Positions 1 through 64,000 of a stretch of DNA of 64,000 nt are shown here, piece after piece. Location: assembly GCA_024363285.1 (NCBI GenBank), contig AP024710.1:1582001-1646000 (forward strand). Direction: 5' to 3'. This DNA comes from Leptolinea sp. HRD-7. Its GTDB lineage: Bacteria > Chloroflexota > Anaerolineae > Anaerolineales > Anaerolineaceae. The translations under genes and the position numbers were made by a program. Each line of letters opens with the position of its first letter. Positions within the stretch are counted from its first letter, which is position 1. A model generated the notes under the pieces. The model made no database searches, was not told the DNA's origin, and saw only the letters and a list, made by a program, of their open reading frames with translations.

Positions 1-318
1 TTGGCTGCGGACTTCATCTACTGGTTGTATAGCAGCCCAACCGGAAAGAAATTTGTGACCAATGATTTGAAATTTATCGCTCCGTTCGATACCTTCGCCG
101 AAAATGAAAAGCCGGGCGATCCGCTGGCTAAAGAAGTCATCCGCTACCTTAGCACCCCAGACCTTTATAACGTCTCTTGGAACTTTGTAAAGTTCCCGAG
201 CCAGACCTTCAAGAATGATTTTGGTGCCGCGCTGTTGAAATACGCTCAGGGCAACATGAAATGGGATGATGTTAAGAACCTGGTTGTCACGGAGTGGAAA
301 GCTGAAAGCGGGAAATAA
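1..318 (+). CDS. Sugar ABC transporter substrate-binding protein, C-terminal part
   Basis: This is the last 105 residues of a protein whose start lies outside the window; the TTG at base 1 is only the first in-frame codon. The helical tail (FIYWLYSSPTGKKF early, then a Trp/Lys-rich end, TEWKAESGK) fits the C-terminal lobe of family 1 extracellular sugar-binding proteins. The assignment rests mainly on two MalF/MalG-type permease genes following at once. The product would bind a sugar or oligosaccharide outside the cell and deliver it to those permeases. The substrate cannot be told. Confidence 0.75.
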   Translation: MAADFIYWLYSSPTGKKFVTNDLKFIAPFDTFAENEKPGDPLAKEVIRYLSTPDLYNVSWNFVKFPSQTFKNDFGAALLKYAQGNMKWDDVKNLVVTEWKAESGK

Positions 319-335
319 CTCTCATATTTGATTAG

Positions 336-374
336 CGTCACCCCGGGTTAATCCCGGGGTGACGATGATTTTTT
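336..374 (+). terminator. Hairpin with T-run between binding-protein and permease genes
   Basis: A perfect 12-bp stem (336-347 with 353-364, loop TTAAT) is followed four bases later by six T (369-374). It lies inside the transporter operon, so it probably acts as a partial terminator or mRNA stabiliser that keeps the binding protein more abundant than the permeases. Confidence 0.75.
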
Positions 375-410
375 GACCGTTTTCTTCACCTTTAGCAGGA
401 GAAGATTCCC

Positions 411-1256
411 GTGCAAAAGATGTCCTGGAAGTATTACATATTATTTACCTTTCCCACTCTTCTGGCCTTTCTAATCGCATTTTTGATTCCATTCCTGGCG
501 GGTATTTATCTGTCTTTCACAGAATTTACTGCGGTGACCGATGCGCGCTGGGTAGGACTGAGCAACTATATTCGCGCGTTTACCGAAGACCGCTTTTTCT
601 TAAACGCGCTGTGGTTTACCGTCCGATTTGCTGTGGTTTCTGTGATACTCATCAATGTCATCGCGTTCTTTCTGGCGGTGCTCCTTACCCGAAACGTGAA
701 AGGCACCAACCTGTTCCGCACGGTTTTTTTCATGCCAAACCTGATTGGCGGCATTATCCTCGGGTATATCTGGCAATTGTTAATCAACGGTATTTTGATC
801 AATTTCGGAGTTGACATTACATTTGACGCGAAATACGGCTTCTGGGGACTGGTGGTATTGATGAACTGGCAGATGGTGGGTTATATGATGATCATCTATA
901 TTGCTGGCATTCAATCCATCTCGCCTGAACTTATTGAAGCGGCAAAAATTGACGGCGCAAATACCTGGCAGATACTGGGGAATGTCACCATACCGATGGT
1001 AATGCCCGCGGTGACCATCTGCACCTTTCTCACCGTAGCGAACAGTTTCAAACTCTTTGACCAGAACCTGGCGTTGACCGCCGGTGCGCCTGACAGGGCT
1101 TCGGCCATGCTGGCGCTGGATATCTTTACCACATTTTATGGGCGTAACGGGTATGAAGGGGTGGGGCAGGCAAAGGCGGTGGTGTTCTTCATCATAGTCG
1201 CGGTCATTGTGCTGCTTCAACTTAAGTTGACCCGCACGAGGGAGGTTGAAAACTGA
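411..1256 (+). CDS. Sugar ABC transporter permease (MalF/UgpA type)
   Basis: A 281-residue inner-membrane protein with about six hydrophobic segments. The EAA loop (EAAKIDGANTWQ, from about residue 176) is the contact site for the transporter ATPase in binding-protein-dependent importers. It starts with GTG at 411, with AGGAGA eight bases upstream. Its stop TGA (1254-1256) shares a base with the ATG of the next permease, so the two are translationally coupled. No ATPase gene is seen downstream, so a shared MsiK-like ATPase elsewhere is likely (inference). Confidence 0.92.
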   Translation: MQKMSWKYYILFTFPTLLAFLIAFLIPFLAGIYLSFTEFTAVTDARWVGLSNYIRAFTEDRFFLNALWFTVRFAVVSVILINVIAFFLAVLLTRNVKGTNLFRTVFFMPNLIGGIILGYIWQLLINGILINFGVDITFDAKYGFWGLVVLMNWQMVGYMMIIYIAGIQSISPELIEAAKIDGANTWQILGNVTIPMVMPAVTICTFLTVANSFKLFDQNLALTAGAPDRASAMLALDIFTTFYGRNGYEGVGQAKAVVFFIIVAVIVLLQLKLTRTREVEN

Positions 1257-2092
1257 TGAAAACCAGACGCGATACAGCCGATTGGATTATCTTTGGCGGA
1301 ATGATCATCCTGACCATCCTGTTTTTAATCCCCATCCTGATTGTGTTAATGAATTCCTTTAAAGGGCGTTTCTTTATTGCTGACGCGCCGTTCGAATTCC
1401 CAACATCCGCGACTTTTGTGGGACTCAAGAATTATGGCAGTGGATTGGAAAAAACCGGGTTTATTCCGGCTTTCGGTTATTCTCTGTTCATCACAGTGTT
1501 TTCTGTTGGGGCGATCGTCTTGTTTACGTCCATGACAGCGTGGGCGATCACCCGCATTAAGTCCAAATTTAGCTCAGCGGTGTATTTCCTGCTGGTGTTT
1601 TCGATGATCGTTCCGTTTCAGATGGTGATGTTCACCATGTCGAAAATGGCCAACATGACCCATCTCGATAACCCGATCGGTATCATTTTTATCTATCTCG
1701 GATTCGGCGCGGGGTTATCGGTGTTTGTGTATAGTGGCTTTATCAAGGGTATTCCGCGGGAGATCGAAGAAGCCGCGCTGATCGATGGCTGCAATCCACT
1801 TCAGACTTTCTTTCTGGTGGTCTTCCCGATCCTGAAACCGATCAGCATCACTGTGGCCATTCTGAATGCCATGTGGATCTGGAACGACTACCTGCTGCCA
1901 TATCTGGTCATCGGCAGCAATTACAAGACCATCCCGATCGCCGTGCAATACCTGCAGGGAGGTTACGGCAGCCGGGATATGGGAGCCATGATGGCTATGC
2001 TGGTTCTGGCAATCATCCCGATCGTCATCTTCTATCTGACCCTCCAGAAGTATATTATCAAGGGTGTGGTGGCCGGCGCGGTAAAAGGCTAG
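1256..2092 (+). CDS. Sugar ABC transporter permease (MalG/UgpE type)
   Basis: A 278-residue inner-membrane protein and partner of the preceding permease. The N-terminus carries a membrane segment (residues about 10-30) and the EAA loop reads EAALIDGCNPLQ from about residue 171. The TGATG overlap with the upstream gene implies stoichiometric synthesis of a heterodimeric channel. A strong terminator follows, so this is the last gene of the transporter operon. The sugar is unknown; the AraC-type regulator just downstream is the likely controller. Confidence 0.92.
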   Translation: MKTRRDTADWIIFGGMIILTILFLIPILIVLMNSFKGRFFIADAPFEFPTSATFVGLKNYGSGLEKTGFIPAFGYSLFITVFSVGAIVLFTSMTAWAITRIKSKFSSAVYFLLVFSMIVPFQMVMFTMSKMANMTHLDNPIGIIFIYLGFGAGLSVFVYSGFIKGIPREIEEAALIDGCNPLQTFFLVVFPILKPISITVAILNAMWIWNDYLLPYLVIGSNYKTIPIAVQYLQGGYGSRDMGAMMAMLVLAIIPIVIFYLTLQKYIIKGVVAGAVKG

Positions 2093-2114
2093 GTCTGACG
2101 GGTCTATGTCTGAT

Positions 2115-2149
2115 GGAGCTGCCTGAGATACAGGGCGGCTCCTTTTTTT
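2115..2149 (+). terminator. Intrinsic terminator of the sugar transporter operon
   Basis: A nine-bp stem (2115-2123 with 2134-2142, one G-T pair) is followed by seven T (2143-2149). It separates the permease gene from the AraC-type regulator gene. Confidence 0.85.
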
Positions 2150-2173
2150 ATGGCATAATCAAAAAAGGTCAGG

Positions 2174-3013
2174 GTGAAAGTGAACGGCGAAAAAGCGGAA
2201 TCAACAATTCTGGTGGAAGATATGCCGGTTGGATCCGGTATCCGCCTGCTGGATGGGACGAATGTGGCCCATGAGTTTCCCGTCCACATTCATGATTCGT
2301 ACATACTGGGGTTGGTTACACGGGGGGAGAGGCATATATACGCTGCCGGCGCAGACTATCTGATTCGGAACGGAGAGGGTTTTATCATTAGCCCCGGTGT
2401 TCCCCATTCCTGTGTTCCGGCATCGGAAAACGGGCATGATTACCGGGTGATATCGCTGGAGACAGATCTGATGAAGGCCGCCTCGATCGACGTGTTCGGG
2501 CGTGAAAAAGTTCCATATTTTTCCATTGTAAAGTTATCCGAAAACGCATTGATTAACCAATTAATTAATATGATGAAGAGTGTTGATAACCGAACTGTCA
2601 ACCGGGATGACGTGTTATCGGTGCTGTCTCTCCTGATCAGGCGTTACGCAGATACGGAAGATCCGGCAGCCATTTCTGAATCGCGGATTCATCTGGCAGG
2701 GCAGGCTCGAGACTATATTAACGCTCATCTCATGCGTACCATTTCTCTGGATGAACTGGCAGCGGAAAACAATGTCAGCCCGTATTATCTTGAACGGGTT
2801 TTCCGCGAGGTGGTTGGTGTGCCGCCGCATGTTTATCAACTGCAAACCCGAATAAAAAAGGCTATCGATACGCTGCTTAAAACCGGTTCCATTATCGATG
2901 CATCCTATTTCTTCGGATTTTCCGACCAGAGCCATTTTTCACGGATATTCAAGAAGAATGTGGGGGTGTCACCCGGCCGCTTTATAAAAGCCAATAAAAA
3001 GCGGATGCCCTGA
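2174..3013 (+). CDS. AraC-family transcriptional regulator with N-terminal cupin
   Basis: A 279-residue regulator. Residues about 15-150 form a cupin ligand-binding domain (HVHDSY-like stretch FPVHIHDSYILG), and residues about 178-275 hold the two helix-turn-helix motifs of the AraC family (ISLDELAAENNVSPYYLER; SYFFGFSDQSHFSRIFKK). It starts with GTG at 2174 after an AAGG-rich site; GTG at 2180 is an alternative. The gene sits 81 bp after the sugar permease genes in the same direction, so it probably senses the transported sugar. Its 3' end overlaps a minus-strand terminator. Confidence 0.9.
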   Translation: MKVNGEKAESTILVEDMPVGSGIRLLDGTNVAHEFPVHIHDSYILGLVTRGERHIYAAGADYLIRNGEGFIISPGVPHSCVPASENGHDYRVISLETDLMKAASIDVFGREKVPYFSIVKLSENALINQLINMMKSVDNRTVNRDDVLSVLSLLIRRYADTEDPAAISESRIHLAGQARDYINAHLMRTISLDELAAENNVSPYYLERVFREVVGVPPHVYQLQTRIKKAIDTLLKTGSIIDASYFFGFSDQSHFSRIFKKNVGVSPGRFIKANKKRMP

Positions 3014-3022
3014 GGCATCCGC
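2994..3022 (-). terminator. Terminator of the cupin gene inside the 3' end of the araC-type gene
   Basis: A perfect nine-bp stem (3001-3009 with 3014-3022) has the four-base loop CTGA, which contains the stop codon of the plus-strand regulator. Read on the minus strand it is followed by a run of T (2996-3000), so it terminates the cupin gene. On the plus strand no T-run follows. Confidence 0.75.
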
Positions 3023-3038
3023 TGGATGGGCGATCGGG

Positions 3039-3416
3039 TTACACCAGCGCCGGGATGAACTTGGCCCGGATGTACAGGTCATGCTCACCGGCAACCACCC
3101 GATGTTTTGACCCGGCAGGAATGATAGCGGTGGTTCCGGGGGTATAGATCATTTCTTTGCCTTCCAGATATCCAACGGCGTCCCCGATGACAATCTCATG
3201 GATTTCCCAGTTATTCGCGTGGATATGCTCACCGAGCTCGCATCCGGCTTCCACTTTGACGAGGTGGCAGCTGAATTTCCCGTCGGTCTGGTCACCTTTT
3301 ACCAGATCCTTCAGATATACACCCGGGAAGGTGGCATGTTTGTTCCAGGCGATTTCTTCCAGGTCCCGACTCTCTTCGCGGGTAAAAATTACATTGGTTT
3401 CTATGGTGGTTAACAT
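3039..3416 (-). CDS. Small cupin-domain protein
   Basis: A 125-residue single-domain cupin. The first cupin motif includes GEHIHANNWEIHE (metal-type His and Glu residues, about 62-74), and the second is near PAGSKHRVV. Such proteins are often small isomerases, dioxygenases or sugar-binding domains; the reaction here is not known. AGGAGA precedes the ATG at 3416. It converges on the AraC-type gene, 25 bp apart. Confidence 0.85.
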   Translation of the reverse strand: MLTTIETNVIFTREESRDLEEIAWNKHATFPGVYLKDLVKGDQTDGKFSCHLVKVEAGCELGEHIHANNWEIHEIVIGDAVGYLEGKEMIYTPGTTAIIPAGSKHRVVAGEHDLYIRAKFIPALV

Positions 3417-3517
3417 TTTTTTCTCCTGTTTTTGATTTCTTCTTCAGGATACCCGTTCTGGAACCGTAATTCTTGAACGTTCTTGCACTCTTAGAAACAG
3501 GTATGAGTCCCATCCGG

Positions 3518-3523
3518 TATAAT
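3518..3523 (+). promoter_or_regulatory. -10 box placing transcription start at the ATG (leaderless)
   Basis: CCGGTATAAT ends at 3523, and the ATG of the flavoprotein gene is at 3530, six bases further on. No ribosome binding site is present. The distance fits a transcript starting at or next to the start codon. No convincing -35 box was found. Confidence 0.6.
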
Positions 3524-3529
3524 GCGCGT

Positions 3530-4744
3530 ATGAGAGTCGCGGTTATTGGTGCTGGCGCGTCAGGTCTGTCTGCCGCCCTCCAGGCAGCCTGGAGCGGGGC
3601 GGATGTCACCCTGTATGAACGTAATGAAACAGCGGGGAAAAAGCTTCTTGTCACCGGCAGCGGTCGCTGCAACATCACCAATGAGGCGGTGACGGCTGCC
3701 GCGTATACATGTTCCGATCTCAAATGGATGGAGATCTTGCTGTCACGCTTTGGGGTGAATGAATTGAAGGACATGCTGTTGGAGGCGGGCATCCCGATTC
3801 GGTCCACATTTGACGGCTGGTATTACCCATTGTCAGAATCGGCGCACACCGTGGTAGACGCGCTGGTTAGTTCACTGCGATTGTCTGGCGTGATATTGGC
3901 TGTCAGCACCCAGGTGCTCTCTATCAAGTCCGGCTTTGATGGCATCACATTACGCTGCCGGCAGGGAGATATGGACGAAAAACAGACCTTCGACCGGGTG
4001 ATCGTCTCCGCGGGCGGCAAGGCGTATCCGTCGCTCGGTTCGCGTGGTGACTTGTTCCCGGTGCTCGAAAGCCTTGGGCATACTGTGCTGCCGCTGCGTC
4101 CCGCGCTCGCCCCCGTTCTGGCGGAGCTTGGCAGCCTTAAACCACTGCAGGGTATGCGCTTTGATGTTGAAGCATCGGTGTTTGAGGGTAAGAAAAAACT
4201 GGTGTCTTCGCGCGGGAACGTCATTTTCACCGAATGGGGGCTGAACGGCCCGGCGGTGATGAACATCAGCCATGCCATATCCGCCCGGCCTGAGAAATCA
4301 CTGGAACTATCATTGGATTTCCTGGCATTCGTTAATAAAGAATATGACATGCTGCTGGCAAGAAAAAGAAAAACCGGCCAACTGCTGGGTGTATTCCTGG
4401 AAGCGTTTTTTCCGCCCAAAGCCGCGGCCGGATTTATTCGCAAGGCAGGACTTTCCACCGGAACCCCTCTTGATCACGTGGATGAAGCAGAGCTGAACCG
4501 CCTGACGGCAAGTCTGCGGGATACCCGTCTGAAGGTGACAGGTGTGCGCGGTTTCGAGTATTGTCAGGTTTCCGCCGGCGGCATTCCGGTTACCGAGGTT
4601 GAACCCGGCACGATGGAATCCTGCCGGATAAAGGGGCTATATCTCACCGGCGAGACGTTGGATGTGGTCGGACCGTGCGGGGGGTACAACCTGCATTTCG
4701 CCTTCAGCAGCGGCGCGCTGGCGGGCAAAGCGGCGGCAAAGTAG
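3530..4744 (+). CDS. NAD(P)/FAD-dependent oxidoreductase of the HI0933/YhiN family
   Basis: About 404 residues. The N-terminus carries the FAD-binding Rossmann motif (VIGAGASGLSAA), followed by the family signature GKKLLVTGSGRCNITN. The C-terminus has VGPCGGYNLHFAFSSG, which closes over the flavin. The family is a conserved flavoprotein of uncertain role (related to BaiN, a proposed bile-acid-type enoyl reductase). The frame extends up to a TTG at 3473, but ATG 3530 fits the start of the Rossmann strand and the -10 box just upstream. Confidence 0.9.
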   Translation: MRVAVIGAGASGLSAALQAAWSGADVTLYERNETAGKKLLVTGSGRCNITNEAVTAAAYTCSDLKWMEILLSRFGVNELKDMLLEAGIPIRSTFDGWYYPLSESAHTVVDALVSSLRLSGVILAVSTQVLSIKSGFDGITLRCRQGDMDEKQTFDRVIVSAGGKAYPSLGSRGDLFPVLESLGHTVLPLRPALAPVLAELGSLKPLQGMRFDVEASVFEGKKKLVSSRGNVIFTEWGLNGPAVMNISHAISARPEKSLELSLDFLAFVNKEYDMLLARKRKTGQLLGVFLEAFFPPKAAAGFIRKAGLSTGTPLDHVDEAELNRLTASLRDTRLKVTGVRGFEYCQVSAGGIPVTEVEPGTMESCRIKGLYLTGETLDVVGPCGGYNLHFAFSSGALAGKAAAK

Positions 4745-4825
4745 CCCGTATTTCATCCATTAATTTGCCCTCTCATGCGTTATCATGGTTATGAAAATGG
4801 CGTTACATAATGCGAGGGGCTTATG

Positions 4826-5374
4826 ATGAAGCGGTTCCTCCAACTGACAAAACGGGAATATTCCCTGCCCGTGCGGTTGGCTGTCACCCTGAGCGCCGGT
4901 TTTGTCTTTGCCGTCCTCATCCCGTTTGCGCTGCTCCTATGGGCGCCTGATCTTGACGGTATTCTCGGCTTGAGACCATTTCAGGTTGGTATCAGGGAAT
5001 GGATCACCGGTGGAATTCTGTTGATCGTGGGATTCGGGTTCACGATATGGTCTATTTCAGATCAGCTAATTCTCGCGCGAGGAACACCCATACCACTGGT
5101 GGCAACCCAGGAACTGCTGGTCAGCGGACCATTCCGCCTGTGCCGCAACCCGATGGGTTTTGGCGCGATATCCGCTTACCTGGGATTGTCCCTCTTTTCC
5201 GGTTCACCGGCTTCCATTCTGTGCGTGGTGCTTTTCGCGGGTTTGTTCATCGCGTACGTTAAGGGTTTTGAAGAAAAGGAACTTGAGGCGCGTTTCGGAG
5301 AAAGTTACCGTACGTATCGTGAAAGAACGCCGTTTATCATTCCCCGAATTTTATGGCCTAAGACGGATAAATAA
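4826..5374 (+). CDS. Isoprenylcysteine/phospholipid methyltransferase-like membrane protein
   Basis: About 182 residues with four or five membrane segments. The C-terminal half holds the ICMT/PEMT-type pattern: GPFRLCRNPMGFG, then EEKELEARFGESYRTYRER near the end, which in this family binds S-adenosylmethionine and the lipid. The true substrate is unknown. Two ATGs (4823, 4826) are in tandem; GAGGGG at 4814-4819 is better spaced for 4826. It ends eight bases before the end of the convergent AAA ATPase gene. Confidence 0.8.
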   Translation: MKRFLQLTKREYSLPVRLAVTLSAGFVFAVLIPFALLLWAPDLDGILGLRPFQVGIREWITGGILLIVGFGFTIWSISDQLILARGTPIPLVATQELLVSGPFRLCRNPMGFGAISAYLGLSLFSGSPASILCVVLFAGLFIAYVKGFEEKELEARFGESYRTYRERTPFIIPRILWPKTDK

Positions 5375-5382
5375 CTGGCCGG

Positions 5383-6159
5383 CTATTCTTCATCGTCGAA
5401 CAGAACCTGCAGCATCTGTTCCCGGTGGTTCAAAAAATCTTTGGCCACCCGGTAATGGTCGGTATCTTCATACACCACCTCACGGATCCCGGTTTCAGAG
5501 AACAGGTAGATACGGGCATTTGGATAGGCCATCAGGATGGGGGAATGAGTGGCGATGATGAACTGTGAATCGTTCTTCACCAGCTTATGCATCACTGCCA
5601 GGGCGGATAGCTGCCGTGAAGGTGACAGGGCCGCCTCCGGCTCGTCCAACAGGTACAGGCCATTCCCCCGGAATTTCTGGGTCAATAGAGCCATGAAGGA
5701 TTCGCCGTGCGATTGCCCGTGCAGTGACTTTCCCCCGTAGCTGCCGGTGTATTCCACATCGTCTATATACGATGCCAGATTATAAAATGATTCAGCGCGC
5801 AGAAAGAACCCGTCACGCGCGGCTTTATAACTGCGCACGGGCTTGATGAAATCCGCCAGACTGGAATGGGTGTTACGGGTGGAAAACAGCGAGTTCTTTG
5901 TGCCTCCCTCCGGGTTGAAACCCATCGCGCTGGCGATGGCTTCCATTAATGTGGATTTTCCCGTGCCGTTTTCCCCGATGAAATAGGTGACATCCGGATG
6001 GAAGGTCAATGTAGTCAAATCACGGAGGGCTGGGATGGAAAAAGGGTATTCTGCCTCGTTCTTGATCCCTTCACGCAAGAGGGTGATATCGATCAGGTAT
6101 GGTTTGGCTGAAAGCTGGCTTCCCACGCCCGAATTATTTCTCATGATTGACCTGGCCAT
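5383..6159 (-). CDS. AAA/ABC-type ATPase, small RecF/SMC-like
   Basis: About 258 residues. Walker A is FIGENGTGKST, a signature-like HGESF follows, Walker B is LYLLDEPEAALS and the switch His is in IIATHSP. This order is typical of small stand-alone ABC-type ATPases related to YhaN/RecF-like proteins, some of which belong to anti-phage or toxin-related systems. No partner gene is adjacent, so the role is unknown. The frame extends to a GTG at 6219, but ATG 6159 lies seven bases after TATAAT and is preferred. ATG 6144 is another option. Confidence 0.85.
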   Translation of the reverse strand: MARSIMRNNSGVGSQLSAKPYLIDITLLREGIKNEAEYPFSIPALRDLTTLTFHPDVTYFIGENGTGKSTLMEAIASAMGFNPEGGTKNSLFSTRNTHSSLADFIKPVRSYKAARDGFFLRAESFYNLASYIDDVEYTGSYGGKSLHGQSHGESFMALLTQKFRGNGLYLLDEPEAALSPSRQLSALAVMHKLVKNDSQFIIATHSPILMAYPNARIYLFSETGIREVVYEDTDHYRVAKDFLNHREQMLQVLFDDEE

Positions 6160-6166
6160 GAACAGT

Positions 6167-6172
6167 ATTATA
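6167..6172 (-). promoter_or_regulatory. -10 box of the AAA ATPase gene next to a hairpin
   Basis: On the minus strand TATAAT (6172-6167) is followed by seven bases and then the ATG at 6159. The bases immediately upstream form the arm of a 14-bp inverted repeat. No ribosome binding site is present, so the transcript is probably leaderless. Confidence 0.55.
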
Positions 6173-6206
6173 CGGTGAAGCCCGCGGGTTAACGCGGGCT
6201 TCACCG
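6173..6206 (-). terminator. 14-bp inverted repeat between the SIMPL and AAA ATPase genes
   Basis: A perfect 14-bp stem (6173-6186 with 6193-6206, loop GGTTAA) lies 24 bp after the SIMPL gene stop. It is probably that gene's terminator, but it lacks a real T-run because it abuts the next gene's TATAAT. It also covers the -35 region of that promoter, so it could be an operator. Confidence 0.5.
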
Positions 6207-6230
6207 GATTGGAATTCACAACACTCTGAT

Positions 6231-7046
6231 TTATTGCAATGTGAATGTGACGGACACTTCAGCCTTTACCGCAATCTTTCCCGGGCTGAGCGGTTCTTCG
6301 TCACCCGTACCAGACGAAGAATCTCCGGAGGGCATGGCATTCTGGATCACGTTCTGGGTCATCTGGCTGGAATTACGGTATGAACTGTTCCACGGGCTAC
6401 TGAAGTACGTCCACGAGTTCTCGTTGATATTCATCACACAGCCGGTCTTCGCGCCGGCGGCAGCGGCCAGCGCGTCCGCTTTTTCTCTTGCGGCGGTCAT
6501 AGCCAGGTCTCGTGCCTGGTCGCGGTACTTGCGCAGGTCGCTGGTATAGAATGAGACGTCGCTCACACGGTTGGAGCCGGCTTTCAACGCCGCCGCCAGT
6601 ATCGCGCTGGTTTTTGGCACATCGCGGACGGTGATGGACACCGTGTTATCAATACGGTAACCTTTGATGAAAAGCGAGTCATAGTCTTCATACATTGGCT
6701 CGATCACGTAAATATCCGTGGAGATATCCACCGGGTCAACGCCCTGGTTTTTGACCGCCGCCAACACGTTCTGAATGGCGCGGTCGTTGTCGAACTGCAC
6801 GCCGTCCACGGTGACTCCGTTGGACTGCACCCCGAGCTGGATCAGCGCGCGGTCCGGAGCGATATTGATGGCTGCCGAACCGGTCACATTGATGGTTCGG
6901 GAATTCTCGCATACAGATTTGGCTGGATCTGCAGCCGCGGTTGGGGCGGGTGTCTGGGCGGATACCGGCTGGATGGTTGGCACACCGGCCAGAAACACGG
7001 CACAGACGATCACAGCCGGGGTTAGAAAACGGGAAATAGTCTTCAT
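6231..7046 (-). CDS. SIMPL-domain (DUF541) secreted protein
   Basis: A 271-residue protein with a clear signal peptide (residues 1 to about 30, ending PVSAQ). The mature part begins with the typical RTINVTGSAAINIAPDRALI stretch and includes the RVSDVSFYTSDLRKYRDQA region of SIMPL proteins. Bacterial relatives (YggE, BP26) are periplasmic or surface proteins linked to oxidative stress or forming channel-like rings; no enzyme activity is established. AGGAGA precedes ATG 7046. It lies 76 bp after the sensor kinase gene on the same strand and may be co-transcribed with it. Confidence 0.88.
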   Translation of the reverse strand: MKTISRFLTPAVIVCAVFLAGVPTIQPVSAQTPAPTAAADPAKSVCENSRTINVTGSAAINIAPDRALIQLGVQSNGVTVDGVQFDNDRAIQNVLAAVKNQGVDPVDISTDIYVIEPMYEDYDSLFIKGYRIDNTVSITVRDVPKTSAILAAALKAGSNRVSDVSFYTSDLRKYRDQARDLAMTAAREKADALAAAAGAKTGCVMNINENSWTYFSSPWNSSYRNSSQMTQNVIQNAMPSGDSSSGTGDEEPLSPGKIAVKAEVSVTFTLQ

Positions 7047-7122
7047 GGGGTCTCCTTTTTTGTTTCCATGAAGATACCCGGTTGGCAGGGCGGTGTGATG
7101 TCAGAATTGTGTCAGGAGTCGC

Positions 7123-8574
7123 TCAATCGGGTAAAGCCGGCAACCGGAATGTCAGGGTTGTTCCTTTGCCCCGGGAACTTTCGGCGGTTATAGAACCGCC
7201 CTGTGCCGCCAGAAGCGACCTGACGATGGACAGTCCCAATCCGGCTTCGCCGCCGCGCTTGCTGCGCGAGGCTTCCACCCGGTAGAAACGGTCAAAGAGT
7301 CGCGCCAGGTGTTCCGCCGGGATCCCCGGACCCTCATCATGGATGGAACATACCCGTTCTCCGCAATCACTGGATTGGATTGTGATCGAAATAATGCCAT
7401 TTTCCGGGCTGTATCGCAGGGCGTTATCAAGAAGATTGTCAATAACCTGCGCCAGGCGGTCAGAATCACCTTTTACACGGGATGAACCCTGTGTTTCGAT
7501 CTCGAATGTAACCTTTTTCTGCCCGGCTACGGGTTCAAAACAGGCGCAGCGTTGACGTACCAGTCTGCCGAGGTCAACCGGTTGGATGTTCAGTTTCAAC
7601 ATACCGGCATCCGCGCGGGTAAGCACCAACAGGTCATTCACCAGGCGGATCAGCCGGTCGGTCTCGTTCTGCATCGAAGAGACCAACCGCCCGCGCCCTT
7701 CAACATCATCCCAGGCACCGTCTTCCAGCGTCTCAACCGTCCCTTTGATCACCGTCAATGGGGTGCGAAGTTCATGGGCTACATCCGCCACAAAAGCCTG
7801 CTGCGCCCGGTCGGATCGTTTCAGGCTGGCAGCCATGCGGTTGAATGCCCCGCCCAGTTCGTCCAATTCTCGGATGCCGCTGTTTGATGCGACTTCGCTA
7901 TCCAGGCTCCCTTCGCTCACCTGGCCGGCCGCGCTGATGACTTCTGTCACCGGGTGAGAGATGCGGCGCGAGAGAAACCAGCCGGCGGCCAGCGCCAGGG
8001 CGGCCGCGGCCAACAGCGCGACGGTCAACTGCAGAAAGAATTCCGAGGGAAGTCCGCCTCGCGGAAGTGGTTCCGCCAGATAAGCGATGCCGGAAATCGA
8101 ACCGTCTGGTTCCATTACAGGCGCGGCCGCATACATCACCCGGCGTGTACCGTTCAAAACAGAGCGGATCTCCGCAGCCGGAACCCCCTGCAACGCGGAT
8201 TGGATCTCCGGACGTTTCAGCAATTCTTCCGGCGGGATAATGGCGTTATCTTCGGCCGGAGGCATCTGTACTGCTGTGCCGGAAGATACCAATGGCAGGC
8301 CGATGATCACCGCGCCCTCCGGACCGATGACCCGTGTATGGATGCCGGGCATTACATTTGAAACCTGCGAATATGTATCCGCCGGGACCGCAGGGAGCGC
8401 CTGCCCCTGCAGGCTGGCAGCGGTCAATTCTGCCTGAGCCAGCATATTCTCTTTGCGGTTATCCAGATACAATGACTCAGCCGCCTGCCAGAAAAGGAAA
8501 CCGGCCAGTCCCATTCCAACCAGAATGATAGCCAGACCGTTCAAAAACAACCGGTCGCGCAGAGTTTGACCCAT
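7123..8574 (-). CDS. Sensor histidine kinase (HAMP, HisKA, HATPase)
   Basis: A 483-residue membrane kinase. Membrane segments lie at about residues 8-30 and 178-200, with an extracytoplasmic sensing region of about 145 residues between them. A HAMP linker follows, then the phosphoacceptor His in FVADVAHELRTPLT, the N box NLLDNALRYSP, the G1 box DEGPGIP, the F box LFDRFYR and the G2 box EAGLGLSIV. Its ATG lies one base after the stop of the response regulator gene, so the two are coupled. The signal is unknown. Confidence 0.95.
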   Translation of the reverse strand: MGQTLRDRLFLNGLAIILVGMGLAGFLFWQAAESLYLDNRKENMLAQAELTAASLQGQALPAVPADTYSQVSNVMPGIHTRVIGPEGAVIIGLPLVSSGTAVQMPPAEDNAIIPPEELLKRPEIQSALQGVPAAEIRSVLNGTRRVMYAAAPVMEPDGSISGIAYLAEPLPRGGLPSEFFLQLTVALLAAAALALAAGWFLSRRISHPVTEVISAAGQVSEGSLDSEVASNSGIRELDELGGAFNRMAASLKRSDRAQQAFVADVAHELRTPLTVIKGTVETLEDGAWDDVEGRGRLVSSMQNETDRLIRLVNDLLVLTRADAGMLKLNIQPVDLGRLVRQRCACFEPVAGQKKVTFEIETQGSSRVKGDSDRLAQVIDNLLDNALRYSPENGIISITIQSSDCGERVCSIHDEGPGIPAEHLARLFDRFYRVEASRSKRGGEAGLGLSIVRSLLAAQGGSITAESSRGKGTTLTFRLPALPD

Positions 8575-8575
8575 C

Positions 8576-9280
8576 TTACTTCGCCATCCTGTATCCGAGT
8601 CCGCGCACGGTTTCTATGCCATCCGCTTCCGGCGAGGCGGCCCGCAGACGCGCGCGCAGGCGCTTGACGGTGCTGTCAACAGCCCGGTCGCCGCCAGCAA
8701 AATCGTAGCCCCACACCTGTTCCAGTAGATATTCGCGGGTGAGCACCCGGCCGGCAGCACGGCATAGCGCGGTTAGCACATCGAACTCCAGCTTTGTCAA
8801 CGTGACTGGAATGTCGGCAACTGTCACCGCACGGGTTTCTGTGTTGATCACCAGACCGGCCGGTCCATATATAACCGCCGACTCCTTTCGAGAATCCTCC
8901 TGCATTTGTGAGCGGCGCAGCACGGCTTTAATTCGCGCCAGAAGCTCGCGTATGCTAAAGGGTTTGCAGACGTAATCATCCGCGCCCAGTTCCAGCCCGA
9001 CCACCCGGTCAACCTCTTCACCGCGGGCGGTGATCATGATGATCGGTGTGGCGCATGATTTGCGTAATTCGCGGCATACATCCAGCCCGTCCATCTCCGG
9101 GATCATCACATCCAGCAGGATCATATCCACCTGCGAGGTTCGCGCCGTTTGCAGTGCCTGAAGACCGTCTGATGCTGTGAGAACGGCGTATCCGGCTTTT
9201 TTCAGGTTGTATTCTAAAAGATCTGTGACGGCCGGTTCGTCGTCAACGATCAGGATGGTAGTCTGCATAACAGAAAGCAT
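8576..9280 (-). CDS. OmpR/PhoB-type response regulator
   Basis: A 234-residue regulator. The receiver domain (residues about 7-120) has the acidic pair in IVDDEPAV, the phosphoacceptor Asp in ILLDVMIPEMDG, then ITAR and the Lys of CKPFS. The C-terminal winged helix has LEFDVLTALCRAAGRVLTREYL and the recognition-helix region VDSTVKRLRARL. The next gene is its kinase. ATG 9280 follows TAAAAT by six bases with no ribosome binding site; ATG 9268 is an alternative start. Confidence 0.95.
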   Translation of the reverse strand: MLSVMQTTILIVDDEPAVTDLLEYNLKKAGYAVLTASDGLQALQTARTSQVDMILLDVMIPEMDGLDVCRELRKSCATPIIMITARGEEVDRVVGLELGADDYVCKPFSIRELLARIKAVLRRSQMQEDSRKESAVIYGPAGLVINTETRAVTVADIPVTLTKLEFDVLTALCRAAGRVLTREYLLEQVWGYDFAGGDRAVDSTVKRLRARLRAASPEADGIETVRGLGYRMAK

Positions 9281-9286
9281 AGCATG

Positions 9287-9292
9287 ATTTTA
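9287..9292 (-). promoter_or_regulatory. -10 box of the response regulator gene (leaderless)
   Basis: On the minus strand TAAAAT (9292-9287) ends six bases before ATG 9280. No Shine-Dalgarno sequence is present. Confidence 0.5.
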
Positions 9293-9390
9293 TGGCAGTA
9301 ATGTGTCAAAACCAATGTCTGGCAGACAATCGGGGTATTTCATTAAAATTTTCTAACCAGATAAAAAACGGATTATGCGAGAAACCGGTA

Positions 9391-9396
9391 TATAAT
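9391..9396 (+). promoter_or_regulatory. -10 box of the 85-residue protein gene
   Basis: CCGGTATATAAT ends at 9396, 34 bases before ATG 9431. This gene does have a ribosome binding site (AAGGAG), so its transcript has a short normal leader. Confidence 0.55.
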
Positions 9397-9430
9397 ACCC
9401 GCCGCTTAAAATTTAAGGAGACACAATAAA

Positions 9431-9688
9431 ATGAATTCAAACAATCCTACTTCCGGCAGTGTCAAACCCGCTCGCATGGACCGCCTGGTCTCGGTCATTT
9501 TGAACGGAGCGGTGTTGACCAAAATGGCCAACCAGCACAGCAACAATGTCTACACCATGGCTGATACTCTGATGTCCAACTCATCAGACACCGTCAAACG
9601 ATCCATGAAATCCGATGACCACACCCGTGTGGCATTCTGCCTGCGCAAAGAGATCCGCCGCCGCATTTCCGCACCCGCGGCCAATTAA
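9431..9688 (+). CDS. Small unknown protein (85 residues)
   Basis: It has a good promoter (TATAAT at 9391-9396), AAGGAG at a suitable distance, ATG 9431 and a strong terminator after the stop, so it is a real monocistronic gene. The product is basic and hydrophilic, with no membrane segment and one Cys (CLRKEIRRRIS near the end). I do not recognise a family. The isolated, well-delimited unit suggests a highly expressed small protein. Confidence 0.7.
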   Translation: MNSNNPTSGSVKPARMDRLVSVILNGAVLTKMANQHSNNVYTMADTLMSNSSDTVKRSMKSDDHTRVAFCLRKEIRRRISAPAAN

Positions 9689-9706
9689 TTGTCTTACTGA
9701 AAGCTA

Positions 9707-9744
9707 AAAGAGGGCGTGAGCATGCGTGTTCACGCCCTCTTTTT
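9707..9744 (+). terminator. Strong intrinsic terminator
   Basis: A perfect 13-bp stem (9707-9719 with 9730-9742) ends in a five-T run (9740-9744). It closes the 85-residue protein gene. Confidence 0.9.
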
Positions 9745-9916
9745 GTATTCTGACACGGTACCAGTTTGATGGTTAGATATTAGATATAAAAAGTTATAAA
9801 AATATTTGCAATTTTGTTAGTTTCTCTTAACCCGGTTTTTATTTTATTATCCCAACCAGCTGATGTACTATGATAAAAATTTTATAACCATGTGGCATGG
9901 GGAATAGGAGCCCATT

Positions 9917-11092
9917 ATGGCGTTTGCAACAGCAAATCCGAACAATTTTCTTGTAGTTGGTCATCAGGGGAAGGTGGTAAACCGGGGGACAGGTATTCAG
10001 GTATTTTTGTGGCCGGGATCGACGTATGTTTTGATTCCCAGCACCAAGCAGGAAGCTCTGTTTGAAATGACACAGGAAACCCGTGACGGGATTCCCCTGC
10101 GGTTTAAAGGGATCGTCATTTACCGGATCGTTGACCCTGTTGTGGCTTCCATGAGTTTCAACTTCAATGGCGGGCAGGGTCTGGTTGAGATCAGCACCCT
10201 GATCAACAATATCTGCCTGGGTGAACTGCGGGCGGCTGTTTCCGGCATGACCATGCAGGAATGCATCGAAAACCGCAAGACCATTCTCACGGCCACCGTG
10301 GACAAGGCGCTGCGCGAGATCCTGGCGGATGGGTCCAGCCCCAACGGAACCAAGTGGGGTTTGGAACTTGAACTGGTACAGGTGGCGCAGGTGTTCATTG
10401 TGGATGCCGTTTTGCGCAAACAACTGGAAGCCGAAGTTCGTAACGAGATCCTTTCCAAGAGTGAGCAATCGGATATCGCCACACAGCAGGCGATCAATAT
10501 GGCTCAAATTGCGTCTGACCGGCAAATTCAGGAACACAAGATCGCCGCGGAAAAAGATGCCATCCGCCAGAAAGAAGAGATCGAACTGGCTAACCTTCAG
10601 GTACGCCGACGGGCTCAGAAGCAGAACCAGGAACTTGAAATGGAAGCCATCAAGCTGGCGGCTGAAACATTTAAACTCGAACAGTCTGCCGCGCAGGAGA
10701 AAGTGGAAACCGAGACGCCGGTCAAACTGTTGCAGATCGAGAACCAGCACGAAGTATTCAACCGCGAACTGGAAATGCGAAAGGTGGAAAACCAGATCCG
10801 CGAGCAGGAAGTGATGCGGGATATGCTGCTTGAAAAAGCCCGCCAGGAACTGCGCAAAGAGATCCTGCCGGTTGAACAGATCCCGGAGATCACGAAATCA
10901 CTTTCGAATATCTTCAAAGATTCCAACCTGACCTTTGTAGGCAATGAGAACCAGATCCTTTCGTCCATTCTTCCGTTGATGCAGATCATATCCGACCGGG
11001 TTAAAGGAGTTGTTCAGACCGGCGGCCCAATTGTTGACGCGGAAACTGAAAAGCTTTCAAAAGCTGTAAACAAATTAAACTCACAGAAATAA
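9917..11092 (+). CDS. SPFH/Band 7 domain protein
   Basis: A 391-residue protein. Residues about 1-170 form an SPFH (band 7) domain (KVVNRGTGIQVFLWPG; then TVDKALREIL). From about 170 to 300 there is a long charged coiled coil rich in Glu, Gln and Lys. No membrane segment is visible, unlike stomatin or flotillin, so it is probably cytoplasmic or peripheral, forming ring or scaffold assemblies. AGGAG precedes ATG 9917. Function in bacteria is generally membrane quality control or scaffolding; nothing nearby narrows it. Confidence 0.85.
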   Translation: MAFATANPNNFLVVGHQGKVVNRGTGIQVFLWPGSTYVLIPSTKQEALFEMTQETRDGIPLRFKGIVIYRIVDPVVASMSFNFNGGQGLVEISTLINNICLGELRAAVSGMTMQECIENRKTILTATVDKALREILADGSSPNGTKWGLELELVQVAQVFIVDAVLRKQLEAEVRNEILSKSEQSDIATQQAINMAQIASDRQIQEHKIAAEKDAIRQKEEIELANLQVRRRAQKQNQELEMEAIKLAAETFKLEQSAAQEKVETETPVKLLQIENQHEVFNRELEMRKVENQIREQEVMRDMLLEKARQELRKEILPVEQIPEITKSLSNIFKDSNLTFVGNENQILSSILPLMQIISDRVKGVVQTGGPIVDAETEKLSKAVNKLNSQK

Positions 11093-11105
11093 TTAAAGCT
11101 TTGTC

Positions 11106-11142
11106 GGGTGATCCGCATATTTGGCCATTCAGCGGATCACCC
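11106..11142 (+). terminator. Hairpin after the SPFH gene
   Basis: A perfect 11-bp stem (11106-11116 with 11132-11142) with a 15-base loop lies 13 bp after the stop codon. There is no clear T-run, so it may be a weak terminator or an mRNA 3'-end protector. The rest of the gap to 11312 shows nothing recognisable. Confidence 0.45.
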
Positions 11143-11312
11143 CATTTCACGTGACCGTACCCTGGCAACAAAGTAGACAACCTGAATAAGCAGATCATTC
11201 CAAAGCCAGAGACCCTCCCTCTGGATTTTGGCTGATGAGAACGGGTGACCATTGCGGCTGATTCATGGGGAAAATGTGAAACATCCTGTAATGTGCCATT
11301 CCCGGAAAAATC

Positions 11313-13334
11313 ATGAGTATAGAAAACGCGTTATTATCCCTTTCAGGTTTATCTGTTGGTGATGCCTTCGGGCAACGTCTCCACAACCCCGAAGCCGGCG
11401 GTTTGATCAGCCGGCGTGAACTGCCTCTGGGTCCCTGGGCATGGACGGATGACACCCAGATGGCTCTTTCTGTTGTTGAGGAACTGCGGCAAAGGAGCTG
11501 GATCGACCAGGATTACCTGGCCCGGCGTATGGCCTGGCGGTATTCCACCGATCCCGGGCGGGGATATGGAACGACAACGCGTAAAGTTCTCCAACAGATC
11601 GGACAGGGTGAATACTTCCGGACAATTTCAAAAGCGGTGAAAAACGGTGGTTCCTATGGCTGCTCCGGAGTCTCTCGAGCGGTTCCGATTGGGGCGTTTT
11701 ATACCGGCAATCCCTCGAAGGCGGCGCGTGAGGCGCCCCTGGCTGCAGCCATTACCCATATCCACCCTGAAAGTCTGGCCGGCGCCCAGGCTGTGGCGGT
11801 GGCGGCCGCCATAGCCGCCATGCCAATCCACTCCACAGGGGCAAAATTCCTGCAGGAGGTTATCGAATATGTGACGGAAAGCCGGGTCCGTCAGTCTATC
11901 AAGCAGATCACAGCCATTCCGGCTGATGACCTGCGCTCATGCCTTAAATTCCTGTGTTGTGACAATTTCTCCACAGTACAGACGGCCGCGCCCTTTGCCT
12001 TATGGTGCGCCGCGCATCACATGCATGACTTTAAAGAAGCTTTATGGGCTACAGCCTCCGGCCTCGGTCAGAGTGACACCACCTGCGCCATTGTGGGCGG
12101 CATTGTAGCTTTATCCAGCGGCGCGGTACCGTCGGATTGGACAGCACTGCGGGAACCTTTGCCGGGAACCGCATTGCTGAATGAGATTGACAGGCCTCTT
12201 TCGGCTTCCAGAGAAAACCGCCGGGCTGAGACCCGGAAGAATACACCCATGGAAAATGCCGGGTCAGAATCATCCACCATATCCGTGCGGGAAGATCCAT
12301 TGACCGGCTTGCCCAACCTGCTTGGATTGTTGGAATGGATGGGCCGGAAAATGGATGAGCAGGGCGCGTTCCCGGTTGACCTTATCGCGATTCACCTTGT
12401 TCCGCTATGGGATGTCAACCGTGGTTCGGGCCACATATCCGGCGACAACCTCATCCGCGATTGTGCTCAGAGCCTGAAAAAATTGGATATCGGGGAAGTC
12501 TATCGCACAGGCGGCGATAAATTTGTGATCATCCCAAAAGACAGGCGACAGGCGTTCACCGATGCCAACCGCATCTCACAGCTCGTGTCGGTATCCGGAT
12601 GCCGGCTCCCCAGGGTGGCAGTCATCCATTTCCCTTATAAAGAAGAAGCCGCTGACGGGCGTTTTGTGGCCTGCATTGGCGAAGCCCTTAGTGATAAACA
12701 CTACCGCGGTAACGACGGAATCGCCCGCGAGTTTGACGCACCCAACATCCGGTCCATGCCGGACTTTTCGTGGATGATGCTGGACCTCACGTCACAGATC
12801 AGGCGGTTGGGCCAAATGGTGGACGAGGCGAACATTCTGGCTCAAACCGACCCGGTTTCACAGCTTCCGAACTTACGTATGGCCATGTTGAATATGGAAG
12901 AAGCGCTACGGAACGCAGAGGAAACCGGGGTACCCATGGCCATCATGCTCTTTGATGGCGACAACCTGCGCCAGTATAACGAGATCAGTTACGAAGCCGG
13001 TGACGAAGCCATCCGATTAATGGGCAGCACATTAAAAGCACAGCTTCGCGATACTGATTTTCTGGCCCGCTGGCGGACGGGAGACGAGTTCGCCTTTATC
13101 CTTCCTGCTACCAGCAAAGAAGAAGCACTGCGTATCGGTACCCGGGTTTGTGTTTCGGTGGAGCAGGCTTCGTTGAGCTGGAAATTCAACACTACAATGT
13201 CCGGCGGGATTGCGCTATACCCCTATCATGGGAAAACCCTGGCGCAACTGGTTGACGCGGCGGAAGGTTGTTTGAAGGAGGCGAAGAAAAAGGGAAAGAA
13301 TCGCGTGGTTATGGCGTCTGATGAAATTACATAA
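11313..13334 (+). CDS. ADP-ribosylglycohydrolase fused to two GGDEF-type domains
   Basis: 673 residues. Residues 1 to about 280 are an ADP-ribosylglycohydrolase: GDAFG near 16, the metal motif TDDT at 45-48, GCSGVSRAVPIG near 116 and GQSDTTCAIVGG near 252, where the first Asp of the usual D-x-D-T pair is Gln. A first GGDEF-like domain (about 325-480; DPLTGLPN, GGDKF at 400-404) looks degenerate. The second (about 512-668) has DPVSQLPN, FDGDN near 547 and TGDEF at 589-593. It could link removal of ADP-ribose to cyclic-di-GMP signalling. The start has only a weak ribosome binding site. Confidence 0.88.
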   Translation: MSIENALLSLSGLSVGDAFGQRLHNPEAGGLISRRELPLGPWAWTDDTQMALSVVEELRQRSWIDQDYLARRMAWRYSTDPGRGYGTTTRKVLQQIGQGEYFRTISKAVKNGGSYGCSGVSRAVPIGAFYTGNPSKAAREAPLAAAITHIHPESLAGAQAVAVAAAIAAMPIHSTGAKFLQEVIEYVTESRVRQSIKQITAIPADDLRSCLKFLCCDNFSTVQTAAPFALWCAAHHMHDFKEALWATASGLGQSDTTCAIVGGIVALSSGAVPSDWTALREPLPGTALLNEIDRPLSASRENRRAETRKNTPMENAGSESSTISVREDPLTGLPNLLGLLEWMGRKMDEQGAFPVDLIAIHLVPLWDVNRGSGHISGDNLIRDCAQSLKKLDIGEVYRTGGDKFVIIPKDRRQAFTDANRISQLVSVSGCRLPRVAVIHFPYKEEAADGRFVACIGEALSDKHYRGNDGIAREFDAPNIRSMPDFSWMMLDLTSQIRRLGQMVDEANILAQTDPVSQLPNLRMAMLNMEEALRNAEETGVPMAIMLFDGDNLRQYNEISYEAGDEAIRLMGSTLKAQLRDTDFLARWRTGDEFAFILPATSKEEALRIGTRVCVSVEQASLSWKFNTTMSGGIALYPYHGKTLAQLVDAAEGCLKEAKKKGKNRVVMASDEIT

Positions 13335-13335
13335 A

Positions 13336-13361
13336 AAACAGGCGGGGTAACCCGCCTGTTT
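13336..13361. terminator. Bidirectional terminator between convergent genes
   Basis: A perfect 11-bp stem (13336-13346 with 13351-13361, loop GTAA) is flanked by A-runs on the left and TTT on the right. It serves the fusion gene on the plus strand and, better, the reductase gene on the minus strand. Confidence 0.8.
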
Positions 13362-13388
13362 ACAAAATTCATTTCAAAAACCTGGAAT

Positions 13389-14453
13389 TTAGAAAGCTCT
13401 TAGGTATTGCGGCGGCACGTCTACTTTCCGCCCCAGTTTCTGGGCAGCCTGCAGCGCCCAGTACGGGTTACGCAGCATCTCACGCCCGAGCAGCACAATA
13501 TCCGCCTGTTCATCGCGGATGATCTCTTCCGCCTGTTCGGGCAGGGTGATCAACCCCACGGCGGCCGTCATAATGCCGGTTCCGCGCACCGCTTCTGCCA
13601 GCGGCACCTGGTACCCCGGGCCGGTAGGGATCTTCGCGCCGTGCACATTACCGCCGGAGGAGCAGTCCAACAGATCAACACCTTCGGCCTTCAGCATGGG
13701 CGCCAGTTTTACGGAATCATCCACCGACCAGCCGCCATCCGTCCAATCGGTGCCCGAGATGCGAACGGCCAGCGGTAGATTCTCCGGCCACACCTGCCGG
13801 ACCGCGCGCACCGTTTCGATAAGCATGCGCACCCGGTTCTCAAAGCTGCCGCCGTAGTCATCCATACGGTGGTTGGAGAGCGGTGAGTAAAAATTGTGCA
13901 ACAGGTAGCCGTGCGCGGCATGAACTTCCAGCCATTCAAAACCGGCAGCCAGAGCTCGGCGGGCTGTGTCACGGAACTGGTTCTGGATGGTATGGATCTC
14001 ATCAACTGTCAGTTCACGCGGCACCTGGTACCCACAGTTGAACGCCACCGGGCTTGGGCCAACCACAGGCCACCCGGCCGGGTTGTCAGCGGGAATGGGC
14101 TGACCGTTATCCGTCCATGGGCGGTTGGTGCTGGCTTTACGCCCGGCGTGACCGATCTGGATGCCCGGCACCGCACCGTTGGTTTTGATAACCTTTGTGA
14201 CGCGGGTCAGCGGCTCGATGTGGTCATCCGACCACAGGCCGGCATCGTGCGGGGTGATGCGCCCGGCTGGGTCAACAGCTGTGGCTTCGGCGATTACCAG
14301 GCCGGCGCCGCCGACAGCCCGCGCGCCAAGGTGGGTCACCTGCCAGTCGTTTGACAGGCCGTCCTCATAACTGTACATGCACATCGGCGAAACACCCACG
14401 CGGTTACGCAGAGTGACGCCGCGGATGGTTAATGGGTCAAATAAATGTGTCAT
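13389..14453 (-). CDS. namA: NADPH dehydrogenase of the old yellow enzyme family (NamA/YqjM-like)
   Basis: A 354-residue TIM-barrel flavoprotein. The YqjM-type features are the N-terminal NRVGVSPMCMYS with the active-site Cys, IQIGHAGRKAS with the His pair region, WLEVHAAHGYLLHNF, and the phosphate-binding end region around LLGREMLRNPYWALQAA. Such enzymes reduce activated C=C bonds (enones, nitro compounds) with NADPH and FMN. GGAG precedes ATG 14453. It is a single gene converging on the fusion gene. Confidence 0.93.
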   Translation of the reverse strand: MTHLFDPLTIRGVTLRNRVGVSPMCMYSYEDGLSNDWQVTHLGARAVGGAGLVIAEATAVDPAGRITPHDAGLWSDDHIEPLTRVTKVIKTNGAVPGIQIGHAGRKASTNRPWTDNGQPIPADNPAGWPVVGPSPVAFNCGYQVPRELTVDEIHTIQNQFRDTARRALAAGFEWLEVHAAHGYLLHNFYSPLSNHRMDDYGGSFENRVRMLIETVRAVRQVWPENLPLAVRISGTDWTDGGWSVDDSVKLAPMLKAEGVDLLDCSSGGNVHGAKIPTGPGYQVPLAEAVRGTGIMTAAVGLITLPEQAEEIIRDEQADIVLLGREMLRNPYWALQAAQKLGRKVDVPPQYLRAF

Positions 14454-14606
14454 TGTTTATCTCCTTGCTGGAACAACGATACTCCCGATTGAAAAAAAAG
14501 TTAATGAGTTTGTATAAGGTATATTCTACAAAAAATTGGGTATACTGATGCGATATATTTTTAAAGCGGATAGGATGTTCCTCTCACAGTCGTGAAAGGG
14601 GAGTGA

Positions 14607-15209
14607 ATGCAACGGGTTTGTGTGTTTTGCGGTTCCAGTCCCGGCAATGGGACGAATTATCTTGAGGCTGCCAGGGAACTGGGTTCGTTGTTAGCCCGCA
14701 GGCAACTCACGCTGGTTTACGGCGGCGGAAATGTGGGGCTTATGGGCCAGGCAGCCCGTTCATGCCTTGAAGGCGGCGGAGATGTGATCGGCGTGATCAC
14801 CCGCCAGTTGGTGAAGATGGAAGTGGCGTTGACCAGCCTGGAAAACCTTGAGGTGGTCGAAACCATGCATGAACGCAAAGCCCGTATGGCTGAACTGGCC
14901 GATGGATTTATCGCGATGCCGGGCGGGTTGGGCACCATCGAAGAGATATTTGAGGTGATCACCTGGTCGCAGCTGGGGATCCATAGAAAACCCTGCGCGT
15001 TCCTGAACACCAACGGGTACTATGATGGTCTTTTCAACTTCCTGGATCACGCGGTTGACGAGCGTTTCATTGGAGAAATGCCGAGAAAAATGATCCTGGT
15101 GGACCGTGAGCCGGAAAGCCTGCTGGACAAGATGGCCGCCTATCAGCCGCCGCATGTAGACAAAGGCGCCTGGGCGAAGAAACTGATGGAAGAAACGCAT
15201 TTGAAGTAG
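14607..15209 (+). CDS. LOG-family nucleotide phosphoribohydrolase (TIGR00730)
   Basis: A 200-residue Rossmann-like protein. The motifs are VFCGSSPG near the start, YGGGNVGLMG and the catalytic PGGLGTIEE with the preceding ERKARM. Family members hydrolyse nucleoside 5'-monophosphates (in plants, cytokinin ribotides) to free base and ribose 5-phosphate. GGGGAG lies close before ATG 14607. It starts a four-gene plus-strand run with gaps of 17, 56 and 26 bp. Confidence 0.92.
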   Translation: MQRVCVFCGSSPGNGTNYLEAARELGSLLARRQLTLVYGGGNVGLMGQAARSCLEGGGDVIGVITRQLVKMEVALTSLENLEVVETMHERKARMAELADGFIAMPGGLGTIEEIFEVITWSQLGIHRKPCAFLNTNGYYDGLFNFLDHAVDERFIGEMPRKMILVDREPESLLDKMAAYQPPHVDKGAWAKKLMEETHLK

Positions 15210-15226
15210 AACAGACAGGATCAATC

Positions 15227-15544
15227 ATGGCACGGGTAAAGATCACCGTACTGAAAACTTCATTTAATAAGGAATATGTTGACCTGTATGTGGAGAAGGA
15301 ACGCAAAAAGACCCTCTCCACCTGCGAGGTCTTTAAAGAAGGGCAGGAGTTTATCGCTGACGCCGTCAGCGGCATGCCGGCCGGGTTCTGCGCCTGGGCG
15401 TGGGATGATATCTACAAGGTGGTCAGCGCGTACTTTGCCGACGGCAACTTCGGCATGTGGTACGAAGGCGGTGACACGATCATCGCCTGCTGCACCGACG
15501 GCACCCGCCCGGTGTATTTCAAAATTGACAAACTAAAAGACTGA
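15227..15544 (+). CDS. TIGR04076 family protein
   Basis: A 105-residue protein with the features of TIGR04076: start KITVLKTSFNKEY, a central Cys followed by a hydrophobic GFCAWAWDDIY, and a late CCTDGTRPV. The conserved Cys residues hint at a redox or metal site, but the function is unknown. AGGA precedes ATG 15227. It probably shares a transcript with the LOG gene. Confidence 0.85.
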   Translation: MARVKITVLKTSFNKEYVDLYVEKERKKTLSTCEVFKEGQEFIADAVSGMPAGFCAWAWDDIYKVVSAYFADGNFGMWYEGGDTIIACCTDGTRPVYFKIDKLKD

Positions 15545-15600
15545 GCTTTACCGTCTGTCTTATTTTCCCCGGAGCGCCGGGGATGATCAGGAGAACAGCT

Positions 15601-15906
15601 ATGCCAAAGGGATACTGGATCGTACGGTTGAATGTCACCGACCCCGAAAAATACAAAGATTATCTTGCCGCCAATGTGGAAGCTTTTAAAAAATACGGCG
15701 CCCGTCATCTGGTGCGCGCCGGCAAATTCGAAAATCCCGAAGGCACCAGCCTGTCACGCAACGTGGTGGTGGAATTCCCCAGCTACGAAGCCGCGCGGGA
15801 GTGCTACTACTCGCCCGAATACCAGCGGGCAAAGGCATTCCGCACACCCGTCTCATCGGGTGACCTGATCATCATCGAAGGATATGACTATCCTGCTGGA
15901 ACGTAA
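15601..15906 (+). CDS. DUF1330 family protein
   Basis: A 101-residue ferredoxin-like (dimeric alpha-beta barrel) protein. The pattern GYWIVRLNVTDPEKYKDY, then NVVVEFPSYEAARECYYSPEYQ, is typical of DUF1330. Function is unknown; related folds include small monooxygenases. ATG 15601, with AGGAG upstream, is chosen over an in-frame ATG at 15583. Confidence 0.9.
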   Translation: MPKGYWIVRLNVTDPEKYKDYLAANVEAFKKYGARHLVRAGKFENPEGTSLSRNVVVEFPSYEAARECYYSPEYQRAKAFRTPVSSGDLIIIEGYDYPAGT

Positions 15907-15932
15907 CCGTTTTTTGCCGTAAAGGATCAACT

Positions 15933-16445
15933 ATGAACATCGAATTGAATAACTGCTCTGTCCGTTCCTACCGGATCACGGACGTTGAATCGATCACCCT
16001 TAATGCCAACAACCGCAACATTTCGAAGAATATGCGAGACGGGTTTCCCTATCCCTACACACTTGAGAATGGCAAGTGGTTTGTGGAACATTCCATGAGC
16101 CTGAATCCCGAGACCAATTTCGCGATTTGCGTTGACGATGTGGCTGTGGGCGGCATCGGCTTTGTGCTGCATTCCGATATTGAGCGCGTCTCCGCCGAGA
16201 TCGGCTACTGGCTGGGTGAACCCTACTGGGGGCGGGGGATCGTCTCGCAGGCCGTGAAAGCGGTGACGGAGTATGCCATTAAAACCCACGGGTTGACTCG
16301 CGTGTTCGCTGTCCCCTTCGCGTATAACAGGGGGTCGGCGAGAGTGCTCGAGAAAGCTGGTTTCGTGCTCGAAGGTACCATGCGCCGCAGCGCCATCAAG
16401 GATGGACAGGTGCTGGACCAACTGCTTTACGCGTATGTGGTTTAA
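15933..16445 (+). CDS. GNAT acetyltransferase (RimJ/RimL type)
   Basis: A 170-residue acetyltransferase. The acetyl-CoA binding region reads GYWLGEPYWGRGIVSQAVKAV, followed by the RimL-type FAYNRGSARVLEKAGFVLEG. It may acetylate a protein N-terminus or a small amine; the substrate is unknown. AAAGGA precedes ATG 15933. It is the last gene of the LOG operon and is followed by a strong terminator. Confidence 0.92.
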   Translation: MNIELNNCSVRSYRITDVESITLNANNRNISKNMRDGFPYPYTLENGKWFVEHSMSLNPETNFAICVDDVAVGGIGFVLHSDIERVSAEIGYWLGEPYWGRGIVSQAVKAVTEYAIKTHGLTRVFAVPFAYNRGSARVLEKAGFVLEGTMRRSAIKDGQVLDQLLYAYVV

Positions 16446-16463
16446 GTCAGGTTGGTTGAAGAG

Positions 16464-16499
16464 CCGGGTGGGTTTGAAAGGAACCCGCCCGGTTTTTTT
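16464..16499 (+). terminator. Strong intrinsic terminator of the LOG-GNAT operon
   Basis: An 11-bp stem (16464-16474 with 16482-16492, one G-T pair, loop TGAAAGG) is followed by seven T (16493-16499). Confidence 0.92.
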
Positions 16500-16505
16500 A
16501 TTTAA

Positions 16506-17525
16506 CCTGTAGGGGCGTTGCATCCGGGCGGAAACACCGGGGCCGCGAATTGGCATCTTTCCGGATGCATCGCCCGCCGTGTTAAGCAGGATGTTTACGA
16601 TGGAAGGAAAACGTCCCCGAATTTGCGCGGTCAATGCAGGCGGAGACGTCTAACCTTCCCATCCATTGACTTGCGCCGCCTGCATCGACCCTACCATGCT
16701 ATACGGATCCTTCCTGTAGGGGCGTTGCATCCGGGCGGAAACACCGGGGCCGCGAATTGGCATCTTTCCGGATGCATCGCCCGCCGCGTAAAGCGGGATG
16801 TTTACGACGGAAAGGAAACATCCTCGAATTTGCGTGGTCGATGCAGGCGGAGACGTCTAACCTTCCCATCCATTGACTTGCGCCGCCTGCATCAACCCTA
16901 CCATGCTATATGGATCCTTCCTGTAGGGGCGTTGCATCCGGGCGGAAACACCGGGGCCGCGAATTGGCATCTTTCCGGATGCATCGCCCGCCGCGTAAAG
17001 CGGGATGTTTACGATGGTAAAGAAAACATCCTTGAATTTACGCGGTAGATGCAGGCGGAGACGTCTAACCTTCCCATCCAATGACTTGCGCCGCCTGCAT
17101 CGACCCTACCATGCTATACAGATCCTTCCTGTAGGGGCGTTGCATCCGGGCGGAAATACCGGGGCCGCGAATTGGCATCTTTCCGGATGCATCGCCCGCC
17201 GTGTTAAGCAGGATGTTTACGATGGAAAGAAAACATCCTCGAATTTGCGTGGTCGATGCAGGCGGAGACGTCTAACCTTCCCATCCATTGACTTGCGCCG
17301 CCTGCATCGACCCTACCATGCTATACGGATCCTTCCTGTAGGGGCGTTGCATCCGGGCGGAAACACCGGGATGCGAATTGGCATCTTTCCGGATGCATCG
17401 CCCGCCGCGTGAAGCGGGATGTTTACGATGGTAAAGAAAACATCCTCGAATTTGCGTGGTCGATGCAGGCGGAGACGTCTATCCTTCCTATCTGTTGACT
17501 TGCGCCGCCTGCATCGACCCTACAG
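16506..17525. repeat. Five tandem copies of a 207-bp repeat
   Basis: Copies start with CCTGTAGGGGCG at 16506, 16713, 16920, 17128 and 17335, giving a period of 207-208 bp and differing by only a few substitutions. Each unit holds two inverted repeats: CCGGGCG with CGCCCG around an inner CATCCGG/CCGGATG, and GATGCAGGCGG paired with CCGCCTGCATC. The array begins with TGTAGGG and ends with CCCTACAGG. Because 207 is divisible by three, long open frames run through it, but they look spurious. It fills the whole space between the GNAT terminator and the ABC exporter gene. Confidence 0.95.
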
Positions 17526-17537
17526 GATGAATTCGGT

Positions 17538-19484
17538 TTACCCCTCTTCGCCCTTCTTGAATTGCGTGTTGTACAGGTGCGTGTACAGCCCATTCAATTC
17601 CAACAACTCCGCGTGGGTGCCGCGTTCCAGCACCTGACCGCGGTCGATCACCAGTATCTGGTCAGCCGCGAGGATGGTGCTCAGGCGGTGCGCGATGACA
17701 ATGCTTGTGCGCCGGGCCATCACGACTTTCATCGCTTCCTGGATCAGGGCTTCCGATTCGCTGTCGAGGCTGCTGGTGGCTTCATCCAGCACCAGAATGC
17801 GCGGATCCTTCAGCAGCACACGCGCCAGTGCCAGGCGCTGTTTCTCACCGCCGCTCAGGCGGTACCCGCGTTCGCCAACGATGGTATCGTACCCCTCGGG
17901 CAGGTTGGCGATGAAATTGTGGATATTGGCTGTGCGGCAGGCTTTTTCCAGGTCTGCCTGTGAGGCATCCAGTTTCGCGTAGACAAGGTTTGTGCGGATG
18001 GTGTCATGGAACAGGTAGGTCTCCTGAGTTACCATACCGATCTGGTTGGAGAGCGATTCCAGCGATAACTCCCGCAGGTCGCGGCCGTCCAGCAAAATGC
18101 GGCCTTCGGTGGGGTCGTACAGGCGGGGGATCAGGTAGGTGAGGGTGGTCTTGCCCGCGCCGCTGGGTCCCACCAGCGCCACCAGAGAACCCGGCTCCAC
18201 CCGGAAGCTGACATGCTCCAGCGCGTTTCCGCGCGCCTGGTGGTGGGTGGGCTGCTCCGCTTCCTCGTCAGTGCGTTCCGATTTGTTGTTCTTTGGTGTG
18301 CCGCCGGAGAGAACGGCAGTCACCGAATCCATGCTGCCGTAACGGCGCACGTCACTTAACAGGTATTCGTCACCGGTTTCATATTTAAAGGTGACATCCT
18401 CAAAGACGATGCCGCCCTCGCATTTATCTAAAACAACAGGATGGTCCGCTTCCGGGATGTCAACGGGGAGGTCGATCACCTCAAAAACCCGCTCAAAGCT
18501 GACGATCGACGTAGAGAATTCCACCGGGGCGTTGGATAGTGACTGCAGAGCGCCGTACAGGATGCCCAGGTAGGCTCCAAAGGCTACAATGGTTCCTACG
18601 GTAAAGGTACCGATGATCACAAAGTACCCGCCCAGGCCGTAGACCAGAGCGGTACCTACGGCGCTCAACAGCATCATCACCGAGATGAACATGGAACCGG
18701 TATACGAGCGTTTGACCCCCAGATCGGCCACCACCTTCGCGCGTCCTGCCATACGCTCAATCTCAAGCTGGCGGCGGCCGAACAATTTGACCAACAGCGC
18801 CCCGCCGATGTTCAGTGTTTCATTCATCATGGCATTCATCTGCGCGTTGGCTTCCATCTGCCTGTGAGCGATATCACGCAGCCGATCGGCCATCTTGTTC
18901 GAGGCAAAAATAAACAGCGGCATCACGATCACGCTGATGACCGTCAGCCGCCATTCCATGGTCAACATCACGCTGAGCACCACCACCGCCTGGATCAGAT
19001 TGGTGATGATGGTCACAAAGGTGTTGCTGATGGCGTTCTGCGCGCCAACCACGTCATTGTTCAGCCGGCTCATCAATTCACCGACCTTGGTATTGGTGAA
19101 GAAGCGGAGCGACATACGCTGCAGGCCGGAATACAATGCGATGCGCAGGTCGTAGATCACCCCCTCGCCCACACCGGCGTTCAATTTGCGCTGGAATACA
19201 TTTAACGCACCCTGTGTGATCGGCAGCATAAGCAATGCTAAGGATAGCCAGATCAAACGCTGAATATCCTTTGCCGGAATGGTGCGGTCGATCAGATCGC
19301 GGAGCACCAGCGGCGACAGCATGGAAATCGCCGTTGAAGCCAGGATAACCATAAGCATCGCGATCATACGCCGCCAGTACGGCTTCGCGTATGAAAGTAC
19401 CCGTTTGAGAAGAGCACGGGTTATTTTCGGTTTTTCATCGGTTTCTCGGGCCAACCGGCCCAACCCCATTCCATGAAAAGACAA
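17538..19484 (-). CDS. ABC exporter, fused permease and ATPase
   Basis: A 648-residue half-transporter of the MsbA/LmrA type. Residues about 30-340 are the six-helix membrane domain. The ATPase has Walker A GPSGAGKTT, Q-loop GMVTQETYLF, signature LSGGEKQR, Walker B ILVLDEATSSLD and the switch His in IAHRL. An unusual stretch of about 45 residues (near 370-418, Ser/Glu/Lys/Gln-rich) is inserted between the first ATPase strand (VTFKYETGDEYLL) and LEHVSFRVEPG. Substrate unknown; probably works as a homodimer. No clear ribosome binding site precedes ATG 19484. Confidence 0.93.
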   Translation of the reverse strand: MSFHGMGLGRLARETDEKPKITRALLKRVLSYAKPYWRRMIAMLMVILASTAISMLSPLVLRDLIDRTIPAKDIQRLIWLSLALLMLPITQGALNVFQRKLNAGVGEGVIYDLRIALYSGLQRMSLRFFTNTKVGELMSRLNNDVVGAQNAISNTFVTIITNLIQAVVVLSVMLTMEWRLTVISVIVMPLFIFASNKMADRLRDIAHRQMEANAQMNAMMNETLNIGGALLVKLFGRRQLEIERMAGRAKVVADLGVKRSYTGSMFISVMMLLSAVGTALVYGLGGYFVIIGTFTVGTIVAFGAYLGILYGALQSLSNAPVEFSTSIVSFERVFEVIDLPVDIPEADHPVVLDKCEGGIVFEDVTFKYETGDEYLLSDVRRYGSMDSVTAVLSGGTPKNNKSERTDEEAEQPTHHQARGNALEHVSFRVEPGSLVALVGPSGAGKTTLTYLIPRLYDPTEGRILLDGRDLRELSLESLSNQIGMVTQETYLFHDTIRTNLVYAKLDASQADLEKACRTANIHNFIANLPEGYDTIVGERGYRLSGGEKQRLALARVLLKDPRILVLDEATSSLDSESEALIQEAMKVVMARRTSIVIAHRLSTILAADQILVIDRGQVLERGTHAELLELNGLYTHLYNTQFKKGEEG

Positions 19485-19703
19485 TTTTGCCTCACTTGAC
19501 GCTTGAAATTCTTGCGAATCTTATTAGACTCAGAATTAAGGACGAAAATGACTTCCATAACTACAGCGTCCCGGCCTGCAAGATGTATTGTAGCAGGTCA
19601 CAATTAATCCAGGCGGGTTTCATACCTCCGGTAAATATAGCTCCTTGATCCGCATTCTCCCGGGCGGTCTGATTCCCACCAGACGTTCTGAAAGGAGAAG
19701 AAT

Positions 19704-19910
19704 ATGATCAAACTGGACCTGTCAAATGATGATGTTCAAATCCTGATCGATCTGCTGGAAACGGCCGTCTCGGAACTACGGATGGAGATCATGCAAACCG
19801 ACAACCGGGAATACCGCAAGATGCTGCAACAACGCGAAGCGATATTGAAACGGTTGCATGTGGAACTGGCCGGAAGATTAGAGCAAAAAATGGTAGAAGA
19901 AGTCGCATAA
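19704..19910 (+). CDS. Small helical protein (68 residues)
   Basis: Preceded by AAGGAG and followed by a clear terminator, so it is a real gene. The sequence is amphipathic and highly charged, predicted as two helices (ILIDLLETAVSELRMEIMQ, then REAILKRLHVELAGRLEQ), and may form a coiled-coil dimer. I know no characterised family. It lies divergent from the ABC exporter gene, about 219 bp away. Confidence 0.75.
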   Translation: MIKLDLSNDDVQILIDLLETAVSELRMEIMQTDNREYRKMLQQREAILKRLHVELAGRLEQKMVEEVA

Positions 19911-20008
19911 GATCGTCTTTGACGATCCGCCGGTAGACTATCCGGTTTTGTCAATAAAGCCGGTCTGACAAAAGAATTGTCTTTATGAGGTCGGGCTGAA
20001 TAGTTATT

Positions 20009-20038
20009 AAAAGCAACCTGGTATAACAGGTTGCTTTT
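20009..20038 (+). terminator. Intrinsic terminator after the 68-residue gene
   Basis: A perfect 12-bp stem (20009-20020 with 20027-20038, loop GTATAA) begins with AAAA and ends with TTTT. Confidence 0.85.
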
Positions 20039-20104
20039 ACATTAAAAAATTCGTTAAAATTACAGGGTAACTTCTCAAGAGGAGTATCTCTGAATTAAAT
20101 AGGT

Positions 20105-21001
20105 GTGCCTGTGACCCATATTATTACGCCTTCCCAACCCGCGCCGCAGATGAAAGCCATCCGTTTTATCAAGTACCTGCTGTTCAGCGCGTCCGTCATC
20201 CCCTGCCTGGTGGCGGGAGCCATGGCAAGCCGCGTGGGCGCCGTCAATGTGAACTGGTTCCTGCTGGTGACAGTTGCCATCTTCATTGCCCAGGTGGGCG
20301 GTGACTACCTCTACTATTATTTCACCCACTACCATACCGACCAGCGCGACGCGCACACCAAGATTTTTGCCGGTTGGAAGCCGCTTTTCGTTGACACCCT
20401 TCTCAAACCCGAGCATACTGTTTTTGCCGGCGCGGCCTGCCTGTTGGTCAGTTTTTTTATCGGGGTGTTCTTCTGGGTGCAACTGGGCAATACCGTCATT
20501 CTGCTGGCTGCCATTGGCGGAGCAGTAGCGGTGTTCTTCACCCCGCTGATGCTGCGCGGTTTGAAAGAGCCGGTGATCTTTGTCACTTTCGGTCCGCTGG
20601 TGATGGTTGGCGTGTACTATGTGCTGATCAAACAGATTTCGCTTGACCCGGTTCTGGCTTCACTGCCCGGGGCATTTCTGGTCACCCTGGTGGCGTATCT
20701 GAAAAGCGCCCGGTTTGAGGTTCAGCAAACCGAATCGGGAACGGTTGTGTTAAATGTAAAAGTGACCACCATTCGCTGGCTGGCGGGGTTGGCTTACCTC
20801 AGCCTGGTCATTCTGGTAATCGCGCGGTTCATTCCTGTCTGGTCGCTGGCCGGTCTGCTTACCGCCCCCTTCGCCTGGATGGTCTCAACGCGAATTGAGC
20901 GGCAGAAAACGGTGGTGAATTACCTGTGGGCAACCGTGTATTCATTGATCGTTTATGTGGTCACCGGGCTGTTGATTGCCCTTGGTTTCCTTATCCATTA
21001 A
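20105..21001 (+). CDS. UbiA-type prenyltransferase paralogue, possibly divergent
   Basis: A 298-residue protein with about eight membrane segments and the UbiA fold. The first Asp-rich motif is altered: GGDYLYYYFTHYHTDQRD instead of the usual NDYFDxxxGxD, and the second motif is not evident (KSARFEVQQTESG at its place). It may use another substrate or be inactive. It is followed, 23 bp later, by a canonical UbiA gene, so the two may act together. The GTG/ATG choice is uncertain: the first in-frame start is at 20105 and ATG at 20150 is possible. Confidence 0.75.
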   Translation: MPVTHIITPSQPAPQMKAIRFIKYLLFSASVIPCLVAGAMASRVGAVNVNWFLLVTVAIFIAQVGGDYLYYYFTHYHTDQRDAHTKIFAGWKPLFVDTLLKPEHTVFAGAACLLVSFFIGVFFWVQLGNTVILLAAIGGAVAVFFTPLMLRGLKEPVIFVTFGPLVMVGVYYVLIKQISLDPVLASLPGAFLVTLVAYLKSARFEVQQTESGTVVLNVKVTTIRWLAGLAYLSLVILVIARFIPVWSLAGLLTAPFAWMVSTRIERQKTVVNYLWATVYSLIVYVVTGLLIALGFLIH

Positions 21002-21024
21002 TTTTTTGCCACTGGAGGAATTAT

Positions 21025-21921
21025 ATGAAGGACTGGTTTGTGACCTGGTTCAAAGCAGCCAGGGCACCGTTTTTGGTGGTCAGCCTGATGCCAGCTTTGC
21101 TGGGCGGTATCATCGCGGCGGCTGCTGGGCCGATCAACATGGGTATCTTCATTGCCTGTGTCATCGGAGTGGTGATGGCCCATTCCGCGGCGGATTTCAT
21201 CGATGATTACTTTGATTTCAAAAAAGGTAACCTGGGTAACAAGGAAGAACAATTTCATGACAGCCCGTTGATCTCGGGTAAGGTCACCCTTAATCAAGTA
21301 CTGGTGGCCACGCTGATCTGCCTGGCTATTGCCCTGGCAGCCGGCCTGTATGTGTTTATCAACGTGGGTATGCCCATCGTATGGATGGTCGTCATCGGAG
21401 CGTTTATTGTGTTCTTCTACACCTCACCTCCGGTGATGCTGAACTACCGCGGTCTGGGTGAGACGGCCATATTCCTTGCCTTTGGCCCGATGATCGTTGT
21501 CGGCGTGTATGTGGCGTTAACAGGAACGTTCTCCTGGGAACCGTTGTTGGTCTCGTTAGTACCCGGGGTGTTCACCATGGGTGTGGTGCTGGTGAGCAAC
21601 ACCTTTGACTATTTCGACGATATTAAATCCGGCAAGAAGACCTTTGCTGTGCGTTTTGGTCAGGCAGCCGAAGTCAAATTGATGGCTATAAGCTCGGTTA
21701 TTGCTTATTTGGCGGTTATCGGCGGTGTCATTGCTGGATTGGTCCCTGTGTGGGCACTGCTTGTACTACTCTCTATCCCTATGGCGTATGACGCGGTGAA
21801 ATTCACCTTTGGTTTTGCTGATGTTGACCGCTATAAAGCCGCCATGACCAAAGCAATCGCGCTGTCATCGGTCGCCTGTATTTTGCTATTAGTGGCATAC
21901 GGGTTGGTGATCCTGTTCTGA
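21025..21921 (+). CDS. UbiA prenyltransferase (MenA-like)
   Basis: A 298-residue membrane protein with both Asp-rich motifs of UbiA enzymes: DFIDDYFDFKKG near residue 56 and NTFDYFDDIKSGKKT near 192. They bind Mg-diphosphate of the isoprenoid donor. The closest match in style is MenA (1,4-dihydroxy-2-naphthoate polyprenyltransferase) of menaquinone synthesis, but no other men genes are near. GGAGGA precedes ATG 21025; an open frame from 20926 is an overlap artefact with the upstream gene. Confidence 0.88.
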   Translation: MKDWFVTWFKAARAPFLVVSLMPALLGGIIAAAAGPINMGIFIACVIGVVMAHSAADFIDDYFDFKKGNLGNKEEQFHDSPLISGKVTLNQVLVATLICLAIALAAGLYVFINVGMPIVWMVVIGAFIVFFYTSPPVMLNYRGLGETAIFLAFGPMIVVGVYVALTGTFSWEPLLVSLVPGVFTMGVVLVSNTFDYFDDIKSGKKTFAVRFGQAAEVKLMAISSVIAYLAVIGGVIAGLVPVWALLVLLSIPMAYDAVKFTFGFADVDRYKAAMTKAIALSSVACILLLVAYGLVILF

Positions 21922-21943
21922 GGTAAAGTCCCGGCAGAACCCG

Positions 21944-21995
21944 CCCCCCATCCCGGCCTTCCCCCATTTTCAAAAGCGAAAATGGAGGAAGGTGA
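21944..21995 (+). repeat. Dispersed intergenic repeat, copy 1
   Basis: A C-rich start (CCCCCCATCCCGGCCTTCCC) followed by a hairpin around CCATTTTC/GAAAATGG and AGGAAGGTG. Close relatives are at 41711-41760 (opposite strand) and 47361-47410. A shorter fragment with CCTCCATTTTCC and GGAAAATGGGGGAG lies at 22083-22125. Confidence 0.75.
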
Positions 21996-22154
21996 CTGGC
22001 ACGGAATGGAAAATTGAATAAAATTCCCGGAGCTCCAACATTAAAGTCCGGGAATTTTAATATCAGGCGTACCGAGAACAACATCTCCTCCATTTTCCGT
22101 CTTTTGGAAAATGGGGGAGATCATAGAGGGGGTGCTTTTTGATCAAAATATTAA

Positions 22155-22625
22155 TTACAAAGATCGGGCGATCAGATCTTTCAATATGATGCGGAACTTC
22201 ACCGCGGCAGGTTCCGGTCCGAGCGGAATGAAGATACTCCCCGACCCTTCATCTGAATTGGTTCGCAAGCCGATCACATCGAGCCCGCTATTGGGTATCA
22301 ATTTATACGCGGCTGTATTTTCGTAATCCTGTGTTGAAATTTCACCATACCGTGCGGAAATTACCCCGGGTGTTTTGCCTTCCGGCATGGAGGCGGTCAC
22401 CAGCCAGTCATCTGTCAACAGGCTGGTATGTGTTGTAATGGTCGGTTTTCCGGCAAACAATCCTGACTTAATCACCTGTGCCATAGTCTCTATGCACAAG
22501 ATTGGTTCTCCTGTCAGAGCTTTTTCTATCCCGTACCGGTGTAAATGCGTGCGAATTGCCTCCTGAATGGATAAATCCAATTCAGTGAATGCGCATTCAC
22601 GTGTTCGGTTCAGATACTGGTCCAT
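22155..22625 (-). CDS. Unknown protein (156 residues)
   Basis: GGGAG precedes ATG 22625, and the product has a plausible mixed alpha-beta composition with no membrane segment. The middle part (TITTHTSLLTDDWLVTAS, then ISARYGEISTQDYEN) and the end (VKFRIILKDLIARSL) suggest a small PH-like or lipocalin-like barrel, but I do not recognise a family. It lies 35 bp downstream of the C_GCAxxG_C_C gene on the same strand, probably in one operon. Confidence 0.7.
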   Translation of the reverse strand: MDQYLNRTRECAFTELDLSIQEAIRTHLHRYGIEKALTGEPILCIETMAQVIKSGLFAGKPTITTHTSLLTDDWLVTASMPEGKTPGVISARYGEISTQDYENTAAYKLIPNSGLDVIGLRTNSDEGSGSIFIPLGPEPAAVKFRIILKDLIARSL

Positions 22626-22660
22626 TAAATCTCCCTTTGACCTTATCCGGGCCGCTGAGC

Positions 22661-23110
22661 TTAATCCTTGATCAGGCTTTCAACAATCTCGATGCTGTCT
22701 TTGATACAACCATTGCAGCGGGTGGCAAAAACGCCTTTTTCTGAGGCAACCTTCCGGGCGTCGGCATCGTTCATGTCAAATCCGAGGATGTCGTTGCAAC
22801 GAATAGCTCCAGCACGTTCTTTAAAACGTCGAATCAATTCCTGGTCTAACGCATAAACTTTTTCCTTGGCCACTTTGTTGGCTTCGCCGTCCATACTGTT
22901 GACCCCATATTTCATCCCCAGAACCATAATTCCACCGGAAAGCGCGCCACAAACTTCACCCGAACGCCCCAAACCGCCGCCCATTCCGAGGGCCATTTTT
23001 TGCGCAATGACTTCATTCACGCCCAATTCTTCGGCAAATACGCTGGCAACGCATTGAGCGCAACCGAATCCGCTGGTGTGACGTTCAATGGCTTTTTCCA
23101 CTCGATTCAT
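22661..23110 (-). CDS. C_GCAxxG_C_C family redox protein
   Basis: A 149-residue protein with the family signature: GFGCAQCVASVFAEEL near residue 14, GRSGEVCGALSGG near 50 and a late CNDILGFD and CNGCI. The conserved Cys residues suggest a redox or iron-sulfur related role. No function is proven for the family. GGAGA precedes ATG 23110. Confidence 0.9.
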   Translation of the reverse strand: MNRVEKAIERHTSGFGCAQCVASVFAEELGVNEVIAQKMALGMGGGLGRSGEVCGALSGGIMVLGMKYGVNSMDGEANKVAKEKVYALDQELIRRFKERAGAIRCNDILGFDMNDADARKVASEKGVFATRCNGCIKDSIEIVESLIKD

Positions 23111-23166
23111 GATGAAGGTCTCCTGTTTTCGGTAAAAGTCGGTATGAAGGTAATTGTATCCATTTT

Positions 23167-23195
23167 TTCACACCAGAACGGTTTTCCGGTACAAT
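23167..23195 (+). promoter_or_regulatory. Promoter with -10 nine bases before the ATG
   Basis: TTCACA (23167-23172), a 17-bp spacer, then CCGG-TACAAT with the -10 at 23190-23195. The ATG of the Cys-rich gene is at 23205, so the transcript would be leaderless or nearly so. The promoter overlaps the start region of the divergent C_GCAxxG_C_C gene. Confidence 0.6.
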
Positions 23196-23204
23196 GCGTT
23201 TCGA

Positions 23205-23891
23205 ATGTGCGCTTATGAACCAAAACTGGATATGGCAGCCCTCTACCGGGGTTTTAACTCACCGGTTTCCGTGGAGGATTGCGGCCGAATGTGCGCTCCG
23301 CATAACCCGAATGGGAAACCTTTCTGTTGCGATATCTGCCGCGCGGTTCCGGTGGCTTACCATCAGGAATGGGATTACCTCAAGGCAAACACCGATCTGT
23401 GGCATGAATGGCGGGGTGACGAATGCGCGGCCGAACCGGTGGATCCTTCTGAAATGCGCGCTGATACGCCCGGGCATCTGACCCTGCTGGCCTGCAAGGG
23501 CCCGGCAGATTGTCAACGGGAATTTCGTGCCACAAGCTGCCGTCAGTTCCCGTTCTTTCCGTACGTGACGGATGACTACCGGTTTATCGGTCTGGCGTAT
23601 TACTGGGATTTTGAGCCGTATTGCTGGCTGCTCAGCCACCTTGACCGGGTAACGGAGACTTACCGGCGTGAGTTCGTTGGCACTTTTGATGAGCTTTTCA
23701 ACCAGTGGCCGGATGAATTTGAAAGCTACGCGGCAATGTCAGAAGAGGCGCGTGATTACTTTTGCGGACAACGCCGGCGAATCCCGCTTTTGCACCGTAA
23801 CGGTGGGCTATATCTGATCAGCCCGAAAAATGAACGGCTGGCGAAAACCACTTTCGATACTTTACGGAAATTTGGCCCATATAGGGCGTGA
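23205..23891 (+). CDS. Cysteine-rich YkgJ-like protein
   Basis: About 228 residues with a Cys cluster near the N-terminus (DCGRMCAPHNPNG, then FCCDIC) and further Cys in LLACKG, DCQREF and ATSCRQFPFFPY. This resembles the CxxCxxCC family (YkgJ) thought to bind zinc or an iron-sulfur centre, but the match is only by pattern. The frame is open from 23154; ATG 23205 is chosen because TACAAT lies nine bases before it. Confidence 0.7.
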   Translation: MCAYEPKLDMAALYRGFNSPVSVEDCGRMCAPHNPNGKPFCCDICRAVPVAYHQEWDYLKANTDLWHEWRGDECAAEPVDPSEMRADTPGHLTLLACKGPADCQREFRATSCRQFPFFPYVTDDYRFIGLAYYWDFEPYCWLLSHLDRVTETYRREFVGTFDELFNQWPDEFESYAAMSEEARDYFCGQRRRIPLLHRNGGLYLISPKNERLAKTTFDTLRKFGPYRA

Positions 23892-23990
23892 TAATTCACC
23901 GCGCGATTCAGCGGTATAGAAAAACATGTTTTGTGATGGTTATAATGAATCAATAACAGGCCGGTTAATGGTTTGTGAGGAGACAGTTTA

Positions 23991-26900
23991 ATGAACAAAA
24001 AGTGGATATTTGTTATCACTATTTCAACCTTGATATTTAGCTCGTTAAGCTGCGGCATATCGGTTGACTTGGGAAACGGTGTGAAGTCACCGACCCCGCT
24101 TCCACCTACCGCGACGGAGACACCTCTACCGCCAACAGCAACGTTTACCGCAGTCCCCCCCACAGCCACCCTGCCCGCGCCTACCGCAACTACCTCTGTG
24201 ATCGAGGAACAGCCGGAAGTGGTTCAGGTTCCGACCGAAGAAACTGTTGTGGAAGAACCTCCCGTACCCGAACCGACAGCCGTTCCCACGGTTGCCGCGC
24301 AGGTGATCACCCGAGAAAATGCCTCTCTGTTGACGTTGCAGCGTATGGAAAAAATCGGGCTCGGATCACTTCAAAAACTGGCTGTTTCACCGGATGGAAA
24401 GACAGTTCTCCTGTCATATACCAGCCAGTTGGTTTTGTTAAATGCCAGTGATTTCACTAAGGTCTGGACAACTGACCCGGGCCGCATTCTGAACGATGTG
24501 GTTTTTACAAAAGATGGAAAGCACATCGTTTCATATTCACCCGGCGGCACGGTAATGATGTTCGATTCTGCCACGGGAGCCATTTTAAAAACCATTCTTC
24601 CCCAGCGGGAAGGGGTAGTCTCTATGGCGCTTTCAGGACGGGGCGAATACTTTGCCATCCTGGATTACAGCGGAGTTACAAAGGTCTACAATACATCCAC
24701 CGGCAGCGAGGTGATGAAGAACAACGGCGCTTCTTACCCCGGCGGATTGAACGGAATCAGTCTTACTCCCGGCGGCGGCACATTGCTGATCGATGGATTG
24801 GATTCCAAACCGCGAAAACAGGTGCAGCAGTGGAACGTCACTGACGGTAAGTACAAGATCGGTCTGCTTGGGGTGATTGACGAGATGGACGCGTGGAAGT
24901 TCTCTCCCGATGCCAAACGCGTGTTTGGTATCAATCGCCGCAGCCTGACTTCTGTTCCGTCCAACACGCTGACCGCCTGGAACGCCTCTAATGGCGCGTT
25001 GATCAAAACCTACCCACAATCCGGCATAATTTCGGACTATGTGGTTTCTCCGGATGGTTCATCCATTCTGGTAGCCACGACCGATTATAAAATTCATTTA
25101 CTGGAAACCGAAAGCGGGAAAGAAAAAGGCGTTTTCACCGGTCACGGTTCACCGGTGGTGGGAATGGATTTTACGCCTGACAGCCAGGGTGTGATCTCTC
25201 TGGAAGCCAACGGGAGGATCATCCTGTGGGACGCGGTTGACTTGAAACCTGTCGCGCAGCGAGACGGGGCGCTGGCCTATTCCCGAACCGGAACGGGGCT
25301 GTCATTGGATGGCAGGAAGGCAGCTCTGGTATCACCGGAACGCAAGGCAATCTGGATTGTGGATCTACTGAGTGGCGCCCTGGAAAAAGCTTTGAGCCCT
25401 GAACAAAATGACCTGTACGCGCCCGCCCTTTCTCCGGCAGCCGATCGGGTTGCCGCTGTTGACGCGCAAAATCGGATCATCATCTGGGATACGGCCAGCG
25501 GACAAAAACTACAGATGATCACGGCGAAAACCCGAACACCCATTCACAAAGTGCGTTTTTCGCCGGATGGAAAAGTCATCGCTTCATTGAATGAAGGACA
25601 GGTTTTTCTCTGGGATGTGGCATCCGGCTCGAAGAAGGCCGAGTTTGCCGGCCGGAATGATGTCGCCTGGTCTACGGATGGGAAAATTGTCGCCTCTGAT
25701 AGTACCGACAACCGCCTGTATCTGACGGATTCGGGAACCGGCCGAAAAACCGCCGCTCTGGACGCGGAGGCTATTTCATCGATCAATTACTCGCCGGACG
25801 GCTCATTGATCGCAGTTGGCGGTACCCGTGTGCAGCCCAAAGAACGCGGGTTGATCAACATGGTGTTCCAGATCGATACCGGCAGCAAGATGCGCCTGCC
25901 GGTTGAAATGCCGAAACTGGCCGGAGAGGTTGTCCACACGGCGTATTCGCCCGATAAGAGTCTGTTAGCCGGTGTCGATTCCCAGGGGAATGTATACCTG
26001 TGGAGCCTGCTGGATGGTTCTCGCGTGGCCTACTTTGAAGAGATAGCGGCTGTTCCCGGCACCCTGGCATTCAATTCTGAAGGAACCCTGCTCTATGTTG
26101 CCGGCAGTGACGGCGCCATCGGTGTGATCTCAACACTGGAGGGCGCTGCCATACCGGAAACTCAACCCCAAGCCGGACAGGCTGAACCCGGAAGTGACTC
26201 CGATACTATTCCGGAGTTATCGGCTGAATCGTATACCCATTCCAAAGGATCAGTCACTGCAAAACTGCCCATGGGTTGGAAACTTCAGGAACCATCTTCG
26301 TTTTCCTTTGTTTCATCGGATCCTAAAGCCCGCGGGATCATTGCTTTTTCGGCGATCAATACGATAACTCCATTGAATGATGAGGCATTTACCAATTACA
26401 TAAACGCAAACGAAGCGAGAAACAAGGAATCGATTGCGGATTACAAAGAAGTCAGCCGCAGGATTGAAGCGGCAAAGGGTACCGGGTTTGTCTCCAGGAC
26501 AGTGTCTAAATCGGGCATTGCCTATTTGTTTGAAACATTCTATGACCGGGAAGGTGCGGTGATTAAACAGACCAACTTTTTCACTCAGACGGCTCTGGGC
26601 GATTCGTATCTCGCACTATACCTGGGTGTCTATGCCAGCCTGAAAGTTGACAGCGCGGTTATCCAGTCGCAAATTCCCTATAGCGAGTTATACACGTATA
26701 CTGATAAAGACGGCAAATTTGATTATGCCATTCCGGGGGGCTGGTGGTTGGACCCGGCTGACGCGTTGGAAAAATACAAAGCTCCGGATGGCTCAGCCTT
26801 CATGCAGCGGTTTACCATTCCCTGGAATGACAAGACCATGACCGATGACACGGCCATTTTCGGCGCCATACAAACCACCATTGAAAATCAGGAGGGATAT

Positions 26901-27104
26901 GTCACCATCCTGCGGAGAGACAAGATAGAAGGCGGCGGATGGCAGATCACCTACTCTATCGGCGGTATAGACACAACAGGCATTGTGACCGGGATAAAAG
27001 TGGACGGTAATTTGCAAATGGTGAATGTGGAATTCCCCACCAGCATGGCGGATAAATACCGCCCACTGGCGGTCAAGATCAATACCGCCTTAAAAACGAA
27101 GTAG
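23991..27104 (+). CDS. Large WD40-repeat lipoprotein
   Basis: 1037 residues. A lipoprotein signal ends at Cys21 (LSSLSCG), followed by a Pro/Thr/Ala/Glu linker (about 30-105). From about 120 to 720 there are many WD40-like blades (repeats of the type SPDGKxxxxxxxxxxxxLWD; e.g. SPDGKVIASLNEGQVFLWD), enough for two seven-bladed propellers. The last 290 residues hold two further similar domains (MGWKLQEPSS near 760 and IPGGWWLDPAD near 915) of PsbP-like style. It is anchored outside the membrane and probably binds proteins or ligands. GAGGAGA precedes ATG 23991. Confidence 0.88.
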   Translation: MNKKWIFVITISTLIFSSLSCGISVDLGNGVKSPTPLPPTATETPLPPTATFTAVPPTATLPAPTATTSVIEEQPEVVQVPTEETVVEEPPVPEPTAVPTVAAQVITRENASLLTLQRMEKIGLGSLQKLAVSPDGKTVLLSYTSQLVLLNASDFTKVWTTDPGRILNDVVFTKDGKHIVSYSPGGTVMMFDSATGAILKTILPQREGVVSMALSGRGEYFAILDYSGVTKVYNTSTGSEVMKNNGASYPGGLNGISLTPGGGTLLIDGLDSKPRKQVQQWNVTDGKYKIGLLGVIDEMDAWKFSPDAKRVFGINRRSLTSVPSNTLTAWNASNGALIKTYPQSGIISDYVVSPDGSSILVATTDYKIHLLETESGKEKGVFTGHGSPVVGMDFTPDSQGVISLEANGRIILWDAVDLKPVAQRDGALAYSRTGTGLSLDGRKAALVSPERKAIWIVDLLSGALEKALSPEQNDLYAPALSPAADRVAAVDAQNRIIIWDTASGQKLQMITAKTRTPIHKVRFSPDGKVIASLNEGQVFLWDVASGSKKAEFAGRNDVAWSTDGKIVASDSTDNRLYLTDSGTGRKTAALDAEAISSINYSPDGSLIAVGGTRVQPKERGLINMVFQIDTGSKMRLPVEMPKLAGEVVHTAYSPDKSLLAGVDSQGNVYLWSLLDGSRVAYFEEIAAVPGTLAFNSEGTLLYVAGSDGAIGVISTLEGAAIPETQPQAGQAEPGSDSDTIPELSAESYTHSKGSVTAKLPMGWKLQEPSSFSFVSSDPKARGIIAFSAINTITPLNDEAFTNYINANEARNKESIADYKEVSRRIEAAKGTGFVSRTVSKSGIAYLFETFYDREGAVIKQTNFFTQTALGDSYLALYLGVYASLKVDSAVIQSQIPYSELYTYTDKDGKFDYAIPGGWWLDPADALEKYKAPDGSAFMQRFTIPWNDKTMTDDTAIFGAIQTTIENQEGYVTILRRDKIEGGGWQITYSIGGIDTTGIVTGIKVDGNLQMVNVEFPTSMADKYRPLAVKINTALKTK

Positions 27105-27124
27105 TATCCATCGATACATCCATT

Positions 27125-27161
27125 ACACTCCCGTCCGGTTTACATCGGGCGGGAGTGTTTT
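27125..27161 (+). terminator. Intrinsic terminator of the WD40 lipoprotein gene
   Basis: A 13-bp stem (27125-27137 with 27146-27158, one wobble pair) with an eight-base loop ends in TTTT (27158-27161). Confidence 0.85.
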
Positions 27162-27254
27162 GTAAATTAGACATACATAAAAAAATGACTAAAATTAATA
27201 TAGTGGTGGAAATTTGTACCCGATGTGATTTTCGTTCCCTCTGCTGGAGTTCGC

Positions 27255-29606
27255 ATGAAAAAGAAGTCATTTCTGGTAGGGTTATCCGGTTGGATCATTT
27301 TCAGTCAACTGCTGGCGCTGGTGGGACCAGTACCTGTAACCGCGAACGGGAAGTCTTTTGGTACATCAACCCTGAAAGAATGGGAAGAGACAACCTATGT
27401 GAGGCAGGGAGACGAACTACCAATCAACCTGGAGATGATCGAAAATCCGGATGTAATGGCCGGGTTTACCCGGGAGCAGAAAGCTTTCCTCTCGAAAAAT
27501 GGTTTTGTGGTTCTGCATACCGGAGATGAACAATTTTCTGATATCCGGGAGCGGGTTGGTGAGGTGTACGGCCAACCATATTATCTGACCACCGACGCGG
27601 CATTTCACGCGCTGCACGTCAATTTTGACGCGTTGTTGAAGCAATTAGAAAAAACTGTTCTAAATAATGAAGCGGCAGCGATCGTCAGAGCGGCGTTCAA
27701 CGAAGTCTCCCGAGATTTACCGGCGGTAAAAGGCACTTCGATCGAGAAAGACGCTCAACTCGCGCAGGATTATCTGGCTGTGGCGCTGGTGTTATTTGAT
27801 TCGAAAGCAGACTTACCCCAAAAAATCAAGGAGCGCGTTCAACCTCAAATTGAGCAGATCCGCAACGCGGCCGGGCGTGATCAATCTGTTCTAATCCCTG
27901 ATCTCATCGATGATTACGGGGCATACAAACCGGTGAGCCATTACGCCGGCGACCCGGTGCTGGAAAATTATTTCAGAGCGATGACCTGGGTTGGCCGTGT
28001 GTATTTCAAATTTAATAACACACCGAAACCTTCCCGGGCGCCATTGATCATCACCCGGGCAATGCGCGCGGACGGGCAAACCTGGAATCGGTATTTACGA
28101 TTGATGGAAACCCTGACCTTTGTCATAGGTCCGACCGATGATGGCGGCCCGGTTGAACTGGCCGTATTGATGGACTCGGTATTTGGAATGGATGCCAGTC
28201 TTGAAGATCTGGCTAATGATGACACATGGCGTACTTTTCTGGCAAATATCGACCGTTTGCCGCAGGCACAGATCAATTCTGCCTTTGAGAACACATCGGA
28301 ATTATTGGAGAAGGAACGCAGTTGGCGAATGATGGGCCAACGCTTCACGCTGGACGCGATGATCTTTCAGAACCTGATCTATGACAGGGTTGGCACGCCG
28401 GCCAACCCCCGCAAATTCCCGTCCGGGCTGGACCTGATGGCGGTATTTGGGTCTGATACCGCACGAGAAACCCAGAAGGCAGCCGGGGAAGATAAATATG
28501 AAAACTATACATCGCAGATGAAATTGATGAGGGATAAGGTACAGTCTTTACAACAATCAGACTGGCTGGGCACGTTTTACTCCGGATGGCTTTATTCATT
28601 CACATCACAGGTGAAACCCAAAGGGGAAGCCTATCCGCCGGTGATGCAGACCGATGTATGGCGCAACCGTGAAGTCAACAGCGCTCTGGGCAGTTGGGCG
28701 GAATTAAAACATGATACGGTGTTGTACACCAAGATGGCTGAAGGAATGGGCGGTGGCGGCCCTCCCGGTTCTCCACCACCTCCGGGCTATGTGGAAGCCA
28801 ACCCGAATGTGTTCTACCGGTTGGGGTATATCTCGCAGGCGTTAGGCGAAGGATTGATGAACCGTAATTATTTCGGGGGTGATCCATCTGATGGAAGCGT
28901 TCCTCTCGACATGATGATCAGTGGAATGAACGTACTCGCAGCTCAATTCATCAAGCTGGGTGACATTGCCGTAAAAGAACTGCGCGGTGAAGAATTGACC
29001 GAAGAAGACCGCTATGCCATTTACTCCCGGTTGGGAACGATTGAAAATCAGGCGCTCGCCATGGGTTCCAACATGGAAATGCCGCCGGTTCCGGTGATCG
29101 CCGCGGTATCCGGCTATGAGAATGACGTTCTGGAAGCCGGAGTCGGCCGGATTGACCGCATATATGTGGTTGTTCCGCTCAACAAGAAATTGCAGATCGC
29201 TCAGGGCGGCATCTTTACGTATTACGAATTCACACAGCCGCGTTCCAACCGGCTGACGGATGAAGAATGGCGTAAGAAGCTGGTGGGCACGCCGGGTGGT
29301 CAGCTTTCACTGGCCAAAACGTACACACTGAAAGACGGGAAAGCCGTCAATGCGCTGGCGTTTCGGGTGGGAGATGTGTACCTGATAACGAAGGAAGGCG
29401 GCAATCCGCCTTTGAATCTGCGCGAGAAACCGTCAAAATCCGCCAAGATCGTGGATATGTTGAAAGAGGATATGTACTTTGAGATAACGGACGGCCCGGA
29501 AAAGGCGGACAATCTGACGTGGTGGAAGATAAAAGTATTCGGTTTTGATCGGGAAGGCTGGGTGGCGCAAAATCCGGACTGGTACGATCGGGCGCATGGC
29601 CAATAA
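27255..29606 (+). CDS. DUF3160 secreted protein with C-terminal SH3-like domain
   Basis: About 783 residues. An N-terminal signal segment (KKKSFLVGLSGWIIFSQLLAL) leads into a DUF3160 domain covering most of the protein (TTDAAFHALHVNFD near residue 105). A bacterial SH3-like domain is at the C-terminus (NLREKPSKSAKIVDML, then WWKIKVFGFDREGWVAQ), a type that often binds cell-wall peptides. A Gly/Pro-rich stretch occurs near residue 510. Function is unknown. ATG 27255, with CTGGAG six bases upstream, is preferred over 27225. Confidence 0.85.
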   Translation: MKKKSFLVGLSGWIIFSQLLALVGPVPVTANGKSFGTSTLKEWEETTYVRQGDELPINLEMIENPDVMAGFTREQKAFLSKNGFVVLHTGDEQFSDIRERVGEVYGQPYYLTTDAAFHALHVNFDALLKQLEKTVLNNEAAAIVRAAFNEVSRDLPAVKGTSIEKDAQLAQDYLAVALVLFDSKADLPQKIKERVQPQIEQIRNAAGRDQSVLIPDLIDDYGAYKPVSHYAGDPVLENYFRAMTWVGRVYFKFNNTPKPSRAPLIITRAMRADGQTWNRYLRLMETLTFVIGPTDDGGPVELAVLMDSVFGMDASLEDLANDDTWRTFLANIDRLPQAQINSAFENTSELLEKERSWRMMGQRFTLDAMIFQNLIYDRVGTPANPRKFPSGLDLMAVFGSDTARETQKAAGEDKYENYTSQMKLMRDKVQSLQQSDWLGTFYSGWLYSFTSQVKPKGEAYPPVMQTDVWRNREVNSALGSWAELKHDTVLYTKMAEGMGGGGPPGSPPPPGYVEANPNVFYRLGYISQALGEGLMNRNYFGGDPSDGSVPLDMMISGMNVLAAQFIKLGDIAVKELRGEELTEEDRYAIYSRLGTIENQALAMGSNMEMPPVPVIAAVSGYENDVLEAGVGRIDRIYVVVPLNKKLQIAQGGIFTYYEFTQPRSNRLTDEEWRKKLVGTPGGQLSLAKTYTLKDGKAVNALAFRVGDVYLITKEGGNPPLNLREKPSKSAKIVDMLKEDMYFEITDGPEKADNLTWWKIKVFGFDREGWVAQNPDWYDRAHGQ

Positions 29607-29617
29607 AAGATAGAGGC

Positions 29618-29648
29618 AAAATCACCAGTTGGCTTTTTGAGTGATTTT
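29618..29648 (+). terminator. Weak hairpin after the DUF3160 gene
   Basis: Eight-bp arms (AAAATCAC at 29618-29625, GTGATTTT at 29641-29648) flank a 15-base loop and are followed by CTTATAATTT. It may be a weak terminator. The rest of the 299-bp gap to 29905 shows no RNA gene or other clear signal. Confidence 0.4.
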
Positions 29649-29905
29649 CTTATAATTTATACAAGACAACAACCCTTCCCATCAGGCACGGCTACCAGAG
29701 TTCCCGTAAATTTCACATTTCATCAAAGATAGGTACCCGCACCCACTTAATTAGAGGGAGTAGTCAATGCGGGAATCGCGGGCAATTGGTCTGTCGGAAT
29801 AAATCGTTTGATCACGGCTGCCTGCCTGAATGGGAGATTCTAATTTTCTGTCTGATTCCTTCCCTTCTGGAACATCGCGAATATTGTTTATATAAAAGGA
29901 TCCTG

Positions 29906-30670
29906 ATGATTTCATCCTCTTCTGTGCCCATTTTGATCATTGCCGCAATCATGTTGATCACCGGTGTGGTTCCTCTGATCTTCTATTATCTGAGTTCCAC
30001 CCGAAACGCACAGCACTGGGATGATATCTTTATGCCGTTGGGATTCACCGGCGAGAGGTTTATGATCAATGGCCGGCACTACTCCCGAAAATTCGGCGCG
30101 CATGCCATAGATGCGTATGTATTCAAAGGTCCCGCGATGGATATTCGGATCGCGGTTCCTGTAAACGCGCATTTGCGGATATTCCAACGTGATTTTATTC
30201 CTCCGCAAATGATCGCGGGATTGCGGCAAACACAACCCGTGTTCTCATACATGCCGGGATTGGAAGACCTGGCGTTTTACCCGGCAGAAACCCCATGGCT
30301 GCCAACTTTTTTAGATGGTGTGCGGGCAGCAAAGGCTATTCGGGTCTTAATGAAAGATGGAGCGGAACAAGCCGCTTATCGGCAGGTGGAGTTGGCTCCG
30401 GGTGAATTGAACTTTCACCTGTATGCGGCACCCGGTGACACTCCGGGAGTGATCGACCAGGATACCGTCAACCGGTGGGTGTCATCATTGGAAGCCATGG
30501 CGGATGAATTGCAGGAAGCCAACCTGCCTCATTTTGATGTTTCTCTTCAGTCCGGGAAGTCGTCACCCACGCTGCATCTGGACTCCCGTCTACTGGTCTT
30601 TATTATGGCTGCTTTCTTCGGAATTCCAGTTTGCATGATACTGGTTTTTCTCTTTCTGATGATGGAGTAA
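29906..30670 (+). CDS. Membrane protein of unknown function (254 residues)
   Basis: One membrane segment at each end (residues about 8-28 and 228-250) encloses a soluble domain of about 195 residues (HARKFGAHAID-like region SRKFGAHAIDAYVFKG; then LAFYPAETPWLPTFLDG). Such hairpin topology puts the domain on one side of the membrane. No family is recognised. ATG 29906 has AAGGA upstream; the frame is open from 29786 without a good start. The next gene follows after 15 bp and has a similar layout. Confidence 0.75.
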   Translation: MISSSSVPILIIAAIMLITGVVPLIFYYLSSTRNAQHWDDIFMPLGFTGERFMINGRHYSRKFGAHAIDAYVFKGPAMDIRIAVPVNAHLRIFQRDFIPPQMIAGLRQTQPVFSYMPGLEDLAFYPAETPWLPTFLDGVRAAKAIRVLMKDGAEQAAYRQVELAPGELNFHLYAAPGDTPGVIDQDTVNRWVSSLEAMADELQEANLPHFDVSLQSGKSSPTLHLDSRLLVFIMAAFFGIPVCMILVFLFLMME

Positions 30671-30685
30671 TTGAGGAGGGGCAAA

Positions 30686-31315
30686 ATGGATGATCTTACT
30701 TCCAGTCTTATCGTAGTGGGCGTAACGGGTGTTGTGGTGGCCGCGATTTTTTTCTTTACCCATCAGGCAAAAGCCCGGAATCAGAGCGCGATCCGGGAAA
30801 TGGCTCTTCAACATGGATGGACTTACACCAACATATCTGAAAAGCTGGCATGGGGAACCAGGCTATCCACAAAGAAATGGGAACTGGTGGCGCGTTCAGA
30901 GTCGGTCGGGCAGGTGGGAGATTCAGGATCGTCTAATATCCAAAGCGATACGCGTTTCACCGCGGACTGGGAAACGCCTCTGGAATATACCCTGTTGATT
31001 GGCCCTCGGTTATCCGGAGGCTCACCCGGATTGTTCCTGCCGCCGGAATTCGCGAGATTGCGGGAGATAAACCCGAATCCCCCCGGCTTATCGGTTGACT
31101 ATTTATGCCTGGCGGATGAACGCCTGGACTTACAAGTGTTGACACGATCATCCATACTCAGACAGTTATCCGATTGGCCTGACAAGAACCGGCCGTTGAT
31201 CATAATGAAACCATCAGGTTTGGAAATAACGGTGAAAGGACACCGCATGGATAAGCCGGAAGAACTGGAACGGCTGATACGGCTGGGTGAAAGCATCCTG
31301 TCATTGAACAATTAA
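30686..31315 (+). CDS. Membrane-anchored protein of unknown function (209 residues)
   Basis: An N-terminal membrane segment (residues about 6-26) is followed by a soluble domain beginning QSAIREMALQHGWTYTNISE, a pattern found in small DUF-type proteins with a conserved 'A..HGW.Y' start. The late segment DLQVLTRSSILRQLSDWP and ELERLIRLGESIL looks helical. GAGGAGGGG precedes ATG 30686. It probably shares an operon with the gene before it and the lipoprotein after it (26 bp). Confidence 0.75.
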   Translation: MDDLTSSLIVVGVTGVVVAAIFFFTHQAKARNQSAIREMALQHGWTYTNISEKLAWGTRLSTKKWELVARSESVGQVGDSGSSNIQSDTRFTADWETPLEYTLLIGPRLSGGSPGLFLPPEFARLREINPNPPGLSVDYLCLADERLDLQVLTRSSILRQLSDWPDKNRPLIIMKPSGLEITVKGHRMDKPEELERLIRLGESILSLNN

Positions 31316-31341
31316 TAAGGCGTCATGTTCTGGAGGGAAAG

Positions 31342-33093
31342 ATGAGATCGAATACAAAGCGCTTCCTGGGAATTGTATCGGGATTATTGCTGCTGCTGAT
31401 GGCTTGCTCTCTTTTTGGCGGCGAAAAAACATCGGCTGGTGATTCGGATAAATATCTGGGTGATGAGTACAGCAGTAAAGGCGGCGGCTTCTCCATCCGC
31501 AAAGCGAAGGACTATGATTTCAAGGACGTGATCGGGATCGTCAACATGGTTGCTCCCGGTGGAAATGATAAGGTAGGCCCCGGTATCATCATAATGGGCG
31601 GGTTGACCGTCAAAGGTACCACAAATGAAGCGCTGATGGAAAAGGTCTCTGAACAGAGTGGCGATTTAAAAGTTAGCAAACCCAAAACCATGAAAGTGGC
31701 CGGGGTGGAAGGTTTTTCGGCTGATGTGTCGGGCAGCTATGAAGGCACGGAAGTAAAGGGGAAAATGGTCGTTGCGATGGTGACGGATGAACAGCAGTTC
31801 ACCATGATGGGTTTTTCTCCCTCAGAAAAGTGGAATGACCTCTCTCCTGTTTTTGATGCTGTTCTCGGTTCGGTGAAATTCTTTGCCCCCGACCCCAATT
31901 TTGGGTTGGAACCTGAACCGGTTACCGGGGGGCAACCGGAAGAACAACCCGAAATACCTTCAGAAGAAGCTCCGGCTGAATCTGGTATCGCACCGAAAAG
32001 TATGGACACAGAGAATAGCGCAAAGTTCATTAATCCCACAGCCCGACCCGGTGAATTGCGCCAGTGGGCTATTTCCGCGCGTGCCAGCTCACAATACGGG
32101 AATCCGGACTGGGCGGCTTCTCAGGCAACCGGTGAACCCAATGTGACGGAATGCGGAGACAACGTCAATGCGTGGGCTTCATACGGGAGCAACACCAAAG
32201 AGTGGATCGAACTCACCTATGAAACCCCGGTGGTGCCGACCGAGATCAATATCTTCCAGAACTACAACCCTTCGCAGGTGGTTGAAGTTCAAATGATCGC
32301 GACCGATGGAAAGAAATATATTGTCTGGGAGGGTGAACCTGTTATTACGGAGTATTGCCCGGATCAAATGACCATCACGATAGACCTGACAAAGATGGTC
32401 AAGGTGAATAAGCTGCGGATCACGGTCGATCAGCGCATCATGGGATGGGGCTGGGACGAAATTGACGCTGTCGAACTTGTGGGAACCAGTGACACGGCTG
32501 CTGCTCCGACGGCAGCGCCCAAAGCAACCGCAGCTTCATCAAGCGCGTCAAACCCGGCAGCGGGTAAACCGGCGCCCACAAATTACTCGGGCTGGATGGC
32601 CGGCAAGAACTACCAGGGATATGTAAAGGTGGGGATCAATAAAACAAAACAAACCGAACTTGACGGACTGATCGGTTTAACGGGAAAGAAAAGTACGGAG
32701 AACTTCAAGCCGCGCCCGGATCATAAGGACACCTATATCTATGATTTCCCCGATGGGATGAAAGCGTATATTGGTGTGCTAACGAACGGGTTGGTGTACA
32801 AAAAGTCCATCATGCCTGCCAGTGCTTATCCAAAAGATTACAAACTGGATACCGTGACCAAAGCCAATTACGACAAATTGGATGCCATTTTTAAAAAAGA
32901 CAAAGTTATTTTATACGCTGACATGGCTAATCTTTTAAAGTCACCCGGTTTTCTACGCGAATCCATTATCGCCGATGATGTTATTAAGTCATCGTATGAA
33001 TGGTACGCGCCGAATGGCGATCGGATGACCGGGATTTTCTTTGATGGGCGTTTGACCGGTATGGCCGGGCTGGCATTTATCCCGGCAGAATAG
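31342..33093 (+). CDS. Lipoprotein with a jelly-roll-like domain shared with the next gene
   Basis: 583 residues. A lipobox ends at Cys22 (LLMACS). Residues about 38-185 form an alpha-beta domain (similar in style to PsbP-like or DUF1795 proteins), then comes a Pro/Glu linker. Residues about 235-381 form a discoidin-like (galactose-binding-like) domain: ARPGELRQWAISARASSQYG to WGWDEIDAVELVG. After an Ala/Thr/Ser linker, residues about 415-583 are another unknown domain. GGAGGG precedes ATG 31342. It is exported, membrane-anchored and likely binds carbohydrate (inference). Confidence 0.82.
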   Translation: MRSNTKRFLGIVSGLLLLLMACSLFGGEKTSAGDSDKYLGDEYSSKGGGFSIRKAKDYDFKDVIGIVNMVAPGGNDKVGPGIIIMGGLTVKGTTNEALMEKVSEQSGDLKVSKPKTMKVAGVEGFSADVSGSYEGTEVKGKMVVAMVTDEQQFTMMGFSPSEKWNDLSPVFDAVLGSVKFFAPDPNFGLEPEPVTGGQPEEQPEIPSEEAPAESGIAPKSMDTENSAKFINPTARPGELRQWAISARASSQYGNPDWAASQATGEPNVTECGDNVNAWASYGSNTKEWIELTYETPVVPTEINIFQNYNPSQVVEVQMIATDGKKYIVWEGEPVITEYCPDQMTITIDLTKMVKVNKLRITVDQRIMGWGWDEIDAVELVGTSDTAAAPTAAPKATAASSSASNPAAGKPAPTNYSGWMAGKNYQGYVKVGINKTKQTELDGLIGLTGKKSTENFKPRPDHKDTYIYDFPDGMKAYIGVLTNGLVYKKSIMPASAYPKDYKLDTVTKANYDKLDAIFKKDKVILYADMANLLKSPGFLRESIIADDVIKSSYEWYAPNGDRMTGIFFDGRLTGMAGLAFIPAE

Positions 33094-33173
33094 CGGGTTC
33101 TTAACGCGAGGTATTATGTTTCCCTAATTCAAAAAGTGTGATAAAACCGTAGCCTGATGGAGTAGTTCAATTC

Positions 33174-33839
33174 ATGAAATCCACCCGGCTGCCCGAAATC
33201 ATGTTAATTGCCACCGTCTTTCTCTTGACGGCCGGTTGTGTGTTCCAAAAAGGGGAATTGCCCGCATTTTTGCAGAACAGCGACCCGTCAATGAAACCGG
33301 CTAAGAATAAAGCCGTTACGGGCACACCTGTTCCGACACCGACATACTTCAACATCGAAGATGTTCTCCCCACTGCCCGACCTGGAGAGATCCGTCAATG
33401 GGCGGTGAAGGCATACGCCAGCTCGGAATTTCTCGAAGATAAATGGTCAGCCATGCAGGCGGCTGGTAAGCCGAATACTTTTACCTGTGCTGACAGTGCT
33501 ACCGCCTGGGCGGCCGCCGATCAGGATACGATTGAGTGGATCGAACTGGAGTATGCGGAAGCCGTCTTTCCAGTTGAAGTCAATATCTATCAGAACTACA
33601 ATCCGTCACAGGTGACAGAAGTGGCTGTGTTCACCGAAGATGGAACGCGACATGTCATCTGGGAGGGATACCCGGAAAGGGTGAAAGACTGCCCCGATCT
33701 GATGACTGTTACCGTTGATACAGATATCAAAAAACCGGTACGAAAAGTGCGCGTTACCCTGGATCAGCGGGTCAACGGATGGGGGTGGAACGAAATTGAC
33801 GCGGTTGAACTGGTAGGTATAAAACAAAAGGGTTCATAG
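33174..33839 (+). CDS. Lipoprotein with the same jelly-roll-like domain
   Basis: 221 residues: lipobox at Cys22 (LTAGCVF), a linker, then one domain at about 68-217 that is clearly homologous to residues 235-381 of the preceding protein (ARPGEIRQWAVKAYASSEF; INIYQNYNPSQVTEV; NGWGWNEIDAVELVG). The duplication is close enough to be visible at DNA level near the domain end. It is probably a partner or a reduced version of the larger lipoprotein. The start ATG 33174 has only a weak GGAG-like site. Confidence 0.82.
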   Translation: MKSTRLPEIMLIATVFLLTAGCVFQKGELPAFLQNSDPSMKPAKNKAVTGTPVPTPTYFNIEDVLPTARPGEIRQWAVKAYASSEFLEDKWSAMQAAGKPNTFTCADSATAWAAADQDTIEWIELEYAEAVFPVEVNIYQNYNPSQVTEVAVFTEDGTRHVIWEGYPERVKDCPDLMTVTVDTDIKKPVRKVRVTLDQRVNGWGWNEIDAVELVGIKQKGS

Positions 33840-33842
33840 ACA

Positions 33843-33881
33843 GCAAGAGACAAGCACCTCAACAGGGTGCTCGTCTCTTGC
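33843..33881. terminator. Hairpin between convergent genes
   Basis: Sixteen-base arms (33843-33858 with 33866-33881; nine and six pairs around one internal mismatch) form a stable hairpin four bases after the lipoprotein stop. No T-run follows on either strand, but the position between convergent genes suggests a terminator. Confidence 0.6.
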
Positions 33882-33902
33882 GTTAATAAACCCGACGAGG
33901 GA

Positions 33903-34481
33903 TCAGATATTGTTCAGGCTGCTGAAAATGCTGGAGAACAACTCGTTCAGTTTTGATTGCACTGAATTCTGTGATGTTATGGAACTTCCGTAGGACATGC
34001 TGTTCTGCAGATCTTGCTCCTGCTGGGCATATTGCTCGTCGGGGGGCATCATTCCGGGGTTGGCAGGCGGTTCAGGTGGTTTGAGTTGAGAGATGTCTCC
34101 GCCATTGGCCACATCTCGGAATTTTGCGGTAAGGTTTGAAAGCATTGAACTGACAGATGAGAGATCTTCATCTTCTGTAGCTTCCTCCAATTGATCGGCA
34201 ATGGAGGAAACCACTTCCTGGAATTTTTCAGGATCAGATTTCTGAAGCTCTTCCAGGGTGTTAAAAAATTCCGCCGGGTTGGACATTTCAGCACTGTCCG
34301 GTCCGCCCATTCCACGCATTCCACCAGGAGGAGGTGGAGGCGGGGGAGTCATGCCGTTGACGCCTGATACATCTGATGTTTCTGCCGTTCCCTTAGCGGT
34401 ATGTGTGCTGGTTGATCCAGTAAGCTGCTGAAGGTATTGCAGAATGTACTGGTTGCTGCTGATGCTTGAGATTGATGACAT
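33903..34481 (-). CDS. Proline- and methionine-rich unknown protein
   Basis: 192 residues. A Ser/Ile-rich start (SSISSISSNQYILQYLQQL), a run of seven Pro followed by Gly/Met-rich sequence (about 45-62), then an acidic helical region (PAEFFNTLEELQKSDPEKFQ onwards), another Pro-rich stretch and a Ser-rich amphipathic end. No signal peptide or membrane segment. AAGGAG lies five bases before ATG 34481. No function known; proteins with this kind of start are sometimes exported by flagellar-like routes, but nothing here proves that. Confidence 0.72.
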   Translation of the reverse strand: MSSISSISSNQYILQYLQQLTGSTSTHTAKGTAETSDVSGVNGMTPPPPPPPGGMRGMGGPDSAEMSNPAEFFNTLEELQKSDPEKFQEVVSSIADQLEEATEDEDLSSVSSMLSNLTAKFRDVANGGDISQLKPPEPPANPGMMPPDEQYAQQEQDLQNSMSYGSSITSQNSVQSKLNELFSSIFSSLNNI

Positions 34482-34680
34482 AATCACTCCTTTGATTTAT
34501 GGTTAAGTTCGGCATATTACCGGTCAGCAGACTTCATGTCGGGTGATTTGTTCTGTTGTGGTAATCCATTGCCTTTCACTATCTATCATAAAAATCACGT
34601 CATAAAGAATCCATGAAAAAAGTGTCGAGAATTGTGGAGATAACTTTTCATCAATCCTCGCATTTCAGGTTTATGGTTTA

Positions 34681-35379
34681 ATGGAAATGGAAGGTGCCTT
34701 TGTGGGTAAAACGATCCTTGTTATTGAAGATGAACAGCAAATTGTTGAGATCTGCCGTGACTATCTGACGGCCAACGGGTTCGAGGTAGCATCGGCGTCA
34801 GATGGAATCGCTGGATTAAAATTGGCTGAATCAATTCACCCTGTTCTGGTTCTGCTGGATCTCATGCTGCCCGGGATGGATGGCATAGAAATTTGCCGCA
34901 GGCTGCGTTTGCACAGTGCGGTTCCCATTATTATTCTTACTGCCCGTCACCGAGAAGCGGATAAATTGGAAGGCCTGCAAACCGGGGCGGATGATTACAT
35001 CACCAAACCATTCAGCCCACGGGAAATGGTAGCCCGGGTGCAGGCTGTACTCCGCCGCACGGAAAATCACCCGGAGTCTGAAACAGAAAAAGCAACCGCC
35101 ATACGGTTGGACCGCGACCATTACCGGGCTTTATTGCCTGCCGGAGAGGTTTCACTTACTCCAACTGAATTTGATATTCTGTCTATTTTGAGCAGCCAAC
35201 CGGGAGAGGTATTTTCCAGGGGACAATTGCTAAATTTAATCCGCGGTGTTTCGTTCGGGAGTTATGAACGCGCTATCGATTCGCATATTCGGAACCTTCG
35301 AAGAAAAGTTGACCGTGATGGTGACAATAAACGACACATCATCACCGTTCATGGGTACGGGTATAAGTACGTCGAATGA
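34681..35379 (+). CDS. OmpR/PhoB-type response regulator
   Basis: 232 residues. The receiver has IEDEQQ, the phosphoacceptor Asp in VLLDLMLPGMDG, LTAR and ITKPFSP. The winged-helix domain has LTPTEFDILSILSSQPGEVFSR and the recognition region AIDSHIRNLRRKV. ATG 34681 has no ribosome binding site. GTG 34702 lies eight bases after GGAAGG and starts just before the receiver strand, so the true start may be 34702. The stop overlaps the kinase start (ATGA). Confidence 0.94.
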   Translation: MEMEGAFVGKTILVIEDEQQIVEICRDYLTANGFEVASASDGIAGLKLAESIHPVLVLLDLMLPGMDGIEICRRLRLHSAVPIIILTARHREADKLEGLQTGADDYITKPFSPREMVARVQAVLRRTENHPESETEKATAIRLDRDHYRALLPAGEVSLTPTEFDILSILSSQPGEVFSRGQLLNLIRGVSFGSYERAIDSHIRNLRRKVDRDGDNKRHIITVHGYGYKYVE

Positions 35380-36773
35380 ACCAGGCTGCGATCAGATCAG
35401 CTTCAGAAGCGATCCGGAAACGCTTGTTCCTTTTATTACTGCAATCGTTCACGGTGGTATTTATCATCGTTTTGATCTTAATCCTTGGATCAACATTCTA
35501 TCTGTATTTCAGGGTAATCAATTTTTATCCTCCGTTCCGCCCCATGCTCTCAAATATGCTCGAGGCCTATTACCTTGGGCATGGGAGTTGGGAAGGTGTT
35601 GAACAATTAATCCCCTCCGAACCGGGAAACCCGATAAGCCTGGAAAGGAACGAATGGCGCGATAGTGTGCTGCTGGACGCCGAGGGTTATGTGCGGCTGG
35701 ATCACGGTGATCCGCTGTCACCGCATGTTGGATTGAAATACCCACCCCGTCCAGATGAGTCTCCAATCCCCTTACGATCCAACGGCCGAGTGGTTGGCAC
35801 ATTGATCGTCACCCGCATGCCGGCTGGATTTGATGTGTTGAATTCTCTGGCCCTGCCGTTCGGTACTACAACGGTTTTCTTGAGCATTCTGACGGTTTTG
35901 ATCGGCTTGCTGCTTTCACGCCGATTGATAAACCCGCTGGCTGAAGTTATAGCCGCCTCAAAGGCGGTGACAACCGGCAACCTGGGCGCGCGGGTTAAGG
36001 TTCAGGGGCCAGATGATCTGCAAATGCTTTCAGAGAGCTTCAACCAGATGGCTACTACGCTGCAGAAAAATGACAGGGATCAGCGCAAATTGATCGCGGA
36101 TATTGCCCATGAGCTGCGTACACCGCTCTCGATCATTCAGGGAAAACTGGAAGGGATCATCGATGGGATTTATCCATCCGATACACTGCATATACAACCT
36201 ATTCTCGATGAGACTTGCCAGCTGGAGAGCCTGATCACGGATCTTGATATGCTGGCACAGGCGGAATCCAATCAGTTGAAGTTTTCCTCCATGCCAGTCA
36301 ACATGGTGGAGCTGGCACGCAGTTCGGGGGAATTCTTCGAAGCGGAAGCCGGGGAGAAGAAGATCACCATCCGGCTGAAAGCAACAGAGAATGTGCCGTT
36401 CGTTACCGGTGACCCTCAGCGAATCAGCCAGGTTCTCAACAATCTACTGGTCAACGCCATCCGGTATATTCCGGAAAACGGATCGATTGACATCAATATT
36501 TACCCGGTGGAGAACGGGGTGGAAACGGCTGTCAGCGACAATGGACCGGGCGTTCCGGAAGATGAATTACCATTGGTCTTCAACCGCTTCTGGCGGAGTG
36601 ACCAATCACGCGCCCGTGTGTCCGGCGGTGCCGGATTGGGCTTGGCCATCGCAAGGCAGTTCATTGAGTTGCAGGGGGGCGCCATCCGGGCGGAAAACAG
36701 ACCTGGCGGAGGATTGACGGTGGCATTCGTGCTGCCAACAGCGATTATGGATGTAAGAAAGACAGATAATTAA
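35376..36773 (+). CDS. Sensor histidine kinase (HAMP, HisKA, HATPase)
   Basis: 465 residues. Membrane segments lie at about 18-42 and 165-185, with a sensing region of about 120 residues between them. Then follow a HAMP linker, the phosphoacceptor His in LIADIAHELRTPLS, the N box NLLVNAIRYIPENG, the G1 box DNGPGVPEDE, the F box VFNRFWR and the G2 box GGAGLGLAIAR. ATGA overlap with the regulator gene means coupled translation. The divergent proline-rich protein gene is a possible target. The signal is unknown. Confidence 0.95.
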   Translation: MNQAAIRSASEAIRKRLFLLLLQSFTVVFIIVLILILGSTFYLYFRVINFYPPFRPMLSNMLEAYYLGHGSWEGVEQLIPSEPGNPISLERNEWRDSVLLDAEGYVRLDHGDPLSPHVGLKYPPRPDESPIPLRSNGRVVGTLIVTRMPAGFDVLNSLALPFGTTTVFLSILTVLIGLLLSRRLINPLAEVIAASKAVTTGNLGARVKVQGPDDLQMLSESFNQMATTLQKNDRDQRKLIADIAHELRTPLSIIQGKLEGIIDGIYPSDTLHIQPILDETCQLESLITDLDMLAQAESNQLKFSSMPVNMVELARSSGEFFEAEAGEKKITIRLKATENVPFVTGDPQRISQVLNNLLVNAIRYIPENGSIDINIYPVENGVETAVSDNGPGVPEDELPLVFNRFWRSDQSRARVSGGAGLGLAIARQFIELQGGAIRAENRPGGGLTVAFVLPTAIMDVRKTDN

Positions 36774-36983
36774 AGGTCTCTTCAGTTTTAGGGTGTGTAT
36801 ACAAGTTTTTCTAATTTCACATTAAACCTGTATCGGTTTCTGAGAGTTTTTCCAGTGCAAAAATGTTTCTTCACCTATCTCATATGATTCTTCTGCATAA
36901 ATCCGTTCCAAACATGTAAAAAATGCCCTGGAATAATTCTCCAGTCCGAGCAACCGCAGAGATGTCAGAATACGCGTGATGCG

Positions 36984-37352
36984 TTAATAATTATGGTTCC
37001 TGTGGCTGATCCAGTTTTCTTTCTTTGTGGCATAATCGCTGCTTTTTTCTATTGTCACATCGCTTCCATTTTCAACGATCTGGAAGCCATAAAACTTTAG
37101 CATTATTGCCAATGAAGTCAATAATTTTGCCTTTAATTCCGGTGATTTTCGGAATTCTTGAAAAACAGCTTTATCCAATACGGGTGCGGCAAAATTGATC
37201 GCGCTAGGCTCTTCCAGGGGGAAAAGCCATTGGATATATGTGTGATACCCTTCAAGTTCATCGTCGTTGAACTTCCAGATATCTTCAAGTTTCCGGTTGC
37301 TGTTTTTCAAATCGCCTGAATAAAAAGAAATAATAGCTCTAGACGGCAGCAT
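36984..37352 (-). CDS. OGFr-domain protein (opioid growth factor receptor-like region)
   Basis: About 122 residues. The core DDELEGYHTYIQWLFPLEEP followed by NFAAPVLDKAVFQEF is the pattern of the OGFr conserved region (PF04664), best known from vertebrates but present in scattered bacteria with no known function. ATG 37352 follows AAGGA at five bases. The gene lies just after the stop (37369) of the EF-hand-like gene on the same strand. The 210-bp gap after it (36774-36983) shows nothing. Confidence 0.75.
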   Translation of the reverse strand: MLPSRAIISFYSGDLKNSNRKLEDIWKFNDDELEGYHTYIQWLFPLEEPSAINFAAPVLDKAVFQEFRKSPELKAKLLTSLAIMLKFYGFQIVENGSDVTIEKSSDYATKKENWISHRNHNY

Positions 37353-37368
37353 AGGGTCCTTCTTCTTT

Positions 37369-37803
37369 CTAATTCGCCCTGGCAAAACCGAACATCAGGG
37401 TCTGGTTTTCTCCGGTAATGGGCTGTTTTGTCTCCCGCGTACCAATATAGCCGTTCGGCGTAAGCACTTCAACATACGAACCCTGCCAGCAGTCACAGGG
37501 GCAGCCGGCTTTGTATTCGATCGCTTCGGCCACACCCCGGTCATCGGTGGCTGAGGTAACGCTGAGGGTCAACGGGTGGGCTATGGTGACATTCGGCATG
37601 GCATGTTCGTCATCATCGTAATAGCCGTCTCGGTTGGTATCTTCCCAGGCGAAGACCACAGCATACACCCGGCCGTCAGGGTGAATGTTGGGCGGCGGAT
37701 AACACTTCAGGATCTTTGTGTAGTAGAAAAAGCCGGATAAATATAATCCGATGAAAATTACCGAAACGATCAGCAGTGCCAGCAGCATCTTTATCGCTTT
37801 CAT
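37369..37803 (-). CDS. Membrane-anchored protein with an EF-hand-like loop
   Basis: About 144 residues. One N-terminal membrane segment (KAIKMLLALLIVSVIFIGLYL) is followed by an exported domain of about 110 residues with DTNRDGYYDDDE near residue 58, a calcium-binding loop of EF-hand/dockerin type, inside a likely SdrD-B or Cna-B-like beta sandwich (MPNVTIAHPLTLSVTSATDDRG). A CPCDC cluster follows. GGTGG precedes ATG 37803; the longer frame to 37875 lacks a good start. Confidence 0.7.
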   Translation of the reverse strand: MKAIKMLLALLIVSVIFIGLYLSGFFYYTKILKCYPPPNIHPDGRVYAVVFAWEDTNRDGYYDDDEHAMPNVTIAHPLTLSVTSATDDRGVAEAIEYKAGCPCDCWQGSYVEVLTPNGYIGTRETKQPITGENQTLMFGFARAN

Positions 37804-37938
37804 AATCCACCCCGTGAAAAAGCATTGCTTTTTTAAAACTGGTTCATAAAGTATTGTATCAACAAAGAAGGCCAATCACCTGTTTTTGTGACCGGGATTT
37901 GATATTACCCTTGCCTTGATTCCAGCCATCCGGCAGGC

Positions 37939-37944
37939 TATAAT
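37939..37944 (+). promoter_or_regulatory. -10 box upstream of the nurA-herA operon
   Basis: TATAAT with AGGC just before it lies 43 bases before ATG 37987, giving a leader of about 35 bases that holds GGGGA at the usual distance from the start. Confidence 0.5.
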
Positions 37945-37986
37945 TCAAACAGATGTTCCATTTCTGACACACACAACCGGGGAAAC

Positions 37987-39159
37987 ATGCCGCTGGATTA
38001 CACCGCCATTCAGAATAAATTGAGAGTCCTTGCCGGCCAGATCGACGCCCGCCAGCAGGCGGAAGCCGGAAAAGCCGAACACGCTTCCGTGCTGCTTGAT
38101 AGCCTTGCCGGGCAGAATGAACACACCCGCGAAGTCATCCTTTCTGCCGCGGCGCTGAATGCCAACCTGCGCAGTGCCGTACCCACGGGGGAGGATATCA
38201 CGGCAGTCTTCCATGCCCCGGCTATCTCACAGGATTACACATTGCTGGCGGCGGACGGGTCGCAGGTCAACCCGAGCCGGCATGACAGCATACCCTTCGG
38301 GGTGATCAACATCGGCGTGTTCCGAATGGACTCCACCCTGCAATCGCCGCCACGGGAGATCGTAGAAACGCGATTGCTTGACCTTGACGAGATAACAAAC
38401 GAATATGGATTGGTGGGAGAAGAGGTTATCGCGCTTCGTCGCGACCTGCGTGAGCGCCGCAAGCTGGCGGATCTGTCAAAGGAAATTGACGGCACCGTTC
38501 TCGCGCTGACCGATGGTCCTTTAGAACTTTTCCGGGACCCGCAGGGCAGCCTGGAGACACAGAACGAATTTGAGCAGTATATTGGCGTGTTACACCAGCT
38601 GGCCGCGCAGGGCACGATCACCGCGGGGTATGTTGACCGCCCCGGCTCTGACCTGGTGGTTCGCATGCTGGGGCTGCTTGATCCGCAGTCAGAACAAAAT
38701 ACCGTTTCTGAAAAAGAACGATCGCTCGCGCCGTTATCGGATGCGTATCTTTTCCGGAATCGTATTCCCCCGCAGGCGCGTTCAGCCATCTTCGGCATCC
38801 ACTCACGCTCGGCGCAAAGCTACCCGGATGAGACCGCGCTGCATTTCTTTTATCTGAACACTGGCCTGCCCGGTAAGCCATCGCTTGCCCGGGTGGAAAT
38901 TCCCGAGTGGGTGGCAGCTGATGCGAACCGGGTCAACCTGCTGCATGCCGTGCTTCTGGAACAGTGCGCGATACTGGGGGGGATGCCCTACCCGTATGCT
39001 TTACACCGCTCACACGAGATCGCGCTGGTATCTCTGTTGGATAAAGAACAGATCAGCCAGATGATTATTCGCGAAATGATCGCCCGGGGGATGAACCCAC
39101 CCGAGCCATCCAACAAGCAATTCGCCAAAAACCTTTCAGGAAGAACGAGGAACCGCTGA
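37987..39159 (+). CDS. nurA: NurA-family DNA double-strand break repair nuclease
   Basis: 390 residues. The NurA domain covers most of the protein, with the first catalytic Asp in LLAADGSQVNPSRHDS near residue 92 and the second metal site in LALTDGPLELF near 178. NurA is a 5'-3' exonuclease/endonuclease that works with the HerA translocase to resect DNA ends; in bacteria HerA/NurA pairs are also found in phage-defence contexts. Its TGA overlaps the ATG of the next gene. Confidence 0.9.
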   Translation: MPLDYTAIQNKLRVLAGQIDARQQAEAGKAEHASVLLDSLAGQNEHTREVILSAAALNANLRSAVPTGEDITAVFHAPAISQDYTLLAADGSQVNPSRHDSIPFGVINIGVFRMDSTLQSPPREIVETRLLDLDEITNEYGLVGEEVIALRRDLRERRKLADLSKEIDGTVLALTDGPLELFRDPQGSLETQNEFEQYIGVLHQLAAQGTITAGYVDRPGSDLVVRMLGLLDPQSEQNTVSEKERSLAPLSDAYLFRNRIPPQARSAIFGIHSRSAQSYPDETALHFFYLNTGLPGKPSLARVEIPEWVAADANRVNLLHAVLLEQCAILGGMPYPYALHRSHEIALVSLLDKEQISQMIIREMIARGMNPPEPSNKQFAKNLSGRTRNR

Positions 39160-39791
39160 TGCTTCCGCTTACCCCCATTTCCATCCAGATCGGCCGCCTG
39201 CTGCGCGCGTCGACCACCGGCTGCGTGATCGGCTGCCAGGTCACTCAGGTGGAAAACCTGACCTTCGGCGGCCTGGTTCGAATCCCCGCCGCGCCGGGTT
39301 ACCAGATATTCGGGCTGGTATATGACATCCATATTGACGATGACGGTCTGGTGCGCCAGCTCGTGACCGCCGAGCATGTCAATGAAATGTTAATTCAAGA
39401 TAACCGTCTTAACCGCAATATTCCCGCGGAGATCAGCGTGCTGTTCGTGGGCTACCAGCGTGATAGGCATGTGTCACATTTAATGCCGCCAAGACCGCCG
39501 CTTTCATTGGACCAGATCTTCACCTGCAGCGCGCAGGAGACTCTGGCGTTCACGGCCGGCAACCGATTCGGCTATTTCCGGCATATTCTGGGCAATCTTG
39601 ACCTGCCCGTGGCGGAGTTGCTGGCGGCTCATTTGCAGCAGACTCACGCTGTCTATCTGCAATTGAACAATGAGACATGGTTGGAAAGCGCCGTCAGCGA
39701 GCTGATCGTACTCTTACGGGATGACTATGAAACCCTCAACCGTGTGCTGGGCGCCATCAGCGAGATATACCAGGATCAGGCAGGAGCATAG
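39159..39791 (+). CDS. HAS-barrel-like protein between nurA and herA
   Basis: 210 residues. The first half looks like a HAS barrel, the N-terminal domain of HerA: compare GGLVRIPAAPGYQIFGLVYD here with SFVVTRSGDWQFYGLVTN in HerA. The second half is helical (LPVAELLAAHLQQTHAVY; then ELIVLLRDDYETLNRVLGA). It is coupled to nurA (TGATG) and is followed by herA after two bases. I infer that it belongs to the NurA-HerA complex; no function is known to me. Confidence 0.75.
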   Translation: MLPLTPISIQIGRLLRASTTGCVIGCQVTQVENLTFGGLVRIPAAPGYQIFGLVYDIHIDDDGLVRQLVTAEHVNEMLIQDNRLNRNIPAEISVLFVGYQRDRHVSHLMPPRPPLSLDQIFTCSAQETLAFTAGNRFGYFRHILGNLDLPVAELLAAHLQQTHAVYLQLNNETWLESAVSELIVLLRDDYETLNRVLGAISEIYQDQAGA

Positions 39792-39793
39792 GC

Positions 39794-41527
39794 ATGGCAC
39801 AGAATAATCCCACATCCAACCCCGGCGAGAACCCCGAGATCGGCTATATTGTCGGCGGGTCGCTGAAAGACAGCCTGAACGCCCGATTGATCGTCCCCGC
39901 ACATGATGTGCAGGAAGGCAGCTTTGTGGTCACCCGCAGCGGCGACTGGCAGTTCTACGGTCTGGTCACCAACCTGGTGCTGGGTTCCACCAACCCGCGC
40001 TTCGCCGACGAGCAGAGTGAGCAGCGCCTGCCGCCCAACGTGGCGCGCCTGCTGCATGGCCAAACCCTGTATACCAACCTCGAAATCCTCCCTGCGCTAA
40101 TGCTCGACCGCGGCCCTGAACCCGGAACGCCTGAATATGAAACCTGGCTGGCGGCGAACCCAGGCGAAAGAAAACCGATCTCGATTAAGACAGTTCCAGC
40201 TCATCATTCTTCTGTTCGCCTTGCGTCAGCAGGTGATATCGCTGAGATATTCGGTGATCCAAACAAAGAAGATGGGAGCAATTTTATTATTGGATATAGC
40301 CGCGAATTGGGGCATCCAGTTTGCATTGATTTGGACAGATTTGTTCAACGTTCATCAGGAGTTTTTGGAGCAACTGGTTCGGGTAAATCTTTCCTTACTC
40401 GATTGGTATTAGCCGGCCTCATTAAATACAACAAATCATCATTACTTGTATTCGATATGCATAACGAATATGGTTTTGATGATAAGTCATCCGATACAGG
40501 GAAAAATGTATCTGGTTTAAGGTCTAAATTTCCAACTAAGGTTCGCGTGGTGGGTCTGGGCGCGACGGCTACCATTCACAACAAACCGCCGGATTACACG
40601 CTGGAGATCGCCGAGAAGGACATCCGGCCGGAAGATATTGAATTGTTGACCCGTGAATTGAACCTCAAAGAGACCACCGCCACCACACTGGACGCGCTGG
40701 TGCGCAGTTTCGGCGAAGAGAACTGGTTCCGCGAATTTCGTGACCTTGTTCCCGGTAAGACGGAAATTGACGAAGACGGTAAAAAGATCCCTTCTGATGA
40801 CAGTGTGGAAGGTTGGGCGTATCGCGAAGGCGTGCATCCCGGGGCGGCTGCCGGCCTGCACAGCAAGTTGACCCGCGTGTTCAACCGGCCGTATATTCTG
40901 GCCGAACCCGCTACGGACGGGCTGGGCGAGATCATCAAATCGCTGGAAAACGGGCAGCATGTGATCCTGTCGTTCGGGAAGAACGAGAGCGATTTGGATT
41001 ATCTGCTGGTCACCAACCTGCTCACGCGCCGCATCCGGGACGCCTGGGAGAAGAAGACCAACACCTTCCGCAGCAACCCGAATAAAGAAGGCGAGCCGCG
41101 CCCGCTGGTGATCGTGGTGGAGGAAGCCCACAAGATGCTTAACCGCGAGATGGCCGCGCAGACCACCTTCAGCACGATCGCGCGTGAGATGCGCAAGTAT
41201 TACGTCACCCTGCTGGTGATTGACCAGCGCCCCTCGCAGATCTATGACGAGGTGATGTCGCAGCTTGGTACGCGCATCTCCGGCTGGCTGGGTGACGACC
41301 TGGATATCCAGGCAGTGCTATCCGGCCTGGCCGGCAAGGATTCGCTGCGCGGTATGCTCTCTCGCCTGCAGCCGAAAGAGGAAGTGCTGCTGCTCGGCTG
41401 GGGTGTGCCTATGCCGCTGCCAGTGCGGTCACGGCGTTATGACGAGCGTTTCTGGAAGGAATTGACGGGCAGGGATGCGGATAAGCCGATTGACGTCGAC
41501 CGGTCGATCAAGGAATTGGGATTTTAG
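39794..41527 (+). CDS. herA: HerA hexameric DNA translocase (HAS barrel, DUF87 ATPase)
   Basis: 577 residues. The HAS barrel spans about 15-105. The FtsK-like ATPase has Walker A GATGSGKS at 192-199, DMHNEYG near 221, and Walker B LVIVVEEAHKML near 440. The product forms a ring that pumps DNA and stimulates NurA. A 370-bp tract covering Walker A (about 40190-40558, residues 133-255) is about 39% GC, whereas flanking segments I counted are 50-67%. This suggests a recombined segment. The frame is intact. Confidence 0.93.
   Translation: MAQNNPTSNPGENPEIGYIVGGSLKDSLNARLIVPAHDVQEGSFVVTRSGDWQFYGLVTNLVLGSTNPRFADEQSEQRLPPNVARLLHGQTLYTNLEILPALMLDRGPEPGTPEYETWLAANPGERKPISIKTVPAHHSSVRLASAGDIAEIFGDPNKEDGSNFIIGYSRELGHPVCIDLDRFVQRSSGVFGATGSGKSFLTRLVLAGLIKYNKSSLLVFDMHNEYGFDDKSSDTGKNVSGLRSKFPTKVRVVGLGATATIHNKPPDYTLEIAEKDIRPEDIELLTRELNLKETTATTLDALVRSFGEENWFREFRDLVPGKTEIDEDGKKIPSDDSVEGWAYREGVHPGAAAGLHSKLTRVFNRPYILAEPATDGLGEIIKSLENGQHVILSFGKNESDLDYLLVTNLLTRRIRDAWEKKTNTFRSNPNKEGEPRPLVIVVEEAHKMLNREMAAQTTFSTIAREMRKYYVTLLVIDQRPSQIYDEVMSQLGTRISGWLGDDLDIQAVLSGLAGKDSLRGMLSRLQPKEEVLLLGWGVPMPLPVRSRRYDERFWKELTGRDADKPIDVDRSIKELGF
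40190..40558 (+). other. AT-rich mosaic tract within herA
   Basis: By hand count the 60-base blocks from 40261 to 40500 are 40, 40, 38 and 33% GC, against 60-67% in blocks at 39901 and 40021 and 50% at 40621. The change is sharp on both sides, and codons such as ATT, TTA, AAT and TCA dominate only here. The protein sequence remains HerA-like. Confidence 0.75.
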
Positions 41528-41758
41528 GTCAGCCATCGCCGAGGGTTGGGTCTACATTTTCATCCGTCATCCTGACGCCCGTCTGGGCGGAAGGATACTG
41601 GCTGGAGTTAGAGGCTACTCGTCCATCCTATAGTAATTGCCTAATAGTGGGAGATGCTTCGCTATCGCTCAGCATGACAATAAGAGTGAGATGTTACATG
41701 TCCATGAAAGGCACCTTCCTCCATCCGCTTTTTGGATGGGGGAAGGCCGGGATGGGGG
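41528..41758. repeat. Repeat-filled spacer after herA, with dispersed repeat copy 2
   Basis: The 231-bp gap is made of repeats. At 41566-41600 is GTCATCCTGACGCCCG with GGCGGAAGGAT, and at 41649-41692 the related AGATGCTTCGC with GCTCAGCATGACA. At 41711-41760 is the CCTTCCTCC to GGGATGGGGG element, an inverted copy of the repeats at 21944 and 47361. No gene is apparent. Confidence 0.7.
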
Positions 41759-42223
41759 TTAATTCCCGCCGGCCTGGAAGATCAACCATACCGCCACCGC
41801 GATCGCCATACCGAAGAACACACCCGCGATAACCTGCCGGGGCGTGTGCCCCAGCACTTCCTTTAATTGCTGCTCGCTGATCGGCTGCCCTGAAAACAGC
41901 TCATTGATCATTTTATTGATCCGTTCAGCATGCATGCCCGCCTGCCGGCGAACGCCAGCCGCGTCATAGACAACGATCATGGTGATAGCCAGTGAGACGG
42001 CAAACAGCGATGAGCCGAAACCTTCAAATAGACCCACAGCCACTGTAGTGGCAGACATCAACGCGGAATGAGAACTAGGCATCCCTCCGGAGCTAAACCA
42101 CAGGCCCCAGTTCCAGCGGCGGGTGCGGGCGTAATGCACAAACGGTTTTACCCCCTGAGCCAGAAACCATCCCAGCAGAGCCGATAACAAAACACCGTTA
42201 TGAAAAACGTCATTATTGGTCAT
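41759..42223 (-). CDS. DUF212 divergent PAP2-family membrane protein
   Basis: 154 residues with four membrane segments. The family motifs are GGMPSSHSALMSATTVAVG near residue 46 and YDAAGVRRQAGMHAERIN near 85, with LGHTPRQVIAGVFFG near 123. These resemble acid phosphatase/haloperoxidase residues. Function is unknown, probably lipid phosphatase-like. ATG 42223 lies just after the xseB stop, so it belongs to the xseA-xseB operon. Confidence 0.9.
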   Translation of the reverse strand: MTNNDVFHNGVLLSALLGWFLAQGVKPFVHYARTRRWNWGLWFSSGGMPSSHSALMSATTVAVGLFEGFGSSLFAVSLAITMIVVYDAAGVRRQAGMHAERINKMINELFSGQPISEQQLKEVLGHTPRQVIAGVFFGMAIAVAVWLIFQAGGN

Positions 42224-42225
42224 GC

Positions 42226-42468
42226 TTATTCAGCGTCACCTTCAGACGGATTTATGCCCAGAGTTCGTACCCGTAATTCTGCTTTATCCAGCAATTCCTG
42301 GCAGTGTTTAGCCAGTGCCTGTCCGCGTTCAAACCACCCTATGGTGGCTTCAAGATCGGTCTGTTCCTGTTCCAGTAAGGTGACTATGCCTTCCAATTCA
42401 GCATAGGCCTGTTCGTATGTCAATTCGTCTACCGGGGTTGAGGTAATGGCGGGTGATTTATTCGTCAT
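42226..42468 (-). CDS. xseB: Exodeoxyribonuclease VII small subunit
   Basis: 80 residues, the normal length for XseB. The motif LTYEQAYAELEGIVTLLEQE followed by LEATIGWFERGQALAKHCQ is diagnostic. It forms a complex with XseA, several small subunits per large one, and degrades single-stranded DNA into short oligonucleotides. It lies nine bases after the xseA stop. Confidence 0.95.
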   Translation of the reverse strand: MTNKSPAITSTPVDELTYEQAYAELEGIVTLLEQEQTDLEATIGWFERGQALAKHCQELLDKAELRVRTLGINPSEGDAE

Positions 42469-42477
42469 GGCCTGATT

Positions 42478-43698
42478 CTAATCCATTCTGGTCGATTCGA
42501 CGCGGCTGACAGCGGAGCCGCGAGCCAGAAGCGTGGTAATTCGGGTTCCTTCGTCAAGTTGTTCCGCTGACCGCACGATGGTGCCATCATCCAGACGGAC
42601 CAGCGCGTACCCGCGCTGTAATACAGCCCGCGGGTCCAATGCCGTTAGCCGCGAGAAGGTATTCTTCAGGTTTGCGCGGTTGAGCTCCAGCCGGTGAGAA
42701 ATATTCCGCGCCAGTTGAAGTGACAGGCCGTCAACCTGCTGGCGTTCTCGTTCCACGCGGCGGACGGGTGATTCGCGGTTCAATCTTCGAGAGGTCTGAT
42801 CCAGATTTGCCCGGAGGTTATCTATTGTTGATCTGACATAATAATTCAGCTCTTGATGCGTTCCCTGTAGTTCTGCCAGCATGTCATCTCTGGAGGGCGT
42901 AGCCATCACCGCCGCGCCGGTTGGCGTTGGCGCGCGAACGTCTGCCGCGAAATCTGCCAGGGTGAAGTCTGTCTCATGGCCGATGCCGGTGACCACCGGT
43001 GCTTCCGATTCGGCCACGGCGTAGACCACACCTTCGTTGTTAAAGGCCCAGAGGTCTTCCATGGAACCGCCGCCGCGAGCCAGTAAAATGACATCCGGGT
43101 GAATATCTCGATTAAGCCTGTGTAATGCCGCCACGATCTCGCCGGGGGCTTCAACGCCCTGAACGGCAGCCGGCGCGATGACCACATCCGCCAGGCAATA
43201 ACGCCCGCGAAGGGTGTTCAGCATATCCTGCAGGGCGGCACCTGTGGCGGAGGTCACAATACCGATGGTCTTCGGACGTTCCGGCAGGGGACGTTTGCGG
43301 TCTTCGTCAAACCAGCCGTCGGCTTCAAGGCGGGCTTTCAGCCGCAAGAATTCCTGATACAGTTCGCCTTCGCCGCGCATTCGCACCGCGTTGACATACA
43401 ACTGGTAAGCGCCGTCTCGCTCGTACAGGGAAACCGCGCCGTGTGCCTCGATCTGCGACCCGACCTGAAAATCAGGGATCCGCATGGCTGCCGAGCGCCA
43501 GATGACGCATTTAATGGCCGCGCCGCCGTCTTTCAACGTGAAGTAAATATGCCCGGAGGACGGCCGTGATAGGTTGGATACCTCGCCGGAAATCCACACA
43601 TCCTGCAGAATGGGGTCACTTTCCAACAGGGTGCGAAGGTACTGGGTGATCTCTGTAACCGAATAGGATGATGGCCGCAGCAGGGAAGGCTGAAACAT
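42478..43698 (-). CDS. xseA: Exodeoxyribonuclease VII large subunit
   Basis: 406 residues. An N-terminal OB fold (VWISGEVSNLSRPSSGHIYF near 36) binds single-stranded DNA. The catalytic domain has IGIVTSATGAALQDML near 145, DVILLARGGGSMEDLWAFN near 205 and VTGIGHETDFTLADFAADVRAPTP near 236. The C-terminus is a long coiled coil. It acts in repair and recombination. There is no ribosome binding site at ATG 43698, but TAAAGT lies six bases upstream, so it may be leaderless. Confidence 0.96.
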   Translation of the reverse strand: MFQPSLLRPSSYSVTEITQYLRTLLESDPILQDVWISGEVSNLSRPSSGHIYFTLKDGGAAIKCVIWRSAAMRIPDFQVGSQIEAHGAVSLYERDGAYQLYVNAVRMRGEGELYQEFLRLKARLEADGWFDEDRKRPLPERPKTIGIVTSATGAALQDMLNTLRGRYCLADVVIAPAAVQGVEAPGEIVAALHRLNRDIHPDVILLARGGGSMEDLWAFNNEGVVYAVAESEAPVVTGIGHETDFTLADFAADVRAPTPTGAAVMATPSRDDMLAELQGTHQELNYYVRSTIDNLRANLDQTSRRLNRESPVRRVERERQQVDGLSLQLARNISHRLELNRANLKNTFSRLTALDPRAVLQRGYALVRLDDGTIVRSAEQLDEGTRITTLLARGSAVSRVESTRMD

Positions 43699-44057
43699 GC
43701 GTTAACTTTACACGCAAAACGGAAATGGAGAAAGGGTGATACGCGTCCAGAATCATTGGTTGGGGTAGATACAGGCGGGAGGGTATGTGTCTTTATTTAT
43801 CTGGACAGAATCCGCCTGAATCTACCGTGACACAATTGCGGCGAGATCTTGAGGATTGAATACACATTCATCCAGCCCACGGTTGATGCGGCGGGAATCT
43901 TGTCTTAGGCCTACAGACGCATTAATCCCCCGCCGGCATCAACCCTGCCCGTGAAAATATGCATAGACGGGCAGAACTGTTGCATCGTTACCTTGCCCCC
44001 CTTCGTGAAGGGGAGGAAGGCTGCTTGCGCTCCGGATGGGTTTCTCCGGAGGGGGAT
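43699..44057. repeat. Repeat-rich intergenic space between xseA and pcrA
   Basis: No gene is supported in these 359 bp. At 43745-43840 and 43870-43950 there are decayed inverted repeats of the 207-bp array type (GTTGATGCGGCGGG paired with CCCGCCGGCATCAACC). At 43990-44050 lies CCTTGCCCCCCTTCGTGAAGG with GGAGGAAGG, related to the repeat at 21944. Confidence 0.65.
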
Positions 44058-46295
44058 TCATTTCTTCACGATTTCCAATTTCGCCAGCGAAGCGATCAAC
44101 CGCTTAAAACCAACTGTGTCGAAAAACACGTCCACCGTCTCGTCGCCGTCTTCCAACACGCTTTTGACCACCAATCCTTCGCCCCACACCTCATGTCTGA
44201 CTCGGCAATTGGCCGGGAAGCGCTGTTCCACCGGTGGTTTGGACTGCCGTGGCGCGGGTTTGAATGAGCCATAAGTAGGAGATGGCGTGGACCAGTTGGA
44301 GTAATTTTCCATCCGGCGTTCCATCGATGGCCGAGATGTGCGTGTAGGCATAATGATCCCGGAATTCATGACCAGAGTTGCCGGTATATCCCTCAGGAAA
44401 CGTGAGGGTGTACAGTTCTCATAACCACCGTACGAACTGCGACGGTCCGCCCGGGTAATATACAGGCGTTCTTTGGCCCGGGTAATTCCCACATACAGCA
44501 GGCGGCGCTCTTCCGCCATCTCTTCCGGGTCATCCAGTGAACGGCTATGCGGCAGAACACCGTCATCCAGGCCGGTAATGAACACCACCGCGAATTCCAA
44601 CCCTTTGGCGGCATGAAGGGTCAACAGGGTAGGGGCTTCGGTGCCTTCGGCCAGGGTATCCTGATCGGAGACCAACGCCAACCGTTCGAGAAATTCATCC
44701 AGGCCGCGGTCGTCAAATTCAGTCGCGATCTTACCAAGTTCCAGAACGTTTTCCCAGCGTTGATGGCCCTCTTCTGATGCATCGTCGATATATTCTTCGT
44801 AGCGGATGTCATCCAGAATCTGCTGGAACAGGCGGGTTAATGGGAACCCTTTGGTGATGGATTCGCGCCAACTGTTCAGCATGGAGCCAAAATCTGCCAG
44901 TTTGATACCGATACTGCCTGAAAAGGCTGAAAAATGCTGTGACTGCTGTCCCAGTTTGCCCAGTTCGGACAGGACATCTCCTGCAGAAAGTTTCAGGTTG
45001 TGCGCATACTGCAGCAATGTGGACACAGATTTGTCACCGATGCCGCGAGTGGGAACATTGATAACCCTCGTCAGACTGACCTCATCGCTGGGGTTGTAGA
45101 TCAGCCGCAGATAGGCAATGATATCTTTGACCTCGCGCCGGCCGTAGAACCGCTGCGCGCCCACAAGGCGATAGGGAAGACGTGCTTTCAGAAAAGCCTC
45201 TTCCAGCAGGCGGGACTGGGCGTTGGTGCGGTACATCACCGCCACATCGCTGCCCTTCCATAATTTCGCTTTGATATTCTTCTGGATGGTATCGGCCACA
45301 AAATCGGCTTCCATCTTGTCATCCATCAGGTCGTTCAGGATGATCTTTTCCCCCTTGCCGTTATCGGAAAATAAATGCTTGGGGGTGCGGTTGATATTGT
45401 GGTCGATCACCGCTCTTGCGGCGTCCAGCACGGTCTGGGTGGAGCGGTAATTCTGCTCCAGCAGGATCTTCTGACAATCGGGGTAGTCGCGTTCAAAGGA
45501 TTGGACGTTGCGGTAATCCGCGCCGCGCCACCGGTAGATGGACTGATCTTCGTCACCTACCACGAACATACTGTTGCCGCTTAATGCCAGATGACGCAGG
45601 ATCTGGTACTGGGCGGTGTTGGTATCCTGAAATTCGTCCACCAACACTTCGCCGAACCGACGGCTGTACCGCTCGCGGACTTCGGGTTTGGCTTCGAACA
45701 GGTTGACCACCTCGTTCAGTAAATCGTCAAAATCCACCGCGTTGTTCGCGCGCAGCAATTCCTGATAACGCTGATACACCCGCAGGTTGACCTCCTCGCG
45801 ATAGGTGCGTGATGTAAGGTCTTCGGGTTTCTGCATGTTATTCTTGGCGGCTGAAATCGCGCCCCGGATACTGGCCGCTTTGTACATCTTCTCATCGATA
45901 TTCAACTCACGCAGGGCGGTTTTGACCAGGCTTTGCTGATCATCTTCATCATAGATCACAAAGTTGGAGCCGAACGGCAGGTGATCAGCTTCACGCCGCA
46001 ATATTCGAGCGCATATAGCGTGGAATGTGCCGAGCCACAGGCCGCGGGGTTTTTCACCCAGCAGGTCTTCTACCCGGCTTTCCATCACGCGGGCGGCTTT
46101 ATTGGTGAAAGTCACAGCCAGGATGTTATCGGGCGGCAAATGGAACTGGGTGATCAGGTAAGCGATACGGTGGGTAAGAACACGAGTCTTCCCCGAACCG
46201 GGACCGGCCAGCACAAGGATGTGACCGGGTTGGGCGGTTACCGCCTGTTTTTGCTGTGGATTTAATCCGGAAAGAAAATCAGTATTGGTTATCAT
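44058..46295 (-). CDS. pcrA: UvrD/PcrA-type DNA helicase
   Basis: 745 residues, superfamily 1A 3'-5' helicase. Visible motifs: Walker A AGPGSGKTRVLTHRIAYL near 32, DEFQDTN near 218, VGDEDQSIYRWRGAD near 243, QNYRSTQTVLDAARAV near 277, LLTLHAAKGLEFAVVFITG near 560 and VGITRAKERLYITRA near 605. The C-terminal Tudor-like domain (VRHEVWGEGLVVKSV to FFDTVGFKRLI) is the RNA-polymerase-binding part of PcrA. It removes obstacles, aids excision repair and mismatch repair. ATG 46295 lacks a ribosome binding site and follows TACAAT by nine bases. Confidence 0.95.
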   Translation of the reverse strand: MITNTDFLSGLNPQQKQAVTAQPGHILVLAGPGSGKTRVLTHRIAYLITQFHLPPDNILAVTFTNKAARVMESRVEDLLGEKPRGLWLGTFHAICARILRREADHLPFGSNFVIYDEDDQQSLVKTALRELNIDEKMYKAASIRGAISAAKNNMQKPEDLTSRTYREEVNLRVYQRYQELLRANNAVDFDDLLNEVVNLFEAKPEVRERYSRRFGEVLVDEFQDTNTAQYQILRHLALSGNSMFVVGDEDQSIYRWRGADYRNVQSFERDYPDCQKILLEQNYRSTQTVLDAARAVIDHNINRTPKHLFSDNGKGEKIILNDLMDDKMEADFVADTIQKNIKAKLWKGSDVAVMYRTNAQSRLLEEAFLKARLPYRLVGAQRFYGRREVKDIIAYLRLIYNPSDEVSLTRVINVPTRGIGDKSVSTLLQYAHNLKLSAGDVLSELGKLGQQSQHFSAFSGSIGIKLADFGSMLNSWRESITKGFPLTRLFQQILDDIRYEEYIDDASEEGHQRWENVLELGKIATEFDDRGLDEFLERLALVSDQDTLAEGTEAPTLLTLHAAKGLEFAVVFITGLDDGVLPHSRSLDDPEEMAEERRLLYVGITRAKERLYITRADRRSSYGGYENCTPSRFLRDIPATLVMNSGIIMPTRTSRPSMERRMENYSNWSTPSPTYGSFKPAPRQSKPPVEQRFPANCRVRHEVWGEGLVVKSVLEDGDETVDVFFDTVGFKRLIASLAKLEIVKK

Positions 46296-46304
46296 GGCGG
46301 GGTG

Positions 46305-46310
46305 ATTGTA
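46305..46310 (-). promoter_or_regulatory. -10 box of pcrA (leaderless)
   Basis: On the minus strand TGCGG-TACAAT (TACAAT 46310-46305) is followed by nine bases and the ATG at 46295. No Shine-Dalgarno sequence is present. Confidence 0.55.
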
Positions 46311-46324
46311 CCGCAGGAATCGGG

Positions 46325-46330
46325 TAGAAT
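46325..46330 (+). promoter_or_regulatory. -10 box of holB (leaderless)
   Basis: CGGG-TAGAAT (46325-46330) is followed by eight bases and ATG 46339, with no ribosome binding site. It lies 14 bp from the pcrA -10 box on the other strand. Confidence 0.5.
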
Positions 46331-46338
46331 TTGATACG

Positions 46339-47361
46339 ATGTCATGGAATCTGATGGGTCACGAATGGGCGGTTAATCTGCTCGGTGAACATATTCGCAG
46401 CGGCGGGGTGCGGCACGCGTACCTGTTCACCGGCCCGGCCGGCGTGGGTAAACGTACACTGGCTTTGAGTTTTGCCCGTGCGCTATCATGCCAGAACAAG
46501 CCGTCACCGGGGGATTATTGCGGGCAGTGCCGCCCATGCCAGATGATCGCGCGTCAACAGTTTTCTGACCTGGCGGTACTTCAGGCTGAAACCGTGGGCG
46601 GTGAAATGAAGGTGGATACGATACGAGAGTTGCAGCATGCCCTGTCACTTACACCGTATGAGACTGACCGGCGCATCGCCGTGCTTTTGCGATTCCATGA
46701 AGCCAATGAGAACGCGCAGAACGCCCTGTTGAAAACGTTGGAAGAAGCCCCGGGGAAGTCGATTCTGCTGCTCACGGCAGATACCCCCGAAAATTTATTA
46801 CCCACGATCGTCTCGCGTTGTGAACTGTTGCGGCTGAGGCCTTTATCTGTCGACGCGTTGGGCAGACAATTGCAGAAGAATCTGGATATCCATCTGACCC
46901 GTGCGCTGGCTCTGGCGCGTATCAGCAGCGGCCGCCCGGGGATCGCCCTGCGGTTGCACTCGGACCCCGACCTGGAAGCCAATCGAAAACAATGGATGGA
47001 TCACCTGTTATCGCTTTTGGGTGAATCGATGGCGCAGCGCTTTGATTATGTGGAAAAACAGGTGAAGCTGAAAAATTCATCCAAAGAAGAGCGTGACCAG
47101 TTACGGATGCGCCTGCGTGAAGGTTTCATTTTCTGGCAGAGCCTATGGCGTGATGTGCTGCTGCAATCCAGCGGAATGGGGGAAGAAATTGCCAATGTGG
47201 ATTACCGTCCGCAGATCGAAAAGCTGGCGGCTGCTGTTAATGCGGCGGAAGCGGGTGAGCAGATAACCCGGCTGGAGGTTGTATCCAACCGTCTGGGTAA
47301 CGCGAACATCCAATTGTTGATCGAATCGCTGGTGATGTCGTTGCCTGCTGTCAGTATATGA
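46339..47361 (+). CDS. holB: DNA polymerase III delta-prime subunit
   Basis: 340 residues, clamp-loader AAA+ ATPase. Walker A is FTGPAGVGKRTLA near 36, followed by a zinc module (CQNKPSPGDYCGQCRPC), and the sensor region LLKTLEEAPGKSILLL near 133 with IVSRCELLRLRPL near 158. It helps load the sliding clamp during replication. ATG 46339 is chosen over an in-frame ATG at 46306 because it gives the normal N-terminus and fits the -10 box. Confidence 0.93.
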   Translation: MSWNLMGHEWAVNLLGEHIRSGGVRHAYLFTGPAGVGKRTLALSFARALSCQNKPSPGDYCGQCRPCQMIARQQFSDLAVLQAETVGGEMKVDTIRELQHALSLTPYETDRRIAVLLRFHEANENAQNALLKTLEEAPGKSILLLTADTPENLLPTIVSRCELLRLRPLSVDALGRQLQKNLDIHLTRALALARISSGRPGIALRLHSDPDLEANRKQWMDHLLSLLGESMAQRFDYVEKQVKLKNSSKEERDQLRMRLREGFIFWQSLWRDVLLQSSGMGEEIANVDYRPQIEKLAAAVNAAEAGEQITRLEVVSNRLGNANIQLLIESLVMSLPAVSI

Positions 47362-47410
47362 ACCCCCATCCCGGCTTTCCCCGTCTTGAAGGCGAAGACG
47401 GAGGAAGGTT
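47361..47410 (+). repeat. Dispersed intergenic repeat, copy 3
   Basis: AACCCCCATCCCGGCTTTCC followed by CGTCTT/AAGACG inverted arms and GGAGGAAGGTT. Same family as 21944-21995 and the inverted copy at 41711-41760. The arms differ in sequence from the other copies but keep pairing. Confidence 0.75.
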
Positions 47411-47520
47411 ACTTTTATGGATGTGGAACACTTCGCCCCGTGATTGATCAAGTTATCCCGATAACGAATCAACTGGAATACATGCACCAGGTGGAATAGA
47501 TTGTATTATTATTAGCACCT

Positions 47521-47985
47521 ATGGAAATCATTACATTATCTGTTGATGATATCCCGGCTGCCATAGACCTGATCTGGACAGTCTTTGACGAGTTCGAAGG
47601 GCCAGATTATTCAACCGAGGGTGTGAAAGAATTCCGCCGGTCGATCAACCAGGAAACTTTAACCGGAATGGTGGAACGGGGTGAAATGCGGCTGTGGGGA
47701 TGTAACGTGAATGGCCAACTGGCGGGTGTTATTGCCACTCGTGGGGCAGACCATATCAGCCTGCTGTTTGTTCGCAAGGAAAACCATCGTCAGGGGATCG
47801 CACGGACATTGTTTGATCGAGTTGTAATGGAATGCCGTGATCAGAACGGTGTAAATCGGATTACTGTAAATTCGTCACCGTACGCGGTGGAGGTGTATCA
47901 CCGGCTGGGCTTTGTGGATACTGACACGGAAAAGACCATAAATGGCATTCGTTTCACACCAATGGAATATTTAATCACCGCATAG
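47521..47985 (+). CDS. GNAT acetyltransferase
   Basis: 154 residues. Motif A of acetyltransferases reads LLFVRKENHRQGIARTLFDRV near residue 81, with the later AVEVYHRLGFVDTD. The early part IDLIWTVFDEFEGPDYS is typical of the YafP-like group. Substrate unknown. No ribosome binding site; TATTAT boxes at 47504-47512 lie close before ATG 47521, so the transcript may be leaderless. Confidence 0.88.
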   Translation: MEIITLSVDDIPAAIDLIWTVFDEFEGPDYSTEGVKEFRRSINQETLTGMVERGEMRLWGCNVNGQLAGVIATRGADHISLLFVRKENHRQGIARTLFDRVVMECRDQNGVNRITVNSSPYAVEVYHRLGFVDTDTEKTINGIRFTPMEYLITA

Positions 47986-48036
47986 TGTAATCCGTACTCT
48001 TTTACAGCTTCAGAGCTCAGATACACCGTACTGATT

Positions 48037-48045
48037 TGGTACAAT
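48037..48045 (+). promoter_or_regulatory. Extended -10 promoter of the first DUF3048 gene
   Basis: TGGTACAAT (extended -10, TACAAT 48040-48045) ends six bases before ATG 48052. No ribosome binding site, so the transcript should start at the start codon. Confidence 0.6.
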
Positions 48046-48051
48046 GCCGGT

Positions 48052-49356
48052 ATGAAACCTGTTTATATGAACGTACTGCGTATCGTTCTTCCGCTGATTG
48101 TTTTTGCGGCAGCGGCAGTTCTTGTGCTGCAAAACACACCAGGCGTAAAACCGGCCGCAACGTCCACCGCCACTCCGGTTGATACAGCCACTATTATTCC
48201 CACTGCCACTCAAGGCGTAACAACTGAACCCACCCTGGAACCATCCATCGTGCCTTCGGCAACCGGAACGACGGCACCCACCACTACCGTACCCGATATC
48301 TCGTACCCGGTGGGGCCTGACTCATACCCGCAGGGCGTCAACCCGTTAAGTGGTTTGCGTGTGGAAGACCCGGAAACCCTGAAACTGCCCCCCGCATTGC
48401 TTTCCATCAGCAACTCGCCGGTCACCGCGCGGCCGCAGGCAGGCCTGTCATTTGCCCCGCTGATCTATGAATTGTTCATTGGCGCAGGGAACAGCCGTTT
48501 CCTGACCATCTTCTACGGTGACCTACCGAAAACGGATGAAAATCCCAACCCTGAAATTGGTCCGGTGCGTTCCGGCCGCCTGGCATATGAGCACATTCGC
48601 AAACTACTAAACGGATTCATCGTAATGGCGTATGCCTCGGTGTGGGTCACCCCCAAGTTGAACTATGTGCATGATCTGCAAACTGAGCATCCCGATGACA
48701 TCAATGGTGCCCGGTTGCGTGTAAATGACCTGACCGGGCTAAAAAATAAATTCTCCGAACAACTTGGCCCGCCTAATCCGATCGGGTTGAAATTTGATAC
48801 CGCCATCCCGGAAGGAGGCAAAGACGGTCATACCATCTGGCTTCCGTACGCGTATGTTGATCAGGTCTGGTGGCATTATGATCAGACGAGTCATACCTAC
48901 CACCGCTGGCAGGACAAGGAAAATGGAAAAGATTATACTGAACAGATTGACAGCCTGACCGGAAAGCCATTGGAGATCGAAAATGTGGCTGTGTTGTTCG
49001 TCGATCACATCGCTTATCGTGAAACACTGATCGATCTGAATCTGCTGTATGTCAACAAAGAACGCGCCCTGTTCTTCCGTGATGGTCAGATCTTTGAAGG
49101 ATACTGGACGACCCGCGGAGAAGAGTATGAAAAGACCACCGGAAAGCTGCGTCCGCTGCGTTTTCTCGATAAAAATGGCGATCCGTTTCCGCTGAAACCC
49201 GGCCAGACATGGGTAGAGATCGTAACGCAAGAGACTCCTGTTTATGAAACTCAGTTCACGGAAGATTACTACCGGCTGGTGAACAACCGGGAACCCGGTT
49301 CAGGTATCTGGGCAGTTCGTTTTGTTCACCCGGAAAACATGCAACCGAACGAATAA
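48052..49356 (+). CDS. DUF3048 (YerB-like) secreted protein 1
   Basis: 434 residues. An N-terminal membrane anchor (about 8-26) is followed by a Thr/Pro/Ala linker to about residue 85. The DUF3048 body starts at PQGVNPLSGLRVEDPETLKL and contains PALLSISNSPVTARPQAGLS, GPVRSGRLAYEHIRKLLNGF and, near the end, FLDKNGDPFPLKPGQTWVEIV. YerB-like proteins are extracytoplasmic with unknown function. A paralogue lies 616 bp downstream. Confidence 0.9.
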   Translation: MKPVYMNVLRIVLPLIVFAAAAVLVLQNTPGVKPAATSTATPVDTATIIPTATQGVTTEPTLEPSIVPSATGTTAPTTTVPDISYPVGPDSYPQGVNPLSGLRVEDPETLKLPPALLSISNSPVTARPQAGLSFAPLIYELFIGAGNSRFLTIFYGDLPKTDENPNPEIGPVRSGRLAYEHIRKLLNGFIVMAYASVWVTPKLNYVHDLQTEHPDDINGARLRVNDLTGLKNKFSEQLGPPNPIGLKFDTAIPEGGKDGHTIWLPYAYVDQVWWHYDQTSHTYHRWQDKENGKDYTEQIDSLTGKPLEIENVAVLFVDHIAYRETLIDLNLLYVNKERALFFRDGQIFEGYWTTRGEEYEKTTGKLRPLRFLDKNGDPFPLKPGQTWVEIVTQETPVYETQFTEDYYRLVNNREPGSGIWAVRFVHPENMQPNE

Positions 49357-49361
49357 CCGGG

Positions 49362-49895
49362 ATGACAAGCCTGTATACCTTTTCTGAGTATTCTGCCGAT
49401 TGGCCGCTGGAATTTGAGCGCGAAGCCGCTCGTTTACGCATGTACTTGCGTGACGTGATCATCACTGTCTATCATATTGGCAGCACCTCAGTACCCGGGC
49501 TGGCTGCCAAACCGGTGATCGACCTGATGCCGGTGGTTTCGTCAATACAACGGGTGGATGAGCTGACGCCGATACTGGAAAAGGAAGGGTACCGTGCCTG
49601 GGGTGAATACGGATTGCCGGGTCGGCGCTTCTTCACGCGCGACCGGAATAACTACAGAACGCACAATATCCATTTTTATCCCGAGGAGCACCCTGATATT
49701 ATTCGTCATCTGGCATTTTGCGCTTATCTGTGTAACCACGAAGCCGATCGACTGGAGTACGAGCAGGTAAAACGAGCGGCGTTTGCCCATCACCCGGCTA
49801 ATATTCAGGGTTACATGGATGAAAAAGACAGTTTTATCAAAAAGCTGGAACCGACCGCAATTAACTGGTATAAAGCACGGGGAGCTGGAAGCTAA
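49362..49895 (+). CDS. GrpB family protein (UPF0157)
   Basis: 177 residues. The GrpB pattern is YSADWPLEFEREAARL near the start, IYHIGSTSVPGLAAKP near 30 and the late HPDIIRHLAFCAYL. It belongs to the nucleotidyltransferase fold; the reaction is unclear (related proteins are linked to dephospho-CoA or nucleotide metabolism). It starts five bases after the DUF3048 stop, so translation is probably coupled. Confidence 0.9.
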   Translation: MTSLYTFSEYSADWPLEFEREAARLRMYLRDVIITVYHIGSTSVPGLAAKPVIDLMPVVSSIQRVDELTPILEKEGYRAWGEYGLPGRRFFTRDRNNYRTHNIHFYPEEHPDIIRHLAFCAYLCNHEADRLEYEQVKRAAFAHHPANIQGYMDEKDSFIKKLEPTAINWYKARGAGS

Positions 49896-49971
49896 CAGTA
49901 TTGTCTGTTGCGTCAACTCGGACTCTGTATAAAATAGGTGTGTTGGTGTTTTTCTGGATAAAGGTTGTACT

Positions 49972-51195
49972 ATGCGTAAGATGTTTGCGATCTATGTGTT
50001 GTTGATTTCCCTGCTTGCGGGTTCGTTTATTTTCCCGGCAGGAACAGCCGCCGCGGCTACTCCGGTTCCCGGAAGTCAGGCAGCTGTCATCGAACCCAGT
50101 GGTCCGTTGACCTACCCGGCAGGCGTCAACCCGTTGACCGGACTTCCGGAAGAAAATCCGGCTGATCTGGAGCTTCCTCCCGCGCTAGTGTCCATTTCCA
50201 CATTCCCGCCATCTACCCGGCCGCAATCCGGTCTTTCATTCAGCCCGTGGGTGTTTGAATTGTTTATCGGCGAGGGCATGTCTCGATATCTGGCGCTGTT
50301 CTATGGAAGTTATCCGCGGTCCGCGGTGGATGAAGCGGATGCGTTGACCGCTGACGGTCCCCGCGTTGGACCGATCCGCTCGGGGCGTTTACCCTATGAA
50401 AGTGTACGCAAGTTGTACAACGGTTTTCTGGTGATGGCTTCCGCCTACTCCTCAGTTGCCGAGAAGTTAAGCGAGTTTACCGATATTTACGGCATGGATG
50501 ACGATGTGAAAGGCGGCAGTTCGATCAAAGTAGCTGACCTGCGGTCAATCGCGGAAAAATATCGTGGGAAGTTGCGAATGACGGCTGAAGGATTGGGAGG
50601 CATGCGCTTTGATTCGCAACCGCCAAATGATGGAAAAGCAGCCGCGCAGATCTGGTACCCGGTGGCGTTGCTGAATCAGGTGGTGTGGAAATATGACCCG
50701 GCTGCCGGGGCATATACCCGCTGGCAGGACAATGGTGATGGAACAACCTTCATCCAGCAATCTGACAAATTAAATGGCGAACCATTGACCTATGAGAATG
50801 TGGTCATTTTGTTCGCTCCGCACCACCGCTACGCGGATACCCTGATGGATATTGATTTGATGTACATCAATAAAGCCAAAGCTGTACTCTTCCGCGATGG
50901 GCAAAAGTACGATTTGTTCTGGACGACCCGCAGCGGAGAATACGAACAGAAAACTGGTCTTGCGCGTCCGATCCGTTTCATTGACAAGGATGGCAATCCT
51001 TTCCCCTTCAAACCGGGGCAAACCTGGGTACACCTGACGCCGGAGAACGCGCCTGTGTACGAAACCGCCCCCTGGGAAACAGACGATATAAAAGATGCCC
51101 AACTGGCCTGGCAGCAGCATAAAAAGAGCCGCGAAGAAGGCTCGGGCTACTGGACAGTCGATTTCTACCAGCCAGCGATCGAACCGAAGAAGTAA
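49972..51195 (+). CDS. DUF3048 (YerB-like) secreted protein 2
   Basis: 407 residues, paralogue of the protein at 48052-49356. Signal peptide about 1-27 (LLISLLAGSFIFPAGTAAAA); the DUF3048 body has PAGVNPLTGLPEENPADLEL, PSTRPQSGLSFSPWVFELF, GPIRSGRLPYESVRKLYNGF and FIDKDGNPFPFKPGQTWVHL. It lacks the long linker of its neighbour. AAAGG precedes ATG 49972. It presumably has a related extracytoplasmic role. Confidence 0.9.
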   Translation: MRKMFAIYVLLISLLAGSFIFPAGTAAAATPVPGSQAAVIEPSGPLTYPAGVNPLTGLPEENPADLELPPALVSISTFPPSTRPQSGLSFSPWVFELFIGEGMSRYLALFYGSYPRSAVDEADALTADGPRVGPIRSGRLPYESVRKLYNGFLVMASAYSSVAEKLSEFTDIYGMDDDVKGGSSIKVADLRSIAEKYRGKLRMTAEGLGGMRFDSQPPNDGKAAAQIWYPVALLNQVVWKYDPAAGAYTRWQDNGDGTTFIQQSDKLNGEPLTYENVVILFAPHHRYADTLMDIDLMYINKAKAVLFRDGQKYDLFWTTRSGEYEQKTGLARPIRFIDKDGNPFPFKPGQTWVHLTPENAPVYETAPWETDDIKDAQLAWQQHKKSREEGSGYWTVDFYQPAIEPKK

Positions 51196-51367
51196 ATCTC
51201 GGGCAATTTTTTAAGGAACTTATTACAGGCGTAATTCGTTATACAATTATGCCTTCATAAAGTAGAATTGACGTCCCACGAAAGCATGATTGGAATAGAC
51301 CATTGATCCACGATAACAATCGGGGGTGCCGGCGTTCGGTCACCCCATTTGACCAGAGGAAAAGACA

Positions 51368-52108
51368 ATGAAACAAAAAATTCAAATTCCATTATATATA
51401 TTACTGGCTGCCAGTTTACTTCTGGCAGGGTGTAATCTACCCGTAAATAACAGCGCCAGCGCCACAAAAACAGCGGAAGCCGGCGGCGCCAACTCTGTAT
51501 TGGAGACGGCAAAAGCTATGGTCAACGCCAATCTGACCGCCACGGCGGCGGCAGGCGGCGGGGTCAAACCCACTACAGCGCCGGTAGTTGTCAAACCGAC
51601 CACCGCGCCGGCTGTGATCCCCACGATTGCCGTCCCGCAGACACAACCGACCGAGAAAGTTTCCTCGGGTACCGATGCCGCGCAGTTGGCAGCCGAAACC
51701 ATTCCCGATGATACAAAATTCCTGCCCGGTACCACCTTCACCAAAACATGGCGCCTGATGAACACCGGTTCCTCCACCTGGGGTACCGACTATAAATTTG
51801 TCTTCTTCCAGGGTGACCAGATGGGCGCCGCCAACGAATATCGCATCAACGTGCCTGTGGAACCCGGTAAGATCTATGATATGTCTGTGCCGATGAAAGC
51901 CCCGGATGCTGTGGGGACATACAAGGGGTATTGGAAGATCAAAAACCCCAATGGCTCCATGTTCGGCCCCGGCAACACGGGCTTCTGGGTAAAAATTGAA
52001 GTAGCCGCTGCAACCGCGACAGCTACCGTTCCGGCTACGGCTACCTCTGTTCCCCCCACGGCGACGACTGCCGCGCCGGTAGAACCTACTGCGGTAACAA
52101 CCCCCTAG
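51368..52108 (+). CDS. Lipoprotein with an NBR1-like Ig domain
   Basis: 246 residues. Lipobox LLLAGCN near Cys22, an Ala/Thr/Pro linker, then an Ig-like domain at about 115-215 (PDDTKFLPGTTFTKTWRLMN; GTYKGYWKIKNPNGSMFG) of the type called NBR1 Ig-like (next to BRCA1). A second Ala/Thr/Pro-rich tail follows. It is surface-exposed and probably binds protein or sugar. AGAGGA lies before ATG 51368. The 172-bp gap before it carries one imperfect hairpin near 51331. Confidence 0.88.
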   Translation: MKQKIQIPLYILLAASLLLAGCNLPVNNSASATKTAEAGGANSVLETAKAMVNANLTATAAAGGGVKPTTAPVVVKPTTAPAVIPTIAVPQTQPTEKVSSGTDAAQLAAETIPDDTKFLPGTTFTKTWRLMNTGSSTWGTDYKFVFFQGDQMGAANEYRINVPVEPGKIYDMSVPMKAPDAVGTYKGYWKIKNPNGSMFGPGNTGFWVKIEVAAATATATVPATATSVPPTATTAAPVEPTAVTTP

Positions 52109-52123
52109 ATTTCACAGTGATTG

Positions 52124-52161
52124 AAAAACGGCGCATTTCAGATCTGGAATGCGCCGTTTTT
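52124..52161. terminator. Bidirectional terminator between convergent genes
   Basis: A perfect 14-bp stem (52124-52137 with 52148-52161) starts with five A and ends with T-run, so it works on both strands. It closes the Ig lipoprotein gene and the pyr/M48 operon. Confidence 0.92.
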
Positions 52162-52164
52162 TAT

Positions 52165-52947
52165 TTACACTCCTGCAAAATCCCTCAGGGCTTTGATACG
52201 TTTGACGATCATCGGGTGGTCACTCAGAGTTTCGCCAAGGATGTTTTCCAGCGAATCATCCTGCCGTTCAATCACCGCCAATGCCTGGCGCAGCTCTTCC
52301 GCCGTGTTAAAGTCACCTACTTCCAGTTGCGCCAGAGCGGATATGGCCTTAACCGGTTTTCCGCAGGCTATCAGGCCGGCGCGGTCGGCGCTGTACTCAC
52401 AGGCGCGGTTCCACCAGCGGAAGGCGAACGTAAAGATGACCGCCGCCCCGAAGGAAGAAGGCATTCCGGCCATCCCGCCGATCAATGTGTTCAACCAGGT
52501 ATGGCCAAACACCACGTGCCCCATCTCATGCCCGATGACAAATTTCAGTTCATCCGCATCCATCACTTTTAACATGGGTTGATACAGGACTATCACTTTG
52601 GGTGAACCCAACCCGAAGGTATAGGCGTTCAACTGCCGGCCTGGAACAATGAACACATCTACAGGATCGCATCTTAATACCGCTCGGCATTCCCGTACCA
52701 GTTGCCCCAGATCATCCAACCCCTGGCTCTCACCTGTGGGGCTATCCACCGGAACCTGTATCGCCTGCTGCATCAACGCGGCATGGTGCTGCTGGTTGGC
52801 GATGTAACTGTAGGCCACCATCATCGCGATCAGAACGAGCGCGATGCATACTGTCAAACCGGTGGTGATGACCAACACCCCGCCGACAAGCAGCAGGGTG
52901 GTCAATAAAACAGGAACTTCCGAAGGGTGCCGTGACAGGCGGTTCAT
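52165..52947 (-). CDS. M48-family membrane metalloprotease
   Basis: 260 residues. Two hydrophobic segments near the N-terminus (about 15-58), then the zinc site FVIGHEMGHVVFGH near 137 (HEXXH) and the third ligand region ACEYSADRAGL near 185. It resembles HtpX/Oma1-like proteases of protein quality control, but with a short sequence. Its ATG overlaps the pyrD stop (ATGA), so it is translated with the pyr operon; why is not evident. Confidence 0.9.
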   Translation of the reverse strand: MNRLSRHPSEVPVLLTTLLLVGGVLVITTGLTVCIALVLIAMMVAYSYIANQQHHAALMQQAIQVPVDSPTGESQGLDDLGQLVRECRAVLRCDPVDVFIVPGRQLNAYTFGLGSPKVIVLYQPMLKVMDADELKFVIGHEMGHVVFGHTWLNTLIGGMAGMPSSFGAAVIFTFAFRWWNRACEYSADRAGLIACGKPVKAISALAQLEVGDFNTAEELRQALAVIERQDDSLENILGETLSDHPMIVKRIKALRDFAGV

Positions 52948-53984
52948 TTGTTGTATTTCAATCCAAAATTGAGGATCTGTTGTACCAGCTCAGGACCGGT
53001 ATAGATGAGCCCGGTGTAAACCTGCACCAGCGCGGCGCCGGCATCGATCTTTTCCTGCGCGTCTTCGGGGGTGATGATGCCGCCGCTGGCGATCACCGGC
53101 AGTTTTCCGCCTGTGCGGGCAATGACCTTGCGGATCATTTCGGTATTAAGGTCTTTCAATGGTTTGCCGCTTAATCCGCCGATTTCATTGGCAAGGTTTG
53201 ATTCAAGTGGGGGGCGGTTGATGGTGGTATTGCTGATGATCACTCCATCGATCCCGGTGTGCATCACGGCTTCAAGAGCGCCGTCCAATTCATCATCGCT
53301 CAGATCCGGCGCCAGTTTGACGACCAGCGGCACGGAGCGTCCGGTGGCTTCGCAGGCAGCGGAGACTTCGGCACTCAATGGTTCCAGCAATTCCTCCAGT
53401 GCCTTCCGGGTTTGCAGTTCGCGCAGTCCTGGTGTGTTGGGTGAGCTGACGTTGATTGCCAGGTAATCGGACAGGGGGAAGAACTTGCGCGTCAATTGAA
53501 GGTAATCATCCAATGCCTTCTCATTCGGCGTGACTTTATTTTTTCCAATGTTGACCCCCAGAACAAAACCGTGCCCCCGGGCGTTTTTGATACGGTTCGC
53601 CAGGAAGTCAGCCCCTTTATTGGGGAAGCCCATACGGTTAATTACCGCTTCATCTTCTACCAGACGGAACACGCGGGGTTTCGGGTTACCCGGTTGAGCT
53701 TTGGGGGTGACGGTTCCCACCTCGATATGTCCAAAACCCAGAGCGGCCAAACCGCGCCAGCCCAAACCGTCTTTGTCGTATCCGGCGGCCATGCCGACCG
53801 GATTGGGGAACTTGATACCCATACAGGTAACTTCAGGTCCCTGATTTTTTGCCCGGTACATAGCCCGGACTATCGCCGTGGCAGGCGGAAACCAACCAGC
53901 CAACTGTAACATCGTTATGGTGGTGTGGTGTGCCTGTTCCGGGGTGAGCTTATAAATAAGCGGCCGAAACGTTTTATAGTTCAT
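52944..53984 (-). CDS. pyrD: Dihydroorotate dehydrogenase, quinone-dependent (class 2)
   Basis: 346 residues, FMN TIM barrel. Class 2 features: N-terminal helical extension (residues 1-40), NPVGMAAGYDKDG near 60, IEVGTVTPKAQPGNPKPRVFR, the catalytic Ser region AINVSSPNTPGLRELQ near 175, and IASGGIITPEDAQEKIDAGA. It oxidises dihydroorotate to orotate with a membrane quinone. ATG 53984 lies three bases after the pyrF/E stop. Confidence 0.95.
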   Translation of the reverse strand: MNYKTFRPLIYKLTPEQAHHTTITMLQLAGWFPPATAIVRAMYRAKNQGPEVTCMGIKFPNPVGMAAGYDKDGLGWRGLAALGFGHIEVGTVTPKAQPGNPKPRVFRLVEDEAVINRMGFPNKGADFLANRIKNARGHGFVLGVNIGKNKVTPNEKALDDYLQLTRKFFPLSDYLAINVSSPNTPGLRELQTRKALEELLEPLSAEVSAACEATGRSVPLVVKLAPDLSDDELDGALEAVMHTGIDGVIISNTTINRPPLESNLANEIGGLSGKPLKDLNTEMIRKVIARTGGKLPVIASGGIITPEDAQEKIDAGAALVQVYTGLIYTGPELVQQILNFGLKYNK

Positions 53985-53987
53985 GTT

Positions 53988-55424
53988 TTATTTTCCCGAT
54001 TGTTTCAAGAACTCCCGTACGGCTTTTATCTGTTCCAGTGGAATGCGTTCTTCTGCTTCCCAGTGATCCAGCAACCCCGTAAGGGTTAGGGCGGAATGCA
54101 GGTTGAAGCCGGCTGCCTCGAGTGATTCACGGGCACCGGATTGACGGTCGATCAGTACGGCAACATCTTCTACTATGAGACCGGCGGAGGTTAGTTTTTC
54201 AATGGCTTCAAATTTACTGCCGCCGGTAGTGGCCAGGTCGTCGATCACCACAACCCGTTCGCCGGGTTTGTAAAAGCCTTCGATCTCAGCGCGGGTGCCA
54301 TACGCTTTGACTTCCTTGCGGGGGTAGATCACCGGCCAGCCGGTTTGCAGGCTGATGGCTGTGGCAATAGGCAAAGCGGCATACGGTAAGGCTGCCAGAC
54401 GGTCAAACTTCAATTCTTTCAAGAGCGGTATAAAGGCAGCCGCAGCCTGAGCCAACAATTCAGGGTGTGATACCAGCTGGCGCAGGTCGATATAAATGGG
54501 TGAGGTCAACCCGGATTTGAGGGTGAATTTCCCGAAACCAATGCAGCCGTTTGTGAGCAGGCCTTCGGCCAGCGCGTCTGACATGCGGCGGTGGCCGTTG
54601 CCGCGCGCTACAGTTGCTGTCGGGTTGCTCTCTTTTACCTGGCGTTGAATTTCTTCGTGCAGGTCATGCGCGGCTTTGCGCATATCCGGCGCTTTGGAGA
54701 TGGCGCGGGATACCGGGATAAGCAGGCCGGATTTATCGGCACGCAGACCTTCTCGCAGCGCGGCGGAGAGGTCACCACCCTGTGCACCCACGCCGGGTGC
54801 CAGGATCCACATATCTGGAACCAGTTCTCGTACGCAGCGCAGGGCGTCGATCTGAGTGGCACCCACCACCAGACCGATATTGCTGCCGGTGTTCCACTCA
54901 TGGGCCAACAGGGCGACCTTTTCAAAGAGGCGAAGCGGTTTATGCTCACCGGCCAGGTGCAGGTCCTGCAGGTCAACGGCACCGGGATTGGATGTTTTGC
55001 AAAGCAGGAAGACACCCGTATTGGGGTTCTTCAAAAAAGGGAGGATCGAGTCATACCCCAGGTAGGGGTTGAGGGTAATGGCGCCGCCTTTGAGGTTCTC
55101 AAAGGCCGATCGCGCGTACGCTTCAGCGGTGGAAGAAATATCACCGCGTTTGCTGTCAAGAATGACCGGAATATCTGCCGGCACGGCAGCCACAACATCT
55201 TTCAGTGCCTGCCAGCCTTCCGGTCCAAAAGCTTCAAAGAAGGCGGTGTTGGGTTTGTATGCGGCCGCGACGTCTACCGTCGCTTCGATCAACCGCAGGC
55301 TGAAGTCCCGTGCGGCGCTGGCAGTCGGCTCTGCCAGGTCGTCAGGGCGCGGATCGATCCCTATGCATAACAGGGATCCGGTCTTCTTGCACCGTTCTTC
55401 CAATTGAGCGAAAAAGGGCTTCAT
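53988..55424 (-). CDS. pyrFE: Bifunctional OMP decarboxylase / orotate phosphoribosyltransferase
   Basis: About 478 residues. Residues 1 to about 275 are PyrF (IGIDPRPDDLAEP near 23, catalytic VILDSKRGDISSTA near 90). Residues about 285-478 are PyrE (TLKSGLTSPIYIDLRQL; PRPP loop VVVIDDLATTGGSKFE near 395). Together they make UMP from orotate. The order F-E is opposite to animal UMP synthase. A GTG at 55430 is in frame, but ATG 55424 after GAGGTGG fits better. Confidence 0.95.
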   Translation of the reverse strand: MKPFFAQLEERCKKTGSLLCIGIDPRPDDLAEPTASAARDFSLRLIEATVDVAAAYKPNTAFFEAFGPEGWQALKDVVAAVPADIPVILDSKRGDISSTAEAYARSAFENLKGGAITLNPYLGYDSILPFLKNPNTGVFLLCKTSNPGAVDLQDLHLAGEHKPLRLFEKVALLAHEWNTGSNIGLVVGATQIDALRCVRELVPDMWILAPGVGAQGGDLSAALREGLRADKSGLLIPVSRAISKAPDMRKAAHDLHEEIQRQVKESNPTATVARGNGHRRMSDALAEGLLTNGCIGFGKFTLKSGLTSPIYIDLRQLVSHPELLAQAAAAFIPLLKELKFDRLAALPYAALPIATAISLQTGWPVIYPRKEVKAYGTRAEIEGFYKPGERVVVIDDLATTGGSKFEAIEKLTSAGLIVEDVAVLIDRQSGARESLEAAGFNLHSALTLTGLLDHWEAEERIPLEQIKAVREFLKQSGK

Positions 55425-55445
55425 CTCCACCTCTTTTTTGCGTTA

Positions 55446-56438
55446 TTATACCTTGCCCAGAACCAGAGCGAGCAAAGCCATTCTGATATACAGACCGTAT
55501 TCCATCTGGCGGAAGTACGCGGCGCGCGGGTCATCATCCACTTCCATGGCAATTTCATTGACGCGTGGGAGCGGGTGCATAACGATCATTTCTTCTTTTG
55601 CTTTAGACATGGTGTCTGTTCCGATGACGTAGCTGCCTTTCACCGCTTCATACGAAGCTTCATCCGGGAAGCGTTCTTTCTGTACACGGGTGACATACAG
55701 CACATCGGAGTCGCCCAGGCAAGGATCGAGCTTGGTGTAAGCATTCTGGGGGATGTTCTTTTCTTTGACTTCATTGATTACCTCATCCGGCATGCTCAGC
55801 ACTTCGGGGGCCACGTAGTTGATCTTCACATCGAACAGGGTGAGCAGACGGGCCAGGCTGTGAACCGTGCGGCCGTGTTTCAGGTCTCCCAGCATGGTGA
55901 CAGTCAGACCGTCGATGCGGCCCATTTCCTGGTAGATGGTGAACAGGTCGAGCAGCGCCTGGGTGGGGTGTTCGCCCACACCGTCACCGGCATTGATGAC
56001 CGGTTTGCGGGCGTATTTTGCGGCAATGGCGGCGGAGCCGACTTCGGGGTGGCGCAGTACGATCACGTCGGCGTAGCATTCCAGCGAGCGGATGGTATCG
56101 GGCAGGGACTCGCCTTTGGAGACGGAAGAGTATTTCACTTCATTGATCGGAATAACCGAGCCGCCCAATCGTTCCATGGCGGAGGTGAAGGAGGCGGAGG
56201 TGCGTGTGGATGGTTCATAGAAGAGGTTGGCGAGGATCTTGCCTTTGAGCAGATCAAAGGTGCCAACGCGGCGAACCATACCCTGCATTTCTTTGGCAAC
56301 CGCGAAGATATAGTCGAGATCTTTTCGGTCAAATTGTTTGACGGAGATCACATCGGTTCCGTAGAAACGGGTTTCTTTGTGGTCGCCGAACGGCAGCACC
56401 GGGTTCGGGCGGAAGGCAGGGGGTTCATGAGGGGTCAT
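55446..56438 (-). CDS. pyrB: Aspartate carbamoyltransferase catalytic chain
   Basis: 330 residues. The carbamoyl-phosphate motif [12 protein letters not shown] near 72, then [20 protein letters not shown] near 148 and [10 protein letters not shown] near 285 are all present. It makes carbamoyl-aspartate, the committed step. No regulatory chain (pyrI) is adjacent. It is the second gene of the pyr operon, 41 bp after pyrC. Confidence 0.96.
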
Positions 56439-56479
56439 ACAAAATCTCCTTTATATATGGGTACGAATATGAGATGGAT

Positions 56480-57544
56480 TTATTCGGGTAATGCCGGCCG
56501 GATGTTGCGGCCGGTGCCGGGTGTTGACAGTATTTTGCCGTCTTTATAGACTACACGGCCGCGCAGGGTGACCGACGTCACGCGGCCGGTCATGCGGTAA
56601 CCTTCGTAGGGCGTCCAGCCGCAGCGGGTGAAAGTGTTCGCGGCGCTGAAGGTCCAGGTTTCCGCCGGGTCGATCTCTACGTAAGTTTCCGGCTGTTCCG
56701 GAAGGTGGAAGATGCGGCGCGGGTTGGTCACACAGCGGGTGATCACATCGTCCATGGTCAGGCGTCCCTGAGAGACGGCGGTGAGGTATAAGGGCAGCGC
56801 GCTTTCCAGCCCGGGGAAGCCCGGAGGGGGATTCTCGCCGTTCTTTTCGGCCAGGGTGTGCGGGGCATGGTCGGTGGCAAAGCAGTCGATCACGTCCAGG
56901 TTATCCCACATGGCCTGCACATCATTCGGTGACGAGAGGCGCGGGCGCACTTCAGAGCGGCCGAGGCCGATGGACGGGATGTCGGCGGTGCTCAGGAACA
57001 GGTGGTGCGGCGTCACTTCGCAGGTCACCGGGATGCCGCGCTCTTTGGCGGCACGGATCAATTCGATCTCGCTGCGCAGAGAGATGTGACACAGATGCAC
57101 CGGACGGTTGTAGACCTGCGCCAGCAATATGGCCGTTGCCAGTGACGGGCCTTCGGCGTGCACGCACAGCGGAGAGCCGGCCGGCCAGTTCCGTGCGTGG
57201 CGCATCCAGTCATACATGTTGTCCAGCTTCAGGGTGCCGAAGGTCTGGTCGAGGTACATTTTCAGCGCGCCGGTGTATGGAGCCAGGCTGGCGGCATCCA
57301 TCAGGTTGCCGGAACCCGCGCCCAGGTTCTGGGCGTAGTCACAGTGCGCTTTGGAGGCAGCCGCGGCCAGCGCTGAACGCAGGGTCTCCCGATCGGTCAC
57401 GGAGGGTCTGGTATTGGGCATCGCCAGAAGCATGGTCACGCCCCCGGCCAGGGCGGCACGGGTGCCGGTATCCCAGTCCTCTTTATGCTCACCGCCGGGT
57501 TCGCGCATGTGCACATGCGGGTCGATCAATCCAGGGATGCGCAT
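56480..57544 (-). CDS. pyrC: Dihydroorotase
   Basis: 354 residues, amidohydrolase fold. Metal ligands in GLIDPHVHMREPG at 5-17, LCHISLRSE near 150, and the Asp of DCFATDHAPHT near 225. PGFPGLESALPL near 247 is typical of type I dihydroorotases. It cyclises carbamoyl-aspartate. GGAGGG precedes ATG 57544. It heads the pyrC-pyrB-pyrF/E-pyrD operon; carA, carB and pyrK are not in the window. Confidence 0.94.
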   Translation of the reverse strand: MRIPGLIDPHVHMREPGGEHKEDWDTGTRAALAGGVTMLLAMPNTRPSVTDRETLRSALAAAASKAHCDYAQNLGAGSGNLMDAASLAPYTGALKMYLDQTFGTLKLDNMYDWMRHARNWPAGSPLCVHAEGPSLATAILLAQVYNRPVHLCHISLRSEIELIRAAKERGIPVTCEVTPHHLFLSTADIPSIGLGRSEVRPRLSSPNDVQAMWDNLDVIDCFATDHAPHTLAEKNGENPPPGFPGLESALPLYLTAVSQGRLTMDDVITRCVTNPRRIFHLPEQPETYVEIDPAETWTFSAANTFTRCGWTPYEGYRMTGRVTSVTLRGRVVYKDGKILSTPGTGRNIRPALPE

Positions 57545-57565
57545 TGGTACCCTCCATGAAAGGAC

Positions 57566-57594
57566 AAAAAAAGAGAGCCTGATAAAGGCTCTCT
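57566..57594 (-). terminator. Leader terminator (attenuator) upstream of pyrC
   Basis: On the minus strand a perfect eight-bp stem (57594-57587 with 57579-57572, loop TTTATCA) is followed by a run of seven T. It lies between the pyr promoter and the pyrC ribosome binding site, so it can only serve as an attenuator. Upstream leader sequences CGTCC (57658-57654) and GGACG (57619-57615) can pair. Confidence 0.8.
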
Positions 57595-57688
57595 AATAAA
57601 AACAAATAATACGTCGTCCACGCCGGTCAAAGGCCGTTCCAGTTTCAAAAGTCGGACGTGCGGGGGATTTTTGTACATGCCGTGCGCT

Positions 57689-57716
57689 ATTTTACCGGAA
57701 AACCTCAAAGAGTCAA
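57689..57716 (-). promoter_or_regulatory. Promoter of the pyr operon
   Basis: On the minus strand TTGACT (57716-57711), a 16-bp spacer ending CCGG, and TAAAAT (57694-57689). It is the clearest sigma70-like promoter in the window and gives a leader of about 135 bases before pyrC. Confidence 0.75.
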
Positions 57717-57843
57717 GGAGTTTGATTGTAAATTTTGTAATGGATTTGCCTGAAGAGGGTATTTCTTATTCAATTCTCAATATTTTCGGTTTAAATGAAT
57801 ATGGTACTGAAAATTATACTCCTCTGACAAAATATTATTTTTT

Positions 57844-59256
57844 TTATGAAGTAGAAAACAAATCAATTGCTATATTAACAATTATGTTTTTATACCTAAG
57901 AATTTGAAAGGTATCTTTTTTAAGTATTTTTACAAAAGCATTAAACTCATCATCAAGAATGGGATGTCTTATTTCTTTTTGTTGAAATTTATCTAATTGT
58001 TGTGAAAACAACCATTTTCTTGTTTTCCAATTCGAGTTAGATTGTAGCATCTCTGAAAAAATCTCAGTTATTGAAGCGGATTTTTGCCAAAGAATACCGA
58101 TGAGTTGATCAAATTCTTCTATAGATAAAAATATTATTTGTTCATGAGGTATTAAGTTTGAGTCAATTTGCCTCTCTGCCAATATTGGCGCTACAGATTC
58201 TTCGATAAATTCTTCCCATGCGATATCACCAGGACCTAAATATAAGTCTTTATATGTAACAACCATAAGAAAAAAATTCGTTCTATTTAATATATTCAGA
58301 TTATCTTGAGCTTGTTTTATTGAATTTGCCAACGAGAATCCTTGGATTACCCCTTTGATTACACTATCTTGGAGTTCATGTTGTAGTGGTTTGTTTTTAG
58401 GATTTACCTTTACTATTGGACGCATTTCAATTGCCTTGACTTCGATCAATAAAGCAAATTCAGAGAATGGGAGAAGAAAATCAACAACATTTTCCTTCGG
58501 AAATGCACGGAATAAATCTTTTTCTATGTAGTGTGCAAATCCTAATGAAGATATACATCTTCCTACATATTTTTCTAATTCCGTGCCAAATTTCTCGGCT
58601 AAAGAACTTCCACCCTCAGATTTCATAACGTCATAAAAAATATTTGAAATTGTTTCCTTTAATACTTCTTGTGAATAAACGAGAATTTTTTCTTCGATTT
58701 TAAGAAATGGATATCTGACAAAAGGAGATATTTCAGTTAATTGTAAGAAAGGGTTTTCTATGAGCTGTTTCCGGTTATTTAGAAACTTTTTTACATCATC
58801 AGGCAATAATGAAATTGCACTACAAAAGGAATTAATTTCGTGTTTTGAATAATCTAGGTTGTGGAACAAATCACCAGGAGAAAAAATAAACGCTCTAGGG
58901 TTATTCATTAACCATGCCCAAACTAGCCAGGATAGTTCGAGAAAATACTCTATATCATCTAGCTTTAAAGACTCTTCTATCGTTTTTCGAATTGGATTAT
59001 CAGTTGGTAGACTACAAAATAATACTTTTTGGCGTGAAATAGTCCAAGCTCTAAATTTCTTTTGTATCCAAAACTGTTGAAAAGCAAGTGTCCTTATGAA
59101 TTTTTGTATATCAGTAGGTCTATCACCCAATAAAAAAGGATTTGTTTCAGCACCTTCAAAATTATCAATAAGATTCATGAGCTTATTCAAAATATTTTCA
59201 TCTGAGTGTCGATATGGGTAATTTGAACTCCCAAATTCAAATGCCCATTTGATCAC
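57844..59256 (-). CDS. AT-rich unknown protein, putative PD-(D/E)xK nuclease
   Basis: 470 residues from GTG 59256, but that start has no ribosome binding site and the frame stays open up to 59388. Residues about 255-300 look like a restriction-type nuclease core: Asp in NVVDFLLP, then LLIEVKA (E-x-K) on the next strand, preceded by a helical region (SSLAEKFGTELEKYVGR) as in many PD-(D/E)xK proteins. The gene is much richer in A+T than its neighbours, which suggests transfer. A role in phage defence is a guess. The pyr promoter lies 128 bases after its stop. Confidence 0.75.
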   Translation of the reverse strand: MIKWAFEFGSSNYPYRHSDENILNKLMNLIDNFEGAETNPFLLGDRPTDIQKFIRTLAFQQFWIQKKFRAWTISRQKVLFCSLPTDNPIRKTIEESLKLDDIEYFLELSWLVWAWLMNNPRAFIFSPGDLFHNLDYSKHEINSFCSAISLLPDDVKKFLNNRKQLIENPFLQLTEISPFVRYPFLKIEEKILVYSQEVLKETISNIFYDVMKSEGGSSLAEKFGTELEKYVGRCISSLGFAHYIEKDLFRAFPKENVVDFLLPFSEFALLIEVKAIEMRPIVKVNPKNKPLQHELQDSVIKGVIQGFSLANSIKQAQDNLNILNRTNFFLMVVTYKDLYLGPGDIAWEEFIEESVAPILAERQIDSNLIPHEQIIFLSIEEFDQLIGILWQKSASITEIFSEMLQSNSNWKTRKWLFSQQLDKFQQKEIRHPILDDEFNAFVKILKKDTFQILRYKNIIVNIAIDLFSTS

Positions 59257-59411
59257 AAGAAGGAGACGCCATGGTAGAAAGCCTTGCCATTCATAAATCG
59301 ATTTTGATTCAATTTCTCGAAGTTTTGTTGTGGCAGAAATAACTAACGATGCCGTTTCTAATTTTCGTATCTGGTTTCGTATTTTTTTTTAAATTCATCA
59401 TAAAAACTCAT
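59257..59411 (-). other. Upstream start of the AT-rich gene, out of frame at an A9 tract
   Basis: ATG 59411 has AAGGGG seven bases upstream and encodes MSFYDEFKKK before nine A (59390-59382). In the zero frame it stops at a TAG (about 59360-59358). A -1 shift in the A-run joins it to an open frame (IRNQIRKLETASLV to PWRLLLVIKWAFEF) that runs into the 470-residue frame without a stop. The full product would be about 522 residues. It may be programmed slippage, phase variation, a mutation or a sequencing error. Confidence 0.75.
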
Positions 59412-59781
59412 AATTAGGCCCCTTATAAGTTTTACCAGATCTTTTTCTTCAAAAACAAGGATTAAAATTTTCGATTTTAATAAATAAACAATTGGTTCAA
59501 GATATCAAAAAATCCAACAATCACTGTCTTAAATCTAAACTCCTATATTCCATTTTTACTTTAATATTTGTAAAGTCTAAACCCCACAATAAATTGATTA
59601 TATAAAAATTTTTCTAGAATTATATTCTGAATGATAAACCTCGCTAAACATGTGATCATAAAGCTAAACATGTATTTGAATGATCGTATACTTATTCATT
59701 TGTAAAAATGTGCGTTTTGCTATCGTCAATATGAGACAATTTGGTTATTTCATTAAGTAATTCTCAACATATTTACGATCA
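59412..59781. other. AT-rich spacer between the nuclease-like gene and azlD
   Basis: No gene is supported in these 370 bp. On the minus strand two TATAAT boxes (59602-59597 and 59624-59619) could start transcription of the nuclease-like gene. GCTAAACATGT occurs twice, at 59643-59653 and 59663-59673, exactly 20 bp apart, as an operator might. Confidence 0.5.
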
Positions 59782-60117
59782 TTACTGAATTAAAGGCACA
59801 ACGTACTGTAGTAGCCACAAAATGACCATGCCGCTGGCAATGGTGACCAGCACATTGCGTGTCTTCAGCGCGATGACGGCCGCCAGCAATCCGGCGATCA
59901 GCCGCAGGTTGGTGACGGAGAATTGAACCGAGCCGTCGCGTACCAGCAGTTCGGGTAACACGATGGCGGAGAATACCGCCGGCGGCACCAGCCGCAGGAT
60001 GCGTTCCATGAAGTCCGGCATCTTGAAATGCTGGAAGATCAGGATGAAAGACAGGCGCAGCAGGTAGGTGCCCAGACCGCCCAGAATGAGGATCAGCCAC
60101 AGGTTCAGCGAGTCCAT
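59782..60117 (-). CDS. azlD: AzlD branched-chain amino acid export subunit
   Basis: 111 residues with four membrane segments. The start LILGGLGTYLLRLSFILIF and VPPAVFSAIVLPELL near 45 are AzlD features. With AzlC it exports branched-chain amino acids (or analogues). It overlaps the end of azlC by 13 bp. A longer frame on the same strand (59753-60211) is a shadow. Confidence 0.92.
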   Translation of the reverse strand: MDSLNLWLILILGGLGTYLLRLSFILIFQHFKMPDFMERILRLVPPAVFSAIVLPELLVRDGSVQFSVTNLRLIAGLLAAVIALKTRNVLVTIASGMVILWLLQYVVPLIQ

Positions 60118-60794
60118 CGGTCAACTCCATAACCCGCGGCGATTCCCAGAATGGCAGCCGTGACCAACCCGAGCTGGAACGGCATACCGCGCAGCAGCAC
60201 GGCGGCAACACCGCCCACCACTGCCGCGACGGCGGTTGAACGGTCCCGGATGGACGGGACGGACAATGCCAGGAAGGTCAGCGCGATGGTGAAATCGAGC
60301 GACCAGTTGGCGGGTACCTGCCCGCCGGCGAACACGCCTACGGCCGTGGATGCCTGCCAGGTGACCCACAATGCCATGCCGGCGCCCAGAAAATACCAGT
60401 TTTTGTGCGGCATTTCCGGTTCCTCGTTGAAACGCGTGACCGTCATGGCGAAAGCTTCATCTGTCAACAGGTAGGACAGGAAGGTCTTCCAGCCGATGGT
60501 CATCCCTTTGAAATGCGGGGAAATGGTGGCGGAATACATCACATGGCGCAGGTTGACCACGATGATCGAAAAGATCACCACCGTAGCCAGCGCGCCGTTG
60601 GCGATCAACTGGGTGGCGGCAAATTGCGCGCTGCCCGAGAAAACGACGGACGACATCAGGAACGCCTGCAGCGGTGGGATGCCCGCGTTGACGGCGGCGA
60701 TGCCATAGATCAGCCCGAAGGGCATAACCCCCAGCAATATGGGTAACAGATCGCGAACACCGCGGAAGAATTGAGAACGGGTTGTAGTGTTCAT
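60105..60794 (-). CDS. azlC: AzlC branched-chain amino acid export permease
   Basis: 229 residues with about five or six membrane segments. AzlC signatures: LLGVMPFGLIYGIAAVNAG near 17, the FSGSAQFAATQLIANG stretch near 51, and SYLLTDEAFAMTVTRF near 108. It forms the large subunit of the AzlCD exporter. No ribosome binding site precedes ATG 60794; TATAAT ends 14 bases upstream, giving a leader of only a few bases. Confidence 0.93.
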   Translation of the reverse strand: MNTTTRSQFFRGVRDLLPILLGVMPFGLIYGIAAVNAGIPPLQAFLMSSVVFSGSAQFAATQLIANGALATVVIFSIIVVNLRHVMYSATISPHFKGMTIGWKTFLSYLLTDEAFAMTVTRFNEEPEMPHKNWYFLGAGMALWVTWQASTAVGVFAGGQVPANWSLDFTIALTFLALSVPSIRDRSTAVAAVVGGVAAVLLRGMPFQLGLVTAAILGIAAGYGVDRWTR

Positions 60795-60808
60795 AGCGTA
60801 ATTGCGTG

Positions 60809-60814
60809 ATTATA
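60809..60814 (-). promoter_or_regulatory. -10 box of azlCD
   Basis: On the minus strand CCGGTATAAT (TATAAT 60814-60809) lies 14 bases before ATG 60794. Confidence 0.55.
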
Positions 60815-60879
60815 CCGGATGCGCCTTCCATCGCGGGGTATGCGGCTGTGATTAATAAAAAGATTACAATATCGGACGG

Positions 60880-61467
60880 TTATTTCAAAAGGTTGCTAAT
60901 TTCGGATGACAGAGCGAACGCGTATTCACGGGCGCGGATGCCAGATACCAACGTCAACGTTTTGCCCGATGTGGTATGCAGGATCACATTAAACATCGCG
61001 GAATACCCGGAGGTCAAACGGGTGCCGGAATATCCTGAACCGCGGGATTGTCCCACCTTTTGCCATTCCACTCCGGTAATTGTGTTACGATGCAGGTTAA
61101 AGTTCCCCAGACCCGGCAACGGGCCATGGCGCGCCGACAGGGTGTCTTCACTCCATTCAAAAGTGGATGTGTTTAACAGCAACAACAATCCACGATACAC
61201 AAGGATCAAACCGATTATGAAAAAGAATCCATCGATCAATATTAGGGAAAAATTTGATCCGCCGGTGAAGATCGCTGCCACTCCGGTGTAACTGGCCACG
61301 ACAACAATAATCCCGAAAATAAGGATAAGAATTTCAAGTATTCTGGCTGCCCAGCCGCCAACGCCATAGAACCATCGGAAAGTAACGCGTGTACTTCTGC
61401 CATCGGTATAACGGATCAGACCGGGCATCAATATCTGAAAATCCATCCCGTTTGTGCTGGTATTCAT
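60880..61467 (-). CDS. Membrane protein with PH-like domain, paralogue 1
   Basis: About 195 residues. Two adjacent membrane segments (about 45-67 and 75-98) separate a short N-terminal part from a C-terminal soluble domain (TFEWSEDTLSARHGPLPGLG; ITGVEWQKVG; SGIRAREYAFALSSEISNLL) that resembles bacterial PH-like domains. Its arrangement matches the next upstream gene, with shared pattern H-x-PLP-x-x-G and I-x-x-x-x-W. AAGGAGGGG precedes ATG 61467; the frame is open to 61566. Confidence 0.72.
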   Translation of the reverse strand: MNTSTNGMDFQILMPGLIRYTDGRSTRVTFRWFYGVGGWAARILEILILIFGIIVVVASYTGVAAIFTGGSNFSLILIDGFFFIIGLILVYRGLLLLLNTSTFEWSEDTLSARHGPLPGLGNFNLHRNTITGVEWQKVGQSRGSGYSGTRLTSGYSAMFNVILHTTSGKTLTLVSGIRAREYAFALSSEISNLLK

Positions 61468-61595
61468 TACCCCTCCTTTGATGGGATCCAGGATATTGTG
61501 ACGGTCTATCGTTTGATAACCAGTAAATTCTGCTTTCAACAATAATGGGTGCTCATCAGATGTCAATCATAGCACGTATTAATTCACTATGCGTT

Positions 61596-62108
61596 TCATA
61601 AATGAAGAAAACCGTTTATCTCTTTCACCAGAATATCCGCATATTGTTCATCCTGAATATCCGCCAAGATGCAATGTGACATATTTTCCTGGTCCACCAG
61701 AGCGATGTTTATGGGCTGACCACCCATTTTACAGAGGAACACTGGATTAAATATCTGATCATAAGCCAGATGCCAGTTGATATATCGGATGTGGGAAAGG
61801 GGAATGGTCAAATCGGGAGAACCGGGATACGGCAGCGGTACGTGGTGGACGGTAAGTCCGCGTGGATTAATGGTGATCTCGGTCTGATCGAAGGTCATAG
61901 CCAGTGACCGGTAGATCAATAACATTCCGATGAACATAATGGCAAACGAAATTAATATCTCGAGGAACGAGATCCCCGAGTAATTGCTGATGGAAATCAC
62001 ATTGAATTCCAGATTGAACAGGAACGAGCCGAATATCAACAGGAACAGACAGCGCCCCAAAATTTCTGGTTGATTGATCCGGTGCAGCCGCTGGTACAGT
62101 ATTCGCAT
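61596..62108 (-). CDS. Membrane protein with PH-like domain, paralogue 2
   Basis: About 170 residues. Two membrane segments (LGRCLFLLIFGSFLFNL; SFLEILISFAIMFIGMLLIY) are followed by a domain starting ITINPRGLTVHHVPLPYPG and IRYINWHLAY. This aligns by eye with the protein encoded at 60880-61467, so the two are diverged duplicates. ATG 62108 has GGCGG upstream; the frame is open to 62183. Function is unknown. Confidence 0.7.
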   Translation of the reverse strand: MRILYQRLHRINQPEILGRCLFLLIFGSFLFNLEFNVISISNYSGISFLEILISFAIMFIGMLLIYRSLAMTFDQTEITINPRGLTVHHVPLPYPGSPDLTIPLSHIRYINWHLAYDQIFNPVFLCKMGGQPINIALVDQENMSHCILADIQDEQYADILVKEINGFLHL

Positions 62109-62322
62109 ACATCCGCCGGCTTTTTGAATCAAAAGCCCCTTTTTTACTTCAACCACCGGAACTGAATCAAAGTTGGATAACAATCATCCACCACCGGTAC
62201 TCTAAATGGATTTATTGCGCAAATTCCATTCCCTGTAATTATTATATACACCTGTACTATTCGTACAATCGGTTATTTGATGTATAATAATACAAATTAA
62301 CTCTTATATATCAGGAATAGAA

Positions 62323-62511
62323 ATGTTAGAAAAAACACCCATATGTCTGGTTTGTCAATCCGATCAAGATCAGGTTCCACTGATCCAACTGACGTATCGC
62401 GGAGATACCTACCATGTATGCCCGGAGCATTTACCGGTTTTCATCCACTCTCCGCAAAAATTGGTCGGAATATTGCCCGGCGCGGAAAATTTAAAAGCCC
62501 ATCAGCATTAA
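62323..62511 (+). CDS. Small zinc-finger-like protein (62 residues)
   Basis: A CxxC pair (CLVC at 8-11) and a second ligand set (HVCPEHLPVFIH near 31) suggest one zinc site. The rest is too short for a family call. AGGAATAG and ATG 62323 are preceded by an AT-rich region with TATAAT (about 62281). A bidirectional terminator follows. Confidence 0.65.
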   Translation: MLEKTPICLVCQSDQDQVPLIQLTYRGDTYHVCPEHLPVFIHSPQKLVGILPGAENLKAHQH

Positions 62512-62518
62512 TACAAAA

Positions 62519-62550
62519 AATTGCCCGGTATTTGGCCGGGCAATTCTTTT
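62519..62550. terminator. Bidirectional terminator
   Basis: A perfect ten-bp stem (62519-62528 with 62536-62545) flanked by an A-run on the left and TTTT on the right, between convergent genes. Confidence 0.88.
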
Positions 62551-62563
62551 ATCGATGTTTTAG

Positions 62564-63304
62564 TTATTTCTGGCTTAACAGGGCGCTGAGACCCTGCATC
62601 AGAGTTCCGGCCACCAGCTTTCCGGATTCTGCCCGGTATCCGCTGCCAGCCTGAGAACCGGCTACCACGGCATCCAGCAGTGACGACATGGTGTCTTGCC
62701 CCTGGTTCTGAGATTGAACAAATTCCAATCCGGCGGCCAGAATGTTCTCCAATCCGATCCCACCGGTGCCTGAAGCAGAAGGTTGGGCCGGTTGCGCCGG
62801 CTGCCCACCGCTCATCAAACTACCCAGAAGGGAGGAGAGAGCATCGGCAGAGGTATTTCCGGACGATGATTGCCCCGCTCCGGAACCACCCAGAAGACTG
62901 CCCAGCAGATCGGCCATCGGGTCACCGGACGAAGCCGGTTTGCCTGTCTGCCCGCCAATAGAAGAACCCAGCAGGGCGGTAATCAATTGCATGGCGTTGT
63001 CACTGGTAATGTTCTGCCCCTGCAGCGCTTCGGCCGCTCGAGCCAGTCCATCAGCATACACCGTACCGCTGCCCGTCTGGCAATTTTGCCGTACTTGCTC
63101 CGCCGCGTATTCCAATTGAGCAGAGGGCGCGGCTTTTGGTTTGTCTTCCATCGCGCTGGCGATCGTGTTGAATACGTTGACCATATTTGTGCCATGGTCA
63201 TTGTTCTTCGTATCTGCCTGGTTCAGCGCGGATTGATTCTTTGCCAACTCAGAGGCCACTGTGCCAAAAAGTTTGGCCAGATTTACTTTTGATGTTTTTG
63301 CCAT
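62564..63304 (-). CDS. DhaL/DAK2-like protein with low-complexity insert
   Basis: 246 residues. The first part has NQADTKNNDHGTNMVNVF near 27, which resembles the nucleotide and Mg-binding loop of DhaL/DAK2 domains (N..D...GDHG.NM), although one Asp is Asn. Next come TGSGTVYADGLARAAEAL near 77 and a long Gly/Ser-rich stretch with repeated LLGSLLGG-like units (about 110-180). The end AESGKLVAGTLMQGLSALL is helical. It may be a divergent kinase-type domain without activity. The LysM gene lies 11 bp upstream. Confidence 0.6.
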   Translation of the reverse strand: MAKTSKVNLAKLFGTVASELAKNQSALNQADTKNNDHGTNMVNVFNTIASAMEDKPKAAPSAQLEYAAEQVRQNCQTGSGTVYADGLARAAEALQGQNITSDNAMQLITALLGSSIGGQTGKPASSGDPMADLLGSLLGGSGAGQSSSGNTSADALSSLLGSLMSGGQPAQPAQPSASGTGGIGLENILAAGLEFVQSQNQGQDTMSSLLDAVVAGSQAGSGYRAESGKLVAGTLMQGLSALLSQK

Positions 63305-63315
63305 ATCAATTCCGA

Positions 63316-63789
63316 TTAAGCTTTGGGGATTTTTAGTTCCTGACCGGCTTTGATCATGCCGGGATTGTCGCCGATGACGGCTTTGTTGGCTTCATAGATT
63401 TTCATCCAGCTCTCACGGGTTGAGCTTTTGTAATATTTCAACGCGATTCCGCTCAGTGTTTCACCGGCAACAACTGTATGGGTAGTGAGAATGGCATCAG
63501 CGGCCGCTTTCGCCTTGGCTTCGGCTTGAGCTTTTTGATAGGCTTCATTTGCCATAGCGGCTTCTGCTTCTTTGCGCTTCTTTTCAGCTTCGTCTGCTTT
63601 GGCTTTCTGGTAAGCTTCGTTGGCCATAGCTTCCGCTTTGGCTTTGGCTTCCGCGGCCGCTTTCGCTTCGGCTTCCGCTTTGGCTTTGGCTTCCGCTTCG
63701 GCTTTCGCGGCGGCGGCGGCTTTTTCGTCGCGGTCGGTCAACAAATCTATAGCCTGGTCTAAAATGTTTTTCTTCTGTTCAGGTGACAT
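63316..63789 (-). CDS. LysM protein with Ala/Lys/Glu-rich coiled-coil region
   Basis: About 157 residues. An N-terminal helix (QKKNILDQAIDLLTD) is followed by a long Ala/Glu/Lys-rich repeat (about 25-95; NEAYQKAKADEAEKK and similar) and a C-terminal LysM domain (HTVVAGETLSGIALKYY to AGQELKIPKA). There is no signal peptide, unusual for a peptidoglycan-binding LysM. GGAAGGG precedes ATG 63789. It heads a two-gene unit with the DhaL-like gene. Confidence 0.82.
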   Translation of the reverse strand: MSPEQKKNILDQAIDLLTDRDEKAAAAAKAEAEAKAKAEAEAKAAAEAKAKAEAMANEAYQKAKADEAEKKRKEAEAAMANEAYQKAQAEAKAKAAADAILTTHTVVAGETLSGIALKYYKSSTRESWMKIYEANKAVIGDNPGMIKAGQELKIPKA

Positions 63790-63877
63790 GAGATTCCCTT
63801 CCTTTTCCAAATAATTGTTTTTTCATTATATAGTCGATTCAAAGAAAAACCAAATTATCAGGTATAAGCCTCCGGTT

Positions 63878-63883
63878 TATAAT
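63878..63883 (+). promoter_or_regulatory. -10 box of the last gene (leaderless)
   Basis: CCGGTTTATAAT (TATAAT 63878-63883) ends six bases before ATG 63890, with no ribosome binding site. Confidence 0.55.
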
Positions 63884-63889
63884 CAATGC

Positions 63890-64000
63890 ATGAAAATTAA
63901 TGGGAAAAATGTCACACAGCTTCTATTGTTTTTTTTCCTGGCATCATGTTCCAGTTTTTCAACGGCAACATCCTCCAGCGCTTTTCCCGATACTTCTGTT
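63890..64000 (+). CDS. Start of a lipoprotein gene, cut by the window end
   Basis: Thirty-seven residues are visible. A hydrophobic stretch (LLLFFFLASC) ends in a lipobox Cys near residue 18, followed by a Ser/Thr-rich stretch. It is probably another surface lipoprotein; the function cannot be told. The start fits the -10 box just upstream. Confidence 0.65.
   Translation, partial: MKINGKNVTQLLLFFFLASCSSFSTATSSSAFPDTSV

What the first reader, a model, noticed from the sequence alone, without database searches (positions are those of the whole stretch)
57844..59411. AT-rich nuclease-like gene whose full frame needs a -1 shift at a nine-A tract
The minus-strand frame (stop at 57844) stays open far beyond its first GTG (59256), up to 59388, but contains no ATG, GTG or TTG there. 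Just upstream, ATG 59411 with a good AAGGGG site leads into AAAAAAAAA (59390-59382) in another frame that stops about 25 bases after the run. A -1 step in the A-run joins the two exactly. A-runs are classic sites for ribosomal or RNA-polymerase slippage. The protein has D...E-x-K residues of a PD-(D/E)xK nuclease and sits in an AT-rich island next to the pyr operon. A slippage-controlled nuclease would be new; a lost-function gene or a homopolymer error are the dull alternatives.
Basis: partly seen in the sequence, partly recalled or inferred. Interest (0 to 1): 0.82.

Follow-up and report, generated by a model that had tools for sequence, protein, structure and literature searches.

The report
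GapS1-like defence nuclease, frame-broken
A stand-alone anti-phage-type nuclease gene that this bacterium acquired sits between two housekeeping operons and is knocked out of frame by a run of nine As near its start, most likely by an ordinary slip in the A-run (or a sequencing slip) and not by a conserved control mechanism.

Summary
The sequence observation is exact: ATG 59411 leads into A9 (59390-59382), that frame stops at 59358, and a -1 step enters a 514-codon open frame with no start codon before GTG 59256. The two frames were one gene. NCBIfam's antiphage_GapS1 model aligns end to end (E 5e-86; 289 bits, below its 320-bit cut-off), and homologues run unbroken through the site, in register on both sides. 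AlphaFold plus structural search give a PD-(D/E)xK core (D303, E316-x-K318, Q349). The gene is a roughly 2-kb, 31% GC insert between azlD and the pyr promoter: 90 bp there in a same-genus genome, an unrelated gene in another, and no homologue in 146 other genomes of the family. 'Slippage-controlled nuclease' is not supported: no homologue has the A-run and no stimulatory structure follows it. In contrast, the same genome's chlD has A9 (A AAA AAG) plus a strong hairpin, a published recoding site. Assembly error is not excluded but not favoured: at least seven other 9-base A/T runs in this genome lie in intact frames. Best reading: a recently acquired GapS1-like defence nuclease, switched off (possibly reversibly) by a tract-length change, perhaps leaking through slippage.

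The parts
59419..59424 (-). Shine-Dalgarno-like AAGGGG, 7 nt before ATG
   Evidence: sequence
59358..59411 (-). zero frame from ATG 59411: MSFYDEFKKKYETRYEN, stop TAG; its first residues (YDEFK) align with the N-terminus of intact GapS1-like homologues
59382..59390 (-). run of nine A, in-frame heptamer A AAA AAA; point where the frame changes by -1
   Evidence: position in genome G000:C1:1641382-1641390
57844..59388 (-). 514-codon open frame, GapS1-like nuclease (NCBIfam NF047931 over residues 3-463)
58056..58593 (-). PD-(D/E)xK core (residues about 266-445; E272, D303, E316, K318, Q349)
   Evidence: alignment A1, model and fold search, coordinates
59254..59256 (-). first possible start (GTG) in the long frame; no Shine-Dalgarno site, would remove the conserved N-terminus
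57717..59781 (-). low-GC insert (25-33% GC against 50-65% around it) between azlD and the pyr-operon promoter; 90 bp in same-genus genome G001
57689..57716 (-). probable pyr-operon promoter TTGACT-16-TAAAAT, conserved in same-genus genomes; lower edge of the insert

Best explanation
This is a horizontally acquired, stand-alone GapS1-like PD-(D/E)xK nuclease gene whose single reading frame has been broken in the DNA by a recent length change of the A-tract 21 nt behind its start codon. Translation from ATG 59411 normally ends after 17 residues, so the cell is essentially without the nuclease. A minority of full-length protein (about 522 aa) may still arise from RNA-polymerase or ribosome slippage on the nine As, and further length changes of the tract in descendants would turn the gene on again (unselected or selected phase variation). 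When made, the nuclease would be expected to cut DNA during phage infection. Shown: gene identity, unbroken ancestry of the frame, insert nature, nuclease core (from alignment and a moderate-confidence model), absence of other lesions. Inferred: that the nine As are real, that slippage leaks product, and the anti-phage role (from the family).
For: The GapS1 profile aligns over 1-454 of 455 positions without another break. The closest homologue (L005/L121, Chloroflexota MAG CSMAG_1213, 40% identity) reads ...PYEAFKPIRNLLGKYD... against ...FYDEFKK|KIRNQIRKLE..., and G422 reads ...SKFKNIRNRIRKL..., so both halves of the broken gene are homologous to one N-terminus. No homologue has the run. Codon-position GC rhythm is intact along the whole frame, so the break is recent. 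Catalytic residues are kept. Homopolymers elsewhere in the assembly are reliable: 42 of 42 A/T runs of 7-8 in genes conserved with G003 are in frame, no frameshift candidate among 277 compared genes lies at a run of 7 or more, and at least 7 genes with 9-base A/T runs are intact. [quoted passage not shown]
Against: A single genome; no reads, so an undercounted run cannot be excluded. No second strain shows another tract length, so phase variation is untested. Slippage yield in this organism is unknown; E. coli RNA polymerase slips less on A-runs than on T-runs (PMC6260861).
Confidence: 0.5

Rival explanations
1. Assembly error: the real chromosome has a different number of As and an ordinary intact GapS1-like gene.
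For: Homopolymers are the commonest error site of long-read assemblies; the genome is 3.79 Mb in 2 contigs, which suggests long reads. The rest of the frame is perfect. A/T runs drop more steeply from 8 to 9 bases than from 7 to 8 (31 to 4 in 400 kb).
Against: At least seven other genes with 9-base A/T runs are in frame, and 42 of 42 runs of 7-8 in conserved genes are in frame. The relative G003, in about 20 contigs, has just as few 9-base runs (20 of 8 bases to 4 of 9).
Confidence: 0.3
2. Programmed slippage: the A-run is selected to make a small, regulated amount of a potentially costly nuclease by transcriptional or -1 ribosomal frameshifting.
For: A AAA AAA in the zero frame is a usable -1 heptamer and nine As suffice for transcriptional slippage. 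The same genome has a recoded A9 in chlD, a site published for Chloroflexota of the Anaerolineaceae group (PMC9227772).
Against: No homologue has the run. No hairpin beyond shuffles downstream (z 0.1 to 0.5, -4 to -6 kcal/mol), against -20.6 kcal/mol downstream of chlD. No internal Shine-Dalgarno site before the run. The zero-frame product is a 17-residue peptide without evident use.
Confidence: 0.12
3. The protein really starts at GTG 59256 and the upstream part is irrelevant.
For: It is the first start codon of the long frame.
Against: Homologues include the roughly 45 preceding residues with invariant W40 and nearly invariant P39; the profile starts at residue 3 of the open frame; codon-position rhythm extends upstream; no Shine-Dalgarno site.
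Confidence: 0.05

Closest known systems
GapS1 (GAPS1), NCBIfam NF047931; Gamma-Mobile-Trio anti-phage system 1 (Mahata et al. 2024, cited in PMC12774648; paper itself not held)
   Same: end-to-end profile alignment, same size, single gene, same conserved D...(E/D)xK...Q core; carried as an accessory gene (here a chromosomal insert; homologues in P2-like prophages and plasmids)
   Different: 289 bits, below NCBIfam's 320-bit subfamily cut-off; found in Chloroflexota as a lone gene between azlD and pyr; reading frame broken at an A9
Upx defence protein (PDB 9wuf)
   Same: model residues 1-483 align with residues 38-517, Z 12.7 over 363 residues, Foldseek E 3.4e-4
   Different: Upx chain is 1212 residues; 7% identity; only its N-terminal half corresponds
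Type IIS restriction cleavage subunits R.BspD6I2 / N.BspD6I / FokI
   Same: nuclease core, Z 8.7 to 9.6
   Different: no recognition domain or methyltransferase partner here; 11-15% identity
chlD programmed -1 frameshift (PMC9227772), present in this same genome
   Same: A9 run, -1 direction
   Different: chlD has A AAA AAG and a strong downstream hairpin, the recoding is found across taxa and both products are thought to be used; the nuclease has none of these
Transcriptional slippage at nine As, Thermus thermophilus dnaX (PMC1088944)
   Same: same run length in the sense strand
   Different: there the templated frame is already the full-length one; here slippage would be needed for the full-length protein

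Membership tests
GapS1 (NCBIfam NF047931) | whole-protein score at or above the curated 320 bits | tested here: not met
   289.3 bits, E 5.3e-86; the closest intact homologue scores 250. Filed as GapS1-like, not as GapS1
GapS1 (NCBIfam NF047931) | alignment over the full profile | tested here: met
   profile 1-454 of 455 to residues 3-463
GapS1 (NCBIfam NF047931) | anti-phage activity | not testable with these tools
   needs a phage assay
PD-(D/E)xK nuclease | conserved D and (D/E)xK residues in a suitable fold | tested here: met
   D303, E316-x-K318, Q349; D303, K318 and Q349 invariant in the 10-sequence alignment, position 316 E or D; core matches BspD6I, FokI, HindIII and Shedu structures. 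Model mean pLDDT 69, pTM 0.71
Programmed -1 frameshift gene | slippery site conserved among homologues | tested here: not met
   no homologue has the run
Programmed -1 frameshift gene | downstream stimulatory structure | tested here: not met
   z 0.1 to 0.5 against shuffles
Programmed -1 frameshift gene | both products made | not testable with these tools
   needs proteomics or a reporter
Phase-variable (contingency) gene | tract length differs between clonal or close isolates | not testable with these tools
   no other carrier among 147 genomes of the family

The most novel reading that the evidence does not exclude
The A9 at codons 8-10 acts as a contingency switch or slippage valve that keeps a costly anti-phage nuclease off in most cells and on in a few, as a population-level bet-hedge.
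Probability: 0.12. Interest if true: 0.65.

Novelty: new member of a known kind. Interest (0 to 1): 0.3.

Why it matters
It adds a divergent GapS1-like defence nuclease from Chloroflexota and shows a single-gene defence insert at a variable azlD/pyr junction. If the A9 is real, it is a simple test case for whether homopolymer tracts near start codons tune defence genes. The same genome offers chlD as a built-in positive control for recoding.

Tried and rejected
Pfam and PADLOC gave nothing; no solved structure by sequence with the single protein, and only a chance-level match with the family profile. Genome-wide homologue scans by short peptide patterns found only the Chloroflexota MAG CSMAG_1213 already known; the 10-row alignment was too diverse to scan with. 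Viral contigs gave relatives of the MT837992 and Klebsiella-prophage forms only. Terminal repeats of the insert: only weak AT-rich matches, none convincing. Promoter-like sites in the region were no more numerous than in shuffles. No paper on GAPS1 biochemistry was held. Internal start at GTG 59256 considered and rejected (see rivals).

Full report
Observation. On the minus strand AAGGGG and ATG 59411 begin a frame that runs into nine As (59390-59382) and stops 17 codons in. A frame displaced by -1 is open from 59388 to 57844 (514 codons) and has no start codon before GTG 59256. About 36 stops would be expected in it by chance and the longest chance frame in 300 simulations was 139 codons; the codon-position GC rhythm is steady along its whole length, the part before the GTG included. 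An A-run of this length somewhere in a 31% GC gene is not rare (31% of simulations), but within the first 60 nt it is (1.25%).

Identity. NCBIfam's antiphage_GapS1 model matches residues 3-463 over profile positions 1-454 of 455 (E 5e-86, 289 bits; curated cut-off 320), while Pfam and PADLOC are silent. Homologues with unbroken frames were read in a Chloroflexota MAG (L005/L121, 40% identity), another genome of the same class (L002), a human-faecal phage contig, P2-like Klebsiella prophages, three enterobacterial plasmids and several viral contigs. In the two nearest by place of the match...YEAFKPIRNLLGKYD... and ...SKFKNIRNRIRKL... align with ...YDEFKK-KIRNQIRKLE..., that is, with residues from both sides of the frame change. 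The gene was therefore one frame through this point, and the GTG start, which would cut off a block with invariant W40, can be set aside. D303, K318 and Q349 are invariant and position 316 is E or D, as in a PD-(D/E)xK core. A six-sequence AlphaFold model (pLDDT 69, pTM 0.71) matches Upx (9wuf, Z 12.7 over 363 residues), BspD6I and FokI nuclease domains (Z 8.7-9.6), HindIII and Shedu. The phage-annotation paper PMC12774648 independently calls the Klebsiella prophage homologue GAPS1-like.

Setting. The gene fills a roughly 2-kb stretch of 25-33% GC between azlD and the pyr promoter in a genome of about 49% GC. In same-genus genome G001 the two flanks are 90 bp apart; in G002 an unrelated 326-aa protein gene sits there; in G003 azlDC is elsewhere. 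None of 146 other genomes of the family has a homologue and only 4 others of 396 in the class. It is a lone, probably horizontally acquired insert.

Is the run an error? In 400 kb of this genome against 400 kb of G003, 277 shared genes gave 3 frameshift candidates, none at a run of 7 or more, and 42 of 42 A/T runs of 7-8 in conserved genes are in frame. The genome has about 45 A/T runs of 9 or more; at least seven lie inside genes with intact frames, among them a sigma factor, a response regulator, a PAS-domain protein and an ABC-transporter ATPase (the sigma factor, response regulator and ATPase are named by eye). Errors at such runs are therefore not the rule, but one case cannot be excluded without reads.

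Is it programmed? The only other A9 frame change recognised is in chlD: GTA AAA AAA AAG TAA ends the AAA+ half and the VWA half follows in the -1 frame, with a -20.6 kcal/mol fold downstream (z -0.9 against shuffles). chlD frameshifting is published, including in Chloroflexota of the Anaerolineaceae group, with slippery site plus downstream structure (PMC9227772). The nuclease has A AAA AAA but no structure beyond shuffles, no internal Shine-Dalgarno site, and no run in any homologue. Its zero-frame product is 17 residues. I see no sign of selection for recoding. Nine As can nevertheless slip during transcription (PMC1088944), so some full-length protein may appear by default.

Conclusion. Most likely a real, recent tract-length change has put an acquired GapS1-like nuclease out of frame, as decay or as the off state of an incidental switch; next likely is an assembly error; a dedicated slippage control is possible but unsupported. 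The anti-phage role is inferred from the family name and relatives, not tested.

Noticed in passing
G000:C1:1792010-1792018 (locus L096 1501-1509; also L120): chlD/BchD-like gene with A9 and -1 frame change (GTA AAA AAA AAG TAA) and a downstream hairpin: fits the published chlD programmed-frameshift group.
   Followed up: partly
window 57717-59781; L069 7254-7344; L068 6223-7203: The azlD/pyr-promoter junction is variable in the genus: empty in G001, a 326-aa SH3-like repeat protein in G002, the GapS1-like gene here.
   Followed up: partly
L079, L104, L105 (near 1501): Other genes of this genome carry an in-frame A9 within about the first 10 codons (response regulator, PAS protein, ABC ATPase), so A-runs near starts are not unique to the nuclease.
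   Followed up: partly
window 57572-57594: Terminator-like hairpin with T-run between the pyr promoter and pyrC, a possible attenuator of the pyr operon.
   Followed up: no
window 53988-55430: Single 480-aa frame that reads as a PyrF-PyrE fusion (OMP decarboxylase followed by orotate phosphoribosyltransferase), judged by eye.
   Followed up: no
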